From Fluviicola chungangensis (GTDB taxonomy: Bacteria; Bacteroidota; Bacteroidia; Flavobacteriales_D; Crocinitomicaceae): DNA of 64,000 bases. The first letter of the stretch is position 1. Each line of letters starts with the position of its first letter. Shown one piece after another: positions 1 through 64,000 of the stretch. Under the pieces are notes generated by a model that saw only the letters and a list, made by a program, of their open reading frames with translations, was not told where the DNA came from and made no database searches. The stretch lies in NCBI RefSeq assembly GCF_007558725.1, contig NZ_VLPL01000003.1:62001-126000 (forward strand). The letters are read 5' to 3'. The position numbers and the translations under genes were made by a program.

Positions 1-2
1 AC

Positions 3-2384
3 CTGGATAAGTTGAATACCAAAACAAGACCGGACAAGCGCAAGAAAGAGGACGGACCTATCGATAAAAGCGATTATCCGAAATCTCCGGCTGCGCCTGT
101 TGTCCCTGAAAAAGAAGATGTAAAAGCGAAGGAAACACCGGCTACGGAACCCGAAGCTCCAAAAGAAATAGAAACAATTCGTGTAGAAAGACAAAAATTG
201 TCCGGACCAACGGTATTGGGAAAAATTGAATTGCCTGTTGAGAAACCGAAATCGGTTGGCTCTTCTCGTCCGGGTGATGACCGCAAGAAGCGCAAACGCA
301 TCAAAAAAGTGGATGTTGCCAAAACTCCGGGAGCGAATCCGCAAGGTGGTCAGGGAGCACCAGGTGGCGGAAATCGTCCGGGTGGACAAGGTCAGGGAGG
401 AAACCGTCCGGGTGGCGGAAACTTCAACCGGGGCACCGGAAATAACTTCAGAAAAGGTGGACCGATTGATAAACCTGCCGTTTCTGAACAGGACATCCAA
501 AAAGAAATCAAAGACACATTGGCTCGTTTATCTTCCCAGGGAGGTAAATCGAAAGCATCCAAGAACCGTCGTGCAAAACGGGATGACCGCGCGCAACGTC
601 GTGAGATAGAGCAAATGGAAGCAGAACTTCAGGAAAAAATCCTGAAGTTGACAGAGTTTGTTACTGTGTCAGAATTGGCATCGATGATGAACGTCTCCCC
701 GACACAGGTTATTTCAGCTTGTATGTCGTTGGGAATCTTTGCTTCGATCAACCAGCGATTGGATGCTGAAACCATTCAAATCGTAGCGGAAGAATTCGGG
801 TTTGAAACCGAGTTTGTTTCTGCAGATGTTCAGGAAGCGATTCCGGAAGTGGAAGACAAAGAAGAAGACCTGATCGATCGTCCGCCGATTATTACGGTAA
901 TGGGTCACGTTGACCACGGTAAAACTTCCTTATTGGATAAAATACGGAATGCAAACGTGACTGCCGGTGAAGCCGGGGGAATTACGCAGCATATTGGTGC
1001 TTACTCGGTTACGTTGAAAGATGGCCGAAAAATGACTTTCTTGGATACACCAGGTCACGAAGCCTTTACTGCCATGCGTGCCCGTGGTGCCCAGGTAACG
1101 GACGTTGCGATTATCATTGTAGCGGCGGATGACGACGTGATGCCTCAGACAAAAGAAGCAATCTCGCACGCTCAGGCTGCAAACGTACCCATGGTATTCG
1201 CCATTAACAAAATTGATAAACCGGGAGCAAATCCGGATAAAATCCGCGAACAACTTTCTGCTATGAATATCCTGGTAGAAGAATGGGGTGGAAAATACCA
1301 ATGCCAGGAAATTTCTGCAAAACAGAATTTGAATATTGATGCCTTGTTGGATAAAGTATTGTTGGAAGCAGAAATTCTGCACCTGCGCGCAAATCCGAAT
1401 AAGAATGCAGTCGGAACAGTGATCGAATCTTCTTTGGATAAAGGAAAAGGATACGTTACAAACATGCTGGTACATGCGGGAACCATGAAAATTGGAGATG
1501 TGGTATTGGTAGGCCGTAACTATGGTCGTGTTCGTGCAATGCATGATGAGCATGGAGTAGCTTTGAAAGAAGCAGGTCCTTCTCAACCGGTATCTGTTTT
1601 AGGAATCAATGGTGCACCGTCTGCCGGAGATACCTTCCATGTCATGGATGACGAACGCGAAGCGAAAGCAATTGCTACGAAACGGGAGCAGTTGTATCGT
1701 GAGCAAGGTCTCCGTACAAACAAGCACATTACTTTGGATGAGATCGGTCGTCGTTTGGCGATTGGAGACTTTAAGGAATTGAACCTGATCGTTAAAGGTG
1801 ACGTGGATGGATCCATTGAAGCATTGTCCGATTCATTGTTGCGACTTTCTACCGAAGAAATCCAGGTGAATATCGTTCACAAAGGAGTTGGTGCAATCAC
1901 CGAAGCAGATGTGAATCTGGCTTCAGCATCTGATGCGATCGTGATTGGATTCCAGGTAAGGCCGTCAGTTGCAGCACGTAAATTAGCTGAACAGGAACAA
2001 ATTGATATCCGTTTGTATTCCGTAATCTACAAGGCAATCGACGAGTTGAAAGCTGCAATGGAAGGAATGTTGTCACCGGATATCGAAGAGAAAGTAATCG
2101 GTACGGCGGAAATCCGCGAAACATTCGAAATTACGAAAGTGGGGACGATTGCAGGATGTTATGTGATGGATGGAATCATCAAACGCACATCCAAAATCCG
2201 TGTTATTCGCGATGGAATTGTGATTCATACCGGTGTTCTTGGATCATTGAAGCGTTTCAAAGACGATGTGAAAGAAGTGAAGAACAACTACGAATGCGGT
2301 TTGAATATCGATAAATTCAATGATATCAAAATCGGCGACTTAGTAGAAGCTTACGAAGAAGTGGAAGTTGCAAGAAAATTGTAA
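3..2384 (+). CDS. infB: Translation initiation factor IF-2 (5' end outside window)
   Basis: IF-2 is the GTPase that places initiator tRNA on the 30S subunit and promotes subunit joining. The frame is open to the left edge, so the true start lies upstream and the first in-window TTG is not a convincing start. Visible in order: a charged Lys/Glu/Pro-rich linker, a Gly/Arg-rich stretch at about residues 107-147 (counted from the TTG at 12), an IF2_N-like segment near 210-275, and the G domain with G1 GHVDHGKTS near residue 298, G3 DTPGHEAF and G4 NKID. Domains II to IV follow to the C-terminus. The Gly-rich N-terminal linker is common in Bacteroidota IF-2. The gene ends just before a perfect palindrome that probably terminates it. 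Confidence 0.97.
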
Positions 2385-2396
2385 TTGAAAATACAA

Positions 2397-2442
2397 TATA
2401 AACACGTAGGGGCGCGATTAATCGCGCCCCTACGTGTTTATA
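2397..2442. terminator. Perfect 46-nt palindrome between convergent genes
   Basis: Every base from 2397 to 2442 pairs with its partner around a centre at 2419/2420, with a GC-rich core (GTAGGGGCGCGAT and its complement). It lies between the 3' ends of infB (+) and the M43 protease (-), so a bidirectional terminator is the simplest role. The core is shared with the imperfect hairpin at 29024-29053, which suggests a dispersed palindrome family rather than a private terminator. Confidence 0.7.
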
Positions 2443-2450
2443 GGATGGGT

Positions 2451-4667
2451 TTATTCAATCACCACGAATTCAACTTGGTTCAGATGAGTGAGATCATTGT
2501 ACACACGGATCAAGTAAGCACCGTCCGCCAGATTTTCCCGTTTCAACGAAAAGTCACTTCCATTCATGATTGCTTGTTGTATTAACTTACCTGTAGGGTC
2601 CAAAAGTTCTATCCGGGTGTTTTGCTGTGGGATTGAAAATCGAATAGTCAATGTTTTTGAAAACGGATTAGGGAACAACTGAATTTCCGTGTCCGCCAGG
2701 TATTCGTTCAATGAAAGATTGGTAATGCAAATAGTGTCCGTAGTAGAATAAGCACAATCGATACATTTACTCCAATAACAACCGTTCTGTGTCACGAGCA
2801 AAGAACTGTCCGAACCGGTGATTTGAACACCGTCCCGGTACCAAATATTCGCAATGCAATCGTGACTTGTTCTCAGTGTTGTTCCATCAAAACTCAAGGA
2901 AACAGGAATGTGGTCTCTGACATAAAAGTGTGCGGTATCGCTGTTTGTGATACAACCGATCGGGTCTACATTATTTGCTACCCAAACCAATTGATCTCCG
3001 GCAGGTGTTCCATAGTTACTTAACACGGTTTGATTTTCAGAAAACCAGTTTCCATTGCGGTACCAGGTATTTGTTGCAGGAAACCAATACGGAATCGGAT
3101 ACCAGCGTAATACAACCAGCTCACCGCAAGCTACCGTGTCTGCACCAACATCTATAGATAAGTGAATCCGTGGATTTACTCCGATTTTAAACGGCTGACA
3201 TGAATGCAATTGTTCTCCCGATGAAGTTGTAACGGTTAATGAAAGTTCGGTAGTACTATCAATGTTAAAGACACTGTTTTGAGTTGTTGCGCCATTACTC
3301 CACTGATAACTGCTCATTCCCGGAACTCCACCCATACTGATCTGCGCACCGATACAAGCATACGGAATATGCAGGATCGGATCGAGGGAAGTTCCCGAAA
3401 TACTTCCGGAAATGGGGTAATAAGGTGTCGGAGCTACAAAGGCGTATATAGTTTGGGTCAAAGTATCCGATCCGCCGTAACCGCTTACGTATAATTTAAC
3501 GTGATATATTCCCGAACCGGCAAATTGATGAACAACTTGCTCGCCCACCGTATCGATGGTTCCGTTCCCGTCAAAATCCCATGCTGCATACAAACAATTT
3601 GCTCCGGTTGAATGAAATCCATATTTTCCTGTTCCCTTGCAGAAAGCCGATGAATCCACTGTAAAGGAGGCAACGGGGACGGTACCGCCCGGATGCATTC
3701 CACAACCGTTTGATTGTAAAAGAGTTGATCTCAAAAGTGTGAGAGCTGCCTGCATTCTGTTGACCTGGCCTTGTGTAAATGACAAGGGGCAAGATGTATA
3801 ATCCATATAATTGGGTAGATCCTGTACATCACTGGTGAACGGGTTGAATCCGGAAGTATCACTCATTTCCGTTGAACAGGAATTTCCCTGACACAACGTA
3901 TTGTCATTTGACATATCGGGAGGAGTATCACACACTCTGTCTCCATCTGTCATACAATTGAAATTGGTGCAATCATTACTGAACGTATGGTATAAATTCA
4001 GATAATGGCCCACTTCATGCGTAAGAAGTGAGGAATTATTGGCGAACAAATTATAACGCCCTACAATCCCATCCGTTTCTATTGGTGATCCGGGAAAAGT
4101 ACCGTAACCTCCGACACCTAATGGATTTTGAAATGGGTCGACAGAGATATTTCCGACTGTCCAAACGTTCAAATACAACAGAGGGTTCCACCGGTTTTGT
4201 GTTTTGAAGGTCCAGTCCTGAACATAATCGTAATAATTCAGGGTCAGGATCGAAGAATAATCATGCGTAATTCCGGTTGTCGGATTTCCCCAGGGATCAA
4301 CTGATGCCAAACAGAATTGAATATCTGCCGGATGACCGCTTGCGTCAAAATACGGTCCTGAATTTTGAAAACGCTGATTTAACTGGTCCACAGCCTGTAT
4401 TACTGTCGCATCTGGAATATTCTCAGGACCACCCTGGTGCATGATATGAAATACGATCGGAATGGTGTAGGTTGTTTTTTCTTGTTCATTTCCGGAACCG
4501 GAGATCAAAAATTCATACAGATTCCGGTTATTTTGATTTACTTTTTCTTCGTATCCGGGTAATCGGTTGATCAAGTCACGGTGCATACCATCTGTTCCGC
4601 AGTTTCCTGTTTGAGCAAAGGAATAATTGAGCAGGAACAATGCAAAAAAAAGTAAAATTGTTTTCAT
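2451..4667 (-). CDS. Secreted M43 (pappalysin-type) metalloprotease with PKD and T9SS sorting domain
   Basis: Predicted secreted zinc endopeptidase of 738 residues. A Sec signal peptide (about residues 1-18, ending SFAQ) is followed by the M43 catalytic domain. The zinc motif HEVGHYLNLYH is at 217-227, with a Cys-rich loop and the Met-turn NYMDY after it. A PKD-like domain lies around 335-415, and Cys-containing Ig-like segments follow. The last 80 or so residues (from about 655: LFPNPFSKTLTIRF) form a type A T9SS sorting domain. The protein is therefore expected to be exported through the T9SS and anchored or released at the cell surface. It stands alone, convergent with infB. A short inverted repeat (CGGTTTC/GAAACCG, 4675-4701) lies in its leader. 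Substrate unknown. Confidence 0.88.
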   Translation of the reverse strand: MKTILLFFALFLLNYSFAQTGNCGTDGMHRDLINRLPGYEEKVNQNNRNLYEFLISGSGNEQEKTTYTIPIVFHIMHQGGPENIPDATVIQAVDQLNQRFQNSGPYFDASGHPADIQFCLASVDPWGNPTTGITHDYSSILTLNYYDYVQDWTFKTQNRWNPLLYLNVWTVGNISVDPFQNPLGVGGYGTFPGSPIETDGIVGRYNLFANNSSLLTHEVGHYLNLYHTFSNDCTNFNCMTDGDRVCDTPPDMSNDNTLCQGNSCSTEMSDTSGFNPFTSDVQDLPNYMDYTSCPLSFTQGQVNRMQAALTLLRSTLLQSNGCGMHPGGTVPVASFTVDSSAFCKGTGKYGFHSTGANCLYAAWDFDGNGTIDTVGEQVVHQFAGSGIYHVKLYVSGYGGSDTLTQTIYAFVAPTPYYPISGSISGTSLDPILHIPYACIGAQISMGGVPGMSSYQWSNGATTQNSVFNIDSTTELSLTVTTSSGEQLHSCQPFKIGVNPRIHLSIDVGADTVACGELVVLRWYPIPYWFPATNTWYRNGNWFSENQTVLSNYGTPAGDQLVWVANNVDPIGCITNSDTAHFYVRDHIPVSLSFDGTTLRTSHDCIANIWYRDGVQITGSDSSLLVTQNGCYWSKCIDCAYSTTDTICITNLSLNEYLADTEIQLFPNPFSKTLTIRFSIPQQNTRIELLDPTGKLIQQAIMNGSDFSLKRENLADGAYLIRVYNDLTHLNQVEFVVIE

Positions 4668-4814
4668 AGTCTCTCGGTTTCAGAATTTAGACTCGAAACC
4701 GGCGAACCTGGTTGCATAAAAACAAGGATTGCTGATGAGAAGAATTTTTTGACAAAGTTTTTTATTTCCCGGGAAATGAATAAATTGACGGTTATAAACC
4801 ATTATTTACTTTTT

Positions 4815-5321
4815 ATGAAAACACCTATTAAACAGGCAGTTGTACTGACTGCAGGAGCAATTTTTCTAATTGCATTGGGTTGTAATAAGGATCGGATAGA
4901 ACCTGTTAAACCACACAAAATCTCTGAGGAAACGAATAACACCAAAACATTGCATTGTTCACCCTGGCGGGATGTAGATGGTATTACTGCAGCGTCTGAT
5001 CTGAATGAAGTGGGGCTTTGCAATACTTCCAGCTGTAGCGGTTCTGAAACGTATTCTTACAAAACGGACAAAATAATTAAGAATGGCGGGACTCCCATAT
5101 ACGTCCCTGAATTTGACACAGTATCCATTGCAGATCAGAATACTTTGTGGAGCAATGCGTTAAGCCAGGCGATTTCAATTGCTCCTTCCGGGTATTCGGT
5201 TGCATCGCTTCATAATTTCAGAGTCGAGTGGACCGCTGTTGGAATGCTTTACACAACCGTAATGAAATTTGATATTGTCTATCGTCATTGCACCAGCGGG
5301 GGAGGTGGCGGCGGAAGCTAG
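4815..5321 (+). CDS. Small lipoprotein, unknown function, Gly6-Ser C-terminus
   Basis: I do not recognise the family. The start was moved to the ATG at 4815 because it opens a lipoprotein signal peptide (KTPIKQAVVLTAGAIFLIAL then the lipobox Cys); the longer frame from 4749 would bury this signal. The mature part of about 145 residues has four Cys, including two in NTSSCSG and RHCTSG contexts. It ends in six glycines and a serine, which is unusual and may be a flexible tail. It is a single gene closed by a strong hairpin terminator. Function cannot be inferred; a periplasmic or outer-membrane lipoprotein is likely. Confidence 0.7.
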   Translation: MKTPIKQAVVLTAGAIFLIALGCNKDRIEPVKPHKISEETNNTKTLHCSPWRDVDGITAASDLNEVGLCNTSSCSGSETYSYKTDKIIKNGGTPIYVPEFDTVSIADQNTLWSNALSQAISIAPSGYSVASLHNFRVEWTAVGMLYTTVMKFDIVYRHCTSGGGGGGS

Positions 5322-5337
5322 CAGGAGCATATTTTTT

Positions 5338-5380
5338 AAACAAGCAGGGCGTTCCCATATCTGGAATGCCCTGCTTGTTT
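5338..5380 (+). terminator. Hairpin terminator after lipoprotein gene
   Basis: An inverted repeat with arms AAACAAGCAGGGC and GCCCTGCTTGTTT, extended inward with one mismatch, lies 16 nt after the stop codon and just before the promoter of the next gene. Confidence 0.7.
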
Positions 5381-5395
5381 TGGATAAAATTATCT

Positions 5396-5403
5396 TAACT
5401 TTG
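5396..5403 (+). promoter_or_regulatory. Bacteroidota -7 box TAACTTTG
   Basis: The box matches TAnnTTTG and ends only 5 nt before the ATG at 5409, so the transcript would start at or next to the start codon (leaderless or nearly so). The -33 element is not clear. Confidence 0.5.
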
Positions 5404-5408
5404 TTTCC

Positions 5409-6659
5409 ATGATCGCTCCCGGTTCGAAAGGATGGATTGCCAAATACTTGCAGCTGATTGAGTCAGGTGAGCTTTCTGTTGACCTGAAAAAACCTGCGGA
5501 TTTAACCCGGGCAGAATTCAATCATTATACACTCGCTCAAACTGGAATTATCTTCGGTTATCCTTCCAAGTTGTTATTCGGAAAAGATTGGGACACTTCA
5601 AAATGGACACACGATGAGCAGTTGACGGTCCTTCTTTTTGAATCCCTTTTGTTTACGCACATTAATATTCAGGGGAAGACAAAGTTAAAGCCGGAAGACT
5701 TCCTGAACGATCTGAATATTTTTTACAAAAAACACCGGGTGCAATCGCTCACTTCGGTCCTGACCTTTTTCCTGAAGGAAAGTGCTTCGGAGAAGATTGA
5801 GCGAATCCTGGAAAAACGGACGGACGTTCCGAAGAATCTGACGAACACTAAATCCTGGATGAGTTACTTCACCAATTCATTCATCTACCTGGACGTGATT
5901 TTGTTTGAAGATTTTCTGAAGAACAAACGAAAGCAAACACTCGACTATCAAAAGTTAGCACTTTTGGCCCTTGGAATTATCTCCATTTCGGCTTATTCGG
6001 ACGGAGAGATCCAGGAGCATGAAAAGAACCTCTTCAATACGTTTTTACTTTCCGCCGATTTGGATTCGGATGAGAAAGAATTGGCAAAACTGCGCTTCAA
6101 GGAAGGAATTACCCTGAATGAACTGACCGGGGAAATGGTTGATTCCTGGAATTTCAAACGTTATTTACTCGATCTTTCGGTCCTGACCATGCACATGAAC
6201 CAAAATTCACGGGAAACGGATTTGGAAACACTGATTACGCTGAAAAGATGGATGAGTTGTTCGGAAAGAGACCTCGATGAAGCCATTTACTGTACCGATC
6301 AGTTTTTACTGGAAAATAATCAGAAAGTTTCCTATCTGAACGATTCGAATGCCATGGAGCAAATGCTTGACAGTGTCTCTAAACGCTGGATCAAGATCCT
6401 GGGAAGGAACAAAGACAAGCTGGCTCAAGAAATCAAACAAAGTAAAGAATTGGTTTATTTGATCCGGAAATCGGCGTCAGAGGAACTTTCGAAAGAAGAA
6501 AAAGAAAAGGTGAAAACCCAGTTTATGGACATAGTAAAATCCATGCCGGCCCTGGCTATTTTCCTGCTTCCTGGCGGAGCTTTGCTTTTGCCGATTGTTT
6601 TAAAAATTATCCCCAACCTGGTACCATCCGCATTTAAAGACAACGAACTCGAAGAATGA
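5409..6659 (+). CDS. LETM1-related protein with TerB-like region
   Basis: A 416-residue protein without a signal peptide. Residues about 180-300 (LALLALGIISISAYSDGEI, then alternating helices) look like a TerB-type all-helical acidic domain. The C-terminal 45 residues contain the LETM1-like signature (FLLPGGALLLPIVLK ... NLVPSAF), here a hydrophobic hairpin that may touch the membrane. Flavobacterial proteins with this combination are named LETM1-related biofilm-associated proteins in public annotation, a name that rests on limited phenotype data. The stop codon overlaps the start of the acyltransferase (ATGA), so the two are translationally coupled and may act together at the cell surface. 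Confidence 0.72.
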   Translation: MIAPGSKGWIAKYLQLIESGELSVDLKKPADLTRAEFNHYTLAQTGIIFGYPSKLLFGKDWDTSKWTHDEQLTVLLFESLLFTHINIQGKTKLKPEDFLNDLNIFYKKHRVQSLTSVLTFFLKESASEKIERILEKRTDVPKNLTNTKSWMSYFTNSFIYLDVILFEDFLKNKRKQTLDYQKLALLALGIISISAYSDGEIQEHEKNLFNTFLLSADLDSDEKELAKLRFKEGITLNELTGEMVDSWNFKRYLLDLSVLTMHMNQNSRETDLETLITLKRWMSCSERDLDEAIYCTDQFLLENNQKVSYLNDSNAMEQMLDSVSKRWIKILGRNKDKLAQEIKQSKELVYLIRKSASEELSKEEKEKVKTQFMDIVKSMPALAIFLLPGGALLLPIVLKIIPNLVPSAFKDNELEE

Positions 6660-7810
6660 CGGATTACAAATCGATTGTTCATTTTAAAGGCTTAAACACC
6701 TTGCGTTTCATTGCTGCTTTTTTAGTAGTGATCCATCATGCGGAATCGTTAAGAAAAGATCATGGACTGAAGAATCACTTCAAAGGGTTCGGGCTGTTTG
6801 AAAATGGCCAGCATGCGGTGAGCTTCTTCTTCGTGTTGAGTGGTTTTCTGATTACTTATTTATTGCTGAAAGAACGGAAAACGAAGAACGATATTTCAGT
6901 GAAGCAATTTTACATCAAACGCATTTTCCGGATTTGGCCCTTATACTTTCTAATGGTTATTATCGGTGCCATTATCCAGCCCTATTTCATTGATTGGTTC
7001 CATATCGATTATAAAATGCCTTATACCATTGGAGAAACCTGGTATTACTTTGTTTTCTTCGTTCCGGGAATGGTCAATTATTTCTTCGGGAGTAACTTAC
7101 TGGAACCTCTTTGGTCGATTGGGGTGGAAGAAGTATTCTACTTGATTTGGGCACCGCTTTTCAAATGGCTGAAAAAACACGTATTGAAATTACTTTTGGG
7201 AGTAATTGCATTCAAATTGATTTTAATTGCGATCAATACCCATTGGTCTTTGCCGGGAATTTTAGGTTACCTAATCCGGATACACCAGTTTGAAGCGATG
7301 GCGATTGGTGGTTTGGGGGCGTACCTGGTTTTCAACTATGGAAAACAGATCAATGCATCCTGGATTTATAGTATCCCGATGCAAATCCTTTTATATTCCC
7401 TGATCGTTATATTCATCGTTTTCGGAGCAAATATTCACACCGATATCTGGTATTTCTTTTTTGATTATCCGCTTGTTTCTGCCATTGTTCCAAATGCGTT
7501 GTTCCTGTATTTGATCATTGGAGTTTCGGTGGTAGACAAAAACCTGTTTACTTTGGAAAATCGGGTGTTTTCCTACCTGGGCGAAATTTCCTACGGAATT
7601 TACATGTTCCACTTGTTGATCCTTTCCCAAATAGTAGAATTACTGAAAGGTATGGTCGCCTGTTCAGGAATGTTCCTGGAAACATTGTTCTATTATGGAG
7701 TTTCCATTCCGCTGATAATAGGTGTTTGTGCACTTTCAAAACGTACTTTGGAGGCGTTCTTCGAAAAGAAGAAACAAAAGATATTGCTTAAAATGAACCG
7801 CAAAGAGTGA
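6656..7810 (+). CDS. Membrane acyltransferase, acyltransferase 3 family
   Basis: A polytopic membrane protein of 384 residues with about ten hydrophobic segments. The N-terminal signature LNTLRFIAAFLVVIHHAES holds the conserved Arg and the His-His pair of OafA/NodX-type O-acyltransferases. The mid-segment SIGVEEVFYLIW is also typical of the family. Such enzymes acetylate or otherwise acylate sugars of LPS, capsule or exopolysaccharide using a cytoplasmic acyl donor. It overlaps the LETM1-related gene by 4 nt and stands near the GT4, flippase and GalE genes, so modification of the local surface glycan is a reasonable inference. Confidence 0.87.
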   Translation: MTDYKSIVHFKGLNTLRFIAAFLVVIHHAESLRKDHGLKNHFKGFGLFENGQHAVSFFFVLSGFLITYLLLKERKTKNDISVKQFYIKRIFRIWPLYFLMVIIGAIIQPYFIDWFHIDYKMPYTIGETWYYFVFFVPGMVNYFFGSNLLEPLWSIGVEEVFYLIWAPLFKWLKKHVLKLLLGVIAFKLILIAINTHWSLPGILGYLIRIHQFEAMAIGGLGAYLVFNYGKQINASWIYSIPMQILLYSLIVIFIVFGANIHTDIWYFFFDYPLVSAIVPNALFLYLIIGVSVVDKNLFTLENRVFSYLGEISYGIYMFHLLILSQIVELLKGMVACSGMFLETLFYYGVSIPLIIGVCALSKRTLEAFFEKKKQKILLKMNRKE

Positions 7811-7863
7811 AAGAACGCAAAGGAAGACTTTATCAATAACCTCTTCGTTCTGCGCCTTTGCGG
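7798..7863. terminator. Nested inverted repeats between convergent genes
   Basis: The arms ACCGCAAAG (7798-7806) and CTTTGCGGT (7855-7863) are perfectly complementary, with an inner AGAACG/CGTTCT pair. The structure sits between the acyltransferase (+), whose last codons it includes, and the GH114-like gene (-). It may terminate both. Confidence 0.45.
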
Positions 7864-7877
7864 TAAAGTTAAGTGTG

Positions 7878-8816
7878 CTAATCCTTGTGATAGAGGAAAT
7901 AATAGGCTTCCACATTATCCAGGTACGCCCCGTCAAATCCCGCATTCAGTAATTTTTTGGTGTAGGAATCATCGTTTCCGTAAATGACTTCCTGCCATTC
8001 GTCTTTCCAAAACTTGACCCAGATCTCATCTTTGTATCCATCGTATTTCTTTTTCAACCAAAGCGGATGATGCAATCCCCAACTTTTCTTCCAATAATAG
8101 CGATATTTTTCGGCAGAACCGATGCTCATATAGGAAATAACCAGTCGTTGTCCACCGTTTTGTTTGGTTTTCAAACTTGTTACATCGCTTGCTGTCAGTA
8201 ATTCATCCCCAAAGAAAGCATCGATAATGATCACATCAAAGTTGGTTTGCTGAATGGCAGAAAGAAAGGATGCTTTATCCGAATAATTGTCCGTACTGAT
8301 GAGATACAGGTAGTTTTTAGCCTGGTCCAGGGTATGAATGTCATTCGCGTTTTCATTGTGAACAGTTGCTGGAATGTACAGGTAGTCGTAATTATTTGTG
8401 TTTCTGGGAAAAGCAATAAATTGTTCGGCATCGGCGGATTGAAACGCACCCGAAGCGTTGGAATCGTTGTCCAGGTAATCCGCCACCATGATTTTCAGGG
8501 AGGAATTTACTTTTCGCAGCATCCCCAATCGGTAATCGTCCGGAGAATAGGCTCCATTGTAAAACAGCTCTTCTACACCGTAACCGTCAATGGCCTGAAT
8601 CAGATCGGCTCTCAGTCCTTTTTCTGGATCGGTATCTTCAAACAGGATCTCTTCTCCGTTTTGCGGGATCAGGATGAAGTTTGGGTTCTGTGCACGGGCA
8701 TATTGACTGATTGCAATGACGAAATCCTGCATTTTTATACCGGCTTTGACGGTTTTTTTCTCCTTGCAGGAGAACCCGCATAAAGCAATTAAAAATAGCA
8801 AACCTGTTTTTCTCAT
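7878..8816 (-). CDS. Lipoprotein, MJ1477/TM1410 (GH114-like) glycoside hydrolase
   Basis: A 312-residue lipoprotein: the lipobox Cys follows LLFLIALCGFS. The body matches the TM1410/GH114 barrel pattern. It shows a conserved early Asp (VIIIDAFFG), SYMSIGSAEKYRYYW, a Trp-rich stretch around WVKFWKDEWQ, and GFDGAYLDNVEAYYF near the end with the expected acidic residues. GH114 members include endo-alpha-1,4-polygalactosaminidases and the hydrolase domain of PelA. The start overlaps the end of the glycosyltransferase gene by 4 nt, so the two are co-translated. The enzyme would act in the periplasm or at the surface on a glycan made by its partner. The specific substrate is not shown by sequence. 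Confidence 0.8.
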   Translation of the reverse strand: MRKTGLLFLIALCGFSCKEKKTVKAGIKMQDFVIAISQYARAQNPNFILIPQNGEEILFEDTDPEKGLRADLIQAIDGYGVEELFYNGAYSPDDYRLGMLRKVNSSLKIMVADYLDNDSNASGAFQSADAEQFIAFPRNTNNYDYLYIPATVHNENANDIHTLDQAKNYLYLISTDNYSDKASFLSAIQQTNFDVIIIDAFFGDELLTASDVTSLKTKQNGGQRLVISYMSIGSAEKYRYYWKKSWGLHHPLWLKKKYDGYKDEIWVKFWKDEWQEVIYGNDDSYTKKLLNAGFDGAYLDNVEAYYFLYHKD

Positions 8817-9937
8817 ACCTTCAGTATATCCTCTATAACGTTCCAGGTGGTTTCGGCAGTATAATCCCAGGAAAATAAAGAAGCGCGTTCCAGGCTTTTT
8901 TGAGACAAGTCCGCTTGCTTTTGTTCGTCCGAAGCTAAATAGATCATGGCTTTTGAAACTTCTTCGGTGTCGAAGGGATTCACGTACATTGCCGCATCAC
9001 CGGCTACTTCCGGCAGACAGGTTAAATTTCCGGCGATGATCGGCAGACCGCAGCGCATGGCTTCAACCAGCGGAATTCCGAACCCTTCGAAATAGGGAAT
9101 ATAGGTCAATGCAAAAGCAGCTCCCATGAGTTTATTCAGTTCGTTCAATGAAACATGACCTGAAAACAGGATGCGTTTTTTCAGTTCTTCGGAAACTTCA
9201 GGAATGGACGAGGCTTTATTGGCCCACAGACTTTCCCCTACGATCATCAGATCGATATCCGGATTCACTTCCGCAAATTTACCGAATGCCTCGATCAGCC
9301 GTCCCACGTTCTTGCGTGGATGAATGGCTCCTACAAAAATGAAATAGGGCCTTTCGGCGGTTTTTTGTGCTCGTATTTTCTGGATTTCTTCCGGGTTTAA
9401 GGGGTGGAATGACTTCGAAGCACCGTTCCATGCAACGGTTATTTTAGACGGAGAAATGCCATATGATTTGATAATATCCTGTTTGGAATATTCCGAAACA
9501 GTAAGAATGTGCGTTGCTTTTTTCGCAAATTTCGGAAAGTATTTGCGTAAGTATTTTAATGGACTTGCCGGAATGTCTTCCGGGTGGTGTTCGAAATTCA
9601 GATCATGGATCACTCCAACCTGCGGCACCGGAGATTTCAGGGACAAATATCCATCGGGCGAATAGAACAGATCAATGTGGTACTTCTTTAGCGCACGTTT
9701 GATGGAATATTCGAACCACCAAACGAAAAGGATCGGATGCCGGGCGGGAGGAAACAAAACCACCGGAGTGACATTCTTTGCAAAGACAAATTTTTCATCG
9801 AACGGCCGGTCGAAAAAAAAGACGAATTCGTGCTCCGGATGGGCTTCCACCATACGTCTAACAACTTCAAACGTGTACCAGCCAAAACCTTCCATTTTGG
9901 AAGACAATAAGAATCGCGTGTTTACTCCAATGCGCAT
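8813..9937 (-). CDS. Glycosyltransferase family 4 (GT-B fold)
   Basis: A 374-residue cytoplasmic or membrane-associated glycosyltransferase. The N-terminal half starts MRIGVNTRFLLSS and carries GWYTFEVVRRMVEAHPEHEF, the usual GT4 acceptor-domain opening. The C-terminal Glycos_transf_1 domain has FIFVGAIHPRKNVGRLIEAF, and the nucleotide-sugar motif EGFGIPLVEAM contains the EX7E glutamates. Donor and acceptor are unknown; mannosyltransferase-like members are common. It overlaps the GH114-like gene and is divergent from the FkbM/flippase pair, with 161 nt between start codons. Confidence 0.9.
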   Translation of the reverse strand: MRIGVNTRFLLSSKMEGFGWYTFEVVRRMVEAHPEHEFVFFFDRPFDEKFVFAKNVTPVVLFPPARHPILFVWWFEYSIKRALKKYHIDLFYSPDGYLSLKSPVPQVGVIHDLNFEHHPEDIPASPLKYLRKYFPKFAKKATHILTVSEYSKQDIIKSYGISPSKITVAWNGASKSFHPLNPEEIQKIRAQKTAERPYFIFVGAIHPRKNVGRLIEAFGKFAEVNPDIDLMIVGESLWANKASSIPEVSEELKKRILFSGHVSLNELNKLMGAAFALTYIPYFEGFGIPLVEAMRCGLPIIAGNLTCLPEVAGDAAMYVNPFDTEEVSKAMIYLASDEQKQADLSQKSLERASLFSWDYTAETTWNVIEDILKV

Positions 9938-10074
9938 GGGTTCCGAAGTTACAAACTATCCGTGAGATATGAATTGGTGATTTATTATTTTTGATCTGAT
10001 ATATCTTTGGGTTAGCAATACTACATTTCTCCAAAATATCTCCAATAATAAGACGCCTTCTTTCCAACTTTTCC

Positions 10075-10082
10075 TAACTTCG
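10075..10082 (+). promoter_or_regulatory. Possible -7 box TAACTTCG
   Basis: A near-match to TAnnTTTG, 16 nt before the FkbM start. The same octamer TAACTTCG occurs in the opposite direction just upstream of the divergent glycosyltransferase start (about 9940-9950). This hints that the two genes are expressed from similar variant promoters. Confidence 0.35.
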
Positions 10083-10098
10083 CGGCATCTTATTGAAA

Positions 10099-10827
10099 AT
10101 GAAGAACGGCGTTAAATATATTTTACAGAAATTATTGGGTTTACATACCTATCTGTACGTCTTTGCGCTGTATAAGATCAGAACACTACGTTCAGACAAA
10201 AAGGAAAACGACTTTTTTACTTTCTTATCCTTATTGAAGGATGGGAAAGGGGATGTATTGGACATTGGTGCGAATTTGGGAATCATGACCGTTCATTTGG
10301 CCAATACACTTCCGAATACAACCATCCATGCGTTTGAACCGATGCCCGCAAATGTGAATGTCCTGAAACGAATCATCGCAAAATTCAAACTGAAAACAAC
10401 GAAAATTCATGAAGTTGCGCTGGGTGATGAATCCGGAGTTGCAAAAATGGTACTTCCTGTAAACGGGCAAACCGTAATGCAGGGGCTGAGCCACATCAAA
10501 CACGAAACCATTACCGAATGGAATGTAGGAAAAGAGGTGGATGTACAACTGGATAAACTGGACAACATTTTGAATGGTCAGCCTGTCCAAGCAATTAAAA
10601 TTGATATTGAGAACTTCGAGTACTTTGCCCTGAAGGGTGCAAGCCGAATCATTACTTCAAATAAACCGATCATTTACGCCGAACTTTGGGACAACGAAAA
10701 CCGGTCCAAATGTTTCGAGTACCTGAAATCGTTCAGTTATTCTATTTTTGTTGGGGAAAACAAACAACTCGTTCCGTTTGATTCTTCCAAACATCACACA
10801 CAAAACTTTATTTTCATCGCAGAATAA
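10099..10827 (+). CDS. FkbM-family SAM-dependent methyltransferase
   Basis: A 242-residue Rossmann-fold methyltransferase. The SAM-binding motif VLDIGANLGIMTVHLAN is followed by IHAFEPMPANV, the standard FkbM pattern, and later by QAIKIDIENFEYFALKGA. FkbM enzymes methylate hydroxyl groups of sugars or lipids and are frequent in polysaccharide loci. I start at the ATG at 10099; the TTG two codons earlier is less likely. It is followed after 9 nt by the flippase, so the pair is probably an operon that adds an O-methyl group to the glycan unit before export. Confidence 0.88.
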   Translation: MKNGVKYILQKLLGLHTYLYVFALYKIRTLRSDKKENDFFTFLSLLKDGKGDVLDIGANLGIMTVHLANTLPNTTIHAFEPMPANVNVLKRIIAKFKLKTTKIHEVALGDESGVAKMVLPVNGQTVMQGLSHIKHETITEWNVGKEVDVQLDKLDNILNGQPVQAIKIDIENFEYFALKGASRIITSNKPIIYAELWDNENRSKCFEYLKSFSYSIFVGENKQLVPFDSSKHHTQNFIFIAE

Positions 10828-10836
10828 CTACGGCTA

Positions 10837-12282
10837 ATGCAGAAACTGTTTTTAAGAGGATTAGGCATTACGCTGTTATTGAATCTACTGGTTAAGCCTG
10901 CTACGATTTTCCTGGTGGATATTAAAATGCAAAATGAATTGGGACTCGATTCATACGGCATTTTTCAAACCATGCTGAATTTTACATTCTTGTTTTCCAT
11001 GTTACTGGATATGGGGATCACCAATTTCATGACCCGGATGATTGCACAACATCCACACATGATCCACAAGTACAGCAACCGCCTGTTTACTTTCCGGCTC
11101 ATTTTGGTACTGGTTTATATCGTTTGGACACTTTCTTTGTTTTTCATCCTGAGATTTCCTGTAGAATGGCTGTGGGTACTTGGTTTATTGATCATGCACC
11201 AAATCAGCATTATTACAGTGAATTATGTGCGTGCTTATACCGGTGGTCTCTTGAAATTCGGACTGGATGCCGTATTGTCGGTAGTGGAAAGGTCTGTGTA
11301 CTTTGTTTTTGGAAGTATTCTTATTTATACCACCTTCGTTCAACCGGTTACCCTGCAGTGGTTCACTATTATTTTTGTAGGTTCTTCCACTATTTCGTTG
11401 GTAGTTGCTACCATTATTTACCTGCACATTGTTGCTTTACCTCGCTTGCATTGGGATACGGATTTTTTTAAAGCAATTTTCAGACAATCATACCCTTATG
11501 CCATCCTGGTGATTATCATGATGCTCACTTCGCGGTTGGATGCGGTGTTCCTTGAAAAACTGCATCCGCAAGGAACCGTTCAGGTTTCGTACTACACTCA
11601 GAGTTTTCGCTTACTGGACGCTTGCTGGATGTTTGCGGTGCTTTTCGGAAGTATCCTGCTGCCTGTTTTTTCACGTGTTTTAAAAGACAATACTTCTACT
11701 ACAGGAATTATGACCAGCGCGCTGAACATCCTGTTTTCAGGAGGAATCTTAATGATTACCCTGACAATCGGGATCAAAGAATTTTTGTTCGATAAATTAT
11801 ACGACGACGCAAACTGGTATTCCTACAATGCTTGGATCTTTCACTCCATTACCTTTATTCCCATGTGTTTCACCGTGGTTTTCGGGACACTTTTGACGGC
11901 GAACGGATCGCTCCGAACGATGAACCAAATAGCTTTCCTGTCACTAATCGTCATGTCGGTTTTGAATGTTTTATTGATCCCTTTCTTCGGGGCTGTCGGA
12001 GCAGCTATTGCTTCCCTGGTGGCGCAATCTACTTTAGGGGTTTTGCAATACCTGGTTGTGCGCTACCGGATGAGACACCATTTGGCATCCTATACGTGGT
12101 TTAAGTTAATGATCTTAAGTGCGTTCATGTTGATCGCTATGTTTTTGGAAATCCGTTTTCAATGGAATCAACTCTATTACGCGATTGGAATCGGCTTCCT
12201 GTGGATGGTTCTTGTTTTCGGGTTAAAGGTTATCGACCTGGTTCAGGTGCTGAAAATGCTAAACAGCAAAGAAAAAGTGTGA
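10837..12282 (+). CDS. Polysaccharide flippase-like membrane protein (MOP superfamily)
   Basis: A 481-residue integral membrane protein with about 12 to 14 transmembrane helices and almost no soluble domain. The opening FLRGLGITLLLNLLVKPATIF, the length and the helix pattern fit the Wzx/oligosaccharide flippase group of the MOP superfamily, which moves lipid-linked oligosaccharides across the inner membrane. No catalytic motif is expected. It follows the FkbM methyltransferase after 9 nt and precedes galE. No Wzy polymerase or Wzz/Wza genes are visible in the window, so the rest of the pathway must be elsewhere or different. Confidence 0.82.
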   Translation: MQKLFLRGLGITLLLNLLVKPATIFLVDIKMQNELGLDSYGIFQTMLNFTFLFSMLLDMGITNFMTRMIAQHPHMIHKYSNRLFTFRLILVLVYIVWTLSLFFILRFPVEWLWVLGLLIMHQISIITVNYVRAYTGGLLKFGLDAVLSVVERSVYFVFGSILIYTTFVQPVTLQWFTIIFVGSSTISLVVATIIYLHIVALPRLHWDTDFFKAIFRQSYPYAILVIIMMLTSRLDAVFLEKLHPQGTVQVSYYTQSFRLLDACWMFAVLFGSILLPVFSRVLKDNTSTTGIMTSALNILFSGGILMITLTIGIKEFLFDKLYDDANWYSYNAWIFHSITFIPMCFTVVFGTLLTANGSLRTMNQIAFLSLIVMSVLNVLLIPFFGAVGAAIASLVAQSTLGVLQYLVVRYRMRHHLASYTWFKLMILSAFMLIAMFLEIRFQWNQLYYAIGIGFLWMVLVFGLKVIDLVQVLKMLNSKEKV

Positions 12283-12395
12283 TTTTCTACCGGATGTCAC
12301 AGTCCGTCAGGTGAATACAATCACGGTGTTTGCTGTAATTCTTAGCAGATCAATTAAACTTGATCCGGATTCACCGGCACGAATAGGAATTGAAT

Positions 12396-12403
12396 TATCT
12401 TTA
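12396..12403 (+). promoter_or_regulatory. Possible -7 box TATCTTTA before galE
   Basis: A near-match to TAnnTTTG that ends 6 nt before the galE ATG. It suggests galE can be transcribed on its own, with little or no leader. Confidence 0.4.
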
Positions 12404-12409
12404 CAACAC

Positions 12410-13435
12410 ATGATAGAAAGCAAAGAAATCCTTGTTACCGGTGGAACGGGTTTTATCGGTTCGCATACAGTGGTGGAATTAATGGAATTGGGTTATACAC
12501 CAATCATTTTGGACAATTGCTCGAATTCGAGCGCATCCATTATCAAACAGATTCAGCTAATCAGCGGAAAGGAATGCATTTTTTACCGGGGCGATATGCG
12601 GGATAGGGAACTCCTCCGGTCTGTTTTTGAAAAGCACGACATTGGCGGGGTCATTCATTTTGCAGCCTTTAAAGCGGTTGGCGAATCCGTAGAAAAACCA
12701 CTTCATTATTACGATAATAACCTTGTTTCGCTCATCAATCTATTGTGTTGCCTGGAAGAATTCAAAGTAAACAAACTTGTTTTTTCTTCTTCCTGCACGG
12801 TTTACGGGGTGGAAAATGCCCGGGAACCATTAAATGAAACGATGCCGGTTGGGAAACCGAATTCACCTTATGGGTGGACCAAATGGATAGCAGAGCAAAT
12901 ACTGATCGATATTGCTTCAAAAACACCGCTAAGGCCAATTTTTTTGCGTTATTTCAACCCGATTGGAGCACATGCAAGCGGAAAGCTGGGAGAATTACCG
13001 CTCGGACCACCAAATAATGTGCTTCCATATATTACGCAAACAGCAGCGGGAATCCGGAAAGAACTGACCATCTTCGGAAAAGATTACGATACACCGGACG
13101 GAACCTGCGTGCGGGATTACATTCATGTAACAGATGTAGCGAAAGCACATGTAAAAGCCTTGTCTCACGAATTCGAGGGAACAAGTGATGTCTTTAATCT
13201 GGGAACAGGGAAAGGAACTTCCGTTTTGGAGTTGGTTCAGTTATTTGAAAAGGCAACCGGAAAATCCATTAATTATCAGTTTGGACCGAGAAGACCAGGA
13301 GATGTGGATGCATTGTTTGCAGATGTTTCCAAAGCGAAGAAAATTTTAAACTGGAATACGGAAAGAACCATCGAAGATGCTATTTTAGATGCGTGGAAAT
13401 GGGAACAATATCGCTTGGAAAATGAAATTTCTTAA
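12410..13435 (+). CDS. galE: UDP-glucose 4-epimerase
   Basis: Interconverts UDP-glucose and UDP-galactose (some members also the N-acetyl forms) and supplies Gal units for glycans. The 341-residue extended SDR protein has the NAD-binding motif TGGTGFIGSH near the N-terminus and FSSSCTVYG around residue 125. The catalytic pair is Y154-x3-K158 (YGWTK), and RYFNPIGAH follows. I chose the ATG at 12410 because it puts the glycine motif at the usual distance and gives the usual length; the frame extends upstream to 12311 without conserved residues. The gene overlaps the next one by 14 nt. It is the only nucleotide-sugar gene in the glycan region. Confidence 0.94.
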   Translation: MIESKEILVTGGTGFIGSHTVVELMELGYTPIILDNCSNSSASIIKQIQLISGKECIFYRGDMRDRELLRSVFEKHDIGGVIHFAAFKAVGESVEKPLHYYDNNLVSLINLLCCLEEFKVNKLVFSSSCTVYGVENAREPLNETMPVGKPNSPYGWTKWIAEQILIDIASKTPLRPIFLRYFNPIGAHASGKLGELPLGPPNNVLPYITQTAAGIRKELTIFGKDYDTPDGTCVRDYIHVTDVAKAHVKALSHEFEGTSDVFNLGTGKGTSVLELVQLFEKATGKSINYQFGPRRPGDVDALFADVSKAKKILNWNTERTIEDAILDAWKWEQYRLENEIS

Positions 13436-14159
13436 ACTATTAACGGTCTTTCTTTTGATTTCTTTTCAAGGGTTGGCACAGCCCCAGGGGAAAGACTCGA
13501 CTTTAGTTTCCAGGCACCGACCGGGAATTTTTTGGTATTATACTGGCTGGAGACCTGCAAGACCGGGTAAATTACGGAAATATGACCGGCTGATTATTGA
13601 TGTGACTTACAATCAGTTAATGAACTCCGGAAGTATCCGTTCCAATCCCTGGAGATCGTTTGGCTGCAATATCAATACCATGTGGGACATTCCGATTACC
13701 AATGGAAATACGGTGTCCTTCGGAATAGGATTGGCTTATAAGTATCAAAAAACAGGACCGAAAGGCTTATTTTTTGCAGACAGTACGAATTCATTTACAA
13801 GTTATTATCCGGATTCAAGTTATACGGATTATCGCAAGAATACATTCGGGAATCACATTTTGGCACTTCCGATCGAATTTCGTTTCCGATCTCCCAAATG
13901 GCAACATGTTAAAGTGCATATCGGCGGATCGATCGGCTACAGGCTTCAGACATTTCAAAAGGTCTGGCCGGAGCACCAACATGCCATAAAGGACAAGTCA
14001 TTACCAGATAGAAATCCGTTGGTTTATGGAGTTCATATGCGGGTAGGTATTCGAAATTGGGCCCTGTTTGCGGATTATACGCTGGCACCTCAATTTAAGA
14101 GCAGTAAGAGTGAACAAATCAGCGCTTTAGCATTTGGAGTGTCACTTTCAATTTTTTAA
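13422..14159 (+). CDS. Outer-membrane beta-barrel protein, unknown function
   Basis: A 245-residue protein with a Sec signal peptide (MKFLKLLTVFLLISFQGLAQ). The mature part has alternating amphipathic strands with many aromatic residues and ends in a hydrophobic Phe (VSLSIF), typical of small Bacteroidota barrels of the PorT/OmpW-like type. No family motif is recognised with confidence. The ATG at 13422 overlaps the end of galE by 14 nt and is preferred over an upstream start at 13389, which would bury the signal peptide. It is followed after 65 nt by mreC, which has its own promoter. Confidence 0.65.
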   Translation: MKFLKLLTVFLLISFQGLAQPQGKDSTLVSRHRPGIFWYYTGWRPARPGKLRKYDRLIIDVTYNQLMNSGSIRSNPWRSFGCNINTMWDIPITNGNTVSFGIGLAYKYQKTGPKGLFFADSTNSFTSYYPDSSYTDYRKNTFGNHILALPIEFRFRSPKWQHVKVHIGGSIGYRLQTFQKVWPEHQHAIKDKSLPDRNPLVYGVHMRVGIRNWALFADYTLAPQFKSSKSEQISALAFGVSLSIF

Positions 14160-14212
14160 GTACATTGTCAAATAAAAATTCGCTTCATCCGTCAGAAAAT
14201 CGTTTATCTAAC

Positions 14213-14220
14213 TAATTTTG
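14213..14220 (+). promoter_or_regulatory. -7 box TAATTTTG before mreC
   Basis: A full match to TAnnTTTG ending 4 nt before the mreC ATG, so the mRNA of the mreC-mreD-mrdA-rodA operon would be leaderless or nearly so. Confidence 0.5.
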
Positions 14221-14224
14221 TGAT

Positions 14225-15073
14225 ATGCGCAATTTGATTGCTTTTTTCAAACGATTTCAGATCTTTTTGGTCTTTGTGTTACTCCAGGTTGTAGCACTTT
14301 CTGCGTATGTTCAATATTCTGAATTTGCACGCTTGCAGGTTTTTTCCAGTGCTTCCAGGATAAATGGAGGATTGTATGATATTCGGTACGCTGTCACTCA
14401 GCATTTCAACCTGGAAAAGACCAACAGGAAACTGGAATGGGAAAATGCTCAATTGAGAGAAAAACTAAAGCTTTCCAATTATAAGATCGATCGGGAACTG
14501 ATCCAAATCGAAGACACAAATTATCACCAGCAATATTTGTATATGTCCGCTACGGTCATTAACAATACCTACGACAAGCGGAATAATTACATGACAATCG
14601 ACATCGGTAAAAACCATGGAATCCAAAAAGGATGGGGAGTCATTTCATCCAAAGGAGTGGTTGGGATCGTTCATTTGGTAGGGGAATCTTATTCCATTGT
14701 AAAAACCATTCTTTCCAAAAACATCAATGTGGACGTGAGCATGCGTGACGGTGGGGCTTTCGGATTATTGAAATGGGACGGAATAAATCCTAAGATCTGC
14801 CAGATTTCAGGGATCTCGAACGATATTTCAATTAAGAAATTCACAAAGGTAATTACACGTGGAGGTTCGGGAATTTATCCGAAAGGAATTCCTGTCGGGG
14901 TAATTACAAAACGCAAATCGATTGAAGGGAAGCCCTTGTGGGATTTACAAGTCAGGATTGCAGAAGATTTTAGGACCATTCAGCATGTATATGTGATTAA
15001 GAATGTCATGTTGGATGAAATGCGGGAGCTGGAAGGAAAGATCCCGCCGGATAAAGAAGAGGAGGAACTGTAA
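14225..15073 (+). CDS. mreC: Rod shape-determining protein MreC
   Basis: A bitopic inner-membrane protein of 282 residues that links cytoplasmic MreB filaments to the periplasmic elongation machinery. It has one N-terminal membrane helix (about 10-32: FQIFLVFVLLQVVALSAYVQ) and a coiled-coil stretch rich in Glu, Lys and Leu around 60-90. The twin beta domains carry KNHGIQKGWGVISSKGVVG and GSGIYPKGIPVG, the classic MreC signatures. The stop codon abuts the GTG of mreD. It is the first gene of a four-gene operon with mreD, mrdA and rodA; mreB is found 13 kb downstream instead of in front of it. Confidence 0.95.
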   Translation: MRNLIAFFKRFQIFLVFVLLQVVALSAYVQYSEFARLQVFSSASRINGGLYDIRYAVTQHFNLEKTNRKLEWENAQLREKLKLSNYKIDRELIQIEDTNYHQQYLYMSATVINNTYDKRNNYMTIDIGKNHGIQKGWGVISSKGVVGIVHLVGESYSIVKTILSKNINVDVSMRDGGAFGLLKWDGINPKICQISGISNDISIKKFTKVITRGGSGIYPKGIPVGVITKRKSIEGKPLWDLQVRIAEDFRTIQHVYVIKNVMLDEMRELEGKIPPDKEEEEL

Positions 15074-15592
15074 GTGAATATTTTCGTTTTAAATAGCATT
15101 CGTTTTATACTATTTGTTCTGTTTCAGGCATTGATATTGAACAATTTGGAGCCGGGATTGGGTCTTTATGCAATGATCTATCCGCTGTTCATTTTCATGT
15201 TGCCTTTTCAAATGGGAACAGTGCCGTTGATGTTGGTCAGTTTCGCATTTGGATTGGTGATCGATTCCTTTTCCAATACATTCGGATTGCACGCATCCAG
15301 TGCCGTGGTCATGGCTTTTTTCCGGCCGATTATTTTTAAGTGGCTTTCTCCCAGAGACGGCTACGAAAGCGTGGAATCAGTTAATGTTTACTCTATGGGG
15401 GGACGGTGGTTCCTGTATTCTTACGGGACCTTGTTATTGATTCACCATACCTGGTTTTTTGCGATAGAATCTTTTAAGTTGAATGAATTCCTTTGGATCC
15501 TGATCAAGATCGGGTTAAGTGTTCCAAGCTCTTTTTTATTAAGTTTATTGGTACAATTTATTTTCATCTCTAACAAAAAAGTGGTGCGGTGA
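15074..15592 (+). CDS. mreD: Rod shape-determining protein MreD
   Basis: A 172-residue polytopic inner-membrane protein of the elongasome with about five membrane helices. It is divergent in sequence, as MreD usually is in Bacteroidota, but length, hydrophobic profile and position between mreC and mrdA identify it. The segment LVIDSFSNTFGLHASSAVVMAF is typical. Translation starts at a GTG placed directly after the mreC stop, and its stop overlaps the GTG of mrdA by 4 nt, so the three genes are tightly coupled. Confidence 0.9.
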   Translation: MNIFVLNSIRFILFVLFQALILNNLEPGLGLYAMIYPLFIFMLPFQMGTVPLMLVSFAFGLVIDSFSNTFGLHASSAVVMAFFRPIIFKWLSPRDGYESVESVNVYSMGGRWFLYSYGTLLLIHHTWFFAIESFKLNEFLWILIKIGLSVPSSFLLSLLVQFIFISNKKVVR

Positions 15593-17469
15593 ATCTGGAC
15601 GGAAGAAAATATGTCATCCTGGTGTTTTTTATCCTGGTCGGGTCGATTTACCTGGCCCGGTTATTTTTCATGCAGGTAATGGACGATACCTGGAAGTTGA
15701 GAGCGGCGGAAATTGCAGAAAAAAGACATGAAATAACACCGCCCAGAGGGATTGTCTATGACAGGCACAATAAGAAAGTTGTAACAAACAGAAGTTATTA
15801 CAACTTAATGATGAAAGAGGAAAATATCCATGATTTTGATACACTGGCATTTGCAAAACTGGTCGGCTGGACGAAACAGGAAGTAAAAGACCGTTTCTAC
15901 CAGATCAAAAAAGGTGAAGGGAGGTATTACAATAAGAATATTAAAGAATACCAGGATAATTACCAACCGCAACGGGCTTACCCGTTTATCAAGGAGTTGA
16001 GCATTGATGAAATAACGCGTATCGCTCCTCATTTGGAGAGATTCCCCGGATTTTATGAAGATCTGACATCTATGAGAAGTTATCCTTATTCCGGAGGAGC
16101 CAATATTTTCGGTTATTTGAATGAAGTAACAAAGGAAGAGCTGGAAGAAGACCCCTTTTACAAACGAGGAGATCAAATTGGAAGAGCCGGAATAGAGCGT
16201 TATTACGAAAAGGAACTTAGAGGACAAAAAGGAATTAAGTATGTAGTGACTTCTGCGTTGAATAATGCCATCGAATCTTATGCGGGAGGAAAATACGACA
16301 CCATGGCAGAGCAGGGACCTCCCTTGCACCTGGGCCTGGATATCCAACTCCAGGTTTATGGAGAAAAACTGATGCAGAACAAACGCGGATGTATTGTTGC
16401 GATCGAACCGAAAACAGGAGAAATCCTGGCATTGGTTTCCGCTCCGAGTTTTGACCCGAATATTTTGGTAGGAAGAAGAAATATCGGGAAAAATTATCCC
16501 AAATTACTGTTGGATGAGGGAAAACCCCTGTATCCGCGACCTTTGGCCGCAGAATACCCTCCGGGATCCATTTTTAAACTGCTTCAATCATTAATCGGTT
16601 TGCAAGAAGGGGTCATTACACCCCAATCGGGATTTCCATGTAACAAATCGATGGTAGGGTGTCACAATCATCCCAATGCAACGAATTTGCCGGATGGAAT
16701 CAAAAACTCCTGTAATCCGTATTTTTACTATGTCATGCGCCGGATTATCCAGCAGGGTAAGAAGAAATCTATTTTCGCAGATGCAGAGATCGGGCTGAAC
16801 AACTGGTATGATTACGTCATGAGTTTTGGTTTGGGGAAGCAATTCGATACCGATGTCACCGGGATGCGTTCAGGACTGATTCCGAATTCTGCCTATTACG
16901 ATAAATGGTATGGACACAATACCTGGGCATTTTCTACGATTCGTTCCATTTCTATCGGACAGGGAGAGGTAAAGGTCACCCCACTCCAAATGGCCAATAT
17001 TGCTGCAATTATTGCAAACCGTGGATGGTATTATACGCCCCACTTTGTGAGATCTATCGGGAATAAAGGACCACTTCCTCAGTTTAAAGAAATACATCGG
17101 ACAAAAGTGGATGCGGTTCACTACGAGCCGGTTATCGAGGGAATGCGAAGAGCGGTTTACGAACCGGGCGGGACTGCAAAAAAAGCACAGGTAGCGGGAG
17201 TAACGGTTTGCGGAAAAACGGGAACGGCACAAAACCCGCATGGAGAAGACCACTCCGTTTTTATTGCATTTGCCCCGATGGAAAATCCCAAAATAGCCAT
17301 CGCAGTCTTCATTGAAAATGCCGGATTCGGAGGTGTATGGGCTGCTCCAACAGCGAGTTTGATGATGGAAAAGTACATTTACCGGAAGGTTAAGGATAAG
17401 GCAAAAGAACAAATGATCATTAACGCCAATTTGTTGCATATTAAGGCAAGACCCAAGAAGAAAAAGTAA
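15589..17469 (+). CDS. mrdA: Penicillin-binding protein 2 (elongasome transpeptidase)
   Basis: Class B PBP that crosslinks peptidoglycan during lateral wall growth, working with the glycosyltransferase RodA. The 626-residue protein has one N-terminal membrane anchor (about 8-28), a pedestal domain (RGIVYDRHNKKV, RSYPYSGGANIFGYL) and the transpeptidase domain. All three catalytic motifs are present: S327-I-F-K330 within YPPGSIFK, S374-C-N376, and K543-T-G545 within CGKTGTAQNP. It starts at GTG overlapping mreD by 4 nt, and the rodA ATG directly follows its stop. The C-terminus is Lys-rich (KARPKKKK). Confidence 0.95.
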   Translation: MNLDGRKYVILVFFILVGSIYLARLFFMQVMDDTWKLRAAEIAEKRHEITPPRGIVYDRHNKKVVTNRSYYNLMMKEENIHDFDTLAFAKLVGWTKQEVKDRFYQIKKGEGRYYNKNIKEYQDNYQPQRAYPFIKELSIDEITRIAPHLERFPGFYEDLTSMRSYPYSGGANIFGYLNEVTKEELEEDPFYKRGDQIGRAGIERYYEKELRGQKGIKYVVTSALNNAIESYAGGKYDTMAEQGPPLHLGLDIQLQVYGEKLMQNKRGCIVAIEPKTGEILALVSAPSFDPNILVGRRNIGKNYPKLLLDEGKPLYPRPLAAEYPPGSIFKLLQSLIGLQEGVITPQSGFPCNKSMVGCHNHPNATNLPDGIKNSCNPYFYYVMRRIIQQGKKKSIFADAEIGLNNWYDYVMSFGLGKQFDTDVTGMRSGLIPNSAYYDKWYGHNTWAFSTIRSISIGQGEVKVTPLQMANIAAIIANRGWYYTPHFVRSIGNKGPLPQFKEIHRTKVDAVHYEPVIEGMRRAVYEPGGTAKKAQVAGVTVCGKTGTAQNPHGEDHSVFIAFAPMENPKIAIAVFIENAGFGGVWAAPTASLMMEKYIYRKVKDKAKEQMIINANLLHIKARPKKKK

Positions 17470-18867
17470 ATGAGAAGAGACGATTCCCTGACACAACATG
17501 TAGATTGGTGGTTACTTTCAATTGTAGTCATCATGTTGGGTATGGGAATTGCAAACGTATATTCGGCTGCTTTTGATCCGGACCATCCAAGTCTTTTCGA
17601 CTTTTCACAAAAATATGGAAAGCAGATCATGTGGGTGGGAGTATCCATTTTCCTGGGTTTTCTCGTATTCCTGATCGATTCGGATATCTACCGGAAGTTT
17701 GCGGTGCCGATTTATGTATTTTGCTTTTCGCTGTTAATCATTGTTCTGTTTATGCCTCCGATCAACGGAGCGCGTGCCTGGCTGGGAATCGGATCCATGG
17801 GAATCCAGCCTGCCGAATTTATGAAGATCGGAACGGCAATAGCACTTTCGCGTTACATTTCTACGGTGAACGTAAAGAACCAAAATGTGCAGACTGTCGT
17901 GGTGGCACTGGCCATTGTGATGGTTCCGATGGTATTGATCTTACTGCAGCCGGATGCCGGAACTTTTGTGGTATTTACTTCCTTTTTCTTTGTCTTGTAT
18001 CGGGAAGGAATCACCTTTGACCCATTGGTGTTGAAAGTGGTGAATTTGATTCCCGGGGTGCGTTTTAAAGATACCTGGGTAGGAAGCCATTTTATTCCGA
18101 TTTTGTTCTATGTGGTATTTCTTTCCATTGTGACGCTTTTGATGAGCGGGAATAAATATGAGTTCACTTTTATGCGTGGCGTTTTAATTCCGGGTTTCTA
18201 CGGTGTGGTTACAGTGATTACAGTCATTGCACTGATAGCATACCTGGTGTTGCGTTGGATTTCTACGAAACGCGACCAGAAAAGAGTGCTTTTGATTATT
18301 ATTTCCGGATGGCTTCTTTCCGTTGCGGTTTCAGCAACAGTAAATTTCTCCTTTTCCAGTTTGGCTCCCCATCAAAAAGACCGGATCGAATTGGTCCTCG
18401 GTTTACGCAAAGACGATGACGGAAAGGATTACAACCGTAACCGGGCTATGGCCGCTGTCGGTTCGGGAGGTTTGTTCGGAAAAGGATATAAAAAAGCGAG
18501 TGTGGCCAGCGTTCGGTCTAATCATGTTCCTGAAAGTGAGACAGATTTTATTTTTTGTCCGCTCGCAGAAGAATGGGGTTTTATGGGGAGTTTGGCGATC
18601 GTTTTCCTTTTCATGGGAATGTTATTCCGGATCATCGTCATCGCCGAGCGTCAGCGTTCCACGTTTAACCGGGTGTACGCCTATTGTGTCGCGATGATCG
18701 TTTTCTATCACTTCGCGGTCAACATCGGAATGAATATCGGATTGGCTCCTGTAATCGGAATCCCTTTGCCCTTCTTTAGTTACGGAGGATCTTCCTTGAT
18801 GTCTTTCTCTATGCTTTTGTTTATCCTTTTAAAGTTGGATAGTCAGCGCAGAGATGTACTTTTCTAA
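17470..18867 (+). CDS. rodA: Rod shape-determining protein RodA, SEDS glycosyltransferase
   Basis: SEDS-family peptidoglycan polymerase that forms a complex with PBP2. It has 465 residues and about ten membrane helices. Recognisable points are INGARAWLGIGSMGIQPAEF, the catalytic-loop region with LLQPDAGTF (conserved Asp), a periplasmic loop, and VPESETDFIFCPLAEEWGF followed by the C-terminal IPLPFFSYGGSSL. It is longer than the E. coli protein by roughly 90 residues, mostly in the central loop between about 190 and 330; this enlarged form is usual in Bacteroidota. Last gene of the operon. Confidence 0.95.
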   Translation: MRRDDSLTQHVDWWLLSIVVIMLGMGIANVYSAAFDPDHPSLFDFSQKYGKQIMWVGVSIFLGFLVFLIDSDIYRKFAVPIYVFCFSLLIIVLFMPPINGARAWLGIGSMGIQPAEFMKIGTAIALSRYISTVNVKNQNVQTVVVALAIVMVPMVLILLQPDAGTFVVFTSFFFVLYREGITFDPLVLKVVNLIPGVRFKDTWVGSHFIPILFYVVFLSIVTLLMSGNKYEFTFMRGVLIPGFYGVVTVITVIALIAYLVLRWISTKRDQKRVLLIIISGWLLSVAVSATVNFSFSSLAPHQKDRIELVLGLRKDDDGKDYNRNRAMAAVGSGGLFGKGYKKASVASVRSNHVPESETDFIFCPLAEEWGFMGSLAIVFLFMGMLFRIIVIAERQRSTFNRVYAYCVAMIVFYHFAVNIGMNIGLAPVIGIPLPFFSYGGSSLMSFSMLLFILLKLDSQRRDVLF

Positions 18868-18945
18868 ATTGAAAAGTTGGTTTTGAATTCTGCTGGTTTA
18901 GAGCCAAATTCTTCTTTTCAACTCTCAATTTTACATTTTCAATTA
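18868..18945. repeat. Possible end-only (MITE-like) relative of the S23 element
   Basis: The 35 nt at 18911-18945 match 31 of 35 positions of 63047-63081, the right flank of the four-helix-bundle gene. The left part (about 18872-18890) shares AAAAGTTGGTTTT with the 5' leader of that gene (62615-62630). The two halves also form an inverted repeat (TTGAAAAG/CTTTTCAA). The stretch could be a deletion derivative of an S23-type element between rodA and the DUF2490 gene. Inference from sequence similarity only. Confidence 0.4.
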
Positions 18946-19671
18946 TTCAGGGTACTCAATATCCTCCTCCAGCTCGTCATCATGTTTCTTTTTCTTCTTC
19001 TTTGCTTTCTTCCATTCAAAGGTATATTCCAAAGAAAGAATATGCTCGTTGTAATTGTTCTTGGCATTGAATTTTTGACCGTAGTAATAAGTCAATCCAA
19101 TTTCATTGGATCCCGGTAAATTGAAATTCAGAGTCAAACCATAACGTACACGATTCCATGTGCGGCCAAAAGGACCGTTGGTGAGATTGTAGAAAAACTC
19201 TACGGATGCCTCAGGAGTGATTTTGGATTTGGGTTTGTCCCATTCCACGTGCGGTTTAAAACGTAAGGCCGGATCCAAATCACTTCCGCTTGAAGCAAAT
19301 CCTCCGATATACATCTGATAACGCACACGTGCTCCGAATTTGATCTGTTGTATTTTATGACGAAAGTCCGCATTGAAATTCAAACGGTGGCTGTTTTCGT
19401 AATTTCTGCGTTCGTCGTAGTTGGTCACAATCCGGTACTCGATAGAAGGCCTGAACCATTCCAGTTTAGTATATTTCAAACTTGCTTCCTGGTACAAAGT
19501 AGCCAGCTGACCGTAGTTGTTCAAACGCACATTCGTATTCAGGTTCGCTTCCAAGTGATGCTTGAGCTCGCGTTTTACACCGGCGCTAAACCAGAATTGT
19601 CCTCTCGTGCTCTGATTCCAGCCCAGAAAACCGGGTAACAGGAAAAGAGCTGCAATAATAAAAGACTTCAT
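18943..19671 (-). CDS. DUF2490 family outer-membrane protein
   Basis: A 242-residue secreted protein of the DUF2490 family, whose members are predicted outer-membrane barrels of unknown function. Signal peptide MKSFIIAALFLLPGFLGWNQ. The body shows repeated amphipathic strands, with the family-like segments FWFSAGVKRELKHHLEANLNTNVRL and RPSIEYRIVTNYDERRNYENSHR (each read in part). The C-terminal 25 residues are a Lys-then-acidic tail (KKKKHDDELEED), which is odd for a barrel and may be periplasmic. It starts directly after the stop of the upstream lipoprotein gene, so the two form an operon. Confidence 0.8.
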   Translation of the reverse strand: MKSFIIAALFLLPGFLGWNQSTRGQFWFSAGVKRELKHHLEANLNTNVRLNNYGQLATLYQEASLKYTKLEWFRPSIEYRIVTNYDERRNYENSHRLNFNADFRHKIQQIKFGARVRYQMYIGGFASSGSDLDPALRFKPHVEWDKPKSKITPEASVEFFYNLTNGPFGRTWNRVRYGLTLNFNLPGSNEIGLTYYYGQKFNAKNNYNEHILSLEYTFEWKKAKKKKKKHDDELEEDIEYPE

Positions 19672-20097
19672 TTAGTTTTTGGTTAAGGTGATAGTACCGA
19701 TATCAGCATTTTCTTTTTTGCCGATAGTTACTGTTTTACTCACCACCTCCAGTGTGTTGTAATCATCGTCGTTGTTAGGGACATTGTTTCCCGGATGGAA
19801 GATTTTGCTGTACCCGAAAATGGTATAAGTTCCCGGCTGCAGGAATTCAAATTTGAAAGACCCGTCATAAGAAACTTCAATTTTATCATCGTACATGGCA
19901 TCTCCATCCCCGTAAATAATATACAGGTCTTCTTTCGCACCGCTATAAGTTACCGTATCGGTAACAACACCGTTAATGCGCAATTTTTCATTTACGATAA
20001 CATTTCCGGAAATGGACGCACGACCACCATCGCCTTCTACCTTTTTACATGCTGAAATTGCGGAGAGAATAACAATTCCAAAAATTAGTTTTTTCAT
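19672..20097 (-). CDS. Lipoprotein with carboxypeptidase-regulatory-like fold
   Basis: A 141-residue lipoprotein (MKKLIFGIVILSAISAC lipobox). The mature part is one beta-sandwich-like domain with SISGNVIVNEKL at the start and GSFKFEFLQPGTYTIFGYS in the middle, the pattern of CarboxypepD_reg/transthyretin-like domains. No catalytic residues are expected. It is the first gene of a two-gene operon with the DUF2490 protein. The role may be structural, at the outer membrane; function unknown. Confidence 0.68.
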   Translation of the reverse strand: MKKLIFGIVILSAISACKKVEGDGGRASISGNVIVNEKLRINGVVTDTVTYSGAKEDLYIIYGDGDAMYDDKIEVSYDGSFKFEFLQPGTYTIFGYSKIFHPGNNVPNNDDDYNTLEVVSKTVTIGKKENADIGTITLTKN

Positions 20098-20266
20098 TAG
20101 TCTGGTTTTTATAGAGTCACAATATTAAGAGAATTTTAATCAAATCAGATCGTTGCAATAAGGAATTGAAAAATAAAAATGAAATTTATCAGCCACTTTT
20201 CGTGAAATATTACGTCTAATGTTTGGATTATAACAGAAAAGATTCGTAAAATTATACACTCTTTAA

Positions 20267-23200
20267 ATGAAACTACACATGAAATTGCTACCTCCCTTTA
20301 AAACGGCTTGTTTCCTGTTCCTCATTGTGCTATCAAGTACAGCGAATTCCCAGGTTGTTATCAACGAATATTCCTGTTCCAATATTAGCGGTCCGACGGA
20401 TGCTTTTGGTGAATACGAAGATTGGGTCGAATTGTACAATGCCGGGGCAGCAGCAGTCGATTTAACCGGGTATTATTTGTCTGATGACGACGGAAATCCG
20501 CAAAAATGGCAAATTCCTTCCGGATCGATAGCGGCAGGTGGATACAAAATGGTTTTTTGCAGTGGTCGGGATTTGGTTTCCGGAAACCAATACCATCCGA
20601 ATTTTAATTTGGCTCAAACTAAAAATGAATGGTTTATTTTAACGAGTCCCGCGAATGTAACTGTCGATTTTGTGGAAATTACTCAAATGACAAAACAAAA
20701 CCATTCCATTGGTCGCCAAACGAATGGATCCGCAACATGGAAATTATTTTTGACTCCAACACCGAATGCTGCGAATAGCGGTGGGGTGAATTTTTATACT
20801 CCAACTCCTGTTTTCAGTGTTGCACCGGGATTTTATCCGGGAACTCAAAACGTAGCAATTACTTGCCCGAATGGGGCTGCAACTATCCGTTATACAACAG
20901 ATGGCTCTGTGCCAACAACGGCGTCTACACTTTATTCAGGACCTGTTTCCATTACATCTACAAAAGTTCTTCGGGCAAAAGCCTTCTCAACGGATGAACC
21001 GAGTTTCACCATGTCGGGAACTTATTTCATCAATGTAAACCATACCGTTCCGGTAATTTCAGTCGGAGGGGCGGGAAGTAACTCTGTTGCAACCCTGTTA
21101 AACGGAAATGGAGGGATTACTCCGCAGGGATTCTTCGAAGTTTGGGAAGCGGATAAATCATTTGTAGATAAAGGAGAAGGTGAGTTTAACAAACACGGTA
21201 ATGACTCGTGGGCTTATGATCAGAGAGGATTTGACTTTGTAATGAAAGACCAGTTCGGGTATGACCATGAGATTGATCACCAAATCTTTCCGAATAAAAC
21301 AAGAGACCATTTTCAGCGATTGATTTTGAAAGCAGCGGCAAATGACAATTATTCTTTTGAAACCGGAGGAGCACATATCCGGGATGCGTTTGTTGCACAA
21401 CTTTCTCAAAATGCCCACCTTAAACTGGACGAGCGTACCTGGAGACCGTGTGTTGTTTATGTAAACGGTCAATATTGGGGGGTTTATGAAATTCGCGAAA
21501 AAGTGGATGACCACGATTTTACAAAATACTATGATGATCAGGACAAATACCATTTACAGTATTTAAAAACCTGGGGTTCTACTTGGGAAGAATATGGGGC
21601 GCCGAATGCAATTCCTGCATGGAACTCCCTGCGCAATTACATCAATACCAATAACATGGGAGTTGCTGCCAACTTTAATTATGTGGACAGCTTATTGAAC
21701 TGGGAGTCATTGGTAGACTATTTTGTACTCAATTCCTATGTAGTAACCCAAGACTGGTTGAACTGGAATACTGCCTGGTGGCGTGGAATGGATCCTGCCG
21801 GCGACAAAAAGAAGTGGCGCTATACCCTATGGGATATGGACGCTACATTCGGGCATTACATTAATTATACCGGAATTCCGGATCCTTCTGCCAATGCTGA
21901 TCCGTGTAACGTAGAAAACTTACCGAATCCCGGAAATCAGGGACATACGGATATTTTGGAAAAACTGATCAATGAAAACCCGGTGGTGGAACAATACTAT
22001 ATTTCCCGGTACATTGATTTGGTAAACACCCATTTTTCCTGTACCTATATGAACGCCTTACTGGATAGTATGATCAATCAAATTGCTCCGGAAATGCCTG
22101 GACAATGTACCAAATGGGGAGGAACTGTGGCAGGTTGGCAAGCTAACGTGCAGGCTTTGAGAGACTTTATCAATTTAAGATGTACAGCTCTGAATCAGGG
22201 AATGACGGATTGTTACCAGGTTACCGGTCCGAATGCAATCGTAGTAACAGTTAGCCCGGCTAGCTCGGGAGAAGTGAAGGTGAACTCCATTTGGGCACCT
22301 TCTTATCCGTGGAGCGCGAACTATTTCGGAGGAATTCAGACAAATTTAATTGCCAGACCACTCACCGGTTATGTATTCGACCATTGGGAGTATACCGCCA
22401 ATACATTGGCCTTACCAATTACTCAGGATACAAACTCCATGGATATTGCTGCCCCTGTTACAATTACAGCGGTGTTTATTGCCGACAACCCGGATTTGGA
22501 TGGAGACGGCTGTACCAATACAGATGAAATTACTGCCGGAACAGATCCGAATAATCCGGATACGGATGGCGACGGTGAGAACGATTGTGTCGAAATCGGT
22601 TCAGATCCGGCAAATCCGACAGATACGGATGGCGATGGAATTATTGACGGATTAGAATCCAGCACGGTTGATTCGGACGGTGATGGTGTGAATGACGAAA
22701 CCGACCCGGCAAATACAGATCCGTGTATTCCAAATCCGAATGCAGGTCCTTGTGATCAGGATGGCGATGGATTAACCAATTCCCAGGAAGGAACGGCAGG
22801 AACAAGTTCTACCAATCCGGATACGGACGGAGATGGAATCAATGACGGAGATGAAGTAACGAACGGGACTAATCCATTAGACCCTTGTGATCCGCCGAAT
22901 GCAACTCCGCAATGTAACATAGATACGGATGGTGATGGAATTTTAGATGGTTCGGAAGCTCAATATGGAACAGATCCGAATAATCCGGATACAGATGGCG
23001 ACGGAATCAATGACGGGGATGAGATCACGAATGGAACAGATCCGCTTGATTCATGTGATCCGAATCCGGTAGGAGAGAATTGTTTCCTTGGATTCTTTAT
23101 GCCGACAGCATTCTCTCCGAACGGGGATGGATTGAATGATTATTTGGGGCCAAGAGTAGGAAGAGATGTTGCATCCTTTACATGGTACGTTTACGATCGT

Positions 23201-23362
23201 TGGGGCAACCGGATGATCATGAGTTCGGACCCTGTATTTAAATGGGACGGAATCTTTAATGGCGTTAAAATTAATACGGGAGTATATGCTTACCAGGCTG
23301 ATGTGACTTTCACAGACGGCAGAAAGGAAAGATATACCGGTAATATTACTGTAACAAGATAA
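20267..23362 (+). CDS. Secreted multidomain protein: lamin-tail, CotH kinase, TSP3, type B T9SS domain
   Basis: A 1031-residue surface protein. After the signal peptide come a lamin-tail domain (about 30-140), a CHB_HEX_C-like domain (180-245) and a CotH-type atypical kinase domain (about 328-570; [20 protein letters not shown], then [12 protein letters not shown] with the acidic metal-binding residues). An InlB-repeat-like segment (660-742) follows, then thrombospondin type 3 calcium repeats (743-935, [12 protein letters not shown] units). It ends in a CHU_C gliding-type domain (943-1031, [13 protein letters not shown]). CotH kinases phosphorylate secreted proteins in spore formers; the target here is unknown. 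An alternative ATG at 20279 is possible. The PorP/SprF gene follows after 2 nt. Confidence 0.9.
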
Positions 23363-23364
23363 TC

Positions 23365-24408
23365 ATGAGGGGAGGAATTTTAATGGCACTTGCATTGTTG
23401 ACAGGCTTGTCGGCAAGGGCCCAGGATTTTCATGTGACCCAAATCCTTCAGTCTCCGAATTTGCTCAATCCGGGAGCAGTTGGAGTATATGATGGCTGGG
23501 AAAGAATTGCGATCCAACAAAGAAATCAGTGGCTGGGAGGTGCTACAACTTATATGACTACAGGCATAGCAGCAGACGCAAATTTTTTTAAGAACGACAG
23601 GAAACCAAAAGCACATTTGGGAGTCGGGGTTCAGTTTTACAATGATATCGCCGGGAGTTCGGGATATGGTTTACAAACAGGCTCTGTTGCCGTGTCAGGA
23701 ATTCTTCCTGTTGGAAATGGAAGCCAACTCTCGCTTGGTATCCAGGGAGGAGTTGGGAACCGCTCAGGAAACATGTCGCGATTGCTTTATGATTCACAGT
23801 GGAATGGGAATAATGCCTACGACCCGACGATTGTGAGCGGGGAGACTCAAAGTTTGAGTTCATTTATTTACCTGGATGCTTCTGCCGGATTGTTTTATCA
23901 GTTTGATGGTGGACAAAGTACATTTGCCCGAAACAACGATATGAAGTTCCAGGTTGGTTTTGCAGGATATCATTTGAATGCACCGGCGATGCGTTTTCGT
24001 TCGGGATCGGAAGAACAACTTGCACGAAAGTATGTGGGAATGGTGAAGTATTCGATGGATATTCCCGGAACAAAGATGGCCTTTGATGCGCAATTTGCAC
24101 AATTCGTACAAGGCGGGCATTATGAATCGATCCTGGGACTAATTCTGAGAAGACGCTTTCAGGACGGAGGTAAAATCACTGGTTTGAACCAGGACGCATT
24201 TGTTGGTTTAGGAGTTTATACACGTTTAAGAGATGCTATTTCTCCGACATTACAGGTCGATTGGAGAGGATTTCATTTCGGGGTTTCTTATGACATAACA
24301 TTATCTGCCTTGAGATACGGTTACAAAGGTGGAAGTTTGGAGTTTTCGATCAGCTATACGAATCTGAATAATGCGATATTTAAAACCAGAAGAAAAGGAT
24401 TTAGATAA
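23365..24408 (+). CDS. PorP/SprF family T9SS outer-membrane protein
   Basis: A 347-residue outer-membrane barrel of the PorP/SprF family. The N-terminal signal peptide (to ARAQ) is followed by the family signature DFHVTQILQSPNLLNPGAVG, where secreted-protein partners of this type carry YxxNPAxxG-like motifs. SprF-like proteins are needed for export or attachment of the CHU_C (type B) protein encoded next to them, as shown for SprB/SprF in Flavobacterium johnsoniae. The tandem arrangement with the 1031-residue protein strongly suggests a dedicated pair. Only 2 nt separate the genes. Confidence 0.92.
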   Translation: MRGGILMALALLTGLSARAQDFHVTQILQSPNLLNPGAVGVYDGWERIAIQQRNQWLGGATTYMTTGIAADANFFKNDRKPKAHLGVGVQFYNDIAGSSGYGLQTGSVAVSGILPVGNGSQLSLGIQGGVGNRSGNMSRLLYDSQWNGNNAYDPTIVSGETQSLSSFIYLDASAGLFYQFDGGQSTFARNNDMKFQVGFAGYHLNAPAMRFRSGSEEQLARKYVGMVKYSMDIPGTKMAFDAQFAQFVQGGHYESILGLILRRRFQDGGKITGLNQDAFVGLGVYTRLRDAISPTLQVDWRGFHFGVSYDITLSALRYGYKGGSLEFSISYTNLNNAIFKTRRKGFR

Positions 24409-24555
24409 GAGTCTGCCTAGCGGATGAAGACTGAGGCGTCTCACAGGATGGAAAGGCCGAGGGAAGTAAGAGCCAAAAGCAGACACAGAGTTTCTTCCTC
24501 TCAGCTTACAAGCGATAAAAAATTCATTTGCTCAAAATCAAATAACCTCCTTGTG

Positions 24556-24591
24556 GGATAAGTGCAAGCTTATCCACCATTTACCATGGTA
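24556..24591. repeat. Dispersed 36-nt double-hairpin repeat, copy 1
   Basis: It begins GGATAAG and ends CCATGGTA, and agrees at 32 of 36 positions with 59997-60032. It contains the inverted arms GGATAA/TTATCC and a second self-complementary part TACCATGGTA. Both copies sit upstream of genes on the + strand. Confidence 0.7.
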
Positions 24592-24654
24592 TCTAATTTG
24601 AATGTTTGATTTTCTATGAGTTGTTGACAATTAATTCTCAACAAACTACAACGG

Positions 24655-24680
24655 TTTTCCATTTAAAATCAATACTTTTG
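24655..24680 (+). promoter_or_regulatory. purH promoter, TTTTCC ... TACTTTTG
   Basis: The -7 box TACTTTTG (24673-24680) fits TAnnTTTG, and a TTTTCC -33-like element lies at 24655-24660. The leader to the purH ATG is about 30 nt. Confidence 0.55.
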
Positions 24681-24713
24681 CGCCCTCGAATCAGGTTGAT
24701 TGGATAGAAAGTT

Positions 24714-26252
24714 ATGCATATGGAAAACACAAAAAAAATTACAGGAGCTTTAATTTCAGTTTATTACAAGGATGGTTTGGAACCAATTGTGCGTAAATTG
24801 CATGAAGAGAACGTAAGTATCTACTCTACCGGTGGAACACAAACGTTTATCGAAGGATTGGGAATCCCGGTTGTCCCTGTTGAATCCATGACTTCTTATC
24901 CTGAAATTTTTGGAGGACGGGTGAAAACATTGCATCCGGCAATCTTCGGGGGAATTCTGCACAGAAGAAACCTGCAAGCTGATTTGGACCAGGCAAAACA
25001 ATTCAACATTCCGGTAATCGACCTGGTGATTGTTGATTTGTACCCTTTCGAAGAAACAGTTGCTTCGGATGCGGACCACCAATCCATCATTGAAAAGATC
25101 GATATCGGAGGGATTTCATTGATTCGTGCGGCGGCAAAAAATTACAACGACGTAGTGATCATTCCTTCCGTAAATCAATATGCAGAGTTCCTGGATATAT
25201 TGAATGCGCAGGGTGCTTCTTCAACATTGGAACAAAGAAAGCAATTTGCCAAAAAAGCCTTCATGGTTTCTTCCCATTACGATACGCACATCTTCAATTA
25301 TTTTAATGATGGGGAAGAAACTCCCGTTTTCAAACAAAGTATCCTGGAAAGTCAATCACTTCGCTACGGTGAAAATCCACATCAAAAAGGATGGTTCCAT
25401 GGCGACTTCTCGGCGATGTTCGATCAGTTGCACGGGAAAGAATTGTCTTACAACAATTTACTGGACGTAGATGCCGCAGTTCAATTAATGGCTGAATTCG
25501 AAAACAACGATCCTACATTTGCAATCCTGAAACACAATAATGCGTGTGGTTTGGCAACGCGCCCAACGTTAGCACAAGCTTATGCTGACGCACTTGCCGG
25601 AGATCCTACTTCGGCTTTCGGGGGAATTTTAATTGCCAACAGGCCAATAGATGTGGCAACGGCAAGCCTGATCAATGACCTGTTTTGTGAAGTGGTGATT
25701 GCTCCTGGATTTGATGCTGATGCAGAAGAAGTACTGAAAAGTAAAAAGAACCGTATTTTATTGGTTCAAAAGAAAGTAGCATTGCCAACGCGTCAGTTCA
25801 GAACATTGTTGAATGGCGTGTTGGAGCAGGATAAAGACATGCTTTCCGAGACAGCGGCTAATTTTGAATCCAAAACAATATCAGTTCCCACTGCGCAAGA
25901 AGTAGAAGATTTAATTTTTGCGAACAAGTTGGTTAAACATACCAAATCCAATACGATTGTTTTGGCTAAAAATGGTCAGCTGCTTGCAAGTGGAACCGGT
26001 CAAACATCTCGTGTAGATGCATTGCGTCACGCAATTGAAAAAGCAAAATCATTTGGCTTTGATTTGAAAGGAGCGGTGATGGCATCAGATGCTTTTTTCC
26101 CTTTCCCGGATTGCGTTGAAATGGCTCATCACGCAGGAATTACGGCAGTAGTTCAACCGGGTGGTTCCATTAAAGATGAATTGTCGATCGATTACTGCAA
26201 TGCAAATGGAGTTGCGATGGTGTTTACAGGGAACCGGCATTTTAAACATTGA
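24714..26252 (+). CDS. purH: Bifunctional AICAR formyltransferase / IMP cyclohydrolase
   Basis: Catalyses the last two steps of de novo IMP synthesis. The 512 residues show the N-terminal MGS-like cyclohydrolase domain (ALISVYYKDGLEPIVRKL, STGGTQTFIEGLG, SYPEIFGGRVKTLHP) and the AICAR transformylase domain (SLRYGENPHQKGW, LKHNNACGLA, DPTSAFGG). The C-terminus has ASDAFFPFPDCVEMAHHAGI and VQPGGSIKDELSI, both highly conserved. Two in-frame ATGs lie 6 nt apart (24714 and 24720); either could be used. The gene has its own promoter and is closed by a strong terminator. Together with purN at 30989 it provides formyl-transfer steps of purine synthesis. Confidence 0.96.
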   Translation: MHMENTKKITGALISVYYKDGLEPIVRKLHEENVSIYSTGGTQTFIEGLGIPVVPVESMTSYPEIFGGRVKTLHPAIFGGILHRRNLQADLDQAKQFNIPVIDLVIVDLYPFEETVASDADHQSIIEKIDIGGISLIRAAAKNYNDVVIIPSVNQYAEFLDILNAQGASSTLEQRKQFAKKAFMVSSHYDTHIFNYFNDGEETPVFKQSILESQSLRYGENPHQKGWFHGDFSAMFDQLHGKELSYNNLLDVDAAVQLMAEFENNDPTFAILKHNNACGLATRPTLAQAYADALAGDPTSAFGGILIANRPIDVATASLINDLFCEVVIAPGFDADAEEVLKSKKNRILLVQKKVALPTRQFRTLLNGVLEQDKDMLSETAANFESKTISVPTAQEVEDLIFANKLVKHTKSNTIVLAKNGQLLASGTGQTSRVDALRHAIEKAKSFGFDLKGAVMASDAFFPFPDCVEMAHHAGITAVVQPGGSIKDELSIDYCNANGVAMVFTGNRHFKH

Positions 26253-26276
26253 TAAAACGTACAATCATTCGAATGG

Positions 26277-26300
26277 AAGGGGCCGGAAGGCCCCTTTTTT
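26277..26300 (+). terminator. Rho-independent terminator of purH
   Basis: GGGGCC-GGAA-GGCCCC stem-loop followed by six T, beginning about 27 nt after the purH stop. Confidence 0.85.
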
Positions 26301-26478
26301 GTTGATAAAAAACGGGCTCTTCTGTTATTTTCACAGGAACTTAACAAATTGTGAATCTGTGGAGTATAAAATCCAATGTATGTTCGTTGATTTTTGATTA
26401 AAAACAACATTTTAATCATTAAAAACCACCATTCATCCTTTTTAACTTAAATTTTAGGTTTATTAGGAAACCAAGCAA

Positions 26479-26486
26479 TACCTTTG
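26479..26486 (+). promoter_or_regulatory. -7 box TACCTTTG
   Basis: Matches TAnnTTTG, 43 nt before the ATG at 26530, in the 277-nt gap after purH. Confidence 0.5.
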
Positions 26487-26529
26487 CAGCCTGAAACTTT
26501 TTACAACAACAACTTAATTGATTCTTGCG

Positions 26530-27747
26530 ATGAAACCAATTCTGCTAATTCTATTAGCCTTATCCACCCATTCCTTATTTTCTCAATCCCAATACAAAAT
26601 CAGTTTAACTGCTGCGGGGTCAGACAGTAAAGCATACCTTTCGACGATTGAGAACTTTATTCCGGATACCTATGCTCGTTTGACTGAGGATAACCTTATT
26701 CAATTCAGTGCAACAACTAATTATTCGGTGAGTTACGTAGATTCCATTTGCAGAATTGCCGGAATTCCCTTTGGAAACATTGTTAAGTCAAAAGGACCTG
26801 TCCAATTCCCGGAAAAAGTTGGAGGGACCAATTGCGGAACGTCAGAACAAATTTGCAGCAATACTTCCCTTCCGGGAAACAGTTCCGGGTTTGGAATTCA
26901 GGAACTGACCGGTACAAACAGTGGCTGTTTGAATGTGGAACACCAATCTTCCTGGTACTATATCAACGTCGAGACCGGAGGATCGCTTTCGTTCCGGATT
27001 AATCCAAATTCCAACTCGGATTATGATTTTGCTGTTTGGGGACCATTTACATCAGCAAATGCTGCGGCGAATTGTCCGCCGATTTCCGGGCCTGTTCGAT
27101 GTTCTTATGCGCAGGGTAACGGAAATACGGGAATGCGTGTAGGTGAATCGGACAATAGTGAAAGCCAATATGGAGACAGGTGGGTGAATGCATTGAATGT
27201 AAACGCAAATCAAATTTACATCTTGCTGATTGACAATTACAGTGCCTCGGGCGTTGGTTATACGTTTGATTTTAGTTGGGGAGGAAATTCCACGACAGCT
27301 GTAATCGGTTGTACTCCGGTTATTCTTCCGGTAGAATTGACTGCTTTCAGCGGAGCATTTTCGTCCGGCGCAAATGTGTTAAGATGGTCGACGGAAACAG
27401 AAAATGACAACGATTATTTCCAAGTGGAATGGACAACGGATCCTGCAGCGGATGTTTGGGAGAAAATTGACCTGATAGATGGTGCCGGAAATAGTGAATC
27501 GCCAATCGATTACGCTATGAATATATACAATTATACCCGAAACACGATCAATTATTACCGCTTGAAGCAAGTAGACATGAATGGTCAGGTGCGCACTTAT
27601 CCTGCTGTGGTTTCCATTGATAACCGTCTGAAGGACGAAAAATTGGTAAAAGTTGTCAATCTTTTTGGACAGGAAGTTTCAGAGTCTGAAAAAGGATTGG
27701 TGATTTATGTTTATGATGACGGAACAACTGAGAAGCGGGTCAATTAA
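26530..27747 (+). CDS. Secreted protein with short T9SS-like C-terminus, function unknown
   Basis: A 405-residue secreted protein. Start set to the ATG at 26530, which opens the signal peptide MKPILLILLALSTHSLFSQ; a TTG four codons earlier is less likely. The central part has Cys pairs and a beta-rich domain (SSWYYINVETGGSLSFRI, YDFAVWGPF, IYILLIDNYSASG). This resembles the adhesion or PPC-like beta-sandwiches common in Bacteroidota surface proteins. The C-terminal third has the widespread motif ILPVELTAFSG ... YYRLKQVDMNG. The final stretch (VVNLFGQEV ... YVYDDGTTEKRVN) is like the second half of a sorting domain but ends early. No catalytic signature. It lies alone between purH and mreB. 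Confidence 0.65.
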   Translation: MKPILLILLALSTHSLFSQSQYKISLTAAGSDSKAYLSTIENFIPDTYARLTEDNLIQFSATTNYSVSYVDSICRIAGIPFGNIVKSKGPVQFPEKVGGTNCGTSEQICSNTSLPGNSSGFGIQELTGTNSGCLNVEHQSSWYYINVETGGSLSFRINPNSNSDYDFAVWGPFTSANAAANCPPISGPVRCSYAQGNGNTGMRVGESDNSESQYGDRWVNALNVNANQIYILLIDNYSASGVGYTFDFSWGGNSTTAVIGCTPVILPVELTAFSGAFSSGANVLRWSTETENDNDYFQVEWTTDPAADVWEKIDLIDGAGNSESPIDYAMNIYNYTRNTINYYRLKQVDMNGQVRTYPAVVSIDNRLKDEKLVKVVNLFGQEVSESEKGLVIYVYDDGTTEKRVN

Positions 27748-27764
27748 TAAAGAATAAAATCGGG

Positions 27765-27802
27765 ACTAACAAAGGGTGAAAATTTTTTCATCCCTTGTTA
27801 GT
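27765..27802 (+). terminator. Hairpin terminator before mreB
   Basis: The arms ACTAACAAAGGGTGAA and TTCATCCCTTGTTAGT are almost fully complementary, 18 nt after the stop of the secreted-protein gene. Confidence 0.65.
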
Positions 27803-27911
27803 TTACCTTGTTTTTCAAAAACTTAGATTGATTTCAAGTTTGATCTGTTGAAATCATTCCTTCTTTCTGCAAATTCGAATGGAGTTTTAAGAATATTTCG
27901 ATTATTTAATC

Positions 27912-27919
27912 TAATTTTG
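27912..27919 (+). promoter_or_regulatory. -7 box TAATTTTG for mreB
   Basis: Matches TAnnTTTG, about 58 nt before the mreB ATG. The leader it would produce carries two Shine-Dalgarno-like stretches. Confidence 0.5.
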
Positions 27920-27944
27920 TAACACTTTCCAAGATTTTACGAAT

Positions 27945-27969
27945 AAGGAGGGGAAAACGCAAAAAGGAG
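27945..27969 (+). promoter_or_regulatory. Two Shine-Dalgarno-like sites in the mreB leader
   Basis: AAGGAGGGG at 27945-27953 and AAGGAG at 27964-27969, the latter 8 nt before the ATG. Strong SD motifs are rare in Flavobacteriia, whose ribosomes generally do not rely on them, so this leader stands out. Confidence 0.55.
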
Positions 27970-27977
27970 CGCGCTAG

Positions 27978-29003
27978 ATGGGATTGTTTAATTTTCTGAC
28001 ACAAGAAATTGCTATTGACTTAGGTACTGCAAACACACTGATCATTATGAATGACAAAGTGGTGGTTGATGAACCTTCAATTGTAGCTAAAGATATTCAA
28101 ACGGGTAAAGTGGTGGCCATCGGTAAGAAGGCCCAGCAAATGCACGGAAAAACTCACAAATTAATTGAAACGGTTAGGCCATTGAAAGATGGTGTAATTG
28201 CAGACTTTCAAAGTGCTGAACAAATGATTCGCGGATTCATTAAGATGATTAATCCGGGAAGAAAGATGTTCAATCCGACTTTGCGTATGGTGATTTGTAT
28301 CCCTTCCGGAATTACAGAAGTAGAGAAACGTGCAGTACGTGACTCGGCAGAACACGCTGGAGCAAAAGAAGTATATTTAATTCATGAACCTATGGCTGCA
28401 GCGATCGGTATCGGTATCGATGTGGAAGAGCCAATGGGGAACATGATTATTGATATCGGTGGCGGTACCTCGGAAATTGCAGTCATTGCTTTGGGAGGAA
28501 TCGTTTGTGATAAATCCATCCGTATCGCTGGGGATGATTTTACTTCTGATATTGAAGAATACATGCGTCGCCAGCACAATATCCTGGTGGGTGAGCGTAC
28601 GGCAGAACAGATCAAAATTGAAGTGGGAGCTGCGTTACCTGAATTGGAAAATCCGCCGGCAGATTTCGCGGTTCGTGGCCGTGACTTGATGACTGGTATC
28701 CCGAAAGAGATTATTATTACTTACTCGGAAGTAGCACATGCTTTGGATAAAACAATTTCCAAGATCGAAGAAGCGATTTTAAGTGCTTTGGAGCAAACTC
28801 CACCGGAACTTTCTGCGGATATCTACAAAACAGGAATCTACTTAGCAGGTGGAGGATCAATGTTGCGCGGTTTGGACCGTCGGATCAACGAAAAAACAAA
28901 ATTACCGGTTCACATCGCTGAAGATCCGCTAAGAGCTGTAGCACGCGGAACAAGTATTGCCTTGAAGAACTTGGACCGTTTCCAGTTCCTGATCAAAGAC
29001 TAA
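27978..29003 (+). CDS. mreB: Rod shape-determining protein MreB
   Basis: Actin-like ATPase that forms filaments under the inner membrane and guides lateral wall synthesis with MreC, MreD, RodA and PBP2. The 341 residues have the N-terminal membrane-contact segment and phosphate-1 motif (FLTQEIAIDLGTANTLI), the phosphate-2 motif (MIIDIGGGTSEIAVI) and the adenosine motif (YLAGGGSMLRGLD). It is a single-gene unit with its own promoter and a downstream palindromic terminator. It lies downstream of purH, the usual Bacteroidota position, but its normal operon partners mreC-mreD-mrdA-rodA are 13 kb upstream. Confidence 0.97.
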   Translation: MGLFNFLTQEIAIDLGTANTLIIMNDKVVVDEPSIVAKDIQTGKVVAIGKKAQQMHGKTHKLIETVRPLKDGVIADFQSAEQMIRGFIKMINPGRKMFNPTLRMVICIPSGITEVEKRAVRDSAEHAGAKEVYLIHEPMAAAIGIGIDVEEPMGNMIIDIGGGTSEIAVIALGGIVCDKSIRIAGDDFTSDIEEYMRRQHNILVGERTAEQIKIEVGAALPELENPPADFAVRGRDLMTGIPKEIIITYSEVAHALDKTISKIEEAILSALEQTPPELSADIYKTGIYLAGGGSMLRGLDRRINEKTKLPVHIAEDPLRAVARGTSIALKNLDRFQFLIKD

Positions 29004-29023
29004 GACAAATACAAAGAAATATC

Positions 29024-29056
29024 AGTAGGGGCGCGATTCATTTGCGTCCCTACTTT
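29024..29056 (+). terminator. Terminator hairpin sharing the infB palindrome core
   Basis: AGTAGGG.../...CCCTACT arms around GCGCGATT, followed by TTTTT. The left arm is identical over 15 nt with the left arm at 2407-2419 plus flank, indicating a shared palindrome family. It lies 20 nt after mreB. Confidence 0.65.
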
Positions 29057-29112
29057 TTAGTGCTTCCTGTTTTGATTGATTCATCGGCTTGAATAGAACT
29101 AAAGAATTATTC

Positions 29113-29120
29113 TAAATTTG
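29113..29120 (+). promoter_or_regulatory. -7 box TAAATTTG
   Basis: Matches TAnnTTTG, 15 nt upstream of the ATG at 29136, and argues against the in-frame GTG at 29118 as the start. Confidence 0.45.
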
Positions 29121-29135
29121 TGTGAAAGCTATCGC

Positions 29136-29531
29136 ATGAATATTCCTGAAAGCGCCCATAATCTAACTTGTTATTTTACCTGGATGGGTGAAGACGGAAT
29201 TGCGAGGACCAAAGTGAAAAAAGGTTCGGAGGTAAAACTGGAACATGCGCAGGAAAATTCGGTGGTGGTCAATAGTTTTTATACGAGCACCAAATTTCCC
29301 TTACTCATCGATGCCAGGGGGATCAAATCAATGGAGCGGGAAGCGCGTGCTTTTTTTACTGCAAACGGTCGAAATACCAACACACTTGCTTTCGGAATTA
29401 TTATTGATTCCTCGGTAAGTAAAGTGGTCGGCAATTTTTTCCTCGGGATCAATAAGCCGGTGGTACCGACCAAATTATTTTCAAACGAAGAGCAGGCAAT
29501 TGAATGGCTGAATAAATTTAAAGCAACATGA
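29136..29531 (+). CDS. Small DUF7793-like (STAS-like) protein
   Basis: A 131-residue cytoplasmic protein without signal peptide. Mixed alpha/beta pattern with [18 protein letters not shown] in the middle and [23 protein letters not shown] at the end. This end is characteristic of a Bacteroidota family (DUF7793) that looks like a reduced STAS/SpoIIAA domain. Such domains often act as regulatory partners of kinases. It overlaps the following histidine kinase by 4 nt, so a regulator-kinase pair is likely. Start chosen at 29136 because of the promoter spacing. Confidence 0.65.
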
Positions 29532-30322
29532 ATCCGAACGAAGCCAAATACATTCAGGAACGCACCAATGCGATATTGGATGTCATTATGGCTTATGCGC
29601 GCCTGGATTTTACTCAAAAAACCGAAATTACCGACCAGGAGGATGTATTTGATGCCATTGCTTCGGGAGTAAATATGCTGGGGGAAGAACTGGAAAATTC
29701 CGTGATTACCCTTCAGGAACGGGAAGCACTTTTACAGGAAGTACATCACCGCGTAAAAAACAACCTGCAAATCATTTCCAGTTTGATGAATCTCCAGGCA
29801 TCCTACACCAAAGACGAAAAATTCCTGGCACTTATTCGCGAATGCAGAAACCGGATTATTTCCATGTCGATGATCCATGAAATGCTCTACCGGACCAAAG
29901 ATTTGAGTCGGATCCAGGTAGCAGACTATATAAAAACCCTTACTTTAAGTATCAACAGCTCCTTTTCGGGAAGTCGATCGGATGTGGTTTTTGATTACGA
30001 TATTGATGCTCAGATTTACCTGGAAGCGGAACGGATGATCCCCATCGGATTGATCATTAATGAAGCAGTCAGCAACAGTTTCAAATATGCCTTTCCCGAC
30101 CGGAAAGGAATGATCCGGATTTCGTTTATTGAATCGGGAGAGCATTTCTGTCTGAAAATTTCAGACAATGGGATCGGCCTTCCTGAAACCATTCAAACCG
30201 AAGAATTTGAGAGTCTTGGAATCCAGTTGATCAATACCCTTTCTGATCAGCTTGACGCAGAACTGAAAATCGTTAGGGACAACGGTTTGGGTTATGAACT
30301 CCTTTTTAGAATAGATAATTAA
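29528..30322 (+). CDS. Cytosolic sensor histidine kinase, HisKA_2 type
   Basis: A 264-residue kinase without membrane segments. Residues about 30-62 ([18 protein letters not shown]) resemble a short HAMP-like linker. The HisKA_2 phosphorylation helix [20 protein letters not shown] places the phospho-acceptor His at 73 or 74. The HATPase_c domain has the N box [12 protein letters not shown] and G1 ISDNGIGLP. The last part ([17 protein letters not shown]) fits the family. No response regulator gene lies nearby; the only partner is the overlapping DUF7793-like gene, so the input or output may go through that protein. The signal is unknown. Confidence 0.85.
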
Positions 30323-30323
30323 T

Positions 30324-30350
30324 GATTTAAAACCTTTTCGGTTTTAAATC
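30324..30350. terminator. Perfect 11-bp hairpin between convergent genes
   Basis: GATTTAAAACC-TTTTC-GGTTTTAAATC directly after the histidine kinase stop and before the 3' end of marC on the other strand. It probably serves as a bidirectional terminator. Confidence 0.6.
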
Positions 30351-30372
30351 CCTGTCAATTTTTCATTTCCAA

Positions 30373-30984
30373 TTAAAGCGATTCCGTCACGCTTGTAATT
30401 ATCTGCGCAATATTGGTGGTAAACAGTTTCACCGCGATGGCCAGCAAAATAATTCCGAAAACCTTTTTCATAATGGCAATTCCCCCGGGACCCAATAAGT
30501 GTTCGATCGTTTTTGTTAGTCGGAGAACAACATAAACAATGAGTACATTGATCAAAATCGCCAGTACAATATTGATGTTCTGGAATTCTGCTCTGAGAGA
30601 AACCAGGGTGGTCATCGTTCCGGCGCCTGCAATAATCGGGAAAGCCAGTGGCACCACACTTGCCGTTTTCCCCGATACGGAATCACGGAATAAGCGCACG
30701 CCCAGGATCATTTCCAAACTCATTGCAAACAAGATCAAAGATCCGGCAACGGCAAACGACCCGACATCTACCCCGAACAACTTCAGGATTGATTCTCCAA
30801 GAATAAGGAACCCGATCATAATTCCCAGTGAAACGACACTTGTTCTGGCAGGATGAATATCTCCGCTTTGCTCTTTGATTTTAATAATTAATGGAACGGA
30901 CCCGATCACATCGATCACAGCAAACAATACCATGGAAGCTTTGAAAAGCTCGCCCCAATTAAAAGCCAGGAAATAGTTCATCAT
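30373..30984 (-). CDS. MarC family integral membrane protein (UPF0056)
   Basis: A 203-residue protein with six predicted membrane helices. Family signatures are MVLFAVIDVIGSVPLIIKIKE at the start and SLEMILGVRLFRD with FPIIAGAGTMTTLVSL in the middle. MarC proteins are inner-membrane proteins once linked to multiple antibiotic resistance; that role was later questioned and the substrate is unknown. It follows purN in the same direction after 4 nt, so the two are probably co-transcribed without obvious functional link. Confidence 0.9.
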   Translation of the reverse strand: MMNYFLAFNWGELFKASMVLFAVIDVIGSVPLIIKIKEQSGDIHPARTSVVSLGIMIGFLILGESILKLFGVDVGSFAVAGSLILFAMSLEMILGVRLFRDSVSGKTASVVPLAFPIIAGAGTMTTLVSLRAEFQNINIVLAILINVLIVYVVLRLTKTIEHLLGPGGIAIMKKVFGIILLAIAVKLFTTNIAQIITSVTESL

Positions 30985-30988
30985 AACC

Positions 30989-31564
30989 TTAATGATTTAA
31001 AACTGTTTGTTCTACAATGATAGGAAAATGTTTGTGTTCCAGCTGCTGAATTTTTTCCGCAAGGGATTCAAATGTGTCGTCGGATGACAATTCTGTTTCA
31101 AATTGGGCGAGGATTTCTCCCTGGTCAAACTCCTCATTTACCAGGTGAATGGAGATTCCGCTTTTTGGATCTTTTGCCCGGATGACCGCATCATGGACAA
31201 ATTTCCCGTACATTCCTTTTCCCCCGTATTTGGGAAGCAGGGAAGGATGGATATTGATAATGCGATTTTGATAACCATGAATAATGTTTAAGGGAATTTT
31301 CCGTAAGAATCCGGCTAAAACGATCCAATCTATTCCACGGTAATCCAGTTCCTGCAAAACGGTAAGCCCGCTTTCAAATGCTTCATTATTAAAGACCAGT
31401 ACTTCAACGCCCAGGGATTCTGCTTTAGCTACAACGGGAGCATCTGCCTTGTTGCAAACCAAAGTTTTCACCTCAATTTGGGGATGATTCTGAAAAAACT
31501 GAATCAAATTCACGGCATTTGAACCATTACCCGATGCGAATAGCGCGATGGATTTCTTATTCAT
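30989..31564 (-). CDS. purN: Phosphoribosylglycinamide formyltransferase
   Basis: Transfers the formyl group from 10-formyl-THF to GAR, the third step of purine synthesis. The 191 residues carry ALFASGNGSNAVNLIQFF at the N-terminus (phosphate site) and the active-site stretch NIHPSLLPKYGGKGMYG, containing the catalytic Asn and His. GISIHLVNEEFDQGEIL near the C-terminus holds the conserved Asp. Divergent from acpP. Its presence matches purH elsewhere in the window. Confidence 0.95.
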   Translation of the reverse strand: MNKKSIALFASGNGSNAVNLIQFFQNHPQIEVKTLVCNKADAPVVAKAESLGVEVLVFNNEAFESGLTVLQELDYRGIDWIVLAGFLRKIPLNIIHGYQNRIINIHPSLLPKYGGKGMYGKFVHDAVIRAKDPKSGISIHLVNEEFDQGEILAQFETELSSDDTFESLAEKIQQLEHKHFPIIVEQTVLNH

Positions 31565-31724
31565 GCGACAAAGTTACATAATCCAAATGACACAGCACAA
31601 GCGGATTTCAAGCTAAAATCGAGATTTCACAAAGACCTAAATTGTAATTAAGTCACTTTATATTTTGTTTTTATCGCATTTCCTATTTTCTTTGCAAGCT
31701 GAAAAACCTTATAAAAGAATTGAG

Positions 31725-31961
31725 ATGTCTGATATCAAATCAAGAGTAATATCTATTATCGTAGATAAGTTAGGAGTTGAAGAAAGCGAAGTAACAAACG
31801 AAGCAAGCTTCACAAATGATCTAGGTGCTGATTCACTAGATACTGTAGAATTGATCATGGAATTCGAAAAAGAATTCAACATCGCTATTCCAGATGATCA
31901 AGCTGAGAACATTCAAACAGTTGGTGACGCAGTTTCTTACATCGAGCAAAACGCTAACTAG
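31725..31961 (+). CDS. acpP: Acyl carrier protein
   Basis: The 78-residue carrier of growing acyl chains in fatty-acid synthesis. The phosphopantetheine attachment serine is S37 in [10 protein letters not shown]. The small acidic four-helix pattern ([16 protein letters not shown] ... [17 protein letters not shown]) is standard. The ATG at 31725 is preferred; the frame extends upstream to 31665 but adds residues not found in ACPs. Followed after 41 nt by fabF, the usual partner. The 160-nt upstream gap must hold the promoter, but I see no clean TAnnTTTG box there. Confidence 0.97.
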
Positions 31962-32002
31962 GAGATCTTAGTTTTCCAAGCATTCAAACGAATTAATTAT
32001 TT

Positions 32003-33256
32003 ATGGAGCTAAAGAAGGTTGTTGTAACTGGGCTGGGTGCTATTACACCTATTGGTAATACTGTTGCAGAATATTGGGATGGATTACTGAATGGAAAGAG
32101 TGGTGCTGCTCCGATTAAACAATTTGACGCTTCATTATTTAAGACGCATTTTGCTTGTGAGATCAAAAATTTTAATGTCGAGGATTACCTGGACAGAAAA
32201 GAAGCACGGAAATTAGATCAATTTTCACAATACGCCATGGTTTCTGCATCAGAAGCCATGGCTGATTCTGAATTGATGGAATCGAATCCCAATTTGGACC
32301 GCATCGGTGTTATTTGGGGTTCGGGGATTGGTGGACTAAAAACATTCCAGGACGAAGCTCAAAACTTCTTTGCAGGAGACGGGACACCAAAATTCAATCC
32401 GTTCTTTATCCCTAAAATGATTTCGGATATTGCTGCAGGCCACATTTCCATTAAATATGGTTTGAGAGGTCCAAACTATGTAACGGTTTCGGCTTGTGCT
32501 TCATCTACCAACGCGATCATTGATGCATTCAATTTGATCCGTTTGGGGAAAGCGGATGCCATTGTTACAGGTGGATCTGAAGCAGCGGTAAACGAAATGG
32601 GAATGGGAGGATTTAATGCATTGAAAGCACTTTCTACACGCAATGATTCTCCTGAAACTGCTTCCCGTCCATTCGATGCAGACCGTGACGGTTTTGTTTT
32701 GGGTGAAGGTGGTGGGGCACTTATTTTAGAAGAATACGAGCATGCAAAAAAGCGTGGAGCTAAAATTTATGCGGAGATTCTTGGAGGCGGAATGTCCGGT
32801 GATGCGTATCACATGACAGCTCCTCATCCGGAAGGAATAGGTGCAAGAAACGTAATGATTGCTGCATTGGAAGATGCCGAGTTGGACCCAACGGCAATCG
32901 ATTATGTAAATGTTCACGGTACATCTACTCCGCTCGGGGATATTGCTGAAACCAAAGCAATTTTGCAGGTGTTCGGAGAACATGCTTACAAGTTGAACAT
33001 CAGTTCTACAAAATCAATGACAGGTCACTTGTTGGGTGCGGCAGGAGCTATCGAGGCCATCGCTTGTATCCTGGCAGTTAAGAATGATGTTGTCCCTCCG
33101 ACAATTAATCATTTTACAGACGATCCTGAAATTGACAACAAATTGAATTTCACATTTAATAAAGCTCAGCACCGTACCGTGGATGTTGCCTTATCAAACA
33201 CCTTCGGTTTCGGTGGTCACAACACATCAGTGATTGTGCGAAAGTATAAAGGGTAA
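32003..33256 (+). CDS. fabF: Beta-ketoacyl-ACP synthase II
   Basis: Condensing enzyme that extends acyl-ACP with malonyl-ACP. The 417 residues show the Cys-His-His triad: C165 in VSACASSTNAI, a His in NVHGTSTPLGD and a His in TGHLLGAAGAIEA. The C-terminal NTFGFGGHN is also typical. It belongs to the conserved acpP-fabF-rnc unit and precedes rnc by 8 nt. Confidence 0.97.
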   Translation: MELKKVVVTGLGAITPIGNTVAEYWDGLLNGKSGAAPIKQFDASLFKTHFACEIKNFNVEDYLDRKEARKLDQFSQYAMVSASEAMADSELMESNPNLDRIGVIWGSGIGGLKTFQDEAQNFFAGDGTPKFNPFFIPKMISDIAAGHISIKYGLRGPNYVTVSACASSTNAIIDAFNLIRLGKADAIVTGGSEAAVNEMGMGGFNALKALSTRNDSPETASRPFDADRDGFVLGEGGGALILEEYEHAKKRGAKIYAEILGGGMSGDAYHMTAPHPEGIGARNVMIAALEDAELDPTAIDYVNVHGTSTPLGDIAETKAILQVFGEHAYKLNISSTKSMTGHLLGAAGAIEAIACILAVKNDVVPPTINHFTDDPEIDNKLNFTFNKAQHRTVDVALSNTFGFGGHNTSVIVRKYKG

Positions 33257-33264
33257 AATTTTAG

Positions 33265-33987
33265 GTGCGGCTACGACTACCATTTTTTAAGCAAAACAGG
33301 TCTTCAGAAGACGTTGCATTCATTCGATTTTTTGTAAATCGTTTTGGATACCGCCCGAAGAATATCGATTTGTTTTACCAGGCGGTCACGCATCGGTCCA
33401 TTGCCTTTCACGGACAAAAAGACTTTTCCAACGAACGTTTGGAGTTTCTCGGGGATGCCATTTTGGATTCCATCATCGCGGAATTTTTATTCCAGCGCTT
33501 CCCGGAAGAAGACGAAGGCTACCTCACGAAAGTCAAATCAAAAGTTGTTTCACGGAAAACCCTCTCGGAAATCGGGGAGGAATTAGAGCTTCGTTCCATT
33601 TTGCGGTACAATAAAGGCCGCTCGATCAACTTGTCTTCCCTGGAAGGAAATGCCTTTGAAGCAATTATCGGGGCAATCTACCTGGACAGCTCCTATGAAG
33701 TTACCAAGAAGATCATCTACAACCATATCTTCCGCAAATACGTTGATTTGAATAAGATCCTGGAAGAAGAGATCGATTTCAAGTCCAAGTTGTTTATCTG
33801 GAGCCAGAAGCGCAGATTGAGCCTGGAATTTGTGGTCCTGCGTGAAGAAAACAATCACGGTACCTGGTTCTACGAAGTGATCGTGCAGGTAAACGGGACC
33901 AACTACGGAAAAGGAACCGGGAATTCCAAGAAATTGGCCGAGCAGGCAGCAGCAAAAGAGACGCTCATCTTGATGGGGGAGATTTAA
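33265..33987 (+). CDS. rnc: Ribonuclease III
   Basis: Double-strand-specific endonuclease for rRNA and mRNA processing. Its 240 residues begin at a GTG 8 nt after fabF. The signature NERLEFLGDAILDSII carries the catalytic acidic residues, and EAIIGAIYLDSSYE the second acidic cluster. A C-terminal double-stranded RNA-binding domain ends GTGNSKKLAEQAAAKETL. In flavobacterial genomes the IPExxVDY and pyk genes normally follow directly; here 4.9 kb of secreted-protein genes intervene. Confidence 0.95.
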   Translation: MRLRLPFFKQNRSSEDVAFIRFFVNRFGYRPKNIDLFYQAVTHRSIAFHGQKDFSNERLEFLGDAILDSIIAEFLFQRFPEEDEGYLTKVKSKVVSRKTLSEIGEELELRSILRYNKGRSINLSSLEGNAFEAIIGAIYLDSSYEVTKKIIYNHIFRKYVDLNKILEEEIDFKSKLFIWSQKRRLSLEFVVLREENNHGTWFYEVIVQVNGTNYGKGTGNSKKLAEQAAAKETLILMGEI

Positions 33988-34138
33988 TAGTGAATTGTTC
34001 GAATGATTCATTCTAAAACGCAATTCGGAATAGGAAATCGAAGTTTTTGTATAAATGTTAATTTTTCTTGTTACACTATTGTAACCAAAAAAGTTTTTTA
34101 CATTTATTCCATTAACTGAAACTTTAAACTATTCAAAG

Positions 34139-35140
34139 ATGAAACCTACTGTTCAACAGGTATTTTTAACCACCATTTCAAGCATTTTTATTGCGACCTC
34201 TTCATTTTCTCAAACCAACACGCTTCCCACTTCTGGGAATGTAGGAATCGGGACAACTTCTCCAAGCGCTAAATTACAAGTCAATGGAACCGCCAAAATT
34301 GATTCCATGCTCATTGTCAAAGATTCCCTGATCGTCAACAAAACGGCACGTATCCAAAGTGATCTGAAAGTAGTTGGTAATACCATCATCAAGAATGACT
34401 TGAAAGTTTCCGGGACTACCACATTGATTGGAAATACGATTATCAAGGAAGGAGACTTCAAGATCAAAGCATTGGGAGATTCTACCTTACCGGATGATGG
34501 TGTTTTAATGATTGATGCCAATGGAAAAGTAAAGAATGGCGGGGATCTGAAAAGCCTGGTTTATACCCAGGTGCCCGCAGTAATGCCTTGTGCTTCAGAT
34601 ATGAACGGCGGATATATCCAAACAGCACCTTTTTGGCAGGCATCTTCCAATCCGCAACGGATGTTTTTGATCAATACTAGCTGTTCTCCCGATCCGAGGC
34701 TTGGAGTTGGTGTGAAGCCAGATGCAAAAATGCATGTGCGTTTAATCAAGGATTCGGAATTGCATCCTTTGGTGATTGATAAACTGGTGAGTAATAACCC
34801 GAATGTGGAACCATATAAATTATTACAATTGAATTCAAATGGTACATTATTATCCCGAAAGGTGCGAGTTGATATGGAGAATTGGGCTGATTTTGTGTTT
34901 TCAACCGATTATCCTTTGATGGATTTGGACAGCTTGGAACAGTTTATTCTAAAGAATCATCATTTACCAAACATCCAGTCAACAGACAGTGTTCTTGTGG
35001 AAGGAATTGATTTGGGAGAAATGAATCGTTTACTTCTACAGAAAGTTGAGGAATTGACACTTTACGTACTTCAAGAGAAAAAAAGGAATCAGGAATTGGA
35101 AGACCGTCTCCGAAAAATAGAGGAAAAACTGAATAAATAA
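34139..35140 (+). CDS. Secreted tail-fibre-like protein with C-terminal chaperone-type domain
   Basis: A 333-residue secreted protein: signal peptide ending SSFSQ, then TSGNVGIGTTSPSAKLQVNGTA, the opening common to phage-tail-fibre-like proteins of Bacteroidota. A run of short repeats (about 55-120; DSLIVNKTARI, SDLKVVGNTIIKNDLKV, GTTTLIGNTIIKEGDFKI) suggests a beta-helical shaft. The C-terminus has FSTDYPLMDLDSLEQFILKN and HHLPNIQSTDSV ... GIDLGEMNRLLLQKVEELTLY with a final coiled coil, a widespread Bacteroidota end domain related to intramolecular chaperone domains. It is the first gene of the insertion between rnc and the IPExxVDY gene, followed after 6 nt by the 952-residue protein. Confidence 0.75.
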   Translation: MKPTVQQVFLTTISSIFIATSSFSQTNTLPTSGNVGIGTTSPSAKLQVNGTAKIDSMLIVKDSLIVNKTARIQSDLKVVGNTIIKNDLKVSGTTTLIGNTIIKEGDFKIKALGDSTLPDDGVLMIDANGKVKNGGDLKSLVYTQVPAVMPCASDMNGGYIQTAPFWQASSNPQRMFLINTSCSPDPRLGVGVKPDAKMHVRLIKDSELHPLVIDKLVSNNPNVEPYKLLQLNSNGTLLSRKVRVDMENWADFVFSTDYPLMDLDSLEQFILKNHHLPNIQSTDSVLVEGIDLGEMNRLLLQKVEELTLYVLQEKKRNQELEDRLRKIEEKLNK

Positions 35141-35146
35141 CTGATT

Positions 35147-38005
35147 ATGAAAAAGGAACTTTTATTTAGTTTGTTGCTCTTTGTTTCAGGAAGTTTGTTT
35201 GCACAAGACACTTTGGTTATATCAAAAAGGCAACTGGCAGATTCAGTTTATGGTTTGCTAAATGCGGAAAACATCCCTACAGGAAAATTGTTTAATAGAC
35301 AGTTCTTCTCTACTAAAGAGAGTACATTGTTTCATTTTTCTGATAGTAACGCCATTAAGAATGATACGATTAATCCTGATTATATCTACAATTCACTGCA
35401 CGAATTAGAGGAAATTGTTCTTTCGAAAGGATCAGATGTAGACTCCTGGACGCTTTTTGATAGTGTTCAGGCTTTTTGTGCAAACGAAGATTTTGATTAC
35501 AATCGGGTCATCATACCGATAACATATATCGATAAGCGATACAATTATTTCGATGACTCATCTGCTCTGGCATCAGGTTTGACTTATCTTAATGGCTATA
35601 ACCAAATGGATGAGAATGATAATAGCATTGTTCAACCCTTTGAAGAAAAACGCCTGAGACTAGCAGGGCCACTTTATAATTTCATGAGTGCAGATGTGTT
35701 CAACTTTTATGTGAAGCGTGAATGGTTGGTTGTTGATTCCATCGAACAAATAGATCATTTTAGTATAGGTATCGGAAATTATTGGTATGAATTGCCATTT
35801 GATACTTATTTACCAATAAAAGCTCCTGATTCTCTCCGATTTAATTTCAGAATCAGAGTACACTTTAAAAGTAATAGCCTGGAAAAGGGAATATGGGAAG
35901 ATGCTATTGAATTTTTAGCAGAATATTCAAACCTTACTCCAACCGATGAACCACATTCTAAGAAAATCTGTAATGAAGACAACGAGATTGCTCATGGGAA
36001 GAACAAATTGCAATGGTGCCTGGTTCATGGATGTACCGATCGTTTTTTTGAAGCTGATAAACCATTCATTTTATTGACTGGCTACCGCCCGCCAATTATC
36101 TCTCAGTCATTCGACAAGTCCTATGATAATTATAGTACTTATCACAACGCTTTACTGGAGATTCTCAGAGAACAAGCCCTTGATATTTACATTGTTCGAT
36201 TTAATATTTTCAGTCAGACGCAAAATCATGGTATAGTAGAATCAGCATATTTATTAAAGGATTTCATTCATTATGTGAATGATCGGAAAGCTACAGCGAG
36301 TAGTATGGGTGCATACAATGAGAATGTAATCCTGGCAGCATCCATGAGTTGTGATGTAGCTCGATTAACCTTACTTATGATGGAACGTGAACATGCAGAT
36401 AACGGAGCAAATCATCATCACACGCGATTATTAATCAGTTACGATGGGAACTTTTATGGTGCAAATATTCCTTTGACTACACAAGCAGCGTTATATAGTA
36501 ACAGAACTTTTTCCAAACCACTGACTTTATCTCCAACATTATTGCATTACATGTATGGTGCCATGTATCAAAAGACAACTAAGCAATTATTGACTTATCA
36601 CATTGCGAACGCGAATGAAAACCCGTTTACGAATCCCTGGGTGGATTTGGATATCATTCCCGGGCCAAATAATGAGCGGGTGAATTTTTTGAATTTCACA
36701 GCTGCGTATGATAATGGTGTATACTTTATTCCGATGCCTCAAAAGATGAGACACATTGCGGTATCACTTGGAAAAATAAGTGGTACGGATAATGAGAATA
36801 CGCCAAACGGTCTGGAATTTAACGATCCTGGAGAAAATTGGGTCGACTTGAATTACTTGCTTGAAAAATACATTCTTCGCAGCGCCAAATATGCTCCACC
36901 AGGTTCTTTTACCAAGATCTTCCAAAAAAACAGTTTGATTTCTCAAAGCTGGATCAGCTTTTTGCTGCCAATTTTCTGGGTAAAACACCAATTGCATGTA
37001 TCCGAAATGCTGGAAGTGGATAATGCCGGTGGTTCTTACCTCCCAAAATTTGGAAATGCTTTGGCTTTGACCAATTTTGCCCTATTTGGAGGAAATCAGA
37101 GTAAAATCCAATTTTCTCATAAAAGCGTGGTAACTGCTTTGGCCATTAACCCCAACCTCTGGCCGGCTGACGGAAGTTTGCGGGTGAATGTGCAGGATTT
37201 GGATTTGATGTATCGAAAGTTCGATATTGTTAACAACCCTCAATCAAATTATTATGGATATCCACATTTAGGCCGGCCAAATGATTACCGACAAATAACA
37301 CCTTTTGATGCCATTTATATTGATAATAATATCAATCCACACATTAATTTGGAAGAAGATATTGATGCAGATTCGGATAGTTTGAGGGACTTTTTATTGA
37401 ATGAGATTGAACCCTGGTATCTGGGCCTGCAGAATTTCAAAATGGGAGACCAGGCTCGCAGCAATTATTTGTATAAAGCCAAACGCAGGGCCAAGGTGGC
37501 TATCCGGGTGGGAAACCACGTCACGCCATCCACGCCGGATGGTTGGTACCAGGTGATGCCGAATGCGGACCTGGTTTTGAATGCCGGAGAATATATTGAG
37601 CTGGAAGAGGGTTTCGAAACTGAATTCGGAGCGCAATTCACAGCCGAGATTGATTATTATCAATGCAGTCCTGACAGGCTTGCTCCACCGGGTGGGGTAT
37701 CCGAAACAGAACAAACCAACAGAATTGCAGAACCGGATTCCCGGTGGCTGAACGGAGTCGAAGCCACAGAATCCGAAGAACCGGAGCTGAGATTATACCC
37801 CAATCCCACCACCGGAAGATTTACACTGGATTGCACAGGTATAATAAAAACCGTAACTTGTTTCACTGTAATGGGTAACCCGGTGTTTCAATGTGAAGTA
37901 GGGCAAGCATCCTGGGAATCAGACCAAGAATTGAAACCCGGAACGTACATTTTACGTTGTTTAATCGATAACCGCTGGCAGCAGCAAAAATTGGTTGTGC
38001 TATGA
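35147..38005 (+). CDS. Secreted alpha/beta-hydrolase-like protein with T9SS sorting domain
   Basis: A 952-residue secreted protein (signal peptide to SLFAQ). A central region resembles a lipase-type alpha/beta hydrolase: FILLTGYRPPI, then a nucleophile-elbow-like ILAASMSCDVARLTL, then LLISYDGNFYGANIPL. The usual GxSxG is changed to A-x-S-x-S, so activity is doubtful. The C-terminal part has a repeat-like GEYIELEEGFETEFGAQF module and a type A sorting domain (LRLYPNPTTGRFTLDC ... LKPGTYILRC). It overlaps the following lipoprotein by 4 nt and probably forms a unit with it and the tail-fibre-like gene. Base use looks more AT-rich than in the flanking core genes, except near the 3' end. Confidence 0.7.
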   Translation: MKKELLFSLLLFVSGSLFAQDTLVISKRQLADSVYGLLNAENIPTGKLFNRQFFSTKESTLFHFSDSNAIKNDTINPDYIYNSLHELEEIVLSKGSDVDSWTLFDSVQAFCANEDFDYNRVIIPITYIDKRYNYFDDSSALASGLTYLNGYNQMDENDNSIVQPFEEKRLRLAGPLYNFMSADVFNFYVKREWLVVDSIEQIDHFSIGIGNYWYELPFDTYLPIKAPDSLRFNFRIRVHFKSNSLEKGIWEDAIEFLAEYSNLTPTDEPHSKKICNEDNEIAHGKNKLQWCLVHGCTDRFFEADKPFILLTGYRPPIISQSFDKSYDNYSTYHNALLEILREQALDIYIVRFNIFSQTQNHGIVESAYLLKDFIHYVNDRKATASSMGAYNENVILAASMSCDVARLTLLMMEREHADNGANHHHTRLLISYDGNFYGANIPLTTQAALYSNRTFSKPLTLSPTLLHYMYGAMYQKTTKQLLTYHIANANENPFTNPWVDLDIIPGPNNERVNFLNFTAAYDNGVYFIPMPQKMRHIAVSLGKISGTDNENTPNGLEFNDPGENWVDLNYLLEKYILRSAKYAPPGSFTKIFQKNSLISQSWISFLLPIFWVKHQLHVSEMLEVDNAGGSYLPKFGNALALTNFALFGGNQSKIQFSHKSVVTALAINPNLWPADGSLRVNVQDLDLMYRKFDIVNNPQSNYYGYPHLGRPNDYRQITPFDAIYIDNNINPHINLEEDIDADSDSLRDFLLNEIEPWYLGLQNFKMGDQARSNYLYKAKRRAKVAIRVGNHVTPSTPDGWYQVMPNADLVLNAGEYIELEEGFETEFGAQFTAEIDYYQCSPDRLAPPGGVSETEQTNRIAEPDSRWLNGVEATESEEPELRLYPNPTTGRFTLDCTGIIKTVTCFTVMGNPVFQCEVGQASWESDQELKPGTYILRCLIDNRWQQQKLVVL

Positions 38006-38661
38006 AGCAAAATAACTTATTTGTCTTAATATTGTGTTTTGTAACATTAACAACTTGCACCAAGTTCGGCAAGAATGTTTATGTAGACGGTCGTGTCTAT
38101 AATCCTATTACTGGAGAGGGAATAGAAGGTGTGCCAATTAAACTGTATCGAACTAAAATTGATTCAAAAGATCCTATCGGGACCTCTTACAAAACTTTGG
38201 AAACAACAACGACAGATGCGAATGGTTATTATAAGTTAGAACATTTGACCTCTCCTTTCAAAGACGTATTTGTTCAATTAAATTCTGAAGATAATTACCC
38301 GGTGGGTTGGGTAGATTATGGAAATACCGGTGAGGCAAAAGTCAAAAAAGGAAAAAGAAACCATTTGGACTATCAGATGTTGCCATTTGGCGAAATAAAA
38401 ATCAGTATCCATAATATAAATTGCCAAGGTCCAAATGATACTTTAATCTACAAGAGAAATTATGTTTCACTAAGCGGGATCTCAGCATTTCAACCTTTTA
38501 CTTTAACGGGTTGCTATGATAATGATGGTGCTTTTGCTAAAGTTCCTAGTGGAGATTACCTCGTAGAATGGACAGTCATAAGAAATGGGATCAGTAATTC
38601 TTATTCACATATTGTGACTGTGCCTGGGAATGGACAAGTAACTTATAATATCGATTATTAG
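38002..38661 (+). CDS. Lipoprotein with carboxypeptidase-regulatory-like domain
   Basis: A 219-residue lipoprotein (lipobox in LILCFVTLTTC). The mature start TKFGKNVYVDGRVYNPITGEGIEGVPI, read in part, continues as a CarboxypepD_reg-like beta-sandwich (TTTDANGYYKLEHL). A second beta domain contains two Cys that may pair. Overlaps the end of the 952-residue gene by 4 nt (ATGA). A short paralogous fragment follows 1 nt after its stop. Function unknown, probably anchored to the outer membrane. Confidence 0.7.
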   Translation: MKQNNLFVLILCFVTLTTCTKFGKNVYVDGRVYNPITGEGIEGVPIKLYRTKIDSKDPIGTSYKTLETTTTDANGYYKLEHLTSPFKDVFVQLNSEDNYPVGWVDYGNTGEAKVKKGKRNHLDYQMLPFGEIKISIHNINCQGPNDTLIYKRNYVSLSGISAFQPFTLTGCYDNDGAFAKVPSGDYLVEWTVIRNGISNSYSHIVTVPGNGQVTYNIDY

Positions 38662-38662
38662 T

Positions 38663-38797
38663 ATGAGATTTTTCTCTATTCTAATTGGAATATTTTTAGC
38701 CTTGGTATCTTGCACCAAATTCGGAAAGAATATTTATGTCAATTTTGAGGTTCTTCCTAACCAGGATAATTCAAACGATCAATTACTAGAAGAATGA
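38663..38797 (+). CDS. Tiny lipoprotein, partial duplicate of the upstream gene
   Basis: A 44-residue frame that starts 1 nt after the upstream stop. It has a full lipoprotein signal (MRFFSILIGIFLALVSC) followed by TKFGKNIYVNFEV, almost the same as TKFGKNVYVDGRV at the same place in the 219-residue lipoprotein. It then ends after an unrelated acidic tail (DNSNDQLLEE). It may be a real micro-lipoprotein or the remnant of a tandem duplication truncated downstream. The intact signal and lipobox argue that it could still be made. Confidence 0.5.
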   Translation: MRFFSILIGIFLALVSCTKFGKNIYVNFEVLPNQDNSNDQLLEE

Positions 38798-38937
38798 TCT
38801 AAAGGTATTCTTTGTCCTGATTAGTGCATCTTTTTCCGCTTTTTGGAACACTTCATTTTCTTAACCAAATCCTAATCTCCAAACAGATTGTCATGTCTGA
38901 GATAATGCGTATCTTCACGTGAATAAATTTAAAGTGG

Positions 38938-39369
38938 ATGAGCAAACAAAAGCGTCATGTACTTTCATTGGAAACTTCTGTAGACTTTGAACTGATCGGG
39001 ATCTGTTCGCACCACAGTGATTATCGTTTGGCTTGGGGAATCAATAAGATTTTGGAGCTTGAGCTGACGAAAAGTGAAGAGCCGTTTGTGATTCAATCCA
39101 AAAAAGGAACAGTCGTTTCACAACACAGTTTTCATGTATTTATCGATGAGGTGGATCACATGGAATGGTATTTAATTAAGAATAAATCGGAAGGAAAATT
39201 CCTGATCCCTGAAAAAAACCAAATTGATTACTTTTTAATTCTAAGAGAAAATGTACTCCACGAATTAGATGAGTTGGTTGAACGGATTCGGGAATCGAAC
39301 AGTGTGATGGCTGCTTATGTTTTTGAAGCAGAATCAATCCCTTCCGCAGAACTAATAATTTTCGAATGA
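38938..39369 (+). CDS. IPExxVDY family protein
   Basis: A 143-residue cytoplasmic protein of the Bacteroidota IPExxVDY family, named for the motif seen here as IPEKNQIDYFLI (the V replaced by I). Helix and strand content only; no catalytic motif is known. The family regularly sits between rnc and pyk, and here it overlaps pyk by 4 nt. The role is unknown; coupling to pyruvate kinase suggests a conserved functional or regulatory link. Confidence 0.88.
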   Translation: MSKQKRHVLSLETSVDFELIGICSHHSDYRLAWGINKILELELTKSEEPFVIQSKKGTVVSQHSFHVFIDEVDHMEWYLIKNKSEGKFLIPEKNQIDYFLILRENVLHELDELVERIRESNSVMAAYVFEAESIPSAELIIFE

Positions 39370-40784
39370 AAAAAACCAAAATTGTAGCAACCTTAGGTCC
39401 GGCTACCGCGGATAAAGAAGTATTAAAACAAATGATATTGGATGGTTTGAACGTATGCCGTTTGAACTGTTCACACGGATCGCATGAAGATCACAAGAAA
39501 AGCATCGACATGATCCGTGAGATTAACAAGGAGACCGGTTTGAATGTGTCGATCCTGGCCGATTTACAAGGTCCGAAGATCCGAACGTATGAAATGGAGA
39601 ACAATGGCGTGATGATGAAAGAAGGCGCGATTGTGACGATTGTAACCGAACGCATTACAGGAACAGCAGAAAAATTTGGGATCAGTTATTCCCTGATGCC
39701 CCGTGATGTGCAACCGGGAGAACGCATTTTGCTCGATGACGGGAAATTGCAGATGGAGATCGTGGAAACGAACGGGGAATCAGAAATCAAAGCGAGAGTG
39801 ATCCACGGTGGAATCCTTTCTTCCAAAAAAGGAGTGAATCTGCCGAATACCAAAATATCTCTACCATCACTGACTGAAAAGGATCGGGAAGATTTGGAAT
39901 TTGCACTGAATAATGATGTGGACTGGATTGGATTGTCATTCGTCCGTTCAGCAAGAGATATCATTGAGCTAAAGCACATTATCTCGAATCGTCAAGCAAA
40001 AGCACGGGTGGTGGCAAAAATTGAGAAACCGGAAGCGATTGAGGACATTGATGAGATTATCAAAGTAACGGATGCATTAATGGTTGCGCGTGGTGACCTG
40101 GGCGTGGAAATTCCGTATCAAAATGTTCCGTTGATCCAGAAAATGCTGATCCGTAAAGGTCATCAGTTTGCAAAACCGGTGATTGTGGCAACTCAAATGA
40201 TGGAAAGTATGATTACCAATGTAACTCCCACACGCGCAGAGGTAAACGACGTAGCCAATGCCGTTTTGGATGGAGCGGATGCGGTAATGCTTTCTGGAGA
40301 AACATCTGTAGGAAAATTCCCGATTGAGGTTATCCGTACGATGGTGAATATCGTAAATGAGATGGAGAAATTTGAAGGAATCTATCACAAAGACCAGCTT
40401 CCGGATAAATCACAGTCGCGTTTCATTTCGGATTCGATCTGTTTTAATGCCTGTCGATTGGCTCAACGAGTGGAGGCAGATGCCATTATTACCATGTCAT
40501 ATTCCGGATATACGGCTTATAAAATCGCGTCCCAAAGACCCAATGCACCAATCTTTGTTTTTACCGGGAACAAGCAGATCATTACTCAATTGAGCCTGGT
40601 TTGGGGTGTAAGAGCGTTCTATTACGATAAAAAGGTCAGCACCGATCATACGATTGCGGATATTAAATACCTCCTTGCCAAAGAAGGATTGTTGAAACAG
40701 GGAGATTTGGTGATTAATATTGCTTCTATTCCGATCGAAGAGAATGGAAAATCAAATATGTTGAAATTGAGTTACGTAGAGTAA
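39366..40784 (+). CDS. pyk: Pyruvate kinase
   Basis: Converts PEP and ADP to pyruvate and ATP. Its 472 residues include TKIVATLGPATADKEVLKQM, RLNCSHGSHEDH, the cation and substrate loop ADLQGPKIRT, the active-site stretch VVAKIEKPEA with the catalytic Lys, MVARGDLGVEIP, and ATQMMESM. The allosteric C-terminal domain is present. Starts within the stop of the IPExxVDY gene. Followed by a clear terminator. Confidence 0.97.
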   Translation: MKKTKIVATLGPATADKEVLKQMILDGLNVCRLNCSHGSHEDHKKSIDMIREINKETGLNVSILADLQGPKIRTYEMENNGVMMKEGAIVTIVTERITGTAEKFGISYSLMPRDVQPGERILLDDGKLQMEIVETNGESEIKARVIHGGILSSKKGVNLPNTKISLPSLTEKDREDLEFALNNDVDWIGLSFVRSARDIIELKHIISNRQAKARVVAKIEKPEAIEDIDEIIKVTDALMVARGDLGVEIPYQNVPLIQKMLIRKGHQFAKPVIVATQMMESMITNVTPTRAEVNDVANAVLDGADAVMLSGETSVGKFPIEVIRTMVNIVNEMEKFEGIYHKDQLPDKSQSRFISDSICFNACRLAQRVEADAIITMSYSGYTAYKIASQRPNAPIFVFTGNKQIITQLSLVWGVRAFYYDKKVSTDHTIADIKYLLAKEGLLKQGDLVINIASIPIEENGKSNMLKLSYVE

Positions 40785-40805
40785 ACCAACGATTCTGATA
40801 GTTAA

Positions 40806-40843
40806 AACAAAACCCCGGTGATCTTTAGGATACCGGGGTTTTT
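40806..40843 (+). terminator. Terminator of the pyk operon
   Basis: AAAACCCCGGT / ACCGGGGTTTTT inverted repeat about 22 nt after the pyk stop, ending in a T run. Confidence 0.85.
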
Positions 40844-40871
40844 CATTTAAACAAGTGAATATTACTGTCGC

Positions 40872-42401
40872 TTACTTTTCAAAAGAAACAGTGAGGATTT
40901 TCGCCTTTTTTATACGAATGAATTGACTCATATAATCTGTCGGCGAAGTTTGAACACTGCTTCCGAGAGCAGGAACATAATTTCCGATTTGATCTTTCGT
41001 AAATACGTCTTTTGACTTACTGCTTCCATCTTCCTTGCTGATCTCGGCCATTTTCATTTTGTTTTCTTCCATAAACACAACATAGAAATAATCTTCTACG
41101 TTGTGAAAGAGCATCTGGCCCGCCATGGCATTGGTCGCATGATGGAACTTCTTAAAGCGTTGAACCCATTCGATTTCCCCGTCTTTATTTGTACGAACCG
41201 TGATTAAATCCGCATGGATGTAATGTGGTGTTGTATGTCTGTTTCCCTTGGAATCCGTATAGGTCGTTTCATAGTAGCGGAAACGCTCAGCTACCAGGAT
41301 CGAGCTTCCATCCTTGTTCGGGATTACTTCTCTTACCAGATACTCGTAAATATCGTAATCCTTGCCTTTGTTCATTTTCTTCTCGGTCTTGTTCTTCTGT
41401 CTTTCGGACATGTTTTCCGTAATGAAATCAAAGGTAAAAGGATGAATGTCTTCGCTGACCTTCTCACCGGTATTTGTATCGTAGATTTGCGTAAAGACAC
41501 CCCCGGAATCATCGGATCGTTTAACTCCTGAGCTGTAGAAACCGGAAATATGCAATTTCCCGGATGCATCCAGGGCACATTCAAAATCAGAAATACTGTT
41601 CCCGATGTCTCTCAAAGTGATCTCAAATTGCTGTAGATTTTCACTTTTTCGGTCAATCAGGTAGAAATCAAGTTTATCGGATTCATTCTTTCCACCCTTT
41701 GTTTTACAGGTAAAGGCAATGAATTTTTCAGAAATGATGTAATTACTGAAGCTGGTTTTCTCGTAATCTCCCGCTACATCAAACTCCGTTTTCATACTTG
41801 TTTTCAGCTCATTGTCAATAACAAAAAGTGTTGCTTTTGAGTTTCCGGATCCTTTGGATGATTGAACGACCAATGCAAATTCCTGGTTATTTTTCGGATC
41901 GAAAAAAGAGTTTACATCGTTTTTTTGTTTTCCTTTTTCAGGAAAAGAACCTATTTCAAGTGTATTGCCCTGTGCCAGATTGTCTTTTTCGTATTCGATC
42001 AGGTAAATGCTGCGCATTCCCGTCTTTTTATCCAGGTTGCTTACGGTTTGGATCAAGCGATTATCGATCATCTTCATATCGAGCGGTGCACGGTACATTC
42101 CCAATTTGTAAATATCCGTTTTCATCGGTACTTTTTTGGAAAGTACCAGGTTCATCTTCGCGTCGAATTTATTGATGATGTATTTGAATCCGATCGGGAT
42201 CATCATCAAATTAAGCCCTTTGACACTGAGTGAATACATATACGTCCCATCGGAACCAAGAGTCATGAAACCGAATCCTTTTCCTTTTGCTTCTTCGGAT
42301 AGTTCGAACTTGGCATCAAATACGGTTTTTTTGGTTTGACCAAAGATGTGTAAGTGAGCTGAAAAAAGGAAAAGTGTTAAAAACAGAGCTGTTCTTTTCA
42401 T
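40872..42401 (-). CDS. Secreted protein of unknown function (propeller-like repeats)
   Basis: A 509-residue protein with a signal peptide (to HIFGQ). The rest is a series of similar beta segments of the kind FALVVQSSKG, KLDFYLIDRKS and GEKVSEDIHPFTFDF, suggesting a beta-propeller. A Lys/Glu-rich helix (MSERQKNKTEKKMNKGKDYDIY) interrupts the series around 325-350. No sorting domain is visible, so it may remain periplasmic. The family is not recognised. Its promoter lies 26 nt upstream of the start. Stands downstream of the 853-residue secreted protein in the same direction but with its own promoter. Confidence 0.6.
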   Translation of the reverse strand: MKRTALFLTLFLFSAHLHIFGQTKKTVFDAKFELSEEAKGKGFGFMTLGSDGTYMYSLSVKGLNLMMIPIGFKYIINKFDAKMNLVLSKKVPMKTDIYKLGMYRAPLDMKMIDNRLIQTVSNLDKKTGMRSIYLIEYEKDNLAQGNTLEIGSFPEKGKQKNDVNSFFDPKNNQEFALVVQSSKGSGNSKATLFVIDNELKTSMKTEFDVAGDYEKTSFSNYIISEKFIAFTCKTKGGKNESDKLDFYLIDRKSENLQQFEITLRDIGNSISDFECALDASGKLHISGFYSSGVKRSDDSGGVFTQIYDTNTGEKVSEDIHPFTFDFITENMSERQKNKTEKKMNKGKDYDIYEYLVREVIPNKDGSSILVAERFRYYETTYTDSKGNRHTTPHYIHADLITVRTNKDGEIEWVQRFKKFHHATNAMAGQMLFHNVEDYFYVVFMEENKMKMAEISKEDGSSKSKDVFTKDQIGNYVPALGSSVQTSPTDYMSQFIRIKKAKILTVSFEK

Positions 42402-42426
42402 TTAGATGGCGATTAAAATTTCAGTG

Positions 42427-42434
42427 CAAAATTA
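42427..42434 (-). promoter_or_regulatory. -7 box TAATTTTG (minus strand)
   Basis: Read on the minus strand, TAATTTTG fits TAnnTTTG and precedes the start codon at 42401 by 25 nt. Confidence 0.5.
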
Positions 42435-42522
42435 GCTTTTTCATGCCGTTATTTAACAGCAATAACCGCAGAAAATCAAATAATTTTAAAATAGATTAAG
42501 GATCAGGATGTTAACCGGCGAA

Positions 42523-45084
42523 TTAGTCCAGCTTTCCTGCCAAAGTAAAGCCAATCCGTTTTGCAAACTGTTTTCCACTGCCATCAGCAGAAAAGGCTTC
42601 AATAACTGCAATGTAAATTCCGATAGGTGCTTTTTGATTATTCGACAGCACACCATCCCAGGTAAAACTTCCCTGCTGACCCAATAACTCACTGGAAAAC
42701 AAGGTGTGAACTTCGCGTCCCTGATTATCGAAGATTTTGAGGGTAGCGATCATTCCTGCATCAAAATTGTATTGGAACAACAAGACATCCTGGAAACCAT
42801 CATTGTCCGGTGAAAAAATCGGTTCTGTAGCCCCGAATGTCGAAGAAACACTTCCGGACACATATTGGGAATTCATTTTTCCCGGAGTTCCGAATCCGAT
42901 CGTTTCTGCAGCAGTATGCCAGTTGGAAGCGCTGGATGAAGCCCCTTCCGGATTAATGCGTTCCAGAGTTTTGTTTTCCGTGTCATCGATGAGTGATAAA
43001 TGCCAGTCTTCCCGGTAACTTACTTTATCCAGTACAATTGAATTGTAGAGAAGTTGGATGGTGGATGAATCATTGTTCAATGACGGAAGCGAAGTAACAT
43101 AAAATCGTCCCGGAACGGATTGTGGAAATGTACTTTTTTGATAATTGCTGTCCGGAGTCAATACAACATAAGCTCCCGGGTCCAGGAAATAGTTTTGGGT
43201 CAATTGAACGGTATCTTCATCCAGATTCGTGACAAACAAATCCTTCAGGTTAAGGACTTTGGCAGAACGATTGTAGAGTTCCACAAAATCAGATCCGCCG
43301 GTTGCAGGATCGAATAAGATCTCGTTAATCACCAAATCTCCCGCTTGCGGTACATCGGCTAAAGCGAAACTTCCGCTCAAGGTAGTTGCATTTAACCAGC
43401 AATCGCTCACGGAACCGTAAGAAAAACTATAGTGCTGACTAAACACCAGGTTTTCATTAAAAACAATTGTGGCCTGATTACTGAAAGTGGATGCAACGGA
43501 AACGGATTGAACCGTCAGGTTTGGATTTGAAGTGAAAACAGCATTGACCAAACTCGCAGAATCCATTCCTTCTGAGAAATGAACTTCCAGGTAATTCGGA
43601 CTAATTGCAATCAAACTGCTGATTTGTGGAATCTGGGTATCCGGGGTAATCGTATACACCGAATTTTGGGCACCCGGGGTTCCGCCATTTGCATTTGTGG
43701 AAGCAATCCAATTCGAAGAATCAGAACATGGATCGTTGGGATTGATCAGTTCCAGGCTATAACCGCCGCTTTTTTTAATCGGATCCCTGTACCAGTTGTC
43801 TGTATAGGAAATGTTGTCAATAATGATCCCGGAATTGTCTTTCAGAATCGCGTCATCACTTGAGTTGTTGTAACTTGGAAAACTGCTCACACCATACGAT
43901 CCCGCAAATTCGGGGGTGTTTGCCGAGGCACAGAGAATTTTATACTGACCCGGATTAATGAAACCTGATAAAATCGTTCCGTCACCACTTAGGTCTCCTA
44001 ATTTCCAACCGGATAGGTCGATGTATTTGTTACTCTTATTGTAGATTTCAACGAATTCCAGCTCCGGCAGGCCAATGACAGGAGTGGGATCGACCATGAC
44101 CTCTGAGATGATCACATCTCCTTTCACGGCAGTTTCACCCACCAAATAGCTAAAGTTCCCGGTCAAATTAGTTGCCGTATTTCCAAAAGCATCTTCAATG
44201 CTTGAAACTGTGACCGTGTAGTTTTGTCCGTTAGTGAGTGAGGAAGCCAGGTTTAAATGAAGCAAAGCTGTATTTGTACCGTCAACAGAAACAGCACCGA
44301 CAACTACCGACGGATTTAGCGTATAGTTGCTTGTAAGGAGCAAATTTGCTCCACCAACCGGCTCACTAAACAGCAGATCGACCTGAGAATTGGTAATCGC
44401 TGTTGTACTTACAAGTATTGGTGCCTGGGTATCTACAATTTCATCCCCCACATAGACATCATCATAATAAAACTTGGTTGCATTGGAAGCAGTGTAAGTC
44501 TGGAAAACACCGAAATGAGTTCCGGTAAGGGCTGCTGCATCCGTTCCGGTGTAAGCACTTCCGAAGTTTGTACCGCCGCTTGCATCGACATATAATTTCC
44601 AAAGACCGGTATTGTCTCTCACAACTTTCACCCGTACCGCGAATGAAGTTGCGATTTGTCCGTCCGGAGCAGCACAAATCTGGGTAGAGACTCCGGAAAT
44701 CATTTTAAATAGGCGAACAGCATCTGTTGAACCGGCTTCCCCGAATTGCAGGTAAAATCCATCCGGATTGGTACTTAAATCGGCAGAAACGGAAGTGAGG
44801 TATACCCTTCCGAAATTGCTGGTGCTGGGAGCAAAGGTTTGCCGGACCAGGATTTCCCATTGTTTGTTGTCCAGGGAAGTTAAATTGTGAGGAGTTGATA
44901 GATAAGAGGTCGCAGCAATAGTATTGTTTAATTGTAATTCCTGACCTGCATTTACAATATACGTAGTGCTGGTACCATTCCACACCGGATTGGAAGTGAA
45001 ATCTCCGTCTGAAAAATCGTCCGTAAGCTGGTTCCAGCTAAGGAATGGAAAAAGTAGTGTAAGAACAATGAAAAGTGCCTTCAT
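42523..45084 (-). CDS. Secreted protein with two lamin-tail domains and FlgD-like sorting end
   Basis: An 853-residue surface protein (signal peptide to FLSWNQ). Order: a concanavalin-like lectin or glucanase-type domain (about 20-215, NFGRVYLTSVSADL ... FYYDDVYVGDE); an Ig-like domain beginning DTQAPILVSTTAI; and a lamin-tail domain at about 328-470 (VIISEVMVDPTP, FVEIYNKSNKYIDLSGWKLGD). A second Ig-like domain follows, then a second lamin-tail domain near 590-740 (LVINEILFDPATGGSDFVEL). The C-terminal FSPDNDGFQDVLLFQY ... IGIYIAVIEAFSADG is a FlgD-Ig/CHU_C-like sorting module. It probably serves as an adhesin or envelope protein. Confidence 0.82.
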   Translation of the reverse strand: MKALFIVLTLLFPFLSWNQLTDDFSDGDFTSNPVWNGTSTTYIVNAGQELQLNNTIAATSYLSTPHNLTSLDNKQWEILVRQTFAPSTSNFGRVYLTSVSADLSTNPDGFYLQFGEAGSTDAVRLFKMISGVSTQICAAPDGQIATSFAVRVKVVRDNTGLWKLYVDASGGTNFGSAYTGTDAAALTGTHFGVFQTYTASNATKFYYDDVYVGDEIVDTQAPILVSTTAITNSQVDLLFSEPVGGANLLLTSNYTLNPSVVVGAVSVDGTNTALLHLNLASSLTNGQNYTVTVSSIEDAFGNTATNLTGNFSYLVGETAVKGDVIISEVMVDPTPVIGLPELEFVEIYNKSNKYIDLSGWKLGDLSGDGTILSGFINPGQYKILCASANTPEFAGSYGVSSFPSYNNSSDDAILKDNSGIIIDNISYTDNWYRDPIKKSGGYSLELINPNDPCSDSSNWIASTNANGGTPGAQNSVYTITPDTQIPQISSLIAISPNYLEVHFSEGMDSASLVNAVFTSNPNLTVQSVSVASTFSNQATIVFNENLVFSQHYSFSYGSVSDCWLNATTLSGSFALADVPQAGDLVINEILFDPATGGSDFVELYNRSAKVLNLKDLFVTNLDEDTVQLTQNYFLDPGAYVVLTPDSNYQKSTFPQSVPGRFYVTSLPSLNNDSSTIQLLYNSIVLDKVSYREDWHLSLIDDTENKTLERINPEGASSSASNWHTAAETIGFGTPGKMNSQYVSGSVSSTFGATEPIFSPDNDGFQDVLLFQYNFDAGMIATLKIFDNQGREVHTLFSSELLGQQGSFTWDGVLSNNQKAPIGIYIAVIEAFSADGSGKQFAKRIGFTLAGKLD

Positions 45085-45148
45085 ATCAATTAAGTCGGAT
45101 TAAATATACAAAAGTCGATTTTGATTGACCTAGTTTTCCTAAACTATT

Positions 45149-45156
45149 TATCTTTG
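45149..45156 (+). promoter_or_regulatory. -7 box TATCTTTG
   Basis: A full match to the flavobacterial -7 consensus, 19 nt before the ATG at 45176, with a TTG about 21 nt upstream as possible -33 element. Confidence 0.6.
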
Positions 45157-45175
45157 AGAATCAAACTAACTTAAA

Positions 45176-45739
45176 ATGAAAAAAGTACTTTTAATTGTCT
45201 CTACCTTATTTTTAATTCACAGTTCCTTTGCACAGAAATTGGCCGAGATCACCTGGTTCGGGATAGATTTTTCTCAAGCTAAAATGGTTGGATCTGCTGG
45301 TTTTACAGATCCCGCTAAAATTCAAAGTTATTATTTGAACGTTTGGAACAGTGTATTGATTACGGAATCTGACAAATACGATATAGCAAAGTATTATGGT
45401 GCAGCAAAGGTGAAAGTATCACTCGATGTCGTTAAAAAGGCAAATGATGAAGTAAATGCAGATGAACTTGTAACGGACAACACGTATAGTTTATCGGAGT
45501 CAGATGCGCAACAAGGGATACAGAAATACGTAGGCCAGGGAAATGGAACCGGATTGGTCTATATTGTGGAGTATTTCAGTAAGAGCGAAGAGCTTGCATC
45601 CATTTACGTCATTCAGTTCGATATTTCTTCCGGAGCTATTTCCAAAATGAAAAAATTAACCGGTAAAACCAATGGATTTGGTTTTAGAAATTACTGGCTC
45701 GGAGCTATAGAAAAGGTTATGAAGAAACGGTTGAAGTAG
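45176..45739 (+). CDS. Secreted or periplasmic protein of unknown function
   Basis: A 187-residue protein with a signal peptide (MKKVLLIVSTLFLIHSSFAQ). The mature part is a compact alpha/beta domain: ITWFGIDFSQAKMVGSAGF at the start, VYIVEYFSKSEELASIYVIQFD in the middle (read in part) and a basic helix at the end (IEKVMKKRLK). It belongs to no family I can name, although proteins opening with a wFGiDfS motif recur in Bacteroidota. Single-gene unit with its own promoter, convergent with the helicase gene and separated by a perfect palindrome. Confidence 0.6.
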   Translation: MKKVLLIVSTLFLIHSSFAQKLAEITWFGIDFSQAKMVGSAGFTDPAKIQSYYLNVWNSVLITESDKYDIAKYYGAAKVKVSLDVVKKANDEVNADELVTDNTYSLSESDAQQGIQKYVGQGNGTGLVYIVEYFSKSEELASIYVIQFDISSGAISKMKKLTGKTNGFGFRNYWLGAIEKVMKKRLK

Positions 45740-45803
45740 CATTACTTCAACCATTGAATAGATCCTGGAAATTTGAACATGATAATACCATGATGTTCGA
45801 ATA

Positions 45804-45849
45804 TAGCAAAATCGGAATATCGGTATATACCGATATTCCGATTTTGCTA
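45804..45849. terminator. Second perfect 46-nt palindrome between convergent genes
   Basis: Every base from 45804 to 45849 pairs around a TATA centre; arms include GCAAAATCGGAATATCGG. It lies between the secreted-protein gene (+) and the DEAD-box helicase gene (-) and probably terminates both. Unrelated in sequence to the palindrome at 2397-2442 but of exactly the same length. Confidence 0.7.
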
Positions 45850-45860
45850 AATAGCTATAT

Positions 45861-46982
45861 TTATTTCAATGTTCGCTCAGGAATCTGCTGATTGATCAGC
45901 TTCTGGATGGCTTTCAAAGAACCTTTTTCCTCGCTGGAACACATCGTATAAGCAACCCCACTTGATCCAGCACGGCCTGTTCTGCCAATCCGGTGTACGT
46001 AAGTTTCCGCTACTTCTGGAATTTCAAAATTGATCACATATTCCAGTTGATCAATATCAATACCACGCGATGCAATATCAGTTGCAACTAAAAAATTCAC
46101 GGTTCTATTCTTAAAACCGGCTAAAGCTCTTTCGCGTGCATTTTGGGATTTATCTCCGTGAATTGCTTCTGCTTTGTGCCCGGATTTCGTCAGTTCCCTG
46201 GCAACGCGGTCAGCTCCATGTTTTGTTCTCGTAAAGACAATGGCATGTGAAATGTTTTCACTTTTGATCAACTGCTTTAAGAAAGCACGTTTATCCGCTT
46301 TTTCAACGTAATAAACGAACTGATCCACGATCTCTGCAGTCGAAGAAACCGGTGTTACCCGCACATTCACCGGATCGAATAAAATTGTTCCCGCAAGTTC
46401 CATAATCGTCGGAGAAATGGTTGCGGAGAAAAAGATATTCTGTTTGTTCTTCGGTAAACGTGGAAGGATCTTTTTGATATCGTGGATGAATCCCATATCC
46501 AGCATCCGGTCTGCTTCATCCAGTACAAAATGGGTGATTTTAGACAAATGGATATGTCCCTGGTTCATTAAATCCAGCAACCGGCCGGGTGTTGCCACCA
46601 AAATATCGACTCCGGCATTCAATTGGTTGACTTGTTTGTTTTGATTCACACCACCAAAAATCACCATTGATCGCAACTTGGAAAATTTCCCGTAAGCTTT
46701 AAAACTGTCGTTGATCTGGTTCGCTAATTCGCGTGTTGGAGCCAACACCAGGCAGCGGATGGGTCTTTTTCCCTTAACAGGACCTTCCGGTTCCAAATGT
46801 TGTAATATGGGTAAAGCGAAAGCAGCTGTTTTTCCGGTTCCGGTTTGTGCACAACCAAATAAGTCTTTTCCTTCTAATAAACTGGGGATGGATTGTTCCT
46901 GGATAGGCGTGGGAGTAGTGTATTCTAATTCTTTTAGTGCGTCCAACAAATGGGGAAGCAAGTTTAATTCATCAAATTGCAT
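45861..46982 (-). CDS. DEAD-box ATP-dependent RNA helicase (RhlE-like)
   Basis: RNA-unwinding ATPase, probably for ribosome assembly or cold adaptation. The 373 residues hold the Q motif (TPTPIQEQSIP), motif I AQTGTGKT, Ia PTRELANQ, motif II DEAD, motif III SAT, and motif VI HRIGRTGRAG. It ends soon after the second RecA domain (INQQIPERTLK), so it lacks the long basic tail of many RhlE proteins. The leader is about 80 nt long, from a TACCTTTG promoter that abuts the octanucleotide repeat. Confidence 0.93.
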   Translation of the reverse strand: MQFDELNLLPHLLDALKELEYTTPTPIQEQSIPSLLEGKDLFGCAQTGTGKTAAFALPILQHLEPEGPVKGKRPIRCLVLAPTRELANQINDSFKAYGKFSKLRSMVIFGGVNQNKQVNQLNAGVDILVATPGRLLDLMNQGHIHLSKITHFVLDEADRMLDMGFIHDIKKILPRLPKNKQNIFFSATISPTIMELAGTILFDPVNVRVTPVSSTAEIVDQFVYYVEKADKRAFLKQLIKSENISHAIVFTRTKHGADRVARELTKSGHKAEAIHGDKSQNARERALAGFKNRTVNFLVATDIASRGIDIDQLEYVINFEIPEVAETYVHRIGRTGRAGSSGVAYTMCSSEEKGSLKAIQKLINQQIPERTLK

Positions 46983-47069
46983 GAAATTGTTCTATAAATG
47001 GTCCGAACTGATTGTCACGTGTGATGAACTTTTCCTCACTTCAAATCGGTGGAATGGTTTTTTCCGGTA

Positions 47070-47077
47070 CAAAGGTA
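47070..47077 (-). promoter_or_regulatory. -7 box TACCTTTG for the helicase (minus strand)
   Basis: A full match to TAnnTTTG on the minus strand. The expected -33 region falls at about 47097-47101, immediately beside the tandem repeat at 47102-47149. Confidence 0.5.
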
Positions 47078-47101
47078 CGATATTCATTTGAATTCGTGAA
47101 A

Positions 47102-47149
47102 ATGTTCAAATGTTCAAATGTTCAAATGTTCAAATGTTCAAATGTTCAA
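47102..47149. repeat. Tandem repeat, six perfect 8-bp units (ATGTTCAA)
   Basis: Six identical head-to-tail copies. On the minus strand each unit boundary gives TTTGAACA, so each carries a TTTG like the -33 element. Degenerate TTGAAC/TTTGAA units continue to about 47208. It sits between the divergent promoters of the helicase and asd. Confidence 0.95.
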
Positions 47150-47217
47150 ATTCAATTTTTGAACAACTAAATTTTTTGAACCTTTGAACTCTTTCAACCT
47201 TTTGAACTTTTTAGTAT

Positions 47218-47225
47218 TATTTTTG
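47218..47225 (+). promoter_or_regulatory. -7 box TATTTTTG for asd
   Basis: Matches TAnnTTTG, 17 nt before the asd ATG at 47243. The upstream TTTGAAC units could provide a -33 element. Confidence 0.4.
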
Positions 47226-47242
47226 TGTAAAATTTTTTGGTT

Positions 47243-48256
47243 ATGAGAATAGCAGTTGTCGGGGCAACAGGAATGGTTGGAAATGTGATGATGGAAGTGT
47301 TGAAAGAACGTTCATTTCCCATTACGGAATTAATACCAGTAGCTTCTGAGAAATCGGTTGGTAAGATGATCGAATTCGGAGGGTTGGAATTTCCGGTTGT
47401 GGATTTGGCAACGGCTGTTACAATGAAACCGGATGTGGCTATTTTTTCAGCAGGAGGTGAAACTTCTCTGAAGTGGGCACCGAGGTTTGCTGCGGTTGGT
47501 ACAACGGTGATCGATAATAGTTCGGCCTGGAGAATGGACCCGGACAAAAAATTGATCATTCCCGAAATCAATGGAGATATCCTGACAGCTTCGGATAAGA
47601 TCATTGCGAACCCCAATTGCAGTACGATCCAGCTATTGATGGCGCTCGCCCCACTTCACAAAGCTTATGGTGTAAAACGGGTGGTTGTTTCAACGTACCA
47701 ATCCATTACGGGAACGGGAGTAAAAGCCGTTCAGCAATTGGAAAACGAGCGTAACGGTGTTTCCGGAGAAATGGCATACAATTACCCGATCGACAAAAAC
47801 TGTATTCCTCATTGCGATTCCTTTCTGGACAATGGATATACCAAGGAAGAAATGAAATTGACCAATGAGACAAAAAAAATATTGGATCAGTCAATTTCAG
47901 TAACAGCAACAGCGGTGCGCGTTCCAGTAGTGGGCGGACATTCGGAAGCCGTGAATGTGGAATTCGAAAAAGAATTTGATTTGGCGGATGTCCGAAAGTT
48001 ATTGCATGATACTCCGGGAATTACCTTGAAGGATGATCCGACGACCAATACCTACCCGATGCCCCGTTTTGCTGAATCAAAGGATGATGTATTTGTAGGA
48101 AGAATCCGCAGAGATGAGAGCCAGGAGAAAACACTGAACATGTGGGTAGTAGCCGATAATCTGAGAAAAGGCGCTGCTACCAATGCCATTCAAATAGCCG
48201 AGTTACTGATTGAGAAAGGGATTTTGGTTCCAATGACAGCCGGAACACACAATTAA
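47243..48256 (+). CDS. asd: Aspartate-semialdehyde dehydrogenase
   Basis: Reduces aspartyl phosphate to the semialdehyde in the pathway to lysine/diaminopimelate, threonine and methionine. The 337 residues include the NADP motif RIAVVGATGMVGNVMMEVL, the catalytic Cys in NPNCSTIQLLMAL, and the C-terminal substrate residues near PVVGGHSEAVN. Start placed at the ATG at 47243, two codons after a TTG. Followed after 25 nt by the DUF6089 gene, perhaps co-transcribed by chance. Confidence 0.95.
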   Translation: MRIAVVGATGMVGNVMMEVLKERSFPITELIPVASEKSVGKMIEFGGLEFPVVDLATAVTMKPDVAIFSAGGETSLKWAPRFAAVGTTVIDNSSAWRMDPDKKLIIPEINGDILTASDKIIANPNCSTIQLLMALAPLHKAYGVKRVVVSTYQSITGTGVKAVQQLENERNGVSGEMAYNYPIDKNCIPHCDSFLDNGYTKEEMKLTNETKKILDQSISVTATAVRVPVVGGHSEAVNVEFEKEFDLADVRKLLHDTPGITLKDDPTTNTYPMPRFAESKDDVFVGRIRRDESQEKTLNMWVVADNLRKGAATNAIQIAELLIEKGILVPMTAGTHN

Positions 48257-48281
48257 TCGCTTTCAAATACGTTATACCGAT

Positions 48282-49115
48282 ATGCAGAACAGAATTCTGA
48301 TCTTATTGCTTTGTATGGCAGCTTCTTATTCCTGGAGCCAAAAAGCTTACAGACACAATGGGTTGTCACGTTCTGAAATTGGTTTCATGGCTGGTGGAAG
48401 TTACTATATCGGGGATTTAAATCAGGCGCATTTCAGACATACGAACCTGGCCGGTCAAATCCTGTACCGTTATAACATCAATGCACGACTGGCATACCGG
48501 TTGAATTTCACCTACGGAAAAATTGAAGGATATGATAGCGAACAAAACGGTGAATTTTATAAAAACAGGAATCTTTCCTTTCAATCGGATTTGTTTGAGT
48601 TCGGGTCCGGGATCGAAGTAACCTACTTTCCCTTTGAGATTGGGAATAGACGATATAAAGGGACGGCTTATTTATTGGCCGAATTATCTGTTACGCGGAT
48701 TAATCCGATGACCAATTACAATGGGGCGATGATCGAATTGCAACCATTGGGAACAGAAGGCCAGGGAACAGAACTGGCTGACAGGGGAAAATATTCCCGT
48801 ATTCAAATGGGTATTCCACTTGCCATTGGTGCTCGGATTTCACTGACTGAAAATATCGGGTTGAACCTGGAGTATGGAATTCGATTTTTGTTTACAGATT
48901 ATCTCGATGATGTTGGCGGCTACCGGTATGCGGATCCGGTGCTTTTGGCCGCTCAAAATGGACCGACAGCTGCCGCGCTGAGCAATAGAAGTTTGGATGG
49001 AAACCGCTTCGGTCAAAGAGGAAATCGCGCTTCACGCGATTGGTATACCTTTTTCGGAATTGGTCTGATGATCAGAATGGGAGGAAAAGGATCCTGCCCT
49101 TCAGCATTCCAGTAA
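48282..49115 (+). CDS. DUF6089 / PorG-like outer-membrane protein
   Basis: A 277-residue beta-barrel with signal peptide (to SYSWSQ). The region EIGFMAGGSYYIGDLNQAHF, the barrel strands up to YGIRFLFTDYLDDVGG and the C-terminal FFGIGLMIRMG fit DUF6089, the family of PorG, a T9SS accessory protein of Porphyromonas. Whether this copy works in the T9SS is not certain because the family contains several paralogues. Just downstream of asd. Confidence 0.75.
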   Translation: MQNRILILLLCMAASYSWSQKAYRHNGLSRSEIGFMAGGSYYIGDLNQAHFRHTNLAGQILYRYNINARLAYRLNFTYGKIEGYDSEQNGEFYKNRNLSFQSDLFEFGSGIEVTYFPFEIGNRRYKGTAYLLAELSVTRINPMTNYNGAMIELQPLGTEGQGTELADRGKYSRIQMGIPLAIGARISLTENIGLNLEYGIRFLFTDYLDDVGGYRYADPVLLAAQNGPTAAALSNRSLDGNRFGQRGNRASRDWYTFFGIGLMIRMGGKGSCPSAFQ

Positions 49116-49215
49116 TCTTGGAATGTGAATTTTTTTCAATTACAGTAAATTGCATATCTTCAAGACTCGGAAAAAGTAAGAAGAAAGAAATGTTTGTTAA
49201 GGAGTCGAAATTTTA

Positions 49216-49794
49216 TCAGTGTGGGTAATACGGAGAAATCATGATATAGACCACCACTCCGCTTGCAGCAACATAAAACCACAAAGGCCAGGTAATTTTC
49301 GTCCATTTGCGGTGCTTGTCATATCTTCCTTCCCAGGCATACAGATAAGAGAATAGAACCATTGGGATTACCGCTACACTTAAAATAATGTGTGTGATCA
49401 AAATGATGTAGTAGGCAATTTGGCTTGCTGAAGAGATTTGTGACTTTTCATAATTATCCAAATTCCCCCCGCTTCCGTTTAAATCACCATAAACCGTTGG
49501 ATCGGAAGTCATGTGATAAGCAATGTATAACAACAGGAATAGAACAGAAAGGCCCATGCATACTTTGATAATTCCTTCATGAAGGCTGATCTTTTTTTGT
49601 TTGATGGCAATGAGTGCAACAACCAAAAGAAAGGCAGTCAATCCGTTAATGGCTGCGTATATGGAAGGTAAGAAATGCCAATCATGTCCTTCGATCTTCA
49701 CCTTGAACAGAGCGGCAACTACAACCGGGATAACGATAGAAAGTACGATGATTAATTTCCGGATACCGGGCTTAGTGCTTTGAGTTGATTCCAT
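49216..49794 (-). CDS. DUF420 family membrane protein, oxidase-associated
   Basis: A 192-residue inner-membrane protein with five predicted helices. Conserved family features include HDWHFLPSIYAAINGLTA (His in helix 2), a His in LYIAYHMTSD, and ILITHIILSVAVIPMVLF. DUF420 proteins occur in cytochrome oxidase operons and are related to the CtaM assembly factor; a role in oxidase maturation is inferred. Last gene of the minus-strand oxidase operon; its start overlaps the sco gene by 23 nt. Confidence 0.85.
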   Translation of the reverse strand: MESTQSTKPGIRKLIIVLSIVIPVVVAALFKVKIEGHDWHFLPSIYAAINGLTAFLLVVALIAIKQKKISLHEGIIKVCMGLSVLFLLLYIAYHMTSDPTVYGDLNGSGGNLDNYEKSQISSASQIAYYIILITHIILSVAVIPMVLFSYLYAWEGRYDKHRKWTKITWPLWFYVAASGVVVYIMISPYYPH

Positions 49795-50440
49795 ATTCGA
49801 TTTCTAATAATTTGCGTAAATCCTTGTTCAATTTGTCTACATCCTGGGTTTGCGTTCCGCGATAAACCCCTCTTACATATCCTTCTCTGTCCACCAGGAC
49901 CAATCCGTCGCTATGGGCGAATCCCCCGGCAGCCATCGGGTCTTTATCTGCATGGACCATGAAGTGCATCACGCCTAAACGGTGCGTTTTTGCTTCGTCA
50001 CCGGTGAAAAACTGCCAGTTTTTTGCCTGAATGCCGTTGTTTTTAATGTATGCTTTCAGTACATGTGGCTGATCTGTTTTCGGATCGATGCTGAAGGACA
50101 TAAACTGTACTTCCGAAGCAAGGTCCCGGGTCAGGATATTTAGCCGCTTCATTTGAGAAATCATTGGGGGGCAAATACTCGGACAACTTGTAAAAAAGAA
50201 ATTGGCGATCCACACTTTTCCCTTCATGGATTGGGATGTGATGACAGCAGAATCCTGGTTCAAATAGGAGAATGCAGGAATTTTGGGATAGATCGTATCT
50301 ACTGATTGAACACCATCTGTTTCAGAAAAAACAATGTCGTAATTCCCGAAATAGGGAAGTGCTTTCGGTTTCTTTTCCGGTTCTGTCTTGCAGGCAGTGA
50401 GAAGGATTGGAATCAGCGCGACATGTATTATCCGTTTCAT
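49772..50440 (-). CDS. SCO1/SenC family copper chaperone lipoprotein
   Basis: A 222-residue lipoprotein (lipobox Cys after ALIPILLTA) with a thioredoxin-like fold. Copper ligands are the CxxxC pair in FFTSCPSICPPM and a later His in the HSDGLVLVDREG region. Sco proteins deliver copper to the CuA centre of cytochrome oxidase subunit II or act as thiol reductases for it. Position inside the oxidase operon supports this. Overlaps the DUF420 gene by 23 nt. Confidence 0.92.
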   Translation of the reverse strand: MKRIIHVALIPILLTACKTEPEKKPKALPYFGNYDIVFSETDGVQSVDTIYPKIPAFSYLNQDSAVITSQSMKGKVWIANFFFTSCPSICPPMISQMKRLNILTRDLASEVQFMSFSIDPKTDQPHVLKAYIKNNGIQAKNWQFFTGDEAKTHRLGVMHFMVHADKDPMAAGGFAHSDGLVLVDREGYVRGVYRGTQTQDVDKLNKDLRKLLEIEYGINSKH

Positions 50441-50532
50441 ATGCTTGTAATTAACTCTCTTTGAAAACTGCTCTAATCCGTTTTAGCGAATTCTTTTTCC
50501 CAAAGTGACTTGCTTGTTATTTGTCAGAGGTT

Positions 50533-51219
50533 TTACCTTTTCTTCTTCAATTTATAAGCTTTGATATCGTATTCTTTTTCCAGCAAAGCCATGTGATCAC
50601 GCATGGTACGAATCGTACTTTCTGTTTTTCCGGGAAGTACCATTCTCAGATGATTACTCTTGTCTGCAAGTAGCATCAGTTCCTGGAAACCAAATCCACC
50701 GAAGTACTTTTTATCCTCTTGGAGTAAGGTTTGTCCGTTGTGTTTGATGTCGTAGAGTGCTTTAGCATCCCCTGTAACAACAATCCATATCGAAGGGTCA
50801 AATCCTTCCACGCGATCTTTCAGCATGAATTCCACGTCTTTGATACGCTTATCCGGGTTTCCGGCACCATCTGTCAAAACAGAGACCAGTTTCACGTGGC
50901 CCATTTTCTTTTTGTTTTCGCGAAGACTTTGGTAAATCAATTGGTCCAGGTGCCAGATAGTGATACCACATGAATCCGGACAGGAAGGCTGAATAGTGGT
51001 ATAAATGACAATCTTGTCCTTAAAAGAACGGTTGGTATAGACTTTTCCTTTCGCATCGGTAAAGGAAAACTTCGGAATAACTCCATAATCATCCAGCTCT
51101 TTGAATTTGTGTTCGCAACCCCGAGTGGAAATGAATATTAAAATAAGAGCCGGTCCGAATAAAAGCAGTAGTGCGAACACTGATTTTAACGAACCGGCTT
51201 TAGAATTTGACTTAGCCAT
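50533..51219 (-). CDS. Membrane-anchored Sco-like thioredoxin-fold protein
   Basis: A 228-residue protein with an N-terminal membrane anchor (about 15-33) and a periplasmic thioredoxin-like domain. CPDSC takes the place of the Sco CxxxC, in the context TTIQPSCPDSCGITIW. The C-terminal half is less conserved and lacks a clear Sco-type His. It is probably a second Sco-like chaperone or redox partner in the same operon. A 92-nt gap separates it from the next sco gene. Confidence 0.75.
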   Translation of the reverse strand: MAKSNSKAGSLKSVFALLLLFGPALILIFISTRGCEHKFKELDDYGVIPKFSFTDAKGKVYTNRSFKDKIVIYTTIQPSCPDSCGITIWHLDQLIYQSLRENKKKMGHVKLVSVLTDGAGNPDKRIKDVEFMLKDRVEGFDPSIWIVVTGDAKALYDIKHNGQTLLQEDKKYFGGFGFQELMLLADKSNHLRMVLPGKTESTIRTMRDHMALLEKEYDIKAYKLKKKR

Positions 51220-51242
51220 TGGCTATAAATCGTTTAAATGAA

Positions 51243-51611
51243 CTATCCTCCGTATGTTTCCCAAGCTGTGTGGACTGCATTAGCCTCAGTCAGCGCAATG
51301 AAAATCAGATAAATAACAAAAATAAAATACGGAACTAAAATGCAGTACTTCAATACTTTGCGTTCATCACCTAAGTGCATGAATACCAATACGATGTAAC
51401 CTGCTTTCAACAATGTCAAACCGATGAAGAGTAATTTAACGATCCACCACATTGAACTATCCTGGTGAACGGTCATCCCTACACCAACCTCAAAAGCTGT
51501 AATTAGGGTAAGAATTGCTGTGACTAACCAAATTTTGCGACGAATCTTCTTTCCCTGTTCTTCGCTATGGTGAGCATCTAATGAATATTCAATAATATCG
51601 TCTCTTTCCAT
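51243..51611 (-). CDS. Cytochrome c oxidase subunit IV family protein
   Basis: A 122-residue membrane protein with three helices. The length, the helices (VTAILTLITAFEVGVGMTV, FIGLTLLKAGYIVLVFMHLGDE) and the position directly after subunit III fit the CyoD/COX4_pro family. It is a small stabilising subunit of a caa3-type oxidase. Between subunit III and the Sco-like gene, 20 and 23 nt from its neighbours. Confidence 0.88.
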   Translation of the reverse strand: MERDDIIEYSLDAHHSEEQGKKIRRKIWLVTAILTLITAFEVGVGMTVHQDSSMWWIVKLLFIGLTLLKAGYIVLVFMHLGDERKVLKYCILVPYFIFVIYLIFIALTEANAVHTAWETYGG

Positions 51612-51631
51612 GATCTGTATCTTTCAAAAAA

Positions 51632-52684
51632 TTAAACTAAGTAGAAGAATGTAAATACGAACACCCAAACTAAATCGACAAAGTGCCAGTACAATCCTGT
51701 TTTCTCCACCATTTCGTAATGTCCGCGTTTGTGGTATTTCCCACTGGAAACTCCTAAGAAGATCAAGATATTGATTACAACTCCTGAGAATACGTGGAAT
51801 CCGTGGAATCCTGTAATGAAGAAGAAGAATTGTCCGTACTGGGAAGGACCGTATTCGTTGCTTTGTAAGTCAGCACCGTAAATGATGGCTCCTTTTTTTC
51901 CTGAGTTAACAGATTCCCAATATTTCACTTCGGCATCTTTTCCATGGATCTTGGTCACTTTCGCTAAAGAATGACCGGTCCCATCTGTTTTGATGATCAA
52001 CTCCATGTGTTCATCGTTGTGTTTTTTCCAGGTTGCAACCGAACCGTCATGCAAAGTGATTTTTCCGTCTTTCACTTGTCCGTTCATAACCGCTGTGCGG
52101 AAATGGTGGAACAATTCGTCCGGAGTTTCTTTGATAACGTCTCCAACTTTGTGGTGTTTTCCTGCCTGAACTACTGTGAAGCTTTCCAAATCTCCAAAAT
52201 GACCTTTCACAATTGCGCGGGATCCCGTGTGTTCTCCCGAAAGGATTTCAACACTTCCGAAATGAGAACCATGAATAAAGTGAGACCACTCCCAGGCCTG
52301 AGACCCAAGGAAGAAGAAACCACCGATGATCGTAGCGATCATCCACTTCATCACTCCTTTTTTGTCCATTCGGTGACCAGCTTCAACTGCGAGTACCATC
52401 GTTACAGAGGATACGATCAAAATGAAGGTCATTAATGCAACGTACATCAATGGATAACCGTGACCTAAGAAAGGTAAGGAGTCAAAAGTCTCTTCACCGA
52501 TCGGCCATGCGCTTTGCGTCGTGTGGCGCGTATAACCATAAGCAACTAACAATCCACCGAATGTCAATGCATCCGATACTAAGAAAAACCACATCATTAA
52601 CTTTCCGTAACTTACGTTAAACGGTGAAGTCTTCCCGCCCCAAGCGGTTGTAGCGTCGACATGTGTTGTAGCGTGTCCAGCCAT
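51632..52684 (-). CDS. Cytochrome c oxidase subunit III with large internal insertion
   Basis: A 350-residue protein. The subunit III core is recognisable from LMMWFFLVSDALTFGGLLVAYG, the central helices, and GFHGFHVFSGVVINILIFLG with GLYWHFVDLVWVFVFTFFYLV. About 150 residues (roughly 128-281) with strongly polar sequence are inserted between the third and fourth helices and probably form an extra soluble domain facing the periplasm. Bacteroidota subunit III proteins often carry such inserts. Part of the ctaB-led operon. Confidence 0.88.
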   Translation of the reverse strand: MAGHATTHVDATTAWGGKTSPFNVSYGKLMMWFFLVSDALTFGGLLVAYGYTRHTTQSAWPIGEETFDSLPFLGHGYPLMYVALMTFILIVSSVTMVLAVEAGHRMDKKGVMKWMIATIIGGFFFLGSQAWEWSHFIHGSHFGSVEILSGEHTGSRAIVKGHFGDLESFTVVQAGKHHKVGDVIKETPDELFHHFRTAVMNGQVKDGKITLHDGSVATWKKHNDEHMELIIKTDGTGHSLAKVTKIHGKDAEVKYWESVNSGKKGAIIYGADLQSNEYGPSQYGQFFFFITGFHGFHVFSGVVINILIFLGVSSGKYHKRGHYEMVEKTGLYWHFVDLVWVFVFTFFYLV

Positions 52685-52705
52685 TTTATAATTTTTTGTG
52701 CAAGT

Positions 52706-53761
52706 TTAATGAATAAAAAGCAAAAAAAGCAACAAATAGATCCATAATACACCTAAAAAATGCCAGAAAATAGCAAGGGTGCGCACAGGAAGGAAATTGT
52801 CAGCTGCTAATTTACCTGATAATGAACGAATTGAGGCTCTTAATACAAAAATCAGCGTAACCAAAATATGTAATAAGTGTAAAAAAGTCAGGATATACAG
52901 ATAAGAAGTCGCGGTGTCGGAAGACGAATCCATTTTCAACTGAAGTGGTGCACTTAAAGGAACTCCTTTATAATATAAGGTTCTGTCTTTATAATCCAGT
53001 TCCTGATTTTTATAGTAGATCTTAAAGTCTTTTCCATATTTTCCTGCATGGAAGAAATCACCGCGTCCGTCACGAATATGCCATGAAAACTCTTCTAAGC
53101 GGATCAGATCTACATGCTGTAATTCAACCGTATCCTGAATATAGAACTTTCCATTCTTTAGGCGAACTTCCTGGTTTTTATAGCGAAGAGTGTATTTATC
53201 CAAACCGGTGATCTTCGGATTTTTTTCTTTGGAGATCCGTTCAAATTGTTTTGCAAAAGCACTGATCTCCTTTTTCTGTTCATCCGAAATAACCTTATCG
53301 GCGATCAGGTAATCGTTCCCATCAACTTCCATGTACTTCCCATCCACCTGAAGCTCGTAATAAGAACCATAACGTCCTTCTGAAACAGTGATCTTTGATG
53401 ATAGAAAGGCACCGCTTTGATACAGTTCCTTATATCCTTTAAATTGAAAGTAAGCAAATCCCACACCAAGGATAAACGTCAAAGGAACAACTGTTTTCAA
53501 AATGTTGGCATTTCCTTTTTGTGCAAGTTTAATCCCCACAAACAGGACAATACTGCTTAAAACGATCAGTGCGGTCGAAATATAAAATGCCGGTGGAAAG
53601 TCATACTTTACCCAAAAGGTATCGCCAGCACTTACAATGTATCCGGAGGACAAACCGGCAAACAGCATCATGATACCGAAAATACCTACATAAATGAGGT
53701 TTTTCTTCATCTTCTCCCGTACCTCGGGAGTCAATTCTTTCTCGTAATCGATTTGAGACAT
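52706..53761 (-). CDS. Second subunit III-like heme-copper oxidase protein with insertion
   Basis: A 351-residue protein with five or so membrane helices and the ending FWHFLGVLWIYLLLFLLFI, like subunit III. A polar insertion at about 106-262 separates the early and late helices. It contains short repeats of the YKNQEVRLKNGKFYIQ / YKNQELDYKDRTLYYKG type. Start placed at the ATG at 53761 (MSQIDYEKELTPEVREKM); the frame runs further upstream but would overlap ctaB. This gene is 7 nt from ctaB and 21 nt from the true subunit III gene. Confidence 0.82.
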   Translation of the reverse strand: MSQIDYEKELTPEVREKMKKNLIYVGIFGIMMLFAGLSSGYIVSAGDTFWVKYDFPPAFYISTALIVLSSIVLFVGIKLAQKGNANILKTVVPLTFILGVGFAYFQFKGYKELYQSGAFLSSKITVSEGRYGSYYELQVDGKYMEVDGNDYLIADKVISDEQKKEISAFAKQFERISKEKNPKITGLDKYTLRYKNQEVRLKNGKFYIQDTVELQHVDLIRLEEFSWHIRDGRGDFFHAGKYGKDFKIYYKNQELDYKDRTLYYKGVPLSAPLQLKMDSSSDTATSYLYILTFLHLLHILVTLIFVLRASIRSLSGKLAADNFLPVRTLAIFWHFLGVLWIYLLLFLLFIH

Positions 53762-53768
53762 AGTTTTT

Positions 53769-54668
53769 TTAAAAAAGAGTACCGTGCTGCCATAAAGCAT
53801 CCAGGATTTCAGGGAGCTTTCTGTCGAACACATATAAAAATTGAACAACCGGTAACCAAATAAAGGATGCAAACATCAATTTTTTGGCATCAGCAATAGT
53901 CAGGCTCAGGAATAATTTATAAGATTGAAGGAAGAATAGGATGGAGCAGCTTCCTGCTACGATTAATGTAATATCACTTGTCCAGCCCATCAGCCAGGGC
54001 AATAATGAAAAGGGAATCAGTGCCAATGAGTAGATCATGATCTGGAAAGCCGATCCTTTCGTACGACCGTCTTTGGACGGTAATAAGGAAAAACCTGCTT
54101 GCTGATAATCGTCGTACACCACCCATGCGATCGCCCAGAAATGTGGGAACTGCCAAACGAATTGTACAAAAAACAACACTCCCGGAACCAATCCGAAACT
54201 GTCAGATCCGGCAACAGCCCCGATCATAGGAGGAAGAGCTCCCGGAAATGCCCCGATAAAAACAGCCCAGGTTGAAATGCGCTTCATGGGAGTATAAATG
54301 AAAACGTATGATACAAATGCAGCCAAACCAAGCAGCATCGAACCTAAATTCAATTGGTAAAGCATCCACAATCCCGGAAGTAAACAAACGGCTATAACAG
54401 TTATTCCTTCGTTTACAGACATTTCTCCCATTGGAAGCGGTCTTTTTCCCGTTCGGTTCATCAGTACGTCCAATTCACGTTCCCAAATCTGGTTGGATCC
54501 GTTGGAAGCAGCAGTGACCAATAAACCACCGGCCATTAAGTAGACCATTTCCAGTCCGTCATGACCACCAACAAATAAATATCCGGAAAGGGCAGATAGA
54601 ATAACAAGGGCTGAGAGTCTGAATTTGGTGAAATTCATGTACATCTTCACTTTTTTGCCGATACCCAT
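53769..54668 (-). CDS. ctaB: Protoheme IX farnesyltransferase (heme O synthase)
   Basis: Attaches farnesyl to heme B to give heme O, the precursor of heme A for the oxidase. UbiA-type membrane protein of 299 residues with about eight helices. The first Asp-rich motif lies in NQIWERELDVLMNRTGKRPLP, and the second region in YDDYQQAGFSLLPS. Start chosen at 54668 because the TACATTTG promoter at 54692-54699 lies upstream of it, while longer starts at 54704 and 54737 lie beyond that promoter. First gene of the oxidase operon. Confidence 0.93.
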   Translation of the reverse strand: MGIGKKVKMYMNFTKFRLSALVILSALSGYLFVGGHDGLEMVYLMAGGLLVTAASNGSNQIWERELDVLMNRTGKRPLPMGEMSVNEGITVIAVCLLPGLWMLYQLNLGSMLLGLAAFVSYVFIYTPMKRISTWAVFIGAFPGALPPMIGAVAGSDSFGLVPGVLFFVQFVWQFPHFWAIAWVVYDDYQQAGFSLLPSKDGRTKGSAFQIMIYSLALIPFSLLPWLMGWTSDITLIVAGSCSILFFLQSYKLFLSLTIADAKKLMFASFIWLPVVQFLYVFDRKLPEILDALWQHGTLF

Positions 54669-54691
54669 AATTACTCTTTTTAAAGATTGTG

Positions 54692-54699
54692 CAAATGTA
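54692..54699 (-). promoter_or_regulatory. -7 box TACATTTG for the oxidase operon
   Basis: A full TAnnTTTG match on the minus strand, 23 nt before the ctaB ATG. It sets the likely start of ctaB. Confidence 0.55.
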
Positions 54700-54866
54700 C
54701 GCATCAACTTGTGAAGTTGTACCCAACTCCAATCCAAAATTTCAAATCGGGTTTAAATTAGATTGATTTTAGATAATAATTATTTCAAGTATTCTTTAAA
54801 ATGAACCAAATGTTACTTAGTTCTTACCTCTTATTAATTCCTACAGCTTAGATTTAACTTTAAGGA

Positions 54867-54874
54867 TATCTTTG
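54867..54874 (+). promoter_or_regulatory. -7 box TATCTTTG
   Basis: A full match to the consensus. The nearest gene start is 290 nt away, but a strong terminator lies 66 nt downstream. Confidence 0.5.
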
Positions 54875-54879
54875 TTCTG

Positions 54880-54971
54880 TATCAGGTTATGAGATCCTTT
54901 TTTGGATTCTCAAAAATCGGGTCATAGGTGTGTTAGTTTGAGGGAGGAAGTGGTAAGCCTCCCTCTTTTTT
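54880..54971 (+). ncRNA. Candidate small RNA (about 90 nt) or attenuated leader
   Basis: Between the TATCTTTG box and a rho-independent terminator. First hairpin: GAGATCC/GGATTCTC with a T-rich loop (54891-54911). The middle is single-stranded and A/G-rich. Terminator: GAGGGAGG/CCTCCCTC with a 10-nt loop (54940-54965) plus six T. No reading frame. I do not recognise a known family. Alternatively it is a leader ending at an attenuator upstream of the DUF4382 gene. Confidence 0.45.
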
Positions 54972-54987
54972 GTGCTAAAATTTGCTT

Positions 54988-55018
54988 TTCAATATGAAAA
55001 TGACCTTTTCATATTGAA
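54988..55018. repeat. Perfect 13-bp inverted repeat
   Basis: TTCAATATGAAAA and TTTTCATATTGAA around a 5-nt loop. It could be an operator, an RNA hairpin in the DUF4382 leader, or a second terminator for the upstream small RNA. Confidence 0.6.
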
Positions 55019-55166
55019 CGAAAACAGAATCCCTGAAGTTCTTCACCGTTTTTCCGTCGATTTGTTTACACCCTTTATTTACAGCTTAATCGCGATTGGT
55101 TCGATTCAATGTTCTTTCCTTTGGCACAAACTTCGTTTACCTGTTTCCGGATTAAAATATACGATT

Positions 55167-55946
55167 ATGAAAAAGGTACTGGTATTTACGTTGATGATTG
55201 TTTGTGCGGGTTTCATAATTCAATCATGTAAGAAGAACAATCAAGTCTCTCAGGGACAAATGGAAGTTAGAATGACGGATTCACCGGGTGATTTTGTGTC
55301 ATTGAATGTTGAAATCCTGAAAATTGAAGCCTACCTGGAAAATTCCGGATGGGTTACGATCAATGAAACTTCCAAGGAGATCAATATCCTGGACCTGACA
55401 AACGGAGCAGAAGTGACCATTGCAAGTGCAACTACGGTTCAGCCGGGTACATACACCAAATTGAAATTGACTTTCAGCGGTGAGAACAGTTTGACATTTA
55501 ACGGATCAAATGGTTCAAATACAGTGAATTTGTCCTTCGGATCTAATTTCTCCGGACAGGTTGAAGTGCCGATTCATTGCCAGGTAAGTTCAGGAGTTAC
55601 CTCCAGTATCTTGCTTGACTTCAATGTAGGATCATCCATTGCACAAACCGGTGGAGCTTATACACTGAATCCGATAATCGCAGAAATTACGGATCCGGGA
55701 ACAGGTCTTCAGGGTCAGGTGAGCGGAGCTTCTCATGCTGCGATCAGTTTAAGCAACAGTTTCTATACCGGAAGCACGTATATCAACCAGAACGGGTACT
55801 TTATGATCAGAGGAGTTCCGGATGGAACTTACCTTCTGAAGATTGAGGCAAGAGCAGAAGGGGAAGTGTTGGCGTCCCAAAAAAGCATACAAAACGTGAC
55901 GATTACGAAAGGCCAGATAAAAAATGTGGGTTCGATCCAGATCTGA
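55167..55946 (+). CDS. DUF4382 lipoprotein
   Basis: A 259-residue lipoprotein (MKKVLVFTLMIVCAGFIIQSC). The DUF4382 domain begins MEVRMTDSPGDFVSLNVEIL and carries INILDLTNGAEVTIAS and QPGTYTKLKLTF. A C-terminal carboxypeptidase-regulatory-like segment (FMIRGVPDGTYLLKIEA) follows. DUF4382 proteins are extracytoplasmic and of unknown function, common in Bacteroidota. The start at 55167 restores the lipobox; the longer frame from 54972 does not fit. Ends at a hairpin terminator and is convergent with the barrel gene. Confidence 0.88.
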   Translation: MKKVLVFTLMIVCAGFIIQSCKKNNQVSQGQMEVRMTDSPGDFVSLNVEILKIEAYLENSGWVTINETSKEINILDLTNGAEVTIASATTVQPGTYTKLKLTFSGENSLTFNGSNGSNTVNLSFGSNFSGQVEVPIHCQVSSGVTSSILLDFNVGSSIAQTGGAYTLNPIIAEITDPGTGLQGQVSGASHAAISLSNSFYTGSTYINQNGYFMIRGVPDGTYLLKIEARAEGEVLASQKSIQNVTITKGQIKNVGSIQI

Positions 55947-55977
55947 CGTTTTGTGAGATGAGAAATAAATTAACAGG

Positions 55978-56009
55978 AAAGGGATTTCAGCTAATGGAAT
56001 CCCTTTTTT
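55978..56009 (+). terminator. Terminator of the DUF4382 gene
   Basis: AAAGGGATT / AATCCCTTT stem with a T run, between two convergent genes. Confidence 0.7.
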
Positions 56010-56010
56010 A

Positions 56011-57495
56011 TCAGCGAATTTTCCGTTCGTTGAATAAATTACTACGCATTCCCAGGCAAATAAGCGGAGTGGTGCTTGTTCCCATCTCGCCCCAACTGTA
56101 CTGCATCCCTGCCTGAACATATAATTCCAATTGCAGCTTGATTAAAGTCGTTGAAGCATTGGCTTGAAGGGAAACGGCCCGTTGTGTGATTCCCTGGCCG
56201 ATTGTGTTCCCAAATTCTTTGGGATGGGATGTATAACTTTTATAAATGTCGCCGCCATAACTGACAACTGAATCATCGTATCCTTTCAGATAAAAAGAAG
56301 AAAAAAGTGTCAGTTGAAAATGGGTGAACGGAATTTGGGCCGTCGCAAGCAGTTCGGCAAAATTGCTTCCCAAATAATGACCGAGAGGCAATCCCATGGA
56401 GCCGTTATTTTGTCCGGAAGAAATGTGAGAGAACGTATAGGGTCTGACTAAATTCCCTTCCAATTGATACGACCAGTGTTTGAAGCGTCCTTTTATTCCT
56501 AGTTGCACCCCGTATTTATTTGCCCACCATTTGGAGCGTTTTTTGATTTCTTTTAAGACGAATTCATCCAGCGGCAATTGAAAGTACACACAGTGTCTTT
56601 TATTTGAGAAATAATAAGACGATTGCAAAGCGAGTAAAACATTATCGGTAGAACCTAAACTATATTCCTGTGGACGAAAGAACACGAACGGATTTAAATA
56701 TTCCACTTCATAACCCCGCTTATAGGTGCTGTCTTTTGATTGGAAAATCACGGATTCCAGCAACATAATATTGAAATTCGAACCGATGTTCAAACTCAGG
56801 TAATGGGTAGTATTGTATTTCCAATCGCGGGTTTTATCAGCGTAATTATTATCGTGTAGAAATTGGTAGAGCAACCCGTATTCGAGGTTCCAGAAATTCA
56901 CCCGGAACTGAACGAAGGGATTAGGGGCAACCTGATCTCCCTGGATCAATGATCGGTATCCCTCGCCAAAAAACTGGTTATCGATCCCGGCACTGATGTG
57001 CAGCATTTCATTCGGCGTATAACCCAAACGGGTGCGAATATCCGTAAACCAAAAAGACGTTCGGTTTTGCAATGGCGAAAAAGCAACATGTGTCTGAGTA
57101 TAATCTTCCCGTAAACTCCACCCCGAAGTCAATAAAGTGCGATTGTACCATTTTCCCCAGGTTTTCTCAAAATTAAATCCAATTGCCGCGCGGTAACTGA
57201 GAGCGGTATCGTATTGAAAATAACTGTCTGTTGCCGGAAGAATGGCGAAACTCCGGTTCGATCCTTTAGGACTGAAATGTGCATTAAAAATGCTGGTATC
57301 TCCATCAAAAATAAGTGTGTCTTTTTGATTCGATTGGATCGGTGTGTAGCGAATCATCGGTTGCACCGAATGATGGATCGTTTGGGAAGATGTAACATCT
57401 GGTTTCAGGTTCAGATGGCGAATTCGGTCGATACTTGCCTGCGAATAGCCGAAGGAAGCAAAAAAGAGCAGCGCTATGAGAAATTGAATCCGCAT
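56011..57495 (-). CDS. Outer-membrane barrel, Wzi/RemB-like (second of two)
   Basis: A 494-residue outer-membrane protein (signal peptide to FGYSQ). Many amphipathic strands; the segment SAGIDNQFFGEGYRSLIQG matches the pattern of the capsule-assembly Wzi-like and gliding-associated RemB-like barrels (NxfxGxGYRSl). It is probably a paralogue of the gene upstream, which has a similar motif. Wzi anchors capsule on the surface in other bacteria; RemB contributes to Flavobacterium gliding. Which one applies here is not shown by sequence. Overlaps its neighbour by 1 nt. Confidence 0.72.
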   Translation of the reverse strand: MRIQFLIALLFFASFGYSQASIDRIRHLNLKPDVTSSQTIHHSVQPMIRYTPIQSNQKDTLIFDGDTSIFNAHFSPKGSNRSFAILPATDSYFQYDTALSYRAAIGFNFEKTWGKWYNRTLLTSGWSLREDYTQTHVAFSPLQNRTSFWFTDIRTRLGYTPNEMLHISAGIDNQFFGEGYRSLIQGDQVAPNPFVQFRVNFWNLEYGLLYQFLHDNNYADKTRDWKYNTTHYLSLNIGSNFNIMLLESVIFQSKDSTYKRGYEVEYLNPFVFFRPQEYSLGSTDNVLLALQSSYYFSNKRHCVYFQLPLDEFVLKEIKKRSKWWANKYGVQLGIKGRFKHWSYQLEGNLVRPYTFSHISSGQNNGSMGLPLGHYLGSNFAELLATAQIPFTHFQLTLFSSFYLKGYDDSVVSYGGDIYKSYTSHPKEFGNTIGQGITQRAVSLQANASTTLIKLQLELYVQAGMQYSWGEMGTSTTPLICLGMRSNLFNERKIR

Positions 57496-59036
57496 CAGAA
57501 GTCGAAATAATGGTTATTAAGCGCGGTTCGTATCCCGATATTGAACCAGTAAGATTGACCATCCTGTAGAGGATTCTTCACCATACGCAATTTAGCGGAA
57601 CCAAAGATTTCCAGGCCGTACAGGTGATTGAAGTTGTAACCCAGTTCGACGTTTTCGTAGAATACCTGTTGGTTCAAGCCGGTGTTCAATGCATAAAGCG
57701 GCAATAATTGTCGGTAATTCGCTGATTGGCTGATATAATAATTAGTCGAAGAACTAACGAACAAGTGATTCCATTCTCCCCGAAGCCTGAATACGATTTC
57801 ATCCACTCCGGCTCCTATCGGATGACCGACCGGCAGATTGAAGTTGCTGTAATGAATGCGCGGATTGGAAGCTTGGTACGCATTTGCTGATGTATGATTG
57901 TATTCCAGGTGAACCAGGTAGTTGTGTGATTGAAAAGGCCAGTAACGGATCCCAATCTGACCGACATCACTGGATTTGGAATAAGGATTTCTCCCGTATT
58001 GACCGTATAAAAGCATTTTCCAGATCCGCCAGTTAAAGTCCAAACCCAGATAAGCATAGCTTTTTCCATTGATTCCTTCCTGAATGGTCGCCGCTCCCGG
58101 AATGGGAATGTAAAATCCGCCTTCAACCGCTTGTTTTTGAATGGAATCTCCCCGGCTCCATGTTCCGCCTTCAATTAACCCGATGCGAAGGTGCTTCGTT
58201 GGCTGGAAGTAAATCGAAGCGAGACTTAAGGCTTTTCGCTCATACAGGGCTTCACCATTCGTGGAATAAGGAATGCGAAGCATATTCAGTCCCTGCATTC
58301 GTATGAGTTGGAAGTTCCATTTCTCACCCAGGGAATAATTGATTCGGAAATTCATGGTGGGAAGTGAATTATCGGAGTAAAGAACCGACCGGTAACCACT
58401 TCCGATAAAAATCGGGTTGTTTCCAACCGAAACCGACAGGCTTTTCAGCACTTGCCATTGCACCATTCCGGTTGCATAAGCATAATCAAAACCATTCGTT
58501 TTGAAGGGCTTTGTACGAGCACTTCCCGGGATTACCGCATTTGATTGCGTATAACTTGAATCCCCACTGTTCGGATAGAATTCTCCCCGATTAGTGACGT
58601 ATTGCTGTGCATAATAAGGTAAAACAGCCTGATTTTCATAGAAAGAACCCGAGAAAAAAACCTTGTTTTTGATGCTTCCTTCCATGCGAAGACCACGGAC
58701 ATTTAAGTATTGGCGGATACTGGTATCTCCACGTTCCACGCCCATTTGAATATCTAAAATCGGGCTGACCCAAATCGCACCGTTATTCTTTACAAGTTGG
58801 ATTAATTCCCGTTGGTAAATATAGTAGCCCACATTGGAATAGCGTGCTTTCTGCTCTTTTGCCGTGTTATAATAATTGACCTCGTTATCGGTCACCGGAA
58901 AAACAGGTACAAAGGATGAATCGGTAAAAAAAGAAACATCCCTGAAATAGGATTCGATGGGTAGTACGCGGTATTCCTGTCCAAAAACGGGATAACTCAA
59001 AAACAATGAAATAACACTATATACCAGTACTCTCAT
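57495..59036 (-). CDS. Outer-membrane barrel, Wzi/RemB-like (first of two)
   Basis: A 513-residue barrel (signal peptide to YPVFGQ). It carries SVGNNPIFIGSGYRSVLYSDN and aromatic strand ends such as LNNHYFDF at the C-terminus. It follows cysQ with a 4-nt overlap, so cysQ and both barrels form a minus-strand operon. Presumed role in surface-polysaccharide attachment or gliding; the substrate is unknown. Confidence 0.75.
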   Translation of the reverse strand: MRVLVYSVISLFLSYPVFGQEYRVLPIESYFRDVSFFTDSSFVPVFPVTDNEVNYYNTAKEQKARYSNVGYYIYQRELIQLVKNNGAIWVSPILDIQMGVERGDTSIRQYLNVRGLRMEGSIKNKVFFSGSFYENQAVLPYYAQQYVTNRGEFYPNSGDSSYTQSNAVIPGSARTKPFKTNGFDYAYATGMVQWQVLKSLSVSVGNNPIFIGSGYRSVLYSDNSLPTMNFRINYSLGEKWNFQLIRMQGLNMLRIPYSTNGEALYERKALSLASIYFQPTKHLRIGLIEGGTWSRGDSIQKQAVEGGFYIPIPGAATIQEGINGKSYAYLGLDFNWRIWKMLLYGQYGRNPYSKSSDVGQIGIRYWPFQSHNYLVHLEYNHTSANAYQASNPRIHYSNFNLPVGHPIGAGVDEIVFRLRGEWNHLFVSSSTNYYISQSANYRQLLPLYALNTGLNQQVFYENVELGYNFNHLYGLEIFGSAKLRMVKNPLQDGQSYWFNIGIRTALNNHYFDF

Positions 59037-59851
59037 TTCTTCAATCGCTCAAGAATTGGCTTGGTTTTTACAATGAAATAAGGGTTGTACAAATTTTCTT
59101 TATTGTACTTAAGCGGTTGGTTCGTTTCGGCATGTACCACCATTCCTCCCAGGGCCTCAATAATTGCTTGTCCGGCTGCAATATCCCATTCCATTGTAGG
59201 TGCAAATCTCGGATAAACATCTGCTTTTCCCAAGGCAAGGTCGAAAAATTTTAAAGCACTTCCCATTTTAATGAATTCCACCTCGCCGAATAATTCCCGC
59301 ATGGATTCGTTGAACTTCAAATCACTTCCGGAATGATGAGACCTGCTTCCTGCAATTTTAAGTGGTGTGGAAATTGTGGTTTTAGGTTGAACTACTTTCC
59401 AGCGTTCAGCTTGATCTATCTGATCAAAATCCAGTAGGGACACACCAATCTCCTTTCCACCGAAAATAATCTCCTTGTTTGCAGGAGAAACAATGAATCC
59501 CAAAACAGGTTGGTTTTGGTAGACCAATGCAATACAAACGGCAAATTCCCCATTTTTTTTGATGAATTCTTTCGTACCGTCCAAGGGATCAACGATCCAG
59601 ACATGTTCCCACGTTTTTCGTGTCTCAAACGGAGAGTTGATACTCTCTTCCATGATGGTCGGGATTCCCGTTTTTTCCAATGCCAGTTTAATAATTGAAT
59701 TGGACAACAAGTCTGCTTTGGTTACGGGACTTCCGTCATGCTTCATGGATGGATCGAAATCTGTTTCATACACTTCCATAATAGCCTCGGAAGCTTCCAC
59801 ACAAGCTTTCAAAACGATGGGGATAAAAGACTGAATTTCTGCGCTAATCAT
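59033..59851 (-). CDS. cysQ: 3'(2'),5'-bisphosphate nucleotidase CysQ
   Basis: Hydrolyses PAP formed during sulfate assimilation or sulfation. The 272 residues of an inositol-monophosphatase-like fold show the metal-binding motifs: an early EES Glu (TIMEESI), WIVDPLDGTKEFIKKNGEF, and the later WDIAAGQAIIEALGG. Leads the operon with two barrel genes. The intergenic region above it contains a short direct repeat. Confidence 0.94.
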   Translation of the reverse strand: MISAEIQSFIPIVLKACVEASEAIMEVYETDFDPSMKHDGSPVTKADLLSNSIIKLALEKTGIPTIMEESINSPFETRKTWEHVWIVDPLDGTKEFIKKNGEFAVCIALVYQNQPVLGFIVSPANKEIIFGGKEIGVSLLDFDQIDQAERWKVVQPKTTISTPLKIAGSRSHHSGSDLKFNESMRELFGEVEFIKMGSALKFFDLALGKADVYPRFAPTMEWDIAAGQAIIEALGGMVVHAETNQPLKYNKENLYNPYFIVKTKPILERLKK

Positions 59852-59996
59852 TGGCTAAAAATAAGAAAAAGCGATAGCTTGAAGACTAAATTACGACAAA
59901 CGTTAGTGCGAAAAGTGATTCGGGATAAGAAAAGCGATAGCTTTTGATGACTAAAATGCGATCCTTTGCGTGCCGGATTCGTGTGAAAGTAATTTT

Positions 59997-60032
59997 GGAT
60001 AAGAGTAAGATTATCCACCAGTTACCATGGTA
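59997..60032. repeat. Dispersed 36-nt double-hairpin repeat, copy 2
   Basis: 32 of 36 positions match 24556-24591. It keeps the GGATAA/TTATCC arms and the TTACCATGGTAA palindrome. Confidence 0.7.
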
Positions 60033-60099
60033 ATTAATAACTAATTCCTTTTAGCACTATTTCTTCTTCAAATTTAACCGCCAGTTAATTTCCTATCTG

Positions 60100-60107
60100 T
60101 ATCTTTG
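60100..60107 (+). promoter_or_regulatory. -7 box TATCTTTG for deoC
   Basis: A full consensus match, 21 nt before the deoC ATG. Confidence 0.6.
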
Positions 60108-60128
60108 AATGAATCACATTCATACTAG

Positions 60129-61049
60129 ATGAATAGAAATAAAACATTCAAGCAGATTCCTGATTTTAAACTTTCTCCCACAGTTGACAAAGTGGGTGTG
60201 GAGGAACGCGTAGCCCGGTTTCAAACACGAAGTATCAAGAACGAATCAAAAGTTCAGGGCCTGAAAATGGTGCTGAATATGATTGATTTAACTACTCTGG
60301 AAGGAAAAGACACGCCCGGGAAGGTTCGCCAGTTGTGTTATAAAGCACAGCATTTGCATGATTTGCAGGAAGGGTTGCCAACAGTCGCTGCTGTTTGTGT
60401 TTATCCGACCATGGTTGCAGAAGCAAAAAAAGCATTGGGAGATTCCGGAATCAAAGTAGCTTCTGTTTCAACTGCATTTCCAAGTGGACAATCCACTAGG
60501 GAAATCAAGTTATTGGATACGCAGTTTGCAGTTGATAATGGAGCAGATGAAATTGATATGGTAATCTCACGTGGGAAGTTCTTGGCGGGAGATTACAATT
60601 TTGTATTCGATGAAATTGCAGCCATTAAGGAAGTGTGTGGTAAAGCTCGCTTGAAGGTGATTTTTGAAACCGGAGAGCTGGCTTCTTTGGATCAGGTGCG
60701 CAGAGCAAGTGATATTGCCATGTATGCCGGAGCAGATTTTATTAAGACATCTACAGGTAAAATTCAACCTGCCGCAACGATGCAGGTAACTTACACCATG
60801 TTGTGTGCAATCAGGGATTTTTACCGGAAAACGGGAGTAAAAGTGGGGATGAAACCGGCCGGTGGAATTTCTTCTTCCAAACTGGCATTGCACAATTTGG
60901 TTATGGTAAAAGAAACGCTTGGAAACGAATGGTTGAATAACGAATGGTTTCGGTTCGGCGCAAGTTCACTGGCGAATGATGTGTTGATGCAATTGGTAAA
61001 ACAAGAAACAGGACATTATCAAAGTGCCGATTATTTTTCGATAGATTAA
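60129..61049 (+). CDS. deoC: Deoxyribose-phosphate aldolase
   Basis: Splits deoxyribose 5-phosphate to acetaldehyde and glyceraldehyde 3-phosphate in deoxynucleoside catabolism. The 306 residues carry MIDLTTLEGKDTP, VAAVCVYPTMV, the Schiff-base lysine K206 in DFIKTSTGKIQPAAT, and GVKVGMKPAGGISS. It heads an operon with two aldehyde dehydrogenases, a combination that would oxidise the acetaldehyde product. The N-terminus is about 50 residues longer than that of E. coli DeoC, as in other class members of this size. Confidence 0.95.
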   Translation: MNRNKTFKQIPDFKLSPTVDKVGVEERVARFQTRSIKNESKVQGLKMVLNMIDLTTLEGKDTPGKVRQLCYKAQHLHDLQEGLPTVAAVCVYPTMVAEAKKALGDSGIKVASVSTAFPSGQSTREIKLLDTQFAVDNGADEIDMVISRGKFLAGDYNFVFDEIAAIKEVCGKARLKVIFETGELASLDQVRRASDIAMYAGADFIKTSTGKIQPAATMQVTYTMLCAIRDFYRKTGVKVGMKPAGGISSSKLALHNLVMVKETLGNEWLNNEWFRFGASSLANDVLMQLVKQETGHYQSADYFSID

Positions 61050-61055
61050 CTTATT

Positions 61056-61073
61056 TCCCCCTTTGGAGGGGGA
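61056..61073 (+). repeat. Short GC hairpin between deoC and the dehydrogenase gene
   Basis: TCCCCC-TTTGGA-GGGGGA, just before a GGGAGG Shine-Dalgarno-like stretch. It may modulate translation or stability of the downstream part of the operon. Confidence 0.5.
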
Positions 61074-61087
61074 CAAAGAGGGAGGAT

Positions 61088-62587
61088 ATGACAAAGAAGA
61101 AACATAAAGAGGAAGTGTTATTCAATTTTAACGGAGGCTGGGATTACAGTCCAAGTCCGGAAAGTACCGGTCATGTGAAATTGAAAGAACGTTACGACCT
61201 ATATATAGACGGAAAATTCGTTGCACCGAATTCTGGAAAATACTTCCCGACGACCAATCCTGCAACGGAAAAAGTACTCGCTCAGGTAGCGCATGCTGAT
61301 GAGAGTGATGTGGACAAGGCGGTGAAAGCAGCCCGTAAAGCGTATGAAAATGTTTGGTCGAAGCTATCTGCAAAAGAACGGGGAAAATACATTTACCGCA
61401 TTGCAAGGCTCATGCAGGAGAAAGCAAGAGAATTGGCAGTTGTTGAAACACTGGATGCGGGAAAGACCATTCGCGAATCACGCGATGTAGATGTTCCGCT
61501 GGCTTGCAATCATTTTTTCTATTACGCCGGTTGGGCAGATAAATTAGCTTATGCATTCCCGAATAGAACGGTGAGTTCTTTAGGCGTTGCGGGACAAATC
61601 ATTCCATGGAATTTTCCGCTTTTAATGGCGGCCTGGAAAATTGCCCCGGCTTTGGCTGCGGGAAATACAGTTGTTTTGAAACCTGCTGAAACAACACCGT
61701 TGACCGCGATGTTGCTGGCAGAAATCATTCATGAATCAGGATTGCCAGCAGGAGTTGTCAATATCCTTACCGGTTACGGAGATACGGGCGCAGCCATAGT
61801 GAACCACCCGGATATCAATAAAATTGCATTTACCGGTTCCACCCAGGTCGGGAAGATTATTCAAAAAGCTGTTGCGGGAACAGGCAAGAAACTAACCTTG
61901 GAATTAGGAGGGAAATCGGCAAACATCCTGTTTGAAGATGCCCCGATCGACCAGGCGGTTGAAGGAATTGTAAACGGAATCTTCTTCAATCAGGGACATG
62001 TTTGTTGTGCCGGTTCGCGCTTGTTCGTACAGGAATCTGTAGCTGAAGAAGTGATCCAAAAACTGAAAGATCGCTTGGATACCTTGTATGTGGGTGATCC
62101 CTTGGATAAGAATACGGACATCGGTGCAATTAATTCGAGAGAACAATTGGACACCATTCGCAAGTATATTAAAATCGGGAAAGACGAAGGTGCAAGCATG
62201 TATGAAAGTTCCTGCGAAATTCCGAAAACAGGATATTTCGTGCGTCCAACCTTATTTACGGATGTTGCTCAATCGAGCAGAATTGCACAGGAGGAAATTT
62301 TCGGACCGGTGCTTACCATTCAAACTTTCCGGACGATTGATGAAGTCATTCAGAAAGCAAATAATTCACCGTATGGTTTAGCAGCAGGAGTTTGGACAGA
62401 TAAAGGCTCGCGTATTTTTAATATGACGTCAAAACTGCGTGCCGGAGTAATCTGGGCAAATACCTATAATAAATTCGATCCGACTTCCCCGTTTGGAGGC
62501 TACAAAGAAAGCGGATTCGGACGGGAAGGAGGCTTGCAGGGATTGGGAGCTTATCTCAGAATGGAGAATGGAGAATTGCAAAATTGA
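61088..62587 (+). CDS. Aldehyde dehydrogenase (NAD-dependent)
   Basis: A 499-residue member of the ALDH superfamily. The coenzyme motifs IPWNFPLLMAAWK and VLKPAETTP are present, as are the general-base Glu E272 in LELGGKS and the catalytic Cys C306 in GHVCCAGSR. It oxidises acetaldehyde or a similar aldehyde and, after deoC, most likely clears the acetaldehyde from deoxyribose. The last residues (RMENGELQN) come from the left inverted repeat of the S23-type element, which also supplies the stop codon, so the natural C-terminus has been changed slightly. Confidence 0.92.
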   Translation: MTKKKHKEEVLFNFNGGWDYSPSPESTGHVKLKERYDLYIDGKFVAPNSGKYFPTTNPATEKVLAQVAHADESDVDKAVKAARKAYENVWSKLSAKERGKYIYRIARLMQEKARELAVVETLDAGKTIRESRDVDVPLACNHFFYYAGWADKLAYAFPNRTVSSLGVAGQIIPWNFPLLMAAWKIAPALAAGNTVVLKPAETTPLTAMLLAEIIHESGLPAGVVNILTGYGDTGAAIVNHPDINKIAFTGSTQVGKIIQKAVAGTGKKLTLELGGKSANILFEDAPIDQAVEGIVNGIFFNQGHVCCAGSRLFVQESVAEEVIQKLKDRLDTLYVGDPLDKNTDIGAINSREQLDTIRKYIKIGKDEGASMYESSCEIPKTGYFVRPTLFTDVAQSSRIAQEEIFGPVLTIQTFRTIDEVIQKANNSPYGLAAGVWTDKGSRIFNMTSKLRAGVIWANTYNKFDPTSPFGGYKESGFGREGGLQGLGAYLRMENGELQN

Positions 62588-62596
62588 AAAGACGAG
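62568..62596. repeat. Left inverted repeat of the S23-type element
   Basis: Reads ATGGAGAATTG, then an 8-nt insertion, then AAAAG and GAG. It is complementary to CTCTTTTCAATTCTCCAT at 63048-63065 apart from that insertion and two bases. It overlaps the stop codon of the aldehyde dehydrogenase. Confidence 0.6.
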
Positions 62597-62670
62597 AAAT
62601 TTTGTTTTAGGATTAAAAAGTTGGTTTTCAAGGATGTTTTTATCTAAATTAAATAAGAAAGAGAAAACAA

Positions 62671-63045
62671 ATGAGCTTAAAGCCAATAGATATTCGAGAA
62701 AGAACTTTTCAATTTGCACTTCAAACTTTTAGGATTTGTGAGCAAATAAATGAAGTAGAAAAACAATTTATTATAACAAAACAACTTGCTAAATCTGCTT
62801 CTTCGGTCGGAGCTAATGTTCGGGAAGCAAGAAATGCAGAAAGCAAAAACGACTTTATTCATAAGTTATCAATTGCGCTTAAAGAATGCGATGAGTCAAT
62901 TTACTGGATGGAGTTATTGATAGAATTAAGTAAGTCAAAAAAGGAAGAACTAATAGAATTGAGGAAGGAGTCAGATCAAGTAATGAGAATTTTAAGCGCT
63001 ATTATTATAAAGTCGAAGGCAAATTCCACATGGATTAAACGATAA
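62671..63045 (+). CDS. Four-helix-bundle protein, S23/IVP family
   Basis: A 124-residue, all-helical, highly charged protein with the family pattern: FQFALQTFRICEQIN, QLAKSASSVGANVREARNAES, KLSIALKECDESIYWMELL. The family includes proteins encoded in intervening sequences of 23S rRNA genes and the bAvd proteins of diversity-generating retroelements; most members have unknown function. Here the gene is flanked by inverted repeats (62568-62596 and 63048-63065) and separates two operon partners, which fits insertion as a mobile cassette. Base composition is AT-rich compared with its neighbours. Confidence 0.88.
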   Translation: MSLKPIDIRERTFQFALQTFRICEQINEVEKQFIITKQLAKSASSVGANVREARNAESKNDFIHKLSIALKECDESIYWMELLIELSKSKKEELIELRKESDQVMRILSAIIIKSKANSTWIKR

Positions 63046-63047
63046 TC

Positions 63048-63065
63048 CTCTTTTCAATTCTCCAT
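63048..63065. repeat. Right inverted repeat of the S23-type element
   Basis: Complementary to the left repeat at 62568-62596. The extended right flank (63047-63081) also matches 18911-18945 at 31 of 35 positions. Confidence 0.6.
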
Positions 63066-63085
63066 TTTAAATTTTCAATTAAAAG

Positions 63086-63964
63086 ATGCGTTTGGAAATA
63101 CTAAAAACATACAAAATCTTCATCGGCGGAGCATTCCCGCGCACGGAATCCGGAAGGTATTATACACCGCTTGATAAGAAAGGACAGCCATTGGCAAATA
63201 TGTGCCTGTCGTCCAGGAAAGATTTTAGAAACGCGGTGGTTGCTGCCCGAAAAGCATTCGGATCCTGGTCTGAGAAAACAGCTTTTAACCGCGGACAAAT
63301 CTTGTATCGTATTGCGGAAATGCTGGAAGGGCGCAAAGCCCAATTCGTAGAAGAATTAGTGAAGCAAGGGAGCACAGATGCAAAAGCGAAGCAGGAAGTA
63401 GAGCTGGCAATCGACCGCTGCGTGTATTATGCGGGTTGGTGTGATAAGTACCAGCAGGTATTCTCTTCGGTGAATCCGGTTGCGAGCAGCCATTTCAATT
63501 TCTCGGCTTTGGAACCAATGGGAGTTGTTGGAATTATCGCCCCGCAAGCAAACGGACTGATCGGTTTGGTTTCAACTATTTTACCGGTTATTGCCGGTGG
63601 AAATGCGTGCGTTGTTTTAGCTTCGGAGAATTTACCCTTGTGTGCGATTACCTTTGCTGAAGTATTGGCAACTTCTGATTTGACAGGTGGAGTGGTGAAC
63701 ATCCTGACTGGAACCGAGAAAGAATTGGTAGAGCAATTCCACAGTCACATGGATGTGAATGCTGTGGTTTATGCCGGTGGAAATAGAGAATATGGGTTGG
63801 CGATTGAATCCGGTGCGGATTGCAACGTGAAACGGGTATTTATCTATGAAAATGATTTCACCAAAGAAACAGACGAAAATCCGTATTACATCACCGATCT
63901 GCAGGAACTGAAAACAACCTGGCACCCGATTGAAAATGTGGGTGGGGCGACGAGTAGTTACTAG
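63086..63964 (+). CDS. Short aldehyde dehydrogenase-like protein, probably inactive
   Basis: 292 residues covering only the coenzyme-binding half of an ALDH. The N-terminal pattern is clear (YKIFIGGAFPRTESGRYY, AVVAARKAFGSWSEKTAFNRG). The Asn and Lys coenzyme motifs are changed (IIAPQANGLIG in place of PWN; VLASENLPL in place of VKPAE), and the catalytic Cys/Glu half is absent. The protein ends at GGATSSY with a normal stop codon, so it is not cut by the window. It lies in the deoC operon as a partner of the full-length enzyme; a pseudoenzyme or regulatory subunit is likely. Confidence 0.8.
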   Translation: MRLEILKTYKIFIGGAFPRTESGRYYTPLDKKGQPLANMCLSSRKDFRNAVVAARKAFGSWSEKTAFNRGQILYRIAEMLEGRKAQFVEELVKQGSTDAKAKQEVELAIDRCVYYAGWCDKYQQVFSSVNPVASSHFNFSALEPMGVVGIIAPQANGLIGLVSTILPVIAGGNACVVLASENLPLCAITFAEVLATSDLTGGVVNILTGTEKELVEQFHSHMDVNAVVYAGGNREYGLAIESGADCNVKRVFIYENDFTKETDENPYYITDLQELKTTWHPIENVGGATSSY

Positions 63965-64000
63965 GTAAGTAATTTTGAAACTTGCAAAATTTACATACTT

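What the first reader, a model, noticed from the sequence alone, without database searches (positions are those of the whole stretch)
24556..24591. 36-nt double-hairpin repeat shared with 59997-60032
Two copies 35 kb apart agree at 32 of 36 positions and have two neighbouring palindromes (GGATAA/TTATCC and TTACCATGGTAA). Both are in front of metabolic genes (purH, deoC) of nucleotide metabolism. It may be a regulator-binding site or a REP-like element; the shared nucleotide-metabolism context makes the regulator option worth testing.
Basis: partly seen in the sequence, partly recalled or inferred. Interest (0 to 1): 0.55.

Follow-up and report, generated by a model that had tools for sequence, protein, structure and literature searches.

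The report
Dispersed paired-palindrome DNA sites in Fluviicola
A short DNA signal made of two palindromes sits between genes at 17 places in this freshwater bacterium's chromosome, stays at the same places in related species while its letters change within each genome, and mostly occurs in species that carry one particular small DNA-binding-protein gene, so it looks like a genome-wide docking site rather than a switch for nucleotide genes.

Summary
The 36-nt repeat is real: 32 of 36 positions agree; about 1e-5 such pairs are expected by chance. It is one of 17 copies in the genome. Each copy is a 20-bp dyad (GGATAA-8-TTATCC), a 6-bp spacer and a 10-bp dyad (TACC-NN-GGTA), with dyad centres 21 bp apart. 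A nucleotide-gene operator is not supported: 2 of 17 neighbourhoods hold nucleotide genes, and 7 of 17 copies lie between converging genes. It does not behave like a decaying REP either: 16 of 17 copies have a counterpart beside an orthologous gene in another Fluviicola genome although the flanks have diverged, and the spacer is alike within most genomes but not between orthologous sites. Two further genomes carry the same architecture with other left dyads (GGTC...ACC). The one site shared by seven genomes abuts the 3' end of a ~100-aa ArsR-fold gene. Close orthologs of that gene were found in seven genomes, all with elements; two element-free genomes lack gene and site at the syntenic locus. 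One genome (5 copies, gene not found) is an exception. Best reading: dispersed binding sites for a trans-acting complex, probably including that protein. Binding and purpose are inferred. Main rival: a REP-like repeat homogenised by gene conversion.

The parts
24556..24591 (+). composite element, copy 1 (GGATAAGTGCAAGCTTATCC-ACCATT-TACCATGGTA)
   Evidence: one of 17 copies; same place in G001 (with a 1-base deletion in the right dyad), G008 and G013
24556..24575 (.). left dyad, GGATAA-8-TTATCC
24581..24592 (.). right dyad, TTACC-AT-GGTAT
59997..60032 (+). composite element, copy 2 (GGATAAGAGTAAGATTATCC-ACCAGT-TACCATGGTA)
   Evidence: same place in G008 and G013, and as a degraded remnant in G006
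59997..60016 (.). left dyad, copy 2
60022..60033 (.). right dyad TTACCATGGTAA, copy 2
23365..24408 (+). neighbour on the 5' side of copy 1: PorP/SprF-family gene
24714..26252 (+). neighbour on the 3' side of copy 1: purH (AICARFT/IMPCHase)
59033..59851 (-). neighbour on the 5' side of copy 2: inositol monophosphatase-family gene (divergent)
60129..61049 (+). neighbour on the 3' side of copy 2: DeoC-family aldolase

Best explanation
The element is a double-stranded, two-dyad protein-docking site scattered in gaps between genes of Fluviicola chromosomes. Two protein dimers are inferred to sit side by side on one face of the DNA, because the dyad centres are 21 bp (two helical turns) apart. The left dyad would be read by a factor whose specificity changes between species, the right dyad (TACC-NN-GGTA) by a constant one. 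The best candidate for the left-dyad reader is the ~100-aa ArsR-fold winged-helix protein whose gene end carries the only site shared by seven genomes. Shown here: architecture, copy number, conservation of position, species-wise likeness of the spacer, and co-occurrence with that gene. Inferred: that this protein binds, that two proteins bind, and that the purpose is genome-wide (nucleoid or domain organisation, or a global control) rather than local control of each neighbour.
For: 17 of 17 copies found in G000 with the 24-nt left part alone are the same 17 that carry the right dyad at the same spacing. All 26 copies found in four sister genomes with the 24-nt pattern were found again with the full architecture. 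The centre of the right dyad is M-K in 74 of 86 copies, a choice symmetric under strand exchange. 16 of 17 G000 sites lie beside a gene whose ortholog also lies beside a site, on the same side and strand, in another species; for 12 of 17 both flanking genes adjoin the site in another species. Over 18 orthologous groups the arms are 88-99% identical against 33-42% in the 5' flank. The spacer (positions 21-24) is 1.00 alike within G000, 0.90 in G003, 0.84 in G013, 0.78 in G008, but 0.52 between orthologous sites and 0.53 between other sites of different species. Between the GGATAA and GGTC types the left dyad changes on both sides together (A:T to T:A in 8 of 32 rows, the 8 rows of the GGTC types; 0 of 500 shuffles reach the covariation score, 32 rows chosen from 86). 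Close orthologs of the ArsR-fold gene: 7 of 14 genus genomes, all 7 with elements; of the other 7, one (G005) has intact elements and one (G006) a degraded copy (Fisher p 0.005, not corrected for ancestry). G007 and G002 keep the neighbouring PadR gene but lack gene and site there. The G011 ortholog (51% identical; NQHIKV where the other six have NHHVxL in the presumed recognition helix) goes with a different left dyad and the same right dyad. The protein is predicted as a winged helix of the ArsR kind (pLDDT 87.8; PagR, ArsR, SqrR, HlyU, CzrA among the best matches).
Against: No binding was measured. G005 has 5 copies (GGTCAAACTGCAATTTGACC type) but no close ortholog was found in its 270 contigs. 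G009 has the gene and only one site. In G011 only the gene-linked site is at a place shared with the other genomes' sites; the other 21 are elsewhere, as expected also of a mobile repeat. In G001 the spacer is no more alike within the genome (0.52) than between genomes, and at the left dyad's centre (positions 8-14) within-genome likeness exceeds the between-genome level (0.59-0.63) only in G000 (0.90) and G003 (0.74). Arms of non-orthologous sites are as alike as those of orthologous ones, because all share the motif that was searched for. In one search the numbers of pairs changed on both sides and of further pair types do not exceed the shuffles (258 and 494 of 500). The promoter of the wHTH gene shows no element-like dyad by eye. 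The recognition-helix argument rests on two types only.
Confidence: 0.5

Rival explanations
1. A REP-like, non-coding mobile or formerly mobile repeat family, spread in bursts by an unidentified enzyme and homogenised within each genome by gene conversion; the ArsR-fold gene merely hosts the oldest copy.
For: The 17 copies in G000 lie between genes (one overlaps the last 6 bases of a gene) although about 92% of the window is coding by a simple ORF caller; palindromic and short; alike within most genomes; lineage-specific places in G011, with clusters of two or three copies; a pair in 85-nt inverted repeats about 3.9 kb apart in G003.
Against: No PF01797 Y1 transposase in G000 and no constant GTAG tag; the 24-nt search of G000 gives 15 exact copies, 2 with one mismatch and none with 2 or 3; sites kept at orthologous places while flanks diverged; neither dyad occurs alone as an exact match in 224 kb of own sequence or in 400 kb of sampled G013.
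Confidence: 0.3
2. A classical operator of a nucleotide- or nucleoside-responsive regulator in front of purH and deoC.
For: Both window copies precede nucleotide genes, and the purH place has a copy in G001 (damaged), G008 and G013, the deoC place in G008, G013 and, degraded, G006.
Against: The other 15 neighbourhoods are mixed (PriA, LysRS, GlyRS, Der, PdxJ, IspH, RplU, RplT, Tpx and others; named by my reading of the translations); 7 of 17 are between convergent genes.
Confidence: 0.04
3. A replication- or segregation-related site (DnaA box pair, parS- or matS-like).
For: In 4 of 5 copies in G003 the left dyad reads as two inverted perfect DnaA boxes TTATCCACA (recalled consensus; letters).
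Against: No other genome has both boxes perfect; G008 copies mostly read TTATCCTTC, and G011 and G005 (GGTC types) have no such box at the element. In G013 the 12 sites are spread round the chromosome and 6 of 12 point with replication, by my own count with the origin taken at the skew switch near 1.7 Mb (positions, skew).
Confidence: 0.06
4. An RNA element (double hairpin) acting in transcripts.
For: Three of five typed examples fold better than shuffles (z -2.8, -2.1, -2.7; the last is not letter-exact).
Against: The G011 type does not fold better (z +1.67) and one G000-type example only weakly (z -1.1, not letter-exact); no Rfam match at the gathering score in the window; several copies lie between a terminator-like run and the next promoter-like region, by eye; the right dyad has a 2-nt centre, too tight for a hairpin loop.
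Confidence: 0.05
5. A crossover site for a site-specific recombinase: the ACC-NN-GGT core resembles Hin/Gin-type serine invertase sites (recalled).
For: Two-base variable centre flanked by inverted arms; an inverted pair flanks about 3.9 kb in G003.
Against: Sites differ in their centre dinucleotide, which would hinder recombination between them; gene order at the sites is conserved. Recombinase genes were not searched for.
Confidence: 0.05

Closest known systems
REP / BIME elements with RAYT transposases (REPtrons)
   Same: Short, extragenic, palindromic, dispersed, species-specific sequence, with a protein gene that carries a copy
   Different: No Y1/HUH transposase in G000, no constant GTAG tag, two dyads at fixed 21-bp centre spacing, low copy number (1-22 per genome), conservation at orthologous places; the linked gene is an ArsR-fold DNA-binding protein
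CGTC-type REPs without a dedicated transposase (PMC3733652, abstract and passages seen)
   Same: Palindromic repeats with no known mobilising enzyme
   Different: Two separate dyads; CGTC tag not seen in the copies listed
ArsR/SmtB regulators and their operators
   Same: The linked protein has this fold and weak family hits
   Different: Below the curated family cut-offs; the site lies at the gene's 3' end and at distant places, also between converging genes, and none was seen in the gene's own promoter
Dispersed chromosome-organising sites (matS, parS, Noc and SlmA sites; recalled)
   Same: Around a dozen conserved short palindromic sites per chromosome, between genes
   Different: No clear clustering near the skew switches in G013; no known partner protein

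Membership tests
REP elements | extragenic, palindromic, short (14-40 nt), repeated (definition in PMC12306157, passages seen) | tested here: met
REP elements | transcribed / forms RNA stem-loops | tested here: inconclusive
   three of five typed examples fold better than shuffles, the G011 type does not; no RNA data
RAYT-linked (GTAG) REP | Y1 tyrosine transposase in the genome | tested here: not met
   PF01797: 0 matches in G000; 5 of 14 control genomes ring. Other genomes not tested
RAYT-linked (GTAG) REP | constant GTAG tetranucleotide at the foot of the palindrome | tested here: not met
   none of the 86 copies listed has GTAG on the given strand; the other strand has it only where position 26 is C (13 of 86)
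MITE | target-site duplication and empty sites | not tested
   no element-free orthologous gap of a dispersed site was found among the sequence held
Operator of a nucleotide-metabolism regulator | enrichment before nucleotide genes | tested here: not met
   2 of 17 neighbourhoods (names outside the window by my reading)
Operator of a nucleotide-metabolism regulator | placement in promoters | tested here: not met
   7 of 17 convergent, 7 tandem, 3 divergent; window gaps of 36 nt or more: 9 convergent, 15 tandem, 9 divergent
ArsR/SmtB family (for the linked protein) | winged-helix fold of the family | tested here: met
   model pLDDT 87.8; Z up to 13.0, rmsd 2.4 over 92 residues, to SqrR, with HlyU, CzrA and PagR next
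ArsR/SmtB family (for the linked protein) | score above the curated cut-off | tested here: not met
   G000 member: NF033788 24.5 bits against 55; Pfam HTH_20 12.9 against 27
DnaA box pair | two TTATCCACA boxes (recalled) | tested here: not met
   both boxes perfect only in G003, 4 of 5 copies; not so in the other genomes' copies

The most novel reading that the evidence does not exclude
A two-part genome-marking system: an ArsR-fold protein and dispersed composite sites that co-evolve, in which the protein's gene carries the founding site and each lineage re-spreads and re-homogenises its own version. It would be an analogue of REP/RAYT without a transposase, or a new class of bacterial chromosome-organising site.
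Probability: 0.3. Interest if true: 0.75.

Novelty: new variant of a known kind. Interest (0 to 1): 0.55.

Why it matters
If the sites are bound genome-wide by a small ArsR-fold protein, this is a dispersed-site system with a natural series of specificity changes (GGATAA...TTATCC, GGTCAAA...TTTGACC and GGTC...TTTACC types), suited to studying how a DNA-binding protein and a dozen or more sites change together. If they are instead a repeat, they show concerted change of extragenic elements at fixed places without a known transposase. A cultured carrier seems to exist: the G013 chromosome (4,633,577 bases) has the length published for the Fluviicola taffensis type strain RW262.

Tried and rejected
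Two of my patterns had the wrong spacing (one base short in the left dyad, no hits; one base short in the spacer, four hits, of which one, G001:C3:176419, is the copy with a 1-base deletion and the others were not counted). The six GGATTAATCCGAATTTCTCC rows (G002, G003 twice, G009, G013 twice), all identical and with 3 mismatches, were taken as a conserved unrelated stretch (probably rRNA; not checked) and dropped. Two 2-mismatch G011 rows (C1:130706, C7:117798) and the 2-mismatch rows of G004, G009, G010 and G012 (two) were dropped as chance. From, apart from the G011 and G005 rows confirmed, the rows were dropped because no left dyad stands before them (for those with loci). G001's purH copy (1-base deletion) and the degraded G006 deoC copy were left out of the 86-row counts.

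RAYT/Y1 transposase: none in G000. Virus or plasmid origin: 0 exact matches to two element patterns in viral contigs; one match to a bare 20-nt left dyad (L057) lacks the right dyad. No relative of the wHTH protein in viral contigs, plasmids or phages. wHTH in G005: the two ArsR-like genes hit there are 25-35% identical to the orthologs and have no right dyad in the stretch fetched. DnaA-box idea: see rivals. A tree of PadR plus its neighbour protein for nine genomes was unresolved except G009+G002, so the number of independent losses is not known. G002 and G004 are 84% and 83% complete and were not, so absence there is weaker. Arms other than the GGATAA and GGTC types were not searched for, except through the right half with a CCACCA spacer in seven genomes.

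Literature: the listings of searches showed no paper on these elements (PMC open-licence full text only; 75, 86 and 87 list only 15 of 245, 10 of 46 and 12 of 415). Seen: listings, plus passages of PMC3733652, PMC12306157 and PMC3236050. No paper was read whole.

Full report
Observation. The whole genome (4.27 Mb, 19 contigs) holds 17 copies with the full architecture at up to 3 mismatches and none of the reversed control pattern. A search with the left 24 nt alone gives the same 17 places, 15 exact and 2 with one mismatch, and none with 2 or 3. In 224 kb of own-genome sequence held, exact matches to either dyad occur only within the composite, and none occurs in 400 kb of sampled G013.

Anatomy. 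Each copy is a 20-bp left dyad GGATAA-8-TTATCC, a 6-bp spacer, and a 10-bp right dyad TACC-NN-GGTA. The dyad centres are 21 bp apart, which would place both on one face of B-DNA (inference). The spacing is fixed in the full pattern, but it was also met where it was not asked for: 17 of 17 copies and 26 of 26 sister-genome copies (all re-found). Across 86 copies the right centre is M-K in 74, so each half-site mostly reads TACC followed by A or C on its own strand. This symmetry and the two-base centre suit a double-stranded protein site better than an RNA hairpin; three of five typed examples fold better than shuffles, the G011 type does not. The first 6 or so AT-rich bases after GGTA are also above background.

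Where the copies lie. In G000, 7 of 17 lie between converging genes, 7 in tandem gaps and 3 in divergent gaps; gaps of 36 nt or more in the window are 9, 15 and 9. By a simple ORF caller none lies inside a gene; one overlaps the last 6 bases of a gene. Neighbours, read from translations (my reading except the Pfam results), are mixed; purH and deoC are the only nucleotide genes that I recognised. In G013, whose single contig has the length published for Fluviicola taffensis RW262, 12 sites are spread round the chromosome without clear clustering at the GC-skew switches.

Relatives. The strict 24-nt form was found only in the same genus: 0 of 135 genomes from other genera; other forms were not sought there. 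In the genus (14 genomes) the copy numbers are G000 17, G001 12, G003 5, G008 13, G009 1, G013 12, and one degraded copy in G006 at deoC, 61 rows in all, 57 of them with 0-1 mismatches where 3 were allowed. G011 carries 22 copies with a left dyad GGTC...TTTACC (one copy TTGACC), and G005 5 copies of GGTCAAACTGCAATTTGACC type, with the same spacer length and right dyad. G002, G004, G007, G010 and G012 gave no convincing copy with the patterns used; G002 and G004 are about 84% complete and were not. Loci of these genomes found by name are Fluviicola and Flavobacteriales MAGs and one record titled Glaciecola amylolytica.

Conservation and concerted change. 16 of 17 G000 sites lie beside a gene whose ortholog also adjoins a site, on the same side and strand, in another species; the exception is the site in L116. 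For 12 of 17 both flanking genes adjoin the site in another species, among them purH (G001, G008, G013) and deoC (G006, G008, G013). Over 18 orthologous groups (16 with G000) ungapped identity is 0.98 and 0.88 in the left-dyad arms, 0.99 and 0.95 in TACC and GGTA, 0.33-0.42 in the 5' flank and 0.52 then 0.37 in the 3' flank. The arms are as alike between non-orthologous sites, since all share the searched motif; what the comparison shows is that sites stay put and stay intact while flanks diverge. The spacer's first four bases are alike at 1.00 within G000, 0.90 in G003, 0.84 in G013, 0.78 in G008 and 0.52 in G001, against 0.52 between orthologous sites and 0.53 between other sites of different species. 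At the left dyad's centre the within-genome excess is seen only in G000 (0.90) and G003 (0.74); G001, G008 and G013 (0.62-0.63) equal the orthologous level (0.63). So letters are partly homogenised within genomes at fixed places; a changing binding protein or gene conversion would both do this.

The linked gene. The only site present in all six GGATAA-type genomes, and also in G011, abuts the 3' end of a gene for a ~100-aa protein. Its close orthologs (E below 1e-27) are in G000, G001, G003, G008, G009, G011 and G013 and in none of the other 82 genomes of that search (next best E 4.8e-10). The dispersed copies in G011 were looked for, and found, because the gene and a variant site had been found there. 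G007 and G002 keep the divergent PadR gene but lack gene and site there. Fisher p is 0.005 for 14 genomes with G005 counted as contrary; shared ancestry makes this optimistic. The protein is predicted as a winged helix of the ArsR kind, below curated family cut-offs. Six orthologs with NHH in the presumed recognition helix go with GGATAA arms; the G011 ortholog with NQH goes with GGTC arms.

Judgement. The nucleotide operator is not supported. The data fit dispersed docking sites for a trans-acting complex that probably includes the ArsR-fold protein; binding and function were not tested here. A REP-like repeat homogenised by gene conversion, with the gene as bystander, is the main rival: in G011 only the gene-linked copy is at a place shared with the other genomes' sites (a few weak hits between repetitive neighbours aside), and G005 has copies without a detected gene.

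Noticed in passing
L087 5263-5347 and 9225-9309 (G003): Two copies of the element lie in 85-nt inverted repeats (98% complementary) about 3.9 kb apart, around a transaldolase-like gene (my reading) and others: a recent duplication or an invertible segment.
   Followed up: partly
L206, L209, L210, L212, L216, L217 (G011): In G011 the elements often come in clusters of two or three, 57-113 nt apart.
   Followed up: partly
L260 (CP034120.1): A record titled Glaciecola amylolytica THG-3.7 carries the Fluviicola gene and elements and lies in the same genus here; the name looks wrong.
   Followed up: no
G013 contig C1 (L262-L281): dnaA is at position 454, but the sampled GC skew changes sign near 1.7 Mb and between 3.9 and 4.4 Mb, so the origin may not be beside dnaA.
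   Followed up: partly
L149 (about 1850-1910) and L254 (about 1450-1510): The PadR gene next to the ArsR-fold gene has a repeated dyad of its own, TACCTAA-TTAGGTA, in its promoter, different from the element.
   Followed up: no
window 59860-59896 and 59924-59961: An imperfect direct repeat of about 37 nt (ataagaaaa(a)gcgatagctt...gactaaa...gcga-like) lies in the gap between the inositol-monophosphatase gene and the deoC element.
   Followed up: no
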